From a virus: a stretch of 21,787 nucleotides of DNA. Positions 1 through 21,787 of the stretch are shown piece after piece. Position 1 is the stretch's first letter. Each line of letters opens with the position of its first letter. Location: the IMG/VR virus record IMGVR_UViG_3300046357_000032, positions 1 to 21,787 of that record, one strand, 5' to 3'. Position numbers and translations under genes: made by a program. Under the pieces are notes generated by a model, which ran no database searches, was not told the DNA's origin, and saw only the letters and a program-made list of their open reading frames with translations.

Positions 1-264
1 CTGCCTGGTTATCTCTGAAAAACGCCTTTCGATCTTTGGGTTCGGTTTACGATCCTTCTGATCTTCCTCTACCGTCGCATCATTCCCTTCCCCGTCGTGT
101 CCACTCTGATCGCCCTGGGCTTCCGGCTCGGCTGCATTATCTGCAATCGCCGCGGCTTCCACGGGCTTATCAACTAAACCTAACTTACGGGCGGTGAATT
201 CCGCTAAATTGTCACTTGTCACCACGTTGGCGGCAACTCGTTCCACTACCTGATTTTCTGACAT
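1..264 (-). CDS. Scaffolding / capsid assembly protein, N-terminal part
   Basis: An open minus-strand frame starts at ATG 264 and runs off the left edge, so only the first 88 residues are visible. The protein begins MSENQVVERV, has an acidic, Ala/Glu/Asp-rich middle, and then a segment ending IERRFSEITRQ. Low-complexity acidic N-termini followed by a coiled-coil arginine/glutamate-rich part (the RFSEIT pattern) are typical of podoviral scaffolding proteins, which act as internal chaperones of procapsid assembly. Position supports this: it follows portal and one small gene in the same transcription direction, and the major capsid gene is expected just beyond the edge. The assignment rests on composition, the short motif and synteny, not on a full-length match. 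No frameshift is seen. Confidence 0.7.
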   Translation of the reverse strand, partial: MSENQVVERVAANVVTSDNLAEFTARKLGLVDKPVEAAAIADNAAEPEAQGDQSGHDGEGNDATVEEDQKDRKPNPKIERRFSEITRQ

Positions 265-285
265 AGGTTGAACCTAAGAATAAAC

Positions 286-303
286 CCGATGAAAACCCAT
301 CGG
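286..303 (-). terminator. Possible hairpin between the 97-aa gene and the scaffolding gene
   Basis: On the minus strand CCGATG and CATCGG form a perfect 6-bp stem around a 6-nt loop (GGTTTT), followed by the T-rich GTTTATTCTT. It lies in the only sizeable non-coding gap (265-342) of the late cluster. The stem is short and the T tract is interrupted, so it may be a weak or partial terminator, or an mRNA-processing or stabilising hairpin that sets the ratio of portal to capsid/scaffold transcripts. Confidence 0.35.
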
Positions 304-317
304 TAGGCTTTTGTCAA

Positions 318-346
318 TTGTTAACCGAAATCAATCAACTTGTCAA
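318..346 (-). promoter_or_regulatory. Weak sigma70-like promoter candidate upstream of scaffolding gene
   Basis: Minus strand: TTGACA (346-341), a 17-nt spacer, then TAACAA (323-318). The -35 is consensus but the -10 matches poorly. A second TTGACA lies at 317-312 without a good -10. If used, it would give extra transcription of scaffold and capsid genes. It overlaps the stop codon region of the preceding gene. Confidence 0.25.
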
Positions 347-636
347 CAATCTGTTGCATCGGCCCATTCGGGCAAAGTTTTCAAATGCAAATAGGCTTGT
401 TTGATGAAATTGGGCGCATCGTCCGCAATAGAAACAGGAATTGAAAAAGTCTTTTTGATGCTGTGCTTTTCATCGGAACATTCGACAAAAACAAGCGCAT
501 TTTGTTTGTCGGTATTCAAGCCAACAATTTTACAATATGCCAAAAACGATGCTTTTTGCGTTCCTAATTTTTCAACGCCGGTTGGCCAATTCACAAAGGC
601 TTCACCTTCAATTTGAATGATTTTATTTAATGCCAT
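343..636 (-). CDS. Hypothetical protein between portal and scaffold (97 aa)
   Basis: ATG 636 is preceded by AAGGAA at a good distance, immediately after the portal stop codon, so it is probably translated with the portal gene. The 97-residue product has no membrane segment, signal peptide or recognisable catalytic motif. It reads as a small mixed alpha/beta soluble protein with a central stretch rich in beta formers (SFLAYCKIVGL, ALVFVECS) and an acidic C-terminus. Small proteins at this position in phage head operons can be head-completion or accessory morphogenesis factors, but that is inference from position only. I do not recognise the family. Confidence 0.75.
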   Translation of the reverse strand: MALNKIIQIEGEAFVNWPTGVEKLGTQKASFLAYCKIVGLNTDKQNALVFVECSDEKHSIKKTFSIPVSIADDAPNFIKQAYLHLKTLPEWADATDC

Positions 637-645
637 GATTTTTCC

Positions 646-2850
646 TTACTGTTGGATTGGGGCGGCCATGCCTGGCTGCATTTGGGGTTGCTGTTGCATT
701 TGGGGCGCCTGGCCAGCAATGCCCGACACCATATCCATTTGCCCAATAAACGGGCTGCTGCCTTGGTGAATATCTTGGGCGGCCACTTCAGAAAACGCAT
801 ATTGTTCGGCATTCATTTGGTCAATCATGCGCTTCAAATCAGTTGGGTTCATGTTGGCCAACAGCAATTTGACGATGGCGTCAATTTCCGTTTTGTTTTG
901 GCTGGTGATTGAACGTGTGTTTTGATCGTTGACCTTGACTTCGGCGTTTGTTTCCGTGTTGTGCGCTTTGGCAATGCCTTTGATAAGTTCGCGGCGTGTT
1001 TCGCCTTCCTGGCGCACACCCTCTTTTGTCAGGCCATACTTTATGTCCAGGCCCATCGCTTGCATTTGCTGCGTTTGCTGCTCGACAGTTTTTTGCAACT
1101 GCAAAATCATCATTTGGATTTGCGGTGGGATTGGTGATTTGTCGTCGATCTTAGCCAGCGGGTTCATGGCTGCCAAGCGGTCGGCAATTGTGTCGGCGCC
1201 TGGGAAATCCATGTTGCGGAACAGCAAATCGCCAGCAACTTGGAAAATCTCGTTTTGCGCCATCAACGGCATCATGGCTTCGACGGCTTCCATGCGCTTG
1301 CTGTTGTAACCTGGGCCGGTGTCCATCACCACGTCATATTCGCCCACGGTGACGTTGTTCAGCACTTCGCCGGTGGCTTGCACATCGTTCAATGTAGTCA
1401 TGTCGGGTTTGCCGTCCACGCCAATGATTCGCATCACGCGCTGCGTGTCGTAAATCTTGGGGATTAAGTCCAGGATGATTTTGCCCGTGTGTTTGATCGA
1501 ACGCGTCATGTTGTCGTAAAAGTGAAAGTTCGACAAATCGACTTGCTGCTGCTGCCCCATCAACGCTTTGCCGGACATATTGCCAGCAAGTTGTTGCGAC
1601 GGGTCAAAGATACCCAGGACGGTTTGAAGGTCGTTGGAAATCTCGGTGGCCGCGGTCATGATGCCAACTGGCGGCGGTTCAGGCTGCAAACGTTGCGGCA
1701 CGGGTGCGGGTTGTCCGTCAATGTCGCGTTGCTTGTATCGCAAAACAGGCGACGATTTAATGTTGGCCAATGCCCATTCGTTTTCGTGGCCTTCGTCCTG
1801 GCCTTCAGCCATCAACCATTTGGCTTTGGGCGCCAGCGCAATTGATTCTGTGGTTGCCGTGCGCCAAAAGTTGAACATCCGCTGCGGGTCTTTGGCAAAT
1901 CGAACCAGGCCATATTTTTTACGCTTGCCTTCGATTACCACCTGGGCGCCGTAGCATGGCACAACAGGAATGTATTTACCGGCCCAATCCTTTTCTTCCA
2001 AGATTTCCATTGCGGTCATCTTGCACCATTTCACTTGCTTTCGGAATGAAGGGCGGCGGTCAATCTCAATAATGCCCGCGGCGTCCATTACTTCTTTGGG
2101 CGGCAACTTATCGGCCCAATCCTTTGTGCCATCGGACAACAGCACTAGGTCGTGCTTTTCGCGCACGATGTAAAAATATTCGGCAATTCGTATGTCTTCC
2201 TTGGTCACCCATTCCGCGGTGCTGTCACCGGTTGCACGGGGCAAAAAGCCAACGCCATCGTCAGCGCCTGGGTACATTTCGCGGAATACGTGCTTATCGA
2301 CCACGCTGGTGATAAGGCAACGTTCAGCGTCGGAACCATCGGGCGCCACGCTATTAGGGTCAAAGTAAACGGAAAACGGATCGTCAACCGGTTCAATGTA
2401 AATATCCTGGTCAAACGAATTTTCGGCGGTGTAGTTTGTCATCACGCGCCAGTAACCCCAACCCATCCGCACGGCGTAATCAAACGCGGTGTCGTAAGCG
2501 GTGTCGGCGTTGCTGTTGACCTCAATGTGTCGGGTTATCCCTTCAATCACTTGGGCGACTTTTAAATCACCTTCGTTGTTGATTGGGTGAACCTTGATAC
2601 GTGGACGTTGTTGGCGCTGTTGGTTGCACACCTGGCGCACGTAGGCGTCAATCTTGTTGATCGTCAGGCATGGGCGGGCTTCAATGTTGCGGCTGTTTTG
2701 AATCTCCACCGGCCATTGGTCACCAGCGGCAAATTTCAGGTCTTGCAACGCTTCCTGGCGGTTGTTTGAATCGGCTTCACCAACCAAGCGCAAAAACTTA
2801 ATTGCTTCCTGGATGCGTGGATCGCCTGATTGATCTTGGTAATCTGACAT
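646..2850 (-). CDS. Portal protein, P22 type
   Basis: The 734-residue protein has the length and sequence character of the P22-like portal family (P22 gp1 is 725 aa). The N-terminal third carries the typical block with QWP, RPCLTINK and QQRQQRPRIKV (about residues 45-88), followed by the wing/stem region. The C-terminal ~120 residues are Gln/Met-rich and likely form the barrel or a flexible tail. The portal is the dodecameric ring at one capsid vertex through which DNA is packaged and ejected, and it docks the terminase. SD-like AAGGGG precedes ATG 2850. The gene lies directly after the large terminase gene and before scaffold, the classical packaging/head order. No interruption is seen. Confidence 0.93.
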   Translation of the reverse strand: MSDYQDQSGDPRIQEAIKFLRLVGEADSNNRQEALQDLKFAAGDQWPVEIQNSRNIEARPCLTINKIDAYVRQVCNQQRQQRPRIKVHPINNEGDLKVAQVIEGITRHIEVNSNADTAYDTAFDYAVRMGWGYWRVMTNYTAENSFDQDIYIEPVDDPFSVYFDPNSVAPDGSDAERCLITSVVDKHVFREMYPGADDGVGFLPRATGDSTAEWVTKEDIRIAEYFYIVREKHDLVLLSDGTKDWADKLPPKEVMDAAGIIEIDRRPSFRKQVKWCKMTAMEILEEKDWAGKYIPVVPCYGAQVVIEGKRKKYGLVRFAKDPQRMFNFWRTATTESIALAPKAKWLMAEGQDEGHENEWALANIKSSPVLRYKQRDIDGQPAPVPQRLQPEPPPVGIMTAATEISNDLQTVLGIFDPSQQLAGNMSGKALMGQQQQVDLSNFHFYDNMTRSIKHTGKIILDLIPKIYDTQRVMRIIGVDGKPDMTTLNDVQATGEVLNNVTVGEYDVVMDTGPGYNSKRMEAVEAMMPLMAQNEIFQVAGDLLFRNMDFPGADTIADRLAAMNPLAKIDDKSPIPPQIQMMILQLQKTVEQQTQQMQAMGLDIKYGLTKEGVRQEGETRRELIKGIAKAHNTETNAEVKVNDQNTRSITSQNKTEIDAIVKLLLANMNPTDLKRMIDQMNAEQYAFSEVAAQDIHQGSSPFIGQMDMVSGIAGQAPQMQQQPQMQPGMAAPIQQ

Positions 2851-2872
2851 ATTCGCCCCTTATTTCCTAAAA

Positions 2873-4156
2873 TTATCCCATCCAACCAGCACCTTCGGCA
2901 ACTGCCCGCGGTTTTTTACGCTGTGCTGGCTCTTTAATCATCAATGCAATATAACGGAACGCGTCGGCGCCGTGGGAATATTGATCGTGTAATGGCGACT
3001 TGCCAAACTGGCCGGTTTCGGGATCGACTTCGTAACGGTAATGGCGAAGGCAGTTCAAGCCATCGGCGCAATTGTCACGGTCAAACCAAAAGTTCGGGAA
3101 CAGCGTTCTGGCCGCGTTGATCGAATCGACCACCGGAACCCGCGGCATGATGCTGGTTTTAAATCCTGACGACCTAACGATTTCCTCAATCGTGCGACCG
3201 GCTGCCGCCAACGTTTGGTTTTGCGCGTCGTGCGGCAGCCAAATGGTGTCGTAAACATAGCCAAACGTTTGAAGTTGGGCCAGGTAACTGCTCATGGTGC
3301 GCTGGCTGCCCTCAAAGTATCGGATCACCCTGGTTTCCATGCCAATGAATTGGACGAACCACCAGGCTGTCGCGTCCGACCAACCCAGGTCGCAAACTGC
3401 GTGAACCGGTTTGGTTGGATCATAAGGCACTTTGGTAATGCGGTTGTCGTTTTCGGCAATCTGCATTTCGTTGCCAAAAATGGCGCCATCCACCGACTTG
3501 CGGCACATTCCTTCCCAAACCTGGTTGTATGCGTTAAGGTCGCGGTCTTTCAGTGAATCCTTTTCCAACCGTAGCGTTTCAGGAAACCAGGGGTTATCCG
3601 ACCAGTTAATTCGCATCACAATGCAGTCGCGTGGCGGCTTTACAACAAACCGCTGGTAAGTTTCGTCGGTTTCCAGGTCAGGGTTGAATGAAACCCATAT
3701 CTCGCTGCCCTGTTTGCGAATCGTTGGAATCAGGATGTTCCAGGACAACCGGCTGACGGTTTGGGCTTCCTCCACCCAACAAATATTTACACCTTCGAAC
3801 GACTTAATGTTCGTCGGGTTGTTTTTCAAGCCCACAAAAGAAAACTCCGTCCCGTTGATTCCCCTCACGGCCGTTTGCGTAATCTCGTAAAAGGGCAGCA
3901 ACCCCAACGCTTCGATTTGATCGCATAGAAGTTTGTGGACGGATTCCTTGATACTGGCCTGAAATTCTCGCGCACACAATATCCGAATGGGGCTTTTGGC
4001 CCCCAGGATAAGCAAAGCGCGGGCAATACCCCAGGATTTCGCGCCGCCGCGTCCACCCAGGCAAACTTTATATCGCGCCTTTTTGAACAACCCTTGCAAC
4101 TTGACCGGAAATTCGGCCTTTGCAACGGCTCTTTCAATTGTCGCTGTGGTATCCAT
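2873..4156 (-). CDS. terL: Terminase large subunit (Terminase_3/PBSX type)
   Basis: The product of 427 residues is the packaging motor ATPase and nuclease. Walker A is GGRGGAKS (residues 34-41), Walker B is ICWVEEA (125-131) with the catalytic glutamates, and the coupling motif is SFNP (156-159). The C-terminal RNase H-like nuclease shows acidic blocks at VCDLGWSD, PHDAQNQ and HDQYSHGADAFRY. I chose ATG 4156. A frame-open TTG at 4168 adds four residues but has no better ribosome site. The start lies inside the small terminase gene (23-nt overlap), indicating coupled translation. Length fits the family (about 420-450 aa). The strategy (pac or cos) cannot be decided from the sequence. Confidence 0.94.
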   Translation of the reverse strand: MDTTATIERAVAKAEFPVKLQGLFKKARYKVCLGGRGGAKSWGIARALLILGAKSPIRILCAREFQASIKESVHKLLCDQIEALGLLPFYEITQTAVRGINGTEFSFVGLKNNPTNIKSFEGVNICWVEEAQTVSRLSWNILIPTIRKQGSEIWVSFNPDLETDETYQRFVVKPPRDCIVMRINWSDNPWFPETLRLEKDSLKDRDLNAYNQVWEGMCRKSVDGAIFGNEMQIAENDNRITKVPYDPTKPVHAVCDLGWSDATAWWFVQFIGMETRVIRYFEGSQRTMSSYLAQLQTFGYVYDTIWLPHDAQNQTLAAAGRTIEEIVRSSGFKTSIMPRVPVVDSINAARTLFPNFWFDRDNCADGLNCLRHYRYEVDPETGQFGKSPLHDQYSHGADAFRYIALMIKEPAQRKKPRAVAEGAGWMG

Positions 4157-4679
4157 CGGGCGTGACAAAGGTTACTTGAATGCCAGCAAAGGCGGCGCCG
4201 TCCTTGCCGGTAATCTCCTGTTCAATCTTGTCGCGCCAGCCCAAAACATTCTTGGCCGTAAATATCGCAAACGTGCTGTTGTACGCGTTCCCGATAGTTC
4301 CTTCAATCAAGTTGGCTTCCTGTAAATCCTTGGCCTTTTTATAGGCGTCAGAAAATTCCGGATGGTTTAATTCACCGGTTTCAAAATTTTTTGCGGTCGC
4401 CCAATCGTGCAACGTTTGTTTTGTCACCCCAATGTTTGTGGCGAACCGCGCCAACGTAGGGAAAACCCCAGGTAGCGTTTGTGTGTGTTCATTGCCTTTG
4501 GCGTCGCGGTTGGTCACTTCCCTGGTGGGCGCCTGGCTAAAAAACTCAATCATCATTTCGGGAAAATCGTCTTGGTACACCGTAGGGCGACCAACTGGAC
4601 GTTTGACAGGCACAACAACGCCCTGGGCTTCGGCCTTGGGCTTCCTTCCCCTTTTCTTGGGCGCTGCTGTGGTTGTCAT
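4134..4679 (-). CDS. terS: Terminase small subunit
   Basis: A 181-residue protein directly upstream of, and overlapping, terL. The N-terminus carries two basic AT-hook-like stretches (KKRGRKPK at 8-15, RPVGRP at 27-32). A helix-turn-helix lies at about 75-95 (LARFATNIGVTKQTLHDWA), followed by a helical region that probably forms the oligomer (EFSDAYKKAKDLQEANLIEG). The segment NVLGWRDK near 144-151 is common in DNA-packaging gp3-like small terminases. Its role is to recognise the packaging site and load TerL. The start codon overlaps the stop of the 41-aa gene before it (ATGA). The very basic N-terminal extension is a slightly unusual addition. Confidence 0.88.
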   Translation of the reverse strand: MTTTAAPKKRGRKPKAEAQGVVVPVKRPVGRPTVYQDDFPEMMIEFFSQAPTREVTNRDAKGNEHTQTLPGVFPTLARFATNIGVTKQTLHDWATAKNFETGELNHPEFSDAYKKAKDLQEANLIEGTIGNAYNSTFAIFTAKNVLGWRDKIEQEITGKDGAAFAGIQVTFVTPDGYHSDN

Positions 4680-4801
4680 TTTTTCTTTGGCTTTTTTGCG
4701 GCTTCCCGCTTTTCAGAATAGGCAATGGCCACGGCTTGTTTGACTGGTTTACCGGCTTTCACCTCCGTGGCCACATTCTTTTTAAACGCTTTGGGCGTCA
4801 T
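4676..4801 (-). CDS. Small lysine-rich phage protein (41 aa)
   Basis: The 41-residue protein reads MTPKAFKKNV... with AGKPVKQAVAIAYSEKREA in the middle and a Lys-rich tail. The pattern K-x-AGKP-x-KQA-x-AIAYS is a recurrent small conserved phage protein of unknown function, found near structural and packaging genes. ATG 4801 lies within the 3' end of the upstream gene, and its own stop overlaps the terS start by ATGA, so it is wedged between two translationally coupled genes. In-frame ATGs further upstream (4819 and beyond) would place the start deeper inside the neighbour and are less likely. Nucleic-acid binding is possible given the charge, but unproven. Confidence 0.75.
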   Translation of the reverse strand: MTPKAFKKNVATEVKAGKPVKQAVAIAYSEKREAAKKPKKK

Positions 4802-4967
4802 TGACCGGATCAACGGCATCGGCTTCACCTTTTTCGACGCTGGCTTGGGCCAACACGTTTTGGTATTCCTGAATCGCGCCGCTGATTTGCAAAAGGATGG
4901 CTTCGTGTTGCTTGGCCATCCCTTGCAGTTCAGCAATGCGGGCGGTGATTTTGTCGGCTGTCAGCAT
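4782..4967 (-). CDS. Small coiled-coil protein (61 aa)
   Basis: ATG 4967 follows AAGGA at good spacing just after the previous stop. The 61-residue product (MLTADKITAR... to AVDPVNDAQSV) is predicted mostly helical. A heptad-like segment covers residues 5-45 (IAELQGMAKQHEAILLQISG), followed by an acidic tail. Short helical proteins of this kind occur in phage head/packaging operons, but I cannot assign a function. The 3' end overlaps the start of the 41-aa gene by 20 nt in another frame. Confidence 0.7.
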   Translation of the reverse strand: MLTADKITARIAELQGMAKQHEAILLQISGAIQEYQNVLAQASVEKGEADAVDPVNDAQSV

Positions 4968-4977
4968 TGCGGGTTCC

Positions 4978-5382
4978 TTACGTTTGACCGTGGATGATGG
5001 CAAAGTTGATGATGACGGGTTCCAGCAATGGGCCAACAGTGTTGTTGTAAAGGCCAATAACGGCTGAACCGGCTGCCTGGCTCGACACAAAGGGCCAATA
5101 AGCGCCAGCCGTGCCGCCACCTGATACGCTGACCACAACAACGTCGGCTGCGCTGATTTTGCTATTGGTCAAAGTGAAAAGAACGGATGTACCAGCGCCC
5201 AATGATGCAGCATTCATTGTGATGCGACCCATGCTTTTGTTTAGGGTGACGCCGGTGGATTTGCTAGTCAATTGGGTAATAGTACCCTGGCCCGCTGGTG
5301 CGTAACCTAGTTCATCGGTTGCATACATTGTGCTGAATTCGGGATCGTTATATGCGACGCCTGTTGCAATTGAATTTGACAT
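4978..5382 (-). CDS. Putative structural or decoration-like protein (134 aa)
   Basis: The protein is rich in Gly, Ser, Thr, Ala and Val, almost without charged residues, and looks like an all-beta surface domain. It contains the recurrent block QGTITQLTSKSTGVTLNK followed by GRITMNAASLGAGTSVLFTL. Such proteins are widespread in phages of this type and are usually called hypothetical or structural. The beta-rich composition suggests a virion surface or decoration role, but no motif proves it. ATG 5382 is preceded by TTAAAAGGAA. There is no signal peptide or transmembrane segment. It sits upstream of the terminase genes among small basic proteins. Confidence 0.75.
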   Translation of the reverse strand: MSNSIATGVAYNDPEFSTMYATDELGYAPAGQGTITQLTSKSTGVTLNKSMGRITMNAASLGAGTSVLFTLTNSKISAADVVVVSVSGGGTAGAYWPFVSSQAAGSAVIGLYNNTVGPLLEPVIINFAIIHGQT

Positions 5383-5402
5383 TTGGGGTTCCTTTTAAAA
5401 AG

Positions 5403-5678
5403 TTAATAACAGTTCCAGTTTTTTAGGCTGGCTTTGGCCCGTTCAGCGGGGCCTTTTGCATTTTTAACCACCCCTTCCATCCTGGCACAAAACGACGCTT
5501 TTCTGCCCGCGTCGGCTTTTGTTTTAGGGTTTGGTGCTGGCGGTTTCAAATTTGAGTTGTTTTTTTTGTTGTATTCTGCACGGCCTTTGGCTGTCATGCC
5601 AGCCCCTTGTTCGGTCGGGTTGTAAGTTTTGCCCTTTCCCGTGGTTTTATGGGCAATAGGCTTGTCGTGCTTTGTCAT
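5403..5678 (-). CDS. Basic protein, DUF6321-like (91 aa)
   Basis: A Lys/Arg-rich 91-residue protein. Its recognisable parts are the N-terminal AGMTAKGRAEYNKKNNSNLK block, the central RKASFCARMEGV and the end ASLKNWNCY. The sequence order (AGMTAKG, KAPxP linker, SFCARM, KWNC) matches the small phage/cyanophage family usually given as DUF6321. Its function is unknown, and it is often encoded near structural genes. The start ATG 5678 overlaps the stop of the 54-aa gene upstream (ATGA). The two conserved cysteines could bind metal or form a disulfide in virions, which is inference only. Confidence 0.78.
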   Translation of the reverse strand: MTKHDKPIAHKTTGKGKTYNPTEQGAGMTAKGRAEYNKKNNSNLKPPAPNPKTKADAGRKASFCARMEGVVKNAKGPAERAKASLKNWNCY

Positions 5679-5839
5679 TTTTTGGCCGTTTTTGCTGATT
5701 GTTTAAATGCTGCGGCAGTTGGCGCACCTTTGGCGCCAGGCTTTCGCATCCGTTCGACGGGCTTTCCTTCAGCCTTTTGTCGTTCGATACGTTCCTGTTT
5801 TTTGTGGATATTGGCGTAAAGGCCAGGTTTTGTTGCCAT
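5675..5839 (-). CDS. Small basic phage protein (54 aa)
   Basis: The 54-residue product starts MATKPGLYANIHKKQERIER and continues with MRKPGAKGAPTAAAFKQSAKTAKK. The layout GLYANIHxKRxRI ... MRKPGxKGAPTxxxF is a well-recurring small phage protein of unknown function that often neighbours DUF6321-like genes, as here. ATG 5839 lies just after the GroES-like stop codon. The stop overlaps the following start by ATGA. It is very basic, so DNA, RNA or capsid-interior binding is conceivable but not shown. Confidence 0.75.
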   Translation of the reverse strand: MATKPGLYANIHKKQERIERQKAEGKPVERMRKPGAKGAPTAAAFKQSAKTAKK

Positions 5840-5842
5840 AAT

Positions 5843-6103
5843 TTATTCCTCCACGACGCAAGCCACGTCGCCTTCCTGAATCAGTTGGTGGTCTTGGCCG
5901 TCAATTTTGTGAATTGGCCAATCCAAATATGTGCCGTTGCCGTATTTGATAAGTTCGCCCACTTTCACGTCGTAAACATCGGGGCCAATGGCCACCACGG
6001 TTCCTTCGTTGAATTTTTCGGTGTTTTTCACAATCAAAACGTCCGACAGGCTGCGAACAATTGGTTTGACCAAGACACGATCATGTAGCGGGGTGATTAC
6101 CAT
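5843..6103 (-). CDS. GroES-like co-chaperonin
   Basis: The 86-residue product matches Cpn10/GroES throughout: the N-terminal strand PLHDRVLVKP, a mobile-loop region at about residues 17-33 (with a hydrophobic VLIV that would be the GroEL-binding edge), the EGTVVAIGPD strand, DVKVGELIKYGNGT, and the C-terminal EGDVACVV. Host GroES is about 97 aa, so this is slightly short, with divergence concentrated in the mobile loop. By analogy with T4 gp31 it would cap host GroEL and help fold a phage protein, probably the capsid. It starts inside the 3' end of the upstream gene (23-nt overlap). Its location directly upstream of the packaging/head cluster fits that role. Confidence 0.88.
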   Translation of the reverse strand: MVITPLHDRVLVKPIVRSLSDVLIVKNTEKFNEGTVVAIGPDVYDVKVGELIKYGNGTYLDWPIHKIDGQDHQLIQEGDVACVVEE

Positions 6104-6305
6104 CTTTCGGCTTCCTTCCAGGTTTTTTGCGTTCAGGGGTGGTTGTAGTGTCCGTCATAATGTCGTAAACCGGCAGCGCCAGCACTTTGACTTCGTGTTC
6201 ACCGCACCAATCGGATTGGTGTTTGTTGACCGGCGTGGGAAATCTTTTGCAAGCCCCCAACACCTGGGCGCTAAAAAAATAAACGCAATTTTCGCAATTA
6301 CCCAT
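6081..6305 (-). CDS. Cys-rich (putative zinc-binding) phage protein, 74 aa
   Basis: The N-terminal half holds four cysteines in the order CENC (4-7), C19 and C33, with DWCGEHE closing the block. This arrangement suggests a small zinc-binding fold and recurs in short phage proteins. The C-terminal half is a basic tail containing ERKKPGRKPK, which resembles an AT-hook. The combination suggests nucleic-acid contact, but the role is unknown. ATG 6305 overlaps the previous stop by 8 nt, and the 3' end overlaps the GroES-like start. Confidence 0.75.
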   Translation of the reverse strand: MGNCENCVYFFSAQVLGACKRFPTPVNKHQSDWCGEHEVKVLALPVYDIMTDTTTTPERKKPGRKPKDGNHPAT

Positions 6306-6480
6306 TTGGCATTTCCCCTTTTTGCACCGATTCGTTCAGGCCGCGGGCAATTGCTTCGGCCATTGCGGTGGCTTCGGCTTCGTTCCTACGGTCTTCCCGA
6401 TGTTGGGCTGGCGTAATCCGCTGTTCCGCGGTAAATGGCGTCACTAATGGCGCCTGACTTTTTGGCTCGTTCGAGTGCAT
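6298..6480 (-). CDS. Hypothetical helical protein overlapping the zeta-like gene (60 aa)
   Basis: ATG 6480 is preceded by AAAGGA with 7-nt spacing, a good ribosome binding site. A GTG at 6483 is less well placed. The product is 60 residues, polar, and probably helical (NEAEATAMAEAIARGLNES). Its first ~95 nt lie inside the 3' end of the zeta-like gene in another frame, an unusually long overlap for this genome where 4-8 nt is the rule. The alternative start at the internal MAEAIARG would remove the overlap but leave only 21 residues. No family is recognised. Confidence 0.6.
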   Translation of the reverse strand: MHSNEPKSQAPLVTPFTAEQRITPAQHREDRRNEAEATAMAEAIARGLNESVQKGEMPNG

Positions 6481-7303
6481 CACGTAATCCTTTTCTCACT
6501 TCATTGTCTTTCAGTTTAGGCAACTTGTCAAGGCTGCTTAACTGGGCTTTTCCCGCACCGCGGCTGTTGTCAATCACACGGATTTGAACGTTCGGGTTGT
6601 TGCGATACTTGGCGGCCACCTGGTCAATTACTTGACGGGCGCCCATGTGAGTTTTCATGTGTTCGGACAATGGGACGGTGCGGCCGGTTCCCATTTGTTC
6701 TTCCATGCGCTTGGCCCGCTTCAATGCCCCGTTTTCCAGGGCTTCCACGGGGTCGCGGTACGTGTAAATAATGTCCACCTTGCGTTTGGCGTCCAATGCC
6801 TGGCGAATCTTTTTGTCTGCCGAATCAAACGAATTCATGTTTGTGTCGTAAACAATTTCGGCTTTGCCCAAGCGCGGATCAACCGTTTTGGCCATTTGCA
6901 TTCCGGTAGTCTTACCGGCGCCTGTGCCGCCAGCGGTAAACACCACGGTGCTTTCACGCCCTTGGGGTGTTGGTGCTGCCAGTTTGTCGGCGTAATGGCG
7001 TTTCATCAACGCGCTGGATGGTTCATGCACATCGGCCGACTTTGTGCGGTCGGATCGGTAGTGGGGCGACAGTTCACGTGCCAGGTCGGTGTTGATCGTG
7101 CGGCCTTCGTCCGAATCTGCCAACTGTTGATATTGCTGGATCAGTCCAGGGTAATCGTTTTGCAGTTGGTCAAAGTATTCCTGTTCAATCGGGTTGACCG
7201 ACTGACCGCCCATTTGAGGCTGCGGGGCAAGCGCGGAAAGCCGGTTCCCGACCGGCATTTGACCCGGCTGCACCGCTGCCATTGCTGACAGCGGGGTGGC
7301 CAT
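6386..7303 (-). CDS. Zeta-toxin-like P-loop kinase
   Basis: The 305-residue protein has a central zeta-toxin-type P-loop NTPase: VFTAGGTGAGKTTG gives Walker A at 125-132, followed by EIVYDTNMNS with D153 as a candidate catalytic acid, and IIYTYRDPVEAL at about 178-190. Zeta kinases phosphorylate UDP-N-acetylglucosamine or related nucleotide sugars and block wall synthesis. Related kinase domains in phages are common and their role is not settled. The N-terminal ~110 residues are a Gln/Pro-rich and helical extension. I see no epsilon-type antitoxin next to it. The start ATG 7303 overlaps the preceding stop (TAATG). Its place among late genes argues for a virion or late-infection role rather than a classical toxin-antitoxin pair. 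Confidence 0.8.
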   Translation of the reverse strand: MATPLSAMAAVQPGQMPVGNRLSALAPQPQMGGQSVNPIEQEYFDQLQNDYPGLIQQYQQLADSDEGRTINTDLARELSPHYRSDRTKSADVHEPSSALMKRHYADKLAAPTPQGRESTVVFTAGGTGAGKTTGMQMAKTVDPRLGKAEIVYDTNMNSFDSADKKIRQALDAKRKVDIIYTYRDPVEALENGALKRAKRMEEQMGTGRTVPLSEHMKTHMGARQVIDQVAAKYRNNPNVQIRVIDNSRGAGKAQLSSLDKLPKLKDNEVRKGLRDALERAKKSGAISDAIYRGTADYASPTSGRP

Positions 7304-7515
7304 TACTTGCAGCCGCGTTCGTGCGTGTAGCAAACACCGCTGCTGCGGCCGCCGTTGAATTGCTTGTCGGCGCCAACGGAATCGGCCTTGCCCATTGCAA
7401 CGCCGTTTTTAATCATGCCCATGCGTTGGCCGCTGGCGTCGCTGGCTTTCACGCCGGATGGCTCTTTTGCATTGCTGCCTTGGCCGTAGCCTTTGGGTTG
7501 TTTGATTGCTGACAT
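7303..7515 (-). CDS. Small Gly-rich phage protein (70 aa)
   Basis: ATG 7515 has AAAGGG at 6-nt spacing and gives a 70-residue protein. An ATG at 7530 overlapping the previous stop is possible but has a poorer ribosome site. The sequence is Gly, Ser, Ala and Lys-rich and ends GGRSSGVCYTHERGCK with two cysteines in a CYTHERGC motif. I recognise similar short late-region phage proteins ending in GVCY, but no function is known. It is translated immediately before the zeta-like kinase (TAATG junction). Confidence 0.7.
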   Translation of the reverse strand: MSAIKQPKGYGQGSNAKEPSGVKASDASGQRMGMIKNGVAMGKADSVGADKQFNGGRSSGVCYTHERGCK

Positions 7516-7526
7516 AATTTTCCCTT

Positions 7527-7886
7527 TCATTTGAGGAATCGAAGTTTATACAACGTGGAATTTATCAGGTCGGCGATTTCGTCAACCAGGTTTTGCAATT
7601 CCGAATCCTGTGGCAAATCCTTGCGGGAATCCTCCACAAAATCTTTCAGGCTTTCCAAGTATTTCACCGGCTCTTTGGCGTTGTGAAATTCCTGGGGCCA
7701 CTTTTTGATTTGGCCATAACGGCCCATGTACGCTTCCGCGTATTGGTCAACCAGGTCGATGATTTCGTTGTAATACGTGTTCAACGCTTGGTGAACGGAA
7801 AAGGAATCCGTACTCAGGTGCATGAAGTGTGCAACTGTTCCTGAATGCAGCATGGCCGCAATAAATTCGGATGATTCGTCTTCCAT
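7527..7886 (-). CDS. Ferritin-like/Dps-related protein (DUF5856-like)
   Basis: The 119 residues form a predicted helical bundle. The first part (AHFMHLSTDSFSVHQALNTYYNEIIDLVDQYAEAYMG, residues 19-54) closely follows the Dps/ferritin-like pattern in which His, Asp and Glu of helices A and B form a metal or nucleotide site: H20, H23, H32, E41, D44, D47, E51 are candidates. Phage proteins with this pattern are usually grouped as DUF5856. Whether it stores iron, protects DNA or has lost metal binding cannot be seen here. The length is shorter than host Dps (about 160 aa), since helices C and D are reduced. It follows the HNH gene after a 41-nt gap. Confidence 0.7.
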   Translation of the reverse strand: MEDESSEFIAAMLHSGTVAHFMHLSTDSFSVHQALNTYYNEIIDLVDQYAEAYMGRYGQIKKWPQEFHNAKEPVKYLESLKDFVEDSRKDLPQDSELQNLVDEIADLINSTLYKLRFLK

Positions 7887-7927
7887 ATTTGCCCATGATA
7901 ATGGAAAAAAGCGGGGGCCGAAACCCT

Positions 7928-8311
7928 TTATAAAGGCAACGGCTCAAAAAGCCGTTCCCATTCTGCATCATTTGGGATTGGCACGTCAACTGGCCATTTA
8001 CCCCCATCGACCAGGCAATCAACCGTTTTTTTGTGCGCCACCCACCAGGCTTGTTGCCGTTCACGTTTTGACCATTGGGCGCCTTGGTCAATGTCGTGGT
8101 GGCACAACATACAAAGCGCCGCCGTCAAGTTGTCGTCGGATTTGATGCCGCGGCCTTTGCCCCCGCCCCAATTGCTGTGCGCGGCCTGGACAAAATGCCC
8201 GCTGCCGCACAATTGGCAATCCAGGCTGGCCACCAGGCGCAACAACTTTTTGCTTCGGACGTAGGGGTGTTTTTGCACTTGCATAATTTGTTTTTTGCGC
8301 CAGCCAGTCAT
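7928..8311 (-). CDS. HNH-type nuclease (DUF968/DUF1364-like)
   Basis: The 127-residue protein carries CQLC (C32, C35), then AAHSNWGGGKGRGIKSDD with H45, then ALCMLCHH (C67, C70, H71/H72). This is the Cys-His layout of small lambdoid HNH-like nucleases such as DUF968/DUF1364, which often sit among ninB-type recombination genes where other phages carry RusA or NinG. The C-terminal part with QWSKRERQQAWWVAHKKT is also typical. A junction- or flap-processing role in recombination/replication is likely by context. I chose ATG 8311, which overlaps the 26-aa gene stop (ATGA), over a TTG at 8320. Confidence 0.8.
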   Translation of the reverse strand: MTGWRKKQIMQVQKHPYVRSKKLLRLVASLDCQLCGSGHFVQAAHSNWGGGKGRGIKSDDNLTAALCMLCHHDIDQGAQWSKRERQQAWWVAHKKTVDCLVDGGKWPVDVPIPNDAEWERLFEPLPL

Positions 8312-8388
8312 TTTCCGCAATTTCTACATTTGGTCAAAAGTGTAAAAACGGGGCGTTTGCAATAAACGCAAAGATATTGGGTCATCAT
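8308..8388 (-). CDS. 26-aa zinc-ribbon peptide
   Basis: Minus-strand ATG 8388 opens a 26-codon frame, MMTQYLCVYCKRPVFTLLTK followed by CRNCGK. It has two CxxC knuckles (CVYC and CRNC) separated by 11 residues, which is a minimal zinc ribbon. Its start overlaps the ninB stop (ATGA) and its stop overlaps the HNH start (ATGA), so both boundaries show translational coupling as elsewhere in this operon. AAAAGGA lies upstream. The coupling and paired knuckles make it convincing despite its size. Function is unknown; single zinc-ribbon peptides may bind nucleic acid or assist the neighbouring nuclease. Confidence 0.7.
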   Translation of the reverse strand: MMTQYLCVYCKRPVFTLLTKCRNCGK

Positions 8389-8786
8389 GCTTCAATTCCT
8401 TTTTCAGCACACCAGGCCAACAACCATTCAATGAATTCGGTGGCGTCGGATATGGTAAATTTGTGCGTTTGCCAACCCAACTGGACAACGCGCTGGCCAT
8501 CCAGGCTTGGCGACACCTTGCCAATCTTTCGGTCGGTTTCGTGCGCCCATTGGTCGATCAACAACCGTTTCCAATCGTCGGCCGTCCAAGTTGAACCGGC
8601 CACGCGCATGGCCAAGTAAATTTGATGAATGATGGCGTGGAACATATCGTTTTGATCGCTTGACCTGGTAGCCCGTTTAATTTCCAAGCGCATTTTGTGG
8701 CCAGCCATCAAATTGTTTTTAACTTCCGGCCAAATGTTATCCATCAAAATCTTGGCTTGCTGCGCGTTGTGCAATTCGTAAATCAT
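8385..8786 (-). CDS. ninB: NinB / lambda Orf-like recombination protein
   Basis: The 133-residue protein matches the NinB family (lambda Orf), a recombination mediator that binds single-stranded DNA and substitutes for RecFOR. Visible family features are RSSDQNDMFHAIIHQI (about 41-56), TADDWKRLLIDQW (68-80), and the C-terminal part SDATEFIEWLLAWCAEKGIE. The length is close to the usual 140 aa. The start at ATG 8786 overlaps the stop of the VRR-NUC gene (ATGA). It belongs to the leftward replication/recombination block. The phage also has an ERF/exonuclease set on the rightward operon, so both mediator and annealing activities are present. Confidence 0.9.
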   Translation of the reverse strand: MIYELHNAQQAKILMDNIWPEVKNNLMAGHKMRLEIKRATRSSDQNDMFHAIIHQIYLAMRVAGSTWTADDWKRLLIDQWAHETDRKIGKVSPSLDGQRVVQLGWQTHKFTISDATEFIEWLLAWCAEKGIEA

Positions 8787-9070
8787 TTCAACACCCCCAA
8801 CACGCGCAAAGCGGAATCCACACCGTCCACAATGGCCAAGGCGCCGCCGCGCCAGGCGCCGTGCCACTTCAGTTGGTTTTCAGTCAATCGACGCGCTGAC
8901 GGCACTTTCCGGCCGTCCTTGACTTCCATAAGCAATGTCTTGCCCTGGAATCCAACAAGCAAATCCGGTACGCCTTTGCCAACACCCGCCAAAGACTGAA
9001 CCGTAGCGCCAGCCGCCCGCAATGCCTGGACAACTTGTTCATGGTTTGCGTCGATCTTGGCTGCTCTCAT
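8783..9070 (-). CDS. VRR-NUC domain nuclease
   Basis: The 95-residue protein is almost entirely a VRR-NUC/PD-(D/E)xK fold: E11 in the first helix, GVPDLLVGF with D36, then LLMEVK giving E49 and K51, followed by LTENQLKWH. This arrangement is the standard active site of stand-alone viral VRR-NUC enzymes, which can cleave branched DNA such as Holliday junctions. ATG 9070 overlaps the stop of the upstream gene (ATGA). It likely works with NinB and the HNH enzyme in processing recombination or replication intermediates. Confidence 0.88.
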   Translation of the reverse strand: MRAAKIDANHEQVVQALRAAGATVQSLAGVGKGVPDLLVGFQGKTLLMEVKDGRKVPSARRLTENQLKWHGAWRGGALAIVDGVDSALRVLGVLK

Positions 9071-9323
9071 GTTTGACCCTGTTCATATCTTGCCGCAATG
9101 TATGCGCTGCACCAGGGCCGCGGATTTTCTCGATTTTCTCGATTATGTCCATCCACCACCCGTTCGCAAACCTGGTTCCCCTCTCGCGCTGGTGCAATTT
9201 CCACCGGCGCAACCAATCCCTGGCTTCGCATTCCCGTCGCCAGGCTTCCGACCAGGTTGGTTTCTCGCCATCCGGCAAGGTCGCCTGTTGCGATAAGGGC
9301 TGCGGTAATTTGGTCGAAGTCAA
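9039..9323 (-). CDS. Overlapping alternative-frame ORF with phage-protein character (94 aa)
   Basis: This frame is open from about 9335 to 9039, and its only early start is TTG 9323. It reads SEAWRRECEARDWLRRWKL early and GWWMDIIEKIEKIRGPGAAH then TLRQDM later. That resembles small phage proteins with an ECEAR-x-WL block and a final I-x-K-x-RG-x-xAA-x-x-LR segment. It overlaps almost all of the ORF at 9067-9378 in a +1 frame and extends 32 nt into the VRR-NUC gene. It could be a real overlapping gene, a frameshift product of the 9378 start, or a chance open frame. The amino-acid pattern looks natural, but the lack of ATG and of a junction with neighbours argues against it. Confidence 0.4.
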   Translation of the reverse strand: MTSTKLPQPLSQQATLPDGEKPTWSEAWRRECEARDWLRRWKLHQRERGTRFANGWWMDIIEKIEKIRGPGAAHTLRQDMNRVKHESSQDRRKP

Positions 9324-9378
9324 AGGTTTGGCCCTCTTTTATTTTGTTTAACAGTAAATGGCCATCGTTGCGCGTCAT
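9067..9378 (-). CDS. Hypothetical protein (103 aa), coupled at both ends
   Basis: ATG 9378 overlaps the previous stop by ATGA, and the stop overlaps the VRR-NUC start by ATGA, exactly the style of this operon. GAGAGG lies upstream at usable spacing. The first ~35 residues (LLLNKIKEGQTFDFDQITAA, then LIATGDL) look like a small phage family. The rest is less protein-like and coincides with the overlapping frame 9039-9323. No function is recognised. The real product may be this ORF, or the N-terminus of this ORF joined by a frameshift to the other frame. Confidence 0.6.
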   Translation of the reverse strand: MTRNDGHLLLNKIKEGQTFDFDQITAALIATGDLAGWRETNLVGSLATGMRSQGLVAPVEIAPAREGNQVCERVVDGHNRENRENPRPWCSAYIAARYEQGQT

Positions 9379-9587
9379 TGAATGCGACCTCTCATCGCTG
9401 CAATGTGCGCCCTTTGTTGATCCATCAATTCATCACGTTGTTGGCAAACTTGCTGATATAAGTTGTATAAAGTTTCAACGCCATTTGACAATCGCCGAAG
9501 TTCGGCGGCCGCAAGGCATTGGGCTTCCAGGCTGGCATCGTTGCATTCAAGGTAATCGCATAATTGCAAAAGTTCTTCGCGTGTCAT
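9375..9587 (-). CDS. Small helical hypothetical protein (70 aa)
   Basis: The 70-residue protein starts MTREELLQLCDYLECNDASL and is helical, Leu/Gln-rich, with a coiled-coil-like second half (ELRRLSNGVETLYNLYQQVC). GAGG upstream serves ATG 9587, and both ends overlap neighbours by ATGA. It is probably an accessory early protein of the replication cluster, with no motif that gives a function. Confidence 0.72.
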   Translation of the reverse strand: MTREELLQLCDYLECNDASLEAQCLAAAELRRLSNGVETLYNLYQQVCQQRDELMDQQRAHIAAMRGRIQ

Positions 9588-9973
9588 TTCGGCATCCTCA
9601 TTTTTTGAGTCATTTCGCGCAACATGGCCAAGGCTTTTTCTTTGGCTGCGGTGGCTGCAATTTGTTCGTGAACGGTAGGCTGCCTGGTTATCAACGTTTC
9701 GGGCTTGTCAGGGATGCGCGGGGCTTCACCCAAAAGTTTTTTAAACGCCAGGGCTGATGGTGGCCGGTCAGGGTTCATGTGCTGCAACGCGTAATCCATC
9801 TTTGGCCGGTACGTCAGGCCGCGTCCGCATTCCTCAATCCACACCTGGCGAACCAAATTGGGGTCAACATCGCGCCAATGGTTGGCAAACGTGGCGCCAT
9901 AAATCGCGTTCATTTTGCTGAACACGTAATCAAAGCCGCTGTCGGCATCACAAAAGTCGCTTGCGTTCCACAT
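9584..9973 (-). CDS. Putative helicase-loader, lambda P-like (129 aa)
   Basis: The start ATG 9973 has the strongest ribosome site in the region (GGAGGTG, 6-nt spacing) and overlaps the end of the DUF1376 gene. The region from YGATFANHWRDVD (about 25-37) through VRQVWIEECGRGL and MDYALQHMNPDRPPSALAFK follows the C-terminal pattern of replication protein P: W, then a helical block, then PPS-x-x-xFK/F. P-type proteins load host DnaB helicase onto the origin. The match is partial and based on pattern and on position right after a DUF1376 initiator-type gene. The C-terminus is helical and charged (EKALAMLREMTQKMRMPK). Confidence 0.55.
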   Translation of the reverse strand: MWNASDFCDADSGFDYVFSKMNAIYGATFANHWRDVDPNLVRQVWIEECGRGLTYRPKMDYALQHMNPDRPPSALAFKKLLGEAPRIPDKPETLITRQPTVHEQIAATAAKEKALAMLREMTQKMRMPK

Positions 9974-10700
9974 CGGACACCTCCAAGGTTTTTTCAGGTT
10001 TTGCCCAAAATGGCGCTGGCGCTGGTTTCGGTGTTGCCAGGCCGCGGGTCAATTCGCCCATTGCGTTCTGCCTGGCTTCCGATGCTGTCACCTGGTCTTT
10101 GGCCCAACTGGCTTTGAAACTTTGCCAACCACGGGTGCAACACATCGCCAATGCCTGTTCCAAGGTCATTGCAGCCTTTTGGGCCTCTTTTTCAATACCA
10201 ACCAAGGCCACGGTAGTCACCGGCGCCCGTTTGGCCTTCCTGATGGCTAAAAACGATTCCCAAACATCATTGGAAACGCCGTCAGGCGTGGCGGTGACAA
10301 CCGCGTTTGTTTTCTTGGGTTTTGTATCTTGGGTCTTGGGTCTTGGGTCTTGTATAGCATTGCATTCGGATTGCGGTCGCATTGCGGTCGCATTCCAACG
10401 GGCCTGGGCGCTGGCTTTGGCCTTTTCGCTTTTATCTTGAATGGCCTGAATTTCACGGCCAACACGTTCCGACCACCAACCGCCGCCGATCAATTCAAAA
10501 AATTCACGCAATACGTTTGCAATGCTTTCGGAATGCGAACGCATACGAATCAACCTGGCAATTTCGCCCACGTCTTCCGGTAATGGTTTTTCGTGAAGGT
10601 AACACCAATCAAGCATTCGGCGATAAGCTAAATCCTCTGATTCGTCCAGGTGTGCGGTGTGACTTTGATAGTCACCTATGTTGAATTGGTAATAGTGCAT
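9948..10700 (-). CDS. DUF1376 replication protein (initiator/primosomal type)
   Basis: The 250-residue protein begins MHYYQFNIGDYQSHTAHLDE, then DLAYRRMLDWCYLHEKPLP, the hallmark of DUF1376, the N-terminal winged-helix-like domain of many phage replication proteins. Residues ~100-130 are a low-complexity linker encoded by tandem DNA repeats. The C-terminal half (DVWESFLAIRKAKRAP, WQSFKASWAKDQ) resembles DnaT/O-like C-terminal domains, and the last 30 residues are Pro/Lys-rich. It is probably the origin-binding or primosome protein acting with the lambda P-like product. I chose ATG 10700, with AAGGTG close upstream. Longer starts (10715, TTG further up) add a poorly conserved leader. Confidence 0.8.
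   Translation of the reverse strand: MHYYQFNIGDYQSHTAHLDESEDLAYRRMLDWCYLHEKPLPEDVGEIARLIRMRSHSESIANVLREFFELIGGGWWSERVGREIQAIQDKSEKAKASAQARWNATAMRPQSECNAIQDPRPKTQDTKPKKTNAVVTATPDGVSNDVWESFLAIRKAKRAPVTTVALVGIEKEAQKAAMTLEQALAMCCTRGWQSFKASWAKDQVTASEARQNAMGELTRGLATPKPAPAPFWAKPEKTLEVSDVERKRLL
10327..10391. repeat. Tandem 7-bp and 11-bp repeats inside the DUF1376 gene
   Basis: On the plus strand TCTTGGG occurs three times in tandem (10327-10347), followed by a partial copy (TCTTG). A further TCTTGGG is present at 10313-10319. Eighteen bases further, the 11-mer ATTGCGGTCGC is repeated twice (10370-10380, 10381-10391). Neither unit is a multiple of three. The array encodes the linker of the replication protein. 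This resembles the iteron origin inside lambda gene O, or a slippage-prone tract. Confidence 0.85.
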
Positions 10701-10803
10701 TAACCCACCTTTCATCCCACCAAAAAAAGGAAACAACGGAAGGCGGGTGGGGCGCTTTTCGGGTGGCTCATGACTTCCACCCTATCCGTGCTTCGCAAAC
10801 GTT

Positions 10804-10962
10804 TTATTTTTTAAACCACTTCGGACGCAATGATTTCAACTGCCACACCCGTGCCGGTGGAACATCATTCCCCCATTGGCTTACGGCCGCCCTGGTAATT
10901 CCCAACAGTTCGGCCAACGCCTTGGCTGATCCAGCCAGTTTGATTGCTTTTTCTTTGTCCAT
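10804..10962 (-). CDS. Cro-like repressor (P22 Cro type), 52 aa
   Basis: The 52-residue product (MDKEKAIKLA... to ...LRPKWFKK) contains a helix-turn-helix at about 13-31, AKALAELLGITRAAVSQWG, followed by NDVPPARVWQLKSL. The AVSQWG-x-x-(V/I)P-x-xR-x-(Y/W)Q pattern is that of P22 Cro. It binds operators in the divergent region and switches early transcription. It is the first gene of the leftward operon. The ATG lies exactly 6 nt after the -10 box of the predicted pL, so the mRNA should be leaderless. No SD-like sequence is correctly spaced. No cI-type repressor is visible in the window, so it may be the only early switch here or a partner lies outside. Confidence 0.85.
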   Translation of the reverse strand: MDKEKAIKLAGSAKALAELLGITRAAVSQWGNDVPPARVWQLKSLRPKWFKK

Positions 10963-10968
10963 CTTTCG

Positions 10969-10997
10969 ATGTTAAGCGGCCTTGCGTTGTGTGTCAA
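10969..10997 (-). promoter_or_regulatory. Leftward promoter pL for the Cro-like gene
   Basis: Minus strand TTGACA (10997-10992), 17-nt spacer, TAACAT (10974-10969). Transcription should begin at or next to the A of ATG 10962. The -10 overlaps an operator-like site. It would drive the repressor and the replication genes to its left. Confidence 0.75.
10972..10985. promoter_or_regulatory. Operator-like site OL (imperfect)
   Basis: TTAAGCGGCCTTGC matches the perfect site at pR1 in 11 of 14 positions. One half-site, TTAAGC, is intact. It overlaps the pL -10 box in the same register as the sites at pR1 and pR2, as expected for autorepression by the Cro-like protein. Confidence 0.6.
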
Positions 10998-11007
10998 TAG
11001 CAACAAA

Positions 11008-11027
11008 CCCCCTTAAAGTTAAGGGGG
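11008..11027. promoter_or_regulatory. Perfect 20-bp palindrome between divergent promoters
   Basis: CCCCCTTAAAGTTAAGGGGG has perfect 9-bp arms around a 2-bp centre. It sits between the two -35 boxes, with its centre about 55 bp upstream of the pL start and about 60 bp upstream of the pR1 start. It lacks a T tract, so it is not a convincing terminator. It could be an activator site or a second regulator's operator. Confidence 0.6.
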
Positions 11028-11042
11028 CTTTACAAATAACGT

Positions 11043-11071
11043 TTGACAATGTTGTTAAGCGGGCTTAATAT
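11043..11071 (+). promoter_or_regulatory. Rightward early promoter pR1
   Basis: TTGACA (11043-11048), 17-nt spacer, TAATAT (11066-11071): a near-consensus sigma70 promoter. The predicted start is at about 11077-11078, on the A of an ATG CCC TAA mini-ORF. It drives the 11121-14966 operon. Confidence 0.82.
11055..11068. promoter_or_regulatory. Operator OR1 (perfect inverted repeat)
   Basis: TTAAGCGGGCTTAA: TTAAGC and GCTTAA flank a 2-bp centre. The site covers the spacer and the first three bases of the pR1 -10, so occupation would block RNA polymerase. Copies lie at pL (11/14) and pR2 (12/14). The likely ligand is the Cro-like protein encoded next to it. Confidence 0.75.
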
Positions 11072-11077
11072 TCACCC

Positions 11078-11111
11078 ATGCCCTAACAAATTGCACGGGG
11101 TCTTTTAAAAG
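11078..11111 (+). promoter_or_regulatory. pR1 leader with ATGCCCTAA mini-ORF and CTTTTAAAAGG element
   Basis: The transcript is predicted to begin AUGCCCUAAC, a two-codon ORF. It is followed after a spacer by GGGG and then CTTTTAAAAG (11102-11111), a 10-bp palindrome whose right half is part of the ribosome site of the next gene. The same elements recur at pR2. CCC and GGG can pair in a short 5' hairpin. Confidence 0.6.
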
Positions 11112-11120
11112 GAAATCAAA

Positions 11121-11711
11121 ATGTCAAACACTCAATACCTCTCATGTGCCGAAACCGCAAAATTGGTTCGCGCCGCCCTCAAAGAATCTTTCCCTGGTGT
11201 GAAGTTCAGCGTCAAGTCCAGCACATACGCTGGCGGCGCCAGCATCAATGTTTCGTACATCGACGGCCCAACAGCCGCCCAGGTCGAAGCGGTGGCCAAG
11301 ACTTTCCAGGGTGCTTACTTCGACGGCATGACAGATTACAAAGGCAGCAATTACAACAGCCTGGACGGCCAGCCCGTTCGCTTTGGTGCTGATTTTGTTT
11401 TTGTAAGCCGCCGGTTTACTACCCCGATCCTGACCAGCATTTTTGTTGAAACTTGCAATTACTACGGTTTCGACAACGAAATCCTGATCGACGGCGGCGG
11501 CCAATATTTCGGTGCTTACATCAAAGCGGTTGGCCCCAACGCTGACAGCGAAGCCCGCGGTTTTAGCACTTCGGACATTGAGCGAATTATTCGCCAACGT
11601 GTTGGTGAATACAGTATGGACGACGTGGCCCCAAGCGCCACATTGGCCCGCGTTGCCTTCCAGGGCGACGACGGTTACGGATGGAATTCAATTGGCCGCA
11701 TGGCCGCATAA
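11121..11711 (+). CDS. LPD29-domain-like early protein (196 aa)
   Basis: First gene of the rightward operon, with AAAAGGA upstream of ATG 11121. The N-terminal ~80 residues (LSCAETAKLVRAALKESFPG followed by VKFSVKSSTYAGGASINVSY and DGPTAAQVEAVAKTFQGAYF) match the Large Polyvalent Protein-associated Domain 29 pattern. LPDs were named from very large phage/plasmid polyproteins that also carry anti-defence and DNA-processing enzymes, and stand-alone LPD29 proteins are common in phage early regions, function unknown. The C-terminal half has Gly/Tyr/Asp-rich stretches and no catalytic motif I recognise. There is no signal peptide. As the first protein made, a host-takeover or anti-defence role is plausible but inferential. 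Confidence 0.75.
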   Translation: MSNTQYLSCAETAKLVRAALKESFPGVKFSVKSSTYAGGASINVSYIDGPTAAQVEAVAKTFQGAYFDGMTDYKGSNYNSLDGQPVRFGADFVFVSRRFTTPILTSIFVETCNYYGFDNEILIDGGGQYFGAYIKAVGPNADSEARGFSTSDIERIIRQRVGEYSMDDVAPSATLARVAFQGDDGYGWNSIGRMAA

Positions 11712-11721
11712 GGGGAACGCC

Positions 11722-11820
11722 ATGAACCGCGAACCAACAGATTGGGAAGTTGTGTTGATGGTGCTGGTGGCAGCACCGGCCATCTATGTTTTATTGTGGC
11801 TTGGAATGGCCATCTTTTAA
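11722..11820 (+). CDS. Single-pass membrane peptide (32 aa)
   Basis: ATG 11722 follows AAGGGGAACGCC, a good ribosome site just after the preceding stop. The 32-residue product is MNREPTDWEVVLMVLVAAPA followed by IYVLLWLGMAIF: a short acidic/polar head and one hydrophobic helix of about 22 residues that reaches the C-terminus. The same AAGGGGAACG start signal precedes the next gene. It is probably a small inner-membrane protein of early infection; a superinfection-exclusion or membrane-modulating role is only a guess. An upstream-extended reading of the same frame overlaps the LPD29-like gene and has no ribosome site. Confidence 0.68.
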   Translation: MNREPTDWEVVLMVLVAAPAIYVLLWLGMAIF

Positions 11821-11830
11821 GGGGAACGAA

Positions 11831-11998
11831 ATGACAGTAAGAATCACCAGGGTGCATCGCGGGGGCAGCGTGTTCTACGCCGCCACCATCCGCGGCGTTT
11901 ACTTGGAACGCGCCAGCCTTGCCGAATTGCGTGAAGCCATTGCGGTTCGTGAAAGTTTTTTAAGAATTTTTGCGGAATCTGTTGACAGCGCCAGTTAA
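11831..11998 (+). CDS. Small early protein (55 aa)
   Basis: ATG 11831 has AAGGGGAACGAA directly upstream. The 55 residues (MTVRITRVHRGGSVFYAATI, then RGVYLERASLAELREAIAVR and on) look like a beta-hairpin followed by an amphipathic helix. This is a fold seen in many tiny phage regulators and inhibitors, but the family is not recognised. Its last codons and stop form part of the -35 box and operator of the second rightward promoter, so gene end and control site share sequence. Confidence 0.7.
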   Translation: MTVRITRVHRGGSVFYAATIRGVYLERASLAELREAIAVRESFLRIFAESVDSAS

Positions 11999-12011
11999 GT
12001 TGGCTTAAAAT
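11982..12011 (+). promoter_or_regulatory. Second rightward promoter pR2
   Basis: TTGACA (11982-11987), 18-nt spacer, TAAAAT (12006-12011). It lies inside the 3' end of the preceding gene. The predicted start falls on the A of the mini-ORF ATG at 12018. It repeats the architecture of pR1 and would boost the recombination genes. Confidence 0.72.
11995..12008. promoter_or_regulatory. Operator OR2
   Basis: TTAAGTTGGCTTAA differs from OR1 at two positions (TT for CG in the left half and centre). It has the same distance (10 bp) to the downstream ATGCCCTAA and the same overlap with the -10. Its first bases include the TAA stop of the 55-aa gene. Confidence 0.68.
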
Positions 12012-12017
12012 CAAACC

Positions 12018-12041
12018 ATGCCCTAACGGGTCTTTTAAAAG
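12018..12041 (+). promoter_or_regulatory. pR2 leader, copy of the pR1 leader
   Basis: ATGCCCTAAC, then GGG and CTTTTAAAAG (12032-12041) with the ribosome site of the next gene. Compared with pR1 the two leaders are the same except for a 10-bp insertion (AAATTGCACG) in pR1 between CTAAC and GGG. CCC-UAAC-GGG can form a 3-bp hairpin at the 5' end of the transcript. Confidence 0.6.
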
Positions 12042-12051
12042 GAATATTGAA

Positions 12052-12258
12052 ATGAATACAACCATCACCCCCGCAAATCAAATTGCAACATTTGCCAATC
12101 CCGAATTGGGCATTGCATCCCTGGTCACCGTAGTCAAAAAAGGCTTTGCCGTCACATTGATGGACACCGACGCTGAAATGATTGTGGCCACAAAAATCTT
12201 TCCGCTGGCCATGCTTGTTCAGGCCATCAACTACGCCAAAACAATTGCAAATGTTTAA
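12052..12258 (+). CDS. Small early protein (68 aa)
   Basis: First gene after pR2, with AAAAGGA upstream of ATG 12052. The 68 residues begin MNTTITPANQIATFANPELG. The rest is mildly hydrophobic with a VTVVKKGFAVTLMDTDAEMI beta-like segment and a helix LAMLVQAINYAKTIA. There is no clear transmembrane segment or motif. The shape is like many small phage-encoded regulators. The stop region overlaps the next start by 8 nt. Function unknown. Confidence 0.7.
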   Translation: MNTTITPANQIATFANPELGIASLVTVVKKGFAVTLMDTDAEMIVATKIFPLAMLVQAINYAKTIANV

Positions 12259-12361
12259 CTGGCCATTTCCACCGCCAGGGGGGCCAATCCCCTGGACGCG
12301 TAAGCAAGAACGCGATTACCAAACCAAAAAGCGGGACGACTTGCCCACCGCACCATTTTGA
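12251..12361 (+). CDS. Pro-rich small protein (36 aa)
   Basis: ATG 12251 lies within the last codons of the previous gene and gives MFNWPFPPPGGPIPWTRKQE followed by RDYQTKKRDDLPTAPF. Its N-terminus is Pro/Trp/Gly-rich and the rest is charged. Such MF-x-W-x-F-P-x-P starts occur in tiny phage proteins. The overlap with the previous gene supports coupled translation. No separate ribosome site is obvious, so the call is moderate. Confidence 0.5.
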   Translation: MFNWPFPPPGGPIPWTRKQERDYQTKKRDDLPTAPF

Positions 12362-12372
12362 AAGTTACTGCA

Positions 12373-12699
12373 ATGAAAAAAATGATTCGCATTGATCTTG
12401 ACGGCCCTTACTACCCAAAACCAACGGTTTACCAACGCGTTTGGAATTGCCTGGTTGTGGTGGTGATTGCTGTCGGTGTTGTCGCTTGGTTGTCCGGTTG
12501 TTCGACAACCACGACCGGCGGCGCCCAAGATTTGGTGCTGGACAAAAGTATCCAGCCCATGTCGCGGAATGAAGTCGTGTCGGCCATTGGCGATTGCCAG
12601 GCCAACGGGCTTCGCGCCGTGTTGATGTACGGAAAACGCAAAGTCAACGGTTACACCGCTGACGTTGTGATTGACGTTACTTGCGCCCCTAAATGGTAA
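12373..12699 (+). CDS. Lipoprotein-like membrane-anchored protein (108 aa)
   Basis: The N-terminus is polar (residues 1-25). A hydrophobic helix follows (about 26-40, LVVVVIAVGVVAWL), ending in LSGC, a lipobox with C43, and then STTTTGG. The mature part (about 65 aa) has two more cysteines and the block GDCQANGLRAVLMYGKRKVN, then GYTADVVIDVTCAP, which I recognise as a conserved small phage protein of unknown function. The pre-lipobox region is longer than a standard signal peptide, so it may be an anchor with or without lipidation. I prefer ATG 12373 to a TTG at 12358. It lies directly upstream of the recombination genes and overlaps no signal of theirs. Confidence 0.68.
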   Translation: MKKMIRIDLDGPYYPKPTVYQRVWNCLVVVVIAVGVVAWLSGCSTTTTGGAQDLVLDKSIQPMSRNEVVSAIGDCQANGLRAVLMYGKRKVNGYTADVVIDVTCAPKW

Positions 12700-12710
12700 A
12701 GGAAAAAATT

Positions 12711-13313
12711 ATGGAACAGTCATTCAGCAAAGTCGCTTCGGCCCTGGTCAAAGCGCAAAAAGAATTTGGCCCTGCGCTGAAATCATCCAGCAACCCGCAT
12801 TTCAAATCGCGTTACGCCGACCTGGCCGCTTGCGTTGAAGCCGTGATCGAAGGCTTGAACAACAACGGCATTGCATTGACGCAACGCGTCAGTTCATACG
12901 ACAACGGCGTGATTGTGGAAACCGTGTTTATTCACGAATCCGGCGAAGTTATAAATTGCGGCCAACTGCACGTTCCGGCCACCAAACAAGATGCCCAGGG
13001 TTATGGCAGCGCGTTGACCTATGCCCGCCGCTATTCGTTGATGGCAGCCTGTGGAATCGCACCGGAAGATGACGACGGCAACGCGGCCAGCAAACGCCCA
13101 ACAGCGCCAGCAATCCCAACGCCTGACATTACCGACCACCTGGCAGCCATCCAGGCCAGCGCAAACAGCGAAGAATTGGCGGCAACATTTAAAGATGCGT
13201 TTGACGCTTGCCAGGGCAACCAGGTATTGCAAGCCAAAGTAATGGCAGCCAAAAAAGAACGCGTGGCCCGCGCCAAAAAAGATTTATCAACCAAAGGAAA
13301 TGAAAATGTCTGA
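12711..13313 (+). CDS. erf: ERF-family single-strand annealing protein
   Basis: The 200-residue protein has the ERF signature: SKVASALVKAQKEFGPALK at the start, SRYADLAACVEAV, and the central DAQGYGSALTYARRYSLMAA followed by CGIAPEDDDGNAA. ERF proteins (P22 Erf) form rings on single-stranded DNA and anneal complementary strands, replacing lambda Beta. After the core there is a Pro-rich linker and a helical, Lys-rich C-terminal domain. I chose ATG 12711 (preceded by AAAGGA) rather than ATG 12693, which overlaps the lipoprotein stop. The gene runs into the exonuclease gene with an 8-nt overlap, the normal pairing of annealing protein and exonuclease. Confidence 0.92.
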   Translation: MEQSFSKVASALVKAQKEFGPALKSSSNPHFKSRYADLAACVEAVIEGLNNNGIALTQRVSSYDNGVIVETVFIHESGEVINCGQLHVPATKQDAQGYGSALTYARRYSLMAACGIAPEDDDGNAASKRPTAPAIPTPDITDHLAAIQASANSEELAATFKDAFDACQGNQVLQAKVMAAKKERVARAKKDLSTKGNENV

Positions 13314-13932
13314 CGAAATTGAACAACGCACCGACGAATGGTTTGCCGCCCGCCTGGGTAAAGTCACCGCGTCCAAAGTGGCCGACGTGATGGCCCGCAC
13401 AAAATCGGGTTATTCCGCAACGCGTGAAAACTACATGGCCCAACTGGTGGTCGAACAAATCACCGGCACACGCCAGGAATCGTTCACCAACAGCGCGATG
13501 CAATGGGGAACCGACCAGGAACCCTTTGCCCGCGGGGCATACGAAGCCGCCACCGGCAACATGGTTGAGGAAGTGGGTTTTGTAAACCATCCAACCATTG
13601 CGATGGCTGGCGCGTCGCCTGACGGCCTGATTGGCGACAACGGATGCGTGGAAATCAAATGCCCGAACACGGCCACCATGATTGAAACGCTGCTGACCGG
13701 CGCCGTGCCGCAAAAGTATTTCGCGCAAATGCAATTTCAAATGGTTTGTGCTGGCCGCGCCTGGTGCGATTACGTGGTGTTTGATCCACGGATGCCAACC
13801 AAAGCGCAACTGTTCATTAAACGCGTACCTCGTGACGAAGTTTTCGTGGCCGATATGGAAGCGGAAATCATCAAGTTCCTAGCCGAAACCGCGGTCAAGG
13901 TCGATCAACTTAAAAAAATCATTGGGGAATAA
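13306..13932 (+). CDS. YqaJ/lambda-exonuclease-type recombination nuclease
   Basis: The 208-residue protein is a YqaJ viral recombinase-family 5'-3' exonuclease. RTDEWFAARLGKVTASK opens the fold and GTDQEPFARGAYE follows. SPDGLIGDNGCVEIKCP supplies D106, E116 and K118 of the PD-(D/E)xK site, and QMQFQMVCAGRAWCDYVVFD completes the core. It makes single-stranded DNA for the ERF protein. ATG 13306 is preferred over ATG 13300 because AAAGGA is properly spaced. All catalytic residues are present, so it should be active. Confidence 0.92.
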   Translation: MSDEIEQRTDEWFAARLGKVTASKVADVMARTKSGYSATRENYMAQLVVEQITGTRQESFTNSAMQWGTDQEPFARGAYEAATGNMVEEVGFVNHPTIAMAGASPDGLIGDNGCVEIKCPNTATMIETLLTGAVPQKYFAQMQFQMVCAGRAWCDYVVFDPRMPTKAQLFIKRVPRDEVFVADMEAEIIKFLAETAVKVDQLKKIIGE

Positions 13933-13935
13933 ATC

Positions 13936-14217
13936 ATGGCAAAACTTATCAACGAAATCACCGTAATCACCGGCACGTACAACAACGCCCAGGGCCAACA
14001 AAAAAACCGTTACCAGCGGATTGGTTCGATCATTGACACCAAAAACGGGCCAATGCTCAAAATTGACGTGATTCCGCTGAAGGAAGGCGGTTGGGACGGT
14101 TGGGCATATATCAACGAACCACGCGAACGCGACGACCAGCCGCAAGGCCAACAACAGCGACGCGCCCCCCAGGGCAGCGGGTTTGACGATATGCACGACG
14201 ACATTCCAAACTTTTAA
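13936..14217 (+). CDS. Putative single-stranded DNA-binding protein (93 aa)
   Basis: The protein reads ITVITGTYNNAQGQQKNRYQ, then RIGSIIDTKNGPMLKIDVIP and GGWDGWAYINEP, consistent with a small OB-fold. It has a Gln/Arg-rich linker and an acidic tip DDMHDDIPNF. The acidic C-terminal tip that mimics DDIPF of bacterial SSB is a common sign of single-stranded DNA-binding proteins, where it recruits partners. Position 3 nt after the exonuclease gene supports it as the third part of an annealing protein/exonuclease/SSB cassette. No SSB family name is proven. Confidence 0.72.
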   Translation: MAKLINEITVITGTYNNAQGQQKNRYQRIGSIIDTKNGPMLKIDVIPLKEGGWDGWAYINEPRERDDQPQGQQQRRAPQGSGFDDMHDDIPNF

Positions 14218-14226
14218 GGGGTGGCC

Positions 14227-14739
14227 ATGCAATTGGATTTTTTTGGCGACAAAGGCGATTACCTGGCGCAACTGAAAACCAACTGGCGGGCCACCATCGA
14301 AGGCGACGGGGGCCATTGCCCCTGTTGCGGGAAGTGGGGCAAGGTAAGCCCCCAGGGCATGAACGAAACACGCGCCCTGGCCCTTCTGTGGCTTTCCCGC
14401 GCCCCTTTCAATTTTGATGGTTGGGTCGATGTTCCCAAAACTGGCCCGCGCTGGTTGATGCGCGGCAAAACGCACACAACGTTGCAGCATTGGGGGTTTG
14501 TGGAATCAGGCGGCCATGCGGAAGACAGCAAAAAATCGGATGGTGCCTGGCGCGTGACACCCAAGGGCTTGCACTTTATTTGCGGAACGATTACCGTTCC
14601 ACGTAAGGCATACATTTACAACAACGTTGTTGAAGGCTGGTCGGACGAATGCGTTTTGTTCAGGGATTGCTTTGGCCGCCATTTTGACTATGCCGAAGTG
14701 ATGGCCGACAACTTCAACCTAAATGCGATCAAACTATGA
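14227..14739 (+). CDS. Conserved phage protein with CPCC zinc motif (170 aa)
   Basis: ATG 14227 follows AGGGG at 6-nt spacing. The product starts MQLDFFGDKGDYLAQL. It has GHCPCCGKWGKV (C31, C33, C34), a helix-turn region (NETRALALLWLSRA), and later WRVTPKGLHFICGTITVPRK and FRDCFGRHFDYAEVM. This order is a recurring conserved hypothetical family in phage replication/recombination regions. The ALLWL-type segment and the TLQHWGFVESG block look like a winged-helix DNA-binding unit with a metal site. No enzymatic residue set is evident. Confidence 0.75.
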   Translation: MQLDFFGDKGDYLAQLKTNWRATIEGDGGHCPCCGKWGKVSPQGMNETRALALLWLSRAPFNFDGWVDVPKTGPRWLMRGKTHTTLQHWGFVESGGHAEDSKKSDGAWRVTPKGLHFICGTITVPRKAYIYNNVVEGWSDECVLFRDCFGRHFDYAEVMADNFNLNAIKL

Positions 14740-14966
14740 ATTGCTGCGACTATGACTGCAATCAAGGCCGCAATTGCCCCGCAAGGGCAACCGCGTGGGT
14801 CTGCCCATTCTGCTACGTAAAAGGCTGCCAAACGCCCGATACGTGCCGTTCCCTGGCCATCCGCATCCATACCCTGGATGAAGTGGCCACCGCGTTCGAC
14901 AAAATGCGAAGCCTGGGCGACACCGCGGCATCATTTGCGGCGTTTGTCAGGAACATGAAACGTTAA
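14736..14966 (+). CDS. Cysteine-rich phage protein (76 aa)
   Basis: The first 37 residues hold eight cysteines, including DCNQGRNCPARA and CPFCYVKGC. The C-QGR-CP-R block is a known motif of small phage proteins of unknown function, and here it is followed by a second Cys cluster and a helical tail (LDEVATAFDKMRSLGD). It probably binds one or two zinc ions. It is the last gene of the rightward operon. Its start overlaps the previous stop (ATGA), and its stop overlaps the convergent endolysin stop by 4 nt. Confidence 0.75.
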   Translation: MNCCDYDCNQGRNCPARATAWVCPFCYVKGCQTPDTCRSLAIRIHTLDEVATAFDKMRSLGDTAASFAAFVRNMKR

Positions 14967-15400
14967 GCAAACGGGCGCGTTCCGGCCTTGTCAATAATCA
15001 GGGCTTGTTTGCGCGGGCTGGTGTCGTTGGTGTTTGGAATGCTGATATGCGTCCAGCGATCAAATTCACGAATCACCTGGTCAAACAAAATTCCGCTGGC
15101 CATGATTTTTCGCACTACTTCGTCGGGCGTCATGCCTGGCACACGGAAGTCGCAAGCGCAGCCGGTGCGGTGCTGGCTGCTGTCTTTGCTGCCCACCGCG
15201 TCGTTGACCTTTTTTGTGCGAAGTCCCGATGAAATCATTATGGGCTTGCCGTTCAACACCATTTTGACTTGCTCAAGAAAATCAGCCAAGCGCGTCAGGT
15301 TGGCCAGTTCTTGGTCGTTGGGGCTGTTGTCCCATCCGTTGCGTTCGGCTGTTTCGGATGCGGTCAATTCTTCCAGGGTGAAATGCGGCGTCAGGTTCAT
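14963..15400 (-). CDS. Endolysin, peptidase M15A
   Basis: The 145-residue protein is a single-domain M15A peptidase. It shows FTLEELTASETAE at the N-terminus, SSGLR (58-61), SSQHRTGCACDF with H77 and D84 in the H-x(6)-D zinc pattern, and WTHIS with H118. Enzymes of this type cut peptide bridges of peptidoglycan and act as endolysins. All zinc ligands and the catalytic region are in place. No signal peptide is seen, so it relies on the holin encoded just before it in the operon (ATGA overlap at 15397-15400). Confidence 0.9.
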   Translation of the reverse strand: MNLTPHFTLEELTASETAERNGWDNSPNDQELANLTRLADFLEQVKMVLNGKPIMISSGLRTKKVNDAVGSKDSSQHRTGCACDFRVPGMTPDEVVRKIMASGILFDQVIREFDRWTHISIPNTNDTSPRKQALIIDKAGTRPFA

Positions 15401-15807
15401 TTTTTGGCTTTCATGTCGGCAAGTTTTTCAACCGTGCGGCCTCCAAAATAGGCCAGGAAAATAATTTGGCCCCATTGGCCCAACAACTGCACGTAGGATT
15501 CCTGGGCGTTGTAACCAAACGCGCTCATCATGGTGAACAAAAAAAATGCCACAAAAATGGCAATCAGCGCCAGCGGCCGAATGTTCTTTGACAACCAGGA
15601 ATCGGAACCCATGTCGGCTTTCCAACGATCCGACACGTTGGTCATTTCCACTTCAAACAGTTTGGTTTCGTTGGCCATCTTGGCCAGTTCGCCACTTTGC
15701 GCCAAGGCAGCCAAATCTAATTGGGCTTTGGCTTTGGCTTCGGGATCAGGAATCAGTTTGTCAATCAATTTCCCGCCAACATTCAATAGTGCGTCAAGTC
15801 CAAACAT
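15397..15807 (-). CDS. Holin, 3-TM gene-transfer-release type
   Basis: The 136-residue protein matches the holin-of-3TMs (GTA) family: LIPDPEAKAKA at 18-28, then a long amphipathic helix, then SDSWLSKNIRPL at 68-79. Two clear membrane helices follow at about 79-98 and 107-122, ending with GGRTVEKL and a Lys-rich tail. It should form the inner-membrane lesion that releases the M15 endolysin. It overlaps the endolysin gene start by ATGA, a common lysis-cassette organisation. Confidence 0.85.
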   Translation of the reverse strand: MFGLDALLNVGGKLIDKLIPDPEAKAKAQLDLAALAQSGELAKMANETKLFEVEMTNVSDRWKADMGSDSWLSKNIRPLALIAIFVAFFLFTMMSAFGYNAQESYVQLLGQWGQIIFLAYFGGRTVEKLADMKAKK

Positions 15808-15808
15808 A

Positions 15809-16162
15809 TCAGTCCTTTCCCGTCAGGGTTTTGATTTTGCTGTTGACCGGCATTTTTTCTTCAAGGATGGCAATGTGCATCCGGTTTTCGGCAATTTGGT
15901 CACGGTTGCGTTGGATTTCCTTTTCTAAATCCTGACGTAATTTTTCGCGGGCAAGTTCGGCGCCGGTGTTGCTTGCTTGCTTGTTGTCGCTGGTCACAAC
16001 CAGGCTGATTTTGCTGTTCAGGATGGTGACTTCGTGGGCCAAGTTTGACAGCGCCGACATAAGGTAAACGACGCACGAAAACAGTAAAGGCAACAAAGCA
16101 AACGTGATCTTTTCAATTAGTTGGCTTTTGCTTTCCATTGCTTGGATTTTTTCCTCACTCAT
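15809..16162 (-). CDS. Membrane-anchored coiled-coil protein (117 aa)
   Basis: One transmembrane helix near residues 20-42 (FALLPLLFSCVVYLMSALSN) is followed by a long charged helix (residues 70-105, ELAREKLRQDLEKEIQRNRD). The topology, N-terminal anchor with a periplasmic or cytoplasmic coiled coil next to a holin, recalls inner-membrane spanins or holin regulators. No outer-membrane spanin partner is evident, so this is only a hypothesis. It is encoded just upstream of the holin in the lysis cluster. Confidence 0.65.
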   Translation of the reverse strand: MSEEKIQAMESKSQLIEKITFALLPLLFSCVVYLMSALSNLAHEVTILNSKISLVVTSDNKQASNTGAELAREKLRQDLEKEIQRNRDQIAENRMHIAILEEKMPVNSKIKTLTGKD

Positions 16163-16163
16163 T

Positions 16164-16397
16164 TCAATGCTCTTTCATCCAACTGATTGCAAACCCTACG
16201 GCGCTGGACACGAACGACACAAACGCCATTCCGGCCCAAAAACCACCACGGCCCTGGTTGGCCAAAGCAACCAATTTTTCCAAATTGGATTCCATCTTGT
16301 CCATCTTTTTTTCCATGTCGTCGAACCGGCGTTCGTAGTCTTGAACCTTTTGCCAAAGAACACCGTATTTCACGGGATCAATTTCTGCTTGTGCCAT
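16164..16397 (-). CDS. Small coiled-coil/TM protein, XhlA-like architecture (77 aa)
   Basis: The protein has an N-terminal segment DPVKYGVLWQKVQDYERRFD, then DDMEKKMDKMESNLEKLVAL, a coiled coil of about 35 residues. After that come Gly-rich residues and one hydrophobic helix near the end (GFWAGMAFVSFVSSAVGFAI), then WMKEH. XhlA and similar phage lysis accessory proteins share the layout coil then C-terminal helix. I chose ATG 16397. A GTG at 16409 would overlap the previous stop by 4 nt and add four residues; both have weak ribosome sites. A role in lysis or membrane association is inferred from position. Confidence 0.65.
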   Translation of the reverse strand: MAQAEIDPVKYGVLWQKVQDYERRFDDMEKKMDKMESNLEKLVALANQGRGGFWAGMAFVSFVSSAVGFAISWMKEH

Positions 16398-16405
16398 GTT
16401 TTCAA

Positions 16406-19078
16406 TCACTTTTTAATCAAATCTTGAATAGGGACAAAACGCGATTGCGTGTTTTCAAATGCCTTTTGTTCAGCCTGGGCTTGGGCCTTGGCTCTTTTGC
16501 CTGCTGAACGCTGGCCTATCAATTCGTTTGCCGCCAATGCAGCCGCACCGCCAGCGGCTCCAAGGGTAATCCCGCCAGTTCCAATTTCAGCAATTCCACC
16601 GGCCGTTAAGGCTGCGCCTTTTGACAACACCTGTTCGGCAATTTTGGAACCCAACTTTTGTTCCACGTTGATTTTTTGAACCGCTGCGCCTTTATAACCG
16701 GTATCGGTGGCCAGGATGTGAACGGCATTGTGGTAATCACGTAGATTGCCCATTTCGTCAGGCGTGAACAAACGGTTCATTACCTCACGGTTGTCGTTCA
16801 TGTATTTGGTAACCTGGCGCGGTGTTTTTTGTTCCGCAACACGGTTGGCAAATTGCGCTTTGATTTCAGACAGCGCGGCCGTGGCCTGGGGCTGCAATTC
16901 AGGTGGAACGCCTTTGAGGGTATCAATTACGTGGGTAAATTGATCCACCGGCATATCCGCAATATTTTGTGCAATTTTTTCAATTTGCACTTTTCGATTG
17001 ATACCTTTTGGCCCATCGGCATCCAAGATTTTGGAAATTCCGTTTGGATTGTCTAAAGTATTTTTGCGAAGTTCAACCAATGCCCGCGCATCTTTGTAAA
17101 ACGGGGTGTTGGTGTCCAGATTAGCCAACACGTCGGTGTCCACCGCTTCTTTTAATTGGCGGTGAAGGTTGGCATTTTTTCGATCCCAATTTTCGTTTAC
17201 AAACTTGCGGAAATTTTCGGCTGTTTTGGCGTCAGTTGGCAATAGGTTGCCGTCTTTGTCAATCATGCCCAATTGCTTCATGCGGGCTTTGGCAATGTTG
17301 GTCAAACCAATCGTTTCGGTGTTGGCCAATGTCAACGATTCGTCGTTCAAAACCTTCATAATGTTTTGCGCTTCGACGGGAATTTCTTTGGCCAACGCGT
17401 CACGTTCAGCGTAAATTTTGCGGGTGGCATTGTCAAAATTTGTTTCCAAATCTTGCAACGGTTTCAGGATGGTGTTGCCGCGTTTGTAAACGGTGCTTTC
17501 ATCCAGGCCAACCGTGCCGCCAGTATTTTTAACCTGGCGTTCGGCAAAATCTGCCAGGCGCTTTTGCTCGTCGGCAAATTTTTCCTTCAGGAAATTGCCG
17601 GTGGCCGTGTCGGTGTTCGACGTGGCGTAATTTGTTGCGCGTTCTTTGCCCTTGCCTTCAATAGCAGCCAAGTCGGCAGCATGATCCGAACCCAACACAC
17701 GGTTTAGAGTTTGGGCGCGGGAATATTGCTCATCCAATGGCAAACCGTTTTCAGCGTATTTGACTTCGGAAAATGGCGTGTCCGGCGCGGCTGGCTTACT
17801 GGTTCCAAGTGGCGACGCGGCGGGTTGTGCTGGCGCTGGTTGGCCTAACGCGGCTGGCTGTGTTGCCGCCTGGCGTTCGGCCTGGTAACGCTGATCCAAT
17901 TCATCCACGTTGCGTTTAAGTTCAACGCCAGGCGCTTCCGGTGTGCCAGGAACGGCCGCTGGCGCCGATTTTGGCTTCATGTTGGTGCTACCAGGTGCAA
18001 CGGCTTCGGCAACGCTGCCAACGGCCCGCTGGATCGGTTCAGGCGTCACCGCTTTGACAGCCTGGCCAACATATCCGGCTTCGCGGCCAATTGCGCCGGT
18101 GACGGCCTGAACGGGCTTGGTCTTGGCAATTGCTTTGGCGCCACCAGGAATCAGGAAAGTGGCCTGGTTGACCATGTTTTCCACGTCGCCTTTGGGAATG
18201 TTAATTCCCTGGCTTTGTAAACCTGATTGAATTGCGTCAACGCCTTTTTCTAAATTGGCGCCAATGTAATCCATGACTTGACGGCTGGCCTCGCCTTTGT
18301 ATTCCGACGTTCCGGTCACACCAAAAGCGCGGCCCACAACGTCTTTGGGGCTAGTGGTTTCGGCTTTGGCCTTGGCTTCGGCTGCTTCAGGCGACATTTG
18401 TGTGCCGTAGTAAGCCCGCGCCAGCGGATAAGCCAAAACGTCCATTGTTCCGGTGACTGCATTGATTCCGGTATCTGCCAGGCTGGCGGCTGCGCGACCT
18501 TGGCCACGTAGGAATTGGCCAACCTTGCCCACAACTCCGCGGGGCTTTTCTTCCTCGCCAGGCTTTGTGGCCATTGCTTGCTGCACCGCGCTGTCAATGT
18601 TTTGCGGGTTGAAGTCGCCAAACCCTTGGGGCGTTTCCGTGCCGGTCACCTGGCCAGGCATCAACACCGCATGAACGGGGTCTTTTTTGCCAAGTGGGCG
18701 ATGAATGCCAAAACGGTTTAGGAAGGCTTCGGGAACCTTGGCTGATATGTCCACCGCTTCCGTGTGAAATGCGGGCTGCCCTGGGGCGCTGGATGGATCG
18801 ACGGGCGAATAAACGCCAGGCATTCCAACCTTGCTTTGGGCAAACAATTTTTCTTGTTCGGCGCGTGTGCGAACGCCGCTGGTGATTGGCATATCCGTGC
18901 CAAATTCTTGTTTGTATGCGGATTTTGCTTTTTCTAAGTTGGCCAACAATGCGGGGTTTAAACCTTGCAAATTGACCTGGCTGGATTGGCTTGGTTGTCC
19001 GGCTGGCTGCGGTTTTGGTGGTCGCCCAAACGCTTGCCCGACGGCGTTGTCAATGTCGGCAAGGTTTAAGGTTTCCAT
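16406..19078 (-). CDS. Internal virion / ejection protein with M15-like N-terminus (890 aa)
   Basis: A large protein with no known whole-length match that I can name. Residues ~60-140 resemble a D-Ala-D-Ala carboxypeptidase (VanY/M15) domain: SGVRTRAEQEKLF (S67, R70), AFHTEAVDIS (H105, D110), FGIHRPL and DPVHAVL (H136). The usual H-x(6)-D spacing is H-x(4)-D here, so zinc binding is uncertain. The middle (150-450) is Pro/Ala-rich and disordered. A helical coiled-coil-like part follows, and a hydrophobic Gly/Ala-rich segment near 820-860 looks like a membrane-inserting region. It lies directly after two other ejection-type genes, so it is probably an internal protein that opens peptidoglycan and forms the DNA channel. 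Start ATG 19078 overlaps the preceding stop (TAATG). Confidence 0.72.
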   Translation of the reverse strand: METLNLADIDNAVGQAFGRPPKPQPAGQPSQSSQVNLQGLNPALLANLEKAKSAYKQEFGTDMPITSGVRTRAEQEKLFAQSKVGMPGVYSPVDPSSAPGQPAFHTEAVDISAKVPEAFLNRFGIHRPLGKKDPVHAVLMPGQVTGTETPQGFGDFNPQNIDSAVQQAMATKPGEEEKPRGVVGKVGQFLRGQGRAAASLADTGINAVTGTMDVLAYPLARAYYGTQMSPEAAEAKAKAETTSPKDVVGRAFGVTGTSEYKGEASRQVMDYIGANLEKGVDAIQSGLQSQGINIPKGDVENMVNQATFLIPGGAKAIAKTKPVQAVTGAIGREAGYVGQAVKAVTPEPIQRAVGSVAEAVAPGSTNMKPKSAPAAVPGTPEAPGVELKRNVDELDQRYQAERQAATQPAALGQPAPAQPAASPLGTSKPAAPDTPFSEVKYAENGLPLDEQYSRAQTLNRVLGSDHAADLAAIEGKGKERATNYATSNTDTATGNFLKEKFADEQKRLADFAERQVKNTGGTVGLDESTVYKRGNTILKPLQDLETNFDNATRKIYAERDALAKEIPVEAQNIMKVLNDESLTLANTETIGLTNIAKARMKQLGMIDKDGNLLPTDAKTAENFRKFVNENWDRKNANLHRQLKEAVDTDVLANLDTNTPFYKDARALVELRKNTLDNPNGISKILDADGPKGINRKVQIEKIAQNIADMPVDQFTHVIDTLKGVPPELQPQATAALSEIKAQFANRVAEQKTPRQVTKYMNDNREVMNRLFTPDEMGNLRDYHNAVHILATDTGYKGAAVQKINVEQKLGSKIAEQVLSKGAALTAGGIAEIGTGGITLGAAGGAAALAANELIGQRSAGKRAKAQAQAEQKAFENTQSRFVPIQDLIKK

Positions 19079-20706
19079 TATTGTCCCCCGATCAATTTTT
19101 GCATTTGTCCAATTTTGTTGACAAGGCTTTGGTAACCAGGTGAATTGGCGCCACCGGCTTGGGTCACCACTTCCTTGATTGCGTCGTTGTCTTTGCTTCG
19201 AATAGCATCATACAAACGAATCGCGTTTACGCCATCATTTCCAAGTGCTGACGACCAACGCTGTTGAAATTCTGCCGCGGCAAATGGGTTTTTAGTGCGA
19301 TTAAATGCGTTTTCCACACCCTGGGAAAATAGTTCCGTGCCGGTTGAAAGGGCGCGGTTTACGCGGGCCGTTTGTTTGATGGCCTGGGGCGTCCATTCGG
19401 TTGTGCCGGACATTTGACCAGCAATTGCGCGGCCAGCGTCAGTACCGGCCAGGCCAGTACCGGCCGACAGGGCTTGCGTTTGCAATGCCATGTAATGGCC
19501 CAACTGTTGAAGGTTGGTTGCGTTGTCGCCACCAATGCCCAAACCGTTCAGGCCAGCATAACCGCCCGTCAGGTTGGCAAGTGTGCCGGAACCTTTACCG
19601 GAAATTACGTCGTCGGCCAACTTGATGATTTGGTTGCTGTTGAATTGCTGCACCGGCACTTGTTGCGCCAGGGTGCGCGTGTTCAAACGCAAATTGGTTG
19701 CGGCTTCCAACGTTGAAGCATTTTCGCCCGCGGGCATACGAACCGGCGCGTTTGATGGCATTGCTGGCTGCGCTGTGACGGCCGGACGCGGCATTTGTTG
19801 TGCTGGCGCCTGGATGTTGTTTTGCGGCATAACACCGCCACCCTGAACGCCAGTTTGACCAGGCATTGCGTTGGCGGCTGCACCACCTGGCTGCTGCGCT
19901 GCATTTGCGCCAGCCGGAATAACCACTTCGCCCAACATTTCGCCGTTCGGGCCATAAGCCAAAGCGGTGGGGTTGTTGTTCATATCCACGCGGTTGGTTG
20001 CAACGTAACGCGAACCTGGGCCAAGTTGGTTGGTTGCCAAACGCGTTTGGCCAACTTGAATGCTTGGGGCTTGACCAGCAACGGACGGGCGGGTGTTTGT
20101 CGGCAATATTTGGGCGCCGGTGTTCAATGTGCCAGGCTGCGGGTTGTAATTGGCTTCCTGTGTCGAAACAGGCAACAGCGTTTGGGCGCCGGTGACGGCC
20201 AACTGCGACCAATTTGTGCCTTCCGGCATTTTGTTCCAAATGGTCTTGTAAGAATCGGCCAGGCTGCCCAAGTCTTTGTTGCCAGGATTGGTGGCCACCA
20301 GGTCGTCCAGGGCTTTCAAATAAGTGTCTTTGTTGTTGACACCGGCTTTACCCAGGATGTTAAAAGTTTGGCCAACCAATGACTTTTGATCTTGCGTCAA
20401 ATTCATTTTGGCTTTGTTGGCTTGCGTTTGGGCCGTGCTTAAATCGGCCATGTTTTTCATTATGTCGCGGCCAGTAAGCGGGGCCAGTTTCGGAATTGCC
20501 GAATTGACCTTGCCCATGTCGATGTTGCCATCGGTTTGGAAGTTTTCGGGATTGCTGAAAAATTCCTGGGCAGCAACGCGTTCGGTGTTGGCTTGGTCTT
20601 CCTTTTGCAAGGCAATACCGGTGCGGCCAATATTGATTAAATCGGCCGCCTTAAATTCCTGGGGATTGATCTGCTGCGAAGGAAACGACGAAAAAAATTC
20701 AGGCAT
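19078..20706 (-). CDS. Putative DNA-ejection / internal virion protein (542 aa)
   Basis: The 542-residue protein has a helical N-terminal third (residues 1-160, with QANKAKMNLTQDQKSLVGQ). A low-complexity central region rich in Gln, Pro, Ala and Asn (about 170-340) follows, and then a helical C-terminal domain. A repeating pattern of short polar blocks (QLGPGSRYVATN, PNGEMLGEVVIPAG) suggests a beta segment. The composition, size and position between the 253-aa and 890-aa genes are typical of ejection proteins of P22-like or other podoviruses, which travel with the DNA. There is no enzymatic motif. Start ATG 20706. A specific role is not established. Confidence 0.68.
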   Translation of the reverse strand: MPEFFSSFPSQQINPQEFKAADLINIGRTGIALQKEDQANTERVAAQEFFSNPENFQTDGNIDMGKVNSAIPKLAPLTGRDIMKNMADLSTAQTQANKAKMNLTQDQKSLVGQTFNILGKAGVNNKDTYLKALDDLVATNPGNKDLGSLADSYKTIWNKMPEGTNWSQLAVTGAQTLLPVSTQEANYNPQPGTLNTGAQILPTNTRPSVAGQAPSIQVGQTRLATNQLGPGSRYVATNRVDMNNNPTALAYGPNGEMLGEVVIPAGANAAQQPGGAAANAMPGQTGVQGGGVMPQNNIQAPAQQMPRPAVTAQPAMPSNAPVRMPAGENASTLEAATNLRLNTRTLAQQVPVQQFNSNQIIKLADDVISGKGSGTLANLTGGYAGLNGLGIGGDNATNLQQLGHYMALQTQALSAGTGLAGTDAGRAIAGQMSGTTEWTPQAIKQTARVNRALSTGTELFSQGVENAFNRTKNPFAAAEFQQRWSSALGNDGVNAIRLYDAIRSKDNDAIKEVVTQAGGANSPGYQSLVNKIGQMQKLIGGQ

Positions 20707-20716
20707 ATTGTTCCCC

Positions 20717-21478
20717 TTACCCTATGAATTTGGACAGCATTGCGGCTTGCATGAAGTTGTTGCCCATGCCAGCAATTGCGTTTGCGGAACCTACCTGGCC
20801 AGCGCCGTAAGCGGTTGCGGAACCAACACCAAGTTGACCGGCTGCATTTGCAAAGTTTGTTCCGGCTTGGTTGGCTTGCGATTGACCAGCCTGGCCAATA
20901 CCAGCCACGCCCGCCAAACGGTTGTAAATGTTGGTCTGTTGGTTTTGGAAGTTGTTAAACGCGTTTTGGTATGCGTTGCCCGCATAGTCTTCCGCAAACT
21001 TGATTGAAGCCATATTGGCGTTTGATCCACCACCGCCAACGTTGACGTTTTGACGCGTTGCACCAATACCTTGGTCGCGCATAAATTGGTAATTTGGCGC
21101 CAGTTGGGAATTTAAATAGGCCGCGGTAAATTCTCGCGTCAATGCACCGGTTCCTGTTCCCATTGTGGTCGGGTTTCCCTGGGCGTCATATTGCTGATAT
21201 TGGCCAGGCAACATTGATTGAAGGCTGTTTAACGCGCCATATCCCGCGGTTCTATACGGGGCTTGCTGCGTGTTTATAGTGTTAAACATATCCCGCTGAA
21301 GGCCGGTCGCGTCGGCCGCTGCGGCTTGTTGTGCGGATGCCGCATTTGTGGCTGCTTTGGCTTGGTTCATACCGCCGCCAATCATGCCGCCGACACCGGC
21401 GCCAATGGCCGCGCCAGCCAACGTTCCTGCTACACCGTAGCCAAGTCCCGCGCCAATTGCTGCTGCAACAAAAGTCAT
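20717..21478 (-). CDS. DNA transfer / ejection protein with Gly-zipper N-terminus (253 aa)
   Basis: Residues 1-40 are Gly/Ala/Ile-rich (AAAIGAGLGYGVAGTLAGAA) with glycine-zipper spacing, which fits a membrane-penetrating helix. After it come QQAAAADATGLQRDMFNTIN, APYRTAGYGALNSLQSML and a body rich in Asn, Gln, Gly and Ala, ending with Gly/Ala-rich helices. This layout (hydrophobic start, QQAPYR-x-AG-x-GAL block, NAxNNF repeats) is common in P22 gp7-like DNA-transfer proteins. With the two downstream genes it likely forms a three-part ejection apparatus. Confidence 0.75.
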   Translation of the reverse strand: MTFVAAAIGAGLGYGVAGTLAGAAIGAGVGGMIGGGMNQAKAATNAASAQQAAAADATGLQRDMFNTINTQQAPYRTAGYGALNSLQSMLPGQYQQYDAQGNPTTMGTGTGALTREFTAAYLNSQLAPNYQFMRDQGIGATRQNVNVGGGGSNANMASIKFAEDYAGNAYQNAFNNFQNQQTNIYNRLAGVAGIGQAGQSQANQAGTNFANAAGQLGVGSATAYGAGQVGSANAIAGMGNNFMQAAMLSKFIG

Positions 21479-21479
21479 A

Positions 21480-21787
21480 TTATGTTCCTTCCAGTTTCTT
21501 CAAATCCGCAATGATTTGTTTAAGGTTGTTTCCCGAATCAAACAATGCGGTATTGTCAGGCTCGACCAATTCTGTTTCGATTTCGTCCAGGTCAGTTTTG
21601 TCAGTTTTGTGGATTGTCACGCCAATGGAATCCTGAGTCGATAACGTCACCCGCTTGGTTCCTGGCTGGCATTCCACAACATCACCGGCCTGAAGTTTTT
21701 TCATGCCTTTTTCAGTCCACGCAATTATCTCGCCTTTGGCGCATAAAAAGAAGTGGGGCTGTTTGTGAACTTTGCCAACAATCAGCG
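21480..21787 (-). CDS. Hypothetical protein, N-terminus cut by window edge
   Basis: The frame stays open to the right edge. Residues before the internal ATG 21704 (LIVGKVHKQPHFFLCAKGEI, then IAWTEKG) continue smoothly into MKKLQAGDVVECQPGTKRVT, so the true start is probably outside the window. The visible ~100 residues suggest a beta-rich domain followed by an acidic, helical tail (EIETELVEPDNTALFDSGNN). It has no recognised motif. It lies immediately upstream of the ejection genes, so a small tail/head accessory role is possible. Confidence 0.6.
   Translation of the reverse strand, partial: LIVGKVHKQPHFFLCAKGEIIAWTEKGMKKLQAGDVVECQPGTKRVTLSTQDSIGVTIHKTDKTDLDEIETELVEPDNTALFDSGNNLKQIIADLKKLEGT

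Follow-up and report, generated by a model that had tools for sequence, protein, structure and literature searches.

How does a phage hold its early genes in check when it carries the cro gene and the operators of a lambda- or P22-type switch, and no repressor gene is detected? The question is raised by virus record IMGVR_UViG_3300046357_000032, a fragment (21.8 kb) the 21,787 bases of which were analysed at full length, and are here called the window. Relatives were loci of the IMG/VR collection, recruited via the 196-aa LPD29 gene of the window (at least 80 loci). Whole-genome comparisons were made with relatives of 30-35 kb, none with stated completeness (n=24 for motif, RNA and NinB/Erf searches, n=21 for integrase and S24 searches).

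Promoters and operators of the early region

A preliminary description of this DNA had proposed that three promoters, pL, pR1 and pR2, each with a TTGACA -35 box, share one type of 14-bp operator, whose last three bases also open the -10 box. The coordinates bear this out at all three promoters, and the grades of match, from the perfect OR1 to OR2 and OL, are those given at the time (Table 1). The distance from operator to ATG, described as constant at the two right promoters and as long as 10 bp, is indeed constant, but consists of 9 intervening bases, and is found at pL as well. The ATG beyond the pL operator is the start codon of cro. The ATGs near the right operators do not mark gene starts: AUG-CCC-UAA is read at both pR1 and pR2, and the genes begin at 11121 and 12052. 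The notion of a single site per promoter holds in that one site overlaps each promoter, but an extra conserved site, OM, resides in the cro-pR1 interval, and had been overlooked. Lambda and P22 have three operators per early promoter; here there is one each at pL, pR1 and pR2, plus OM.

Table 1. Features of the early control region and of the flanking genes, in window coordinates
Feature	Position	Strand	Remarks
NinB-like gene, leftward arm	8385..8849	-	PF05772, E 2e-17
Possible P-like helicase loader, pL operon	9584..9973	-	phrog_109, E 0.005, weak match
O-like replication gene (DUF1376), pL operon	9948..10736	-	PF07120; phrog_678 replication initiation O-like, E 2e-16; putative start codon
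int-alpA-like RNA between cro and O-like gene	10717..10792	-	RF02996, 28.8 bits, below the gathering score of 35.8
cro, 52-aa P22-type Cro	10804..10962	-	Start codon at predicted +1
pL -10 box TAACAT	10969-10974	-	6 nt ahead of cro ATG
OL operator TTAAGCGGCCTTGC	10972-10985		11 of 14 positions as in OR1; weakest site
pL -35 box TTGACA	10992-10997	-	17-bp spacer
OM operator-like site TTAAGGGGGCTTTA	11019-11032		Third best in window by operator matrix
pR1 -35 box TTGACA	11043-11048	+	Read from sequence
OR1 operator TTAAGCGGGCTTAA	11055-11068		Perfect TTAAGN4CTTAA
pR1 -10 box TAATAT	11066-11071	+	17-bp spacer; three bases in common with OR1
Leader RNA 1, AUGCCCU...GGGGUCUUUUAAAAGG	11078..11112	+	Hairpin 11080-11101, then ribosome-binding site
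First rightward early gene, 196 aa, LPD29 domain	11121..11711	+	PF18847, E 6e-25
pR2 -35 box TTGACA	11982-11987	+	Read from sequence
OR2 operator TTAAGTTGGCTTAA	11995-12008		2 differences from OR1; perfect TTAAGN4CTTAA; includes stop codon of upstream ORF
pR2 -10 box TAAAAT	12006-12011	+	18-bp spacer
Leader RNA 2, AUGCCCUAACGGGUCUUUUAAAAGG	12018..12042	+	Stem GCCC/GGGU, UAAC loop at 12020-12031
Gene downstream of pR2, 68 aa	12052..12258	+	Without family match
Erf recombinase, rightward arm	12693..13313	+	PF04404, E 3e-24
YqaJ exonuclease, rightward arm	13300..13932	+	PF09588, E 4e-32

The sites are graded. OL matches 8 of the 10 fixed positions, and ranks sixth in the window, unexceptional by score alone, with a matrix built from promoter-anchored sites, and hence from sites preselected by position. 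Of 35 distinct pairs, ten rows of which were anchored by hand, 31 have OR1 nearer to the consensus than OL, and four are ties. An exception, L011, has no leader anchor and stands outside this count.

Several pR2-type promoters (L003, L007, L057, L060, L061, L075, L104) carry an inverted repeat, AGCCNN..NNGGCT, within the promoter spacer. Its arms show matching changes between phages (CG/CG, CA/TG, AA/TT, AG/CT), and the repeat is weakly present at pR2 of the window. One possibility is a terminator for the transcript coming from upstream, overlapping with the promoter.

Distribution of the motif

Within the window the exact sequence TTAAGN4CTTAA occurs at OR1 and OR2 and nowhere else, while its reversed control pattern scores 0. 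Seven matches differ from OR1 at three positions or fewer, a number never reached in 100 shuffles. The loose form with two mismatches occurs 7 times in the window against 4.1 expected. As the loose motif is not rare, the case rests on the exact sites, their register and their conservation. A motif search of the genome and of related phages, set beforehand as a check, sustained the proposal: TTAAGN4CTTA gave 53 hits in the 24 relatives, all near the cro/pR region, and the control gave 5. Sites of the relatives with a matrix score of 11 or more, which is about the OM level or better, occur outside the control region at 0.003 per kb. The register is maintained too: most relatives have OL at a fixed distance of 9 nt from the start codon of cro, and at the first rightward promoter OR1 overlaps the -10 box.

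The Cro protein and its probable operators

The product of cro belongs to family PF14549 (P22_Cro; E 5e-13, 49 bits, above the curated cut-off of 30.2), and matches the P22 Cro structure (PDB 1rzs) with an E value of 8e-4. In nearly all relatives cro lies on the strand opposite to the LPD29 gene. A matrix made from the right-hand, promoter-anchored sites of the relatives only, with no P22 sequence used, was run along the P22 immC stretch. Among about 4,490 positions, the six annotated P22 OL/OR operators take ranks 1, 2, 3, 5, 7 and 10; P22 OR3 and OL1 are perfect TTAAGN4CTTAA sequences. As far as sequence can tell, the sites of the window are the known P22 operator type.

Operators seem to change together with the recognition helix of Cro, in few independent switches, and three clear classes can be told apart. 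Helices of class I (ITRAAVSQW and the like) pair with TAAG-N4-CTTA. The helix DVKQSVVSNW pairs with TCACA..TGTGA at both OL and OR (L058, L077; close variants in L086 and L102), the helix LDPSAISRW with TGAG-N5-CTCA (L067, L078). OL and OR share the operator type within one genome. For lambdoid phages, recognition helix and half-site are reported to change together by Hall et al. 2005, as cited in PMC4488713; the same co-change is observed here inside one uncultured phage group. The P22-type Cro, the match to P22 operators and the co-change all back the earlier proposal that one operator type, paired with Cro, would serve the three promoters.

A fourth site

OM is the most conserved element of the cro-pR1 interval, the cro start codon aside. 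It reaches 1.95 bits per column in 18 non-redundant regions, where OR1 has 1.64 and OL 1.45. The distance from OM to OR1 is 36 bp in most relatives and 22 bp in others, and in the latter sub-group OM overlaps the pR1 -35 box, much like lambda OR1/OR2. OM was not seen in phages which carry the swapped operator. The conserved block extends beyond the operator, and its centre is GGGG; in Yersinia phage PY54 Cro binding was lost when the centre was GC (PMC4488713). Because of this result and of the GGGG centre, OM, albeit operator-like, may serve a protein other than Cro. Two further roles were discarded. By inspection, no convincing -35/-10 pair is kept in relatives which would make OM part of a further promoter, and the CCCCCTTAA/TTAAGGGGG repeat of the window, suggestive of an intrinsic terminator, is not kept in relatives either.

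The high conservation of OM, which exceeds that of the promoter operators, and its unusual centre might also be taken to mean that another regulator, encoded by the host or by the phage, binds all these sites, and that Cro acts elsewhere. Such a regulator is very unlikely, since the operator type follows the Cro helix at OL and OR alike, and the motif is that of operators already known for this protein family.

Genes of the two arms

The early genes are arranged in the lambdoid order. Leftward, cro is followed by the O-like gene, the weak P-like match and the NinB-like gene; Erf and YqaJ reside in the divergent recombination arm, where small genes separate the LPD29 gene from Erf. pL would drive replication genes besides cro, a point missed in the preliminary description. 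Among the 24 relatives of 30-35 kb, NinB is present in 17 and Erf in 22. The LPD29 domain (large polyvalent protein associated domain) is here a stand-alone protein of 196 aa, with relatives in at least 80 viral contigs. The int-alpA-like RNA is found in 20 of the 24 relatives, in three of them above the gathering score, and shortly downstream of cro where checked. It may be an attenuator or a terminator, since a U-rich stretch is found at its end.

The predicted starts of the early transcripts

In 49 of 54 distinct relatives, phages with other operators included, a distance of exactly 6 nt separates the -10 box from the cro AUG downstream. Given this spacing, the cro mRNA of the window is probably leaderless, the AUG being the start of transcription. 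A leaderless cro mRNA has been mapped by RACE in PY54 (PMC4488713).

Rightward transcripts would differently begin with AUGCCCU at the 5' end and a short hairpin, followed by UCUUUUAA and a ribosome-binding site. Of 104 leaders, 17 have the fourth stem pair changed from C-G to G-C on both sides; a looser search pattern gave 19 of 110. Among 65 short-loop hairpins, 47 have a UNAC loop and 12 a GNRA loop; UNAC loops mimic GNRA loops (PMC5311481). The leader is also found inside operons with no promoter in front, and copies in L084, L086, L102 and L119 follow hairpins of the GGGGCTTCGGCCCC type. The pair swap, the UNAC and GNRA loops and the occurrence away from promoters denote an RNA element of its own. 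Folding of single leader sequences gave results no better than shuffles, and the evidence is the pair swap. No known RNA family in Rfam corresponds to the leader, and a DNA search for the cassette in named phages gave no match.

The AUG-CCC-UAA sequence was considered as a conserved start-stop mini-ORF, and rejected. The stop at the third codon is present in 71 of 93 AUG leaders and absent from 22, leaders with a GAAA loop never have it, and the leader also exists without the AUG. A UNAC/GNRA hairpin explains the sequence better.

The UCUUU of the leader resembles boxA. In ribosomal RNA leaders boxB precedes boxA (PMC6614801). This order, together with the likeness of UCUUU, makes antitermination one possible role of the leader, albeit a speculative one. 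Location points to another direction: the leader is always next to a ribosome-binding site, and a role in translation or mRNA stability fits better than antitermination. The leader could be a new regulatory RNA, made of a 5'-terminal hairpin with a GNRA-like loop and of UCUUU, in the boxB-then-boxA order, which either mediates antitermination or stabilizes or translates early mRNA, the operators being parts of promoter-operator-leader cassettes. We regard this reading as doubtful.

Promoter, operator and leader are common to pR1 and pR2, and OR1 of a relative (L001) is identical to OR2 of the window. The likeness of the two promoters could hence reflect a recent duplication of promoter plus leader, and their common register descent, not regulation. 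The hypothesis is at odds with the register of OL, kept on the opposite strand where there is no leader, with operators that are maintained while their surroundings diverge, and with leaders found without promoter or operator. As the whole explanation duplication is highly improbable, though duplication and function are not mutually exclusive.

Repressor and integrase genes

The window and the 21 relatives of 30-35 kb gave no match to a tyrosine integrase (PF00589) or to an S24-type repressor. The same searches were positive in Xanthomonas phage PBR31 (MT119766), a temperate relative with a portal 49.5% identical, which carries both genes. In PBR31 the layout is the usual one, the repressor gene being located between the PL and PR sides; a perfect TTAAGTGAGCTTAA closely precedes the repressor start, and the PL side has sites similar to it. 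The cro gene of PBR31 (L135) is located at the very start of the record (3-209), where it lacks annotation. Phage MW202520, with a portal 66% identical, has the back-to-back layout, cro and erf being divergent, with operator-like sites in both promoters, and no cI-type (S24) repressor or tyrosine integrase was detected in it. Two more operator-like sites of this phage (L131), TTAAGCTATCTAAA and TTAAGCTAACTAAA, are located at 4098-4111 and 7748-7761, away from the cro/erf interval. Rhodoferax phage P26218 was discarded as a model of the region, the portal being related, but the replication module different. PBR31 and MW202520 together suggest that cI was lost, rather than absent from the outset.

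Might this still be a normal immunity region, unusually arranged, in a fragment or remnant of a temperate phage? According to this view, the sites are used by a CI-type repressor encoded elsewhere, or lacking an S24 domain. In its favour, operators of this type serve c2 of P22 and not just Cro, both proteins go with such sites in temperate PBR31, and the window is incomplete. A distant repressor lacking the S24 domain could have been missed, as the window is a fragment and the completeness of the relatives is unstated. Against this stand searches that find both genes in PBR31, and neither in the window, the 21 relatives and MW202520. Moreover, cro and the first rightward gene adjoin in most relatives, with no repressor gene in between. 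On balance, this view is unlikely to be right. Since no CI-like repressor or integrase is detected, the region is better seen as a Cro-only brake than as a lambda-type switch, and the life style is probably strictly lytic, though lysogeny without integration is conceivable.

A proposed circuit with Cro alone

We consider it quite likely that the region controls the early genes of a phage that is related to the lambda/P22 type and probably strictly lytic, where Cro is present, CI is not detected, and Cro acts as the lone negative-feedback brake. Sites, register, conservation, P22 type, co-change and the failure to detect cI and integrase come from sequence comparison; from these we infer binding, repression and its order, a cro mRNA without leader, and strictly lytic growth. 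pL, with cro, the O-like, P-like and NinB genes, would correspond to lambda PR, and pR1/pR2, with the LPD29 gene, Erf and YqaJ, to PL of lambda and P22. With no cI gene in between, PL and PR stand back to back in about 160 bp. Upon infection the host sigma-70 RNA polymerase would fire all three promoters, and cro would be read from an mRNA beginning at its AUG. Cro, probably as a dimer, would then bind TTAAG-N4-CTTAA over the spacer and the -10 box, and block the polymerase. The near-consensus OR1 and OR2 would be filled first, the weaker OL last. As OR1 is closer to the consensus than OL, the rightward arm would be shut first, cro and replication last. The outcome would be a negative feedback that sets in with delay and acts on recombination, on replication and on cro, with OM as an additional candidate Cro site.

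Comparison with known systems

The P22 immC region (c2, cro, OL1-3, OR1-3) shares with the window the PF14549 Cro, the TTAAG-N4-CTTAA operator and the gene order cro, O-like, helicase. In P22 too, Erf resides in the other early arm. In contrast, PL and PR of P22 are separated by c2 and have three operators each, and the P22 cro mRNA carries a leader. The window features no detected c2-type repressor, back-to-back promoters, one site overlapping each plus OM, and a probably leaderless cro. The Yersinia telomere phage PY54 (PMC4488713) is alike in that Cro acts at a single operator, and its cro mRNA is leaderless, as that of the window probably is. However, PY54 is a temperate phage with one site in the genome, and the target of its Cro is cI and apparently not cro, whereas Cro of the window would repress itself and two other promoters. 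PBR31 has a similar P22-like portal, a cro gene heading the replication arm and a perfect TTAAGN4CTTAA adjoining the repressor start, and differs in having an integrase and an S24 repressor, with the repressor gene between the PL and PR sides. As to lambda OR/OL, Cro shuts off early leftward and rightward transcription there, as it would here, and the 22 bp from OM to OR1 in one sub-group resemble the spacing of neighbouring operators. Unlike lambda, the window has no detected CI, no three-site operators, and another operator sequence.

The operator type, the Cro family, the single-site action of Cro and the leaderless cro mRNA are already known singly. What is new, among the open-licence papers searched, is their use without CI in a large, apparently lytic group, with graded single sites and specificity classes. 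The group is water-borne, and seems incapable of hiding in the host. Dozens of relatives in public viral contigs, with several specificity classes, make it a natural series from which rules of Cro-DNA recognition may be drawn, and the region itself would be a minimal negative-feedback circuit with graded sites. If the proposed reading is true, the region shows what remains of the lambda/P22 switch in the absence of lysogeny: the CI half is gone, Cro and its operators are kept. Cro and operators under selection without CI would argue that the early-gene brake exerted by Cro matters in its own right.
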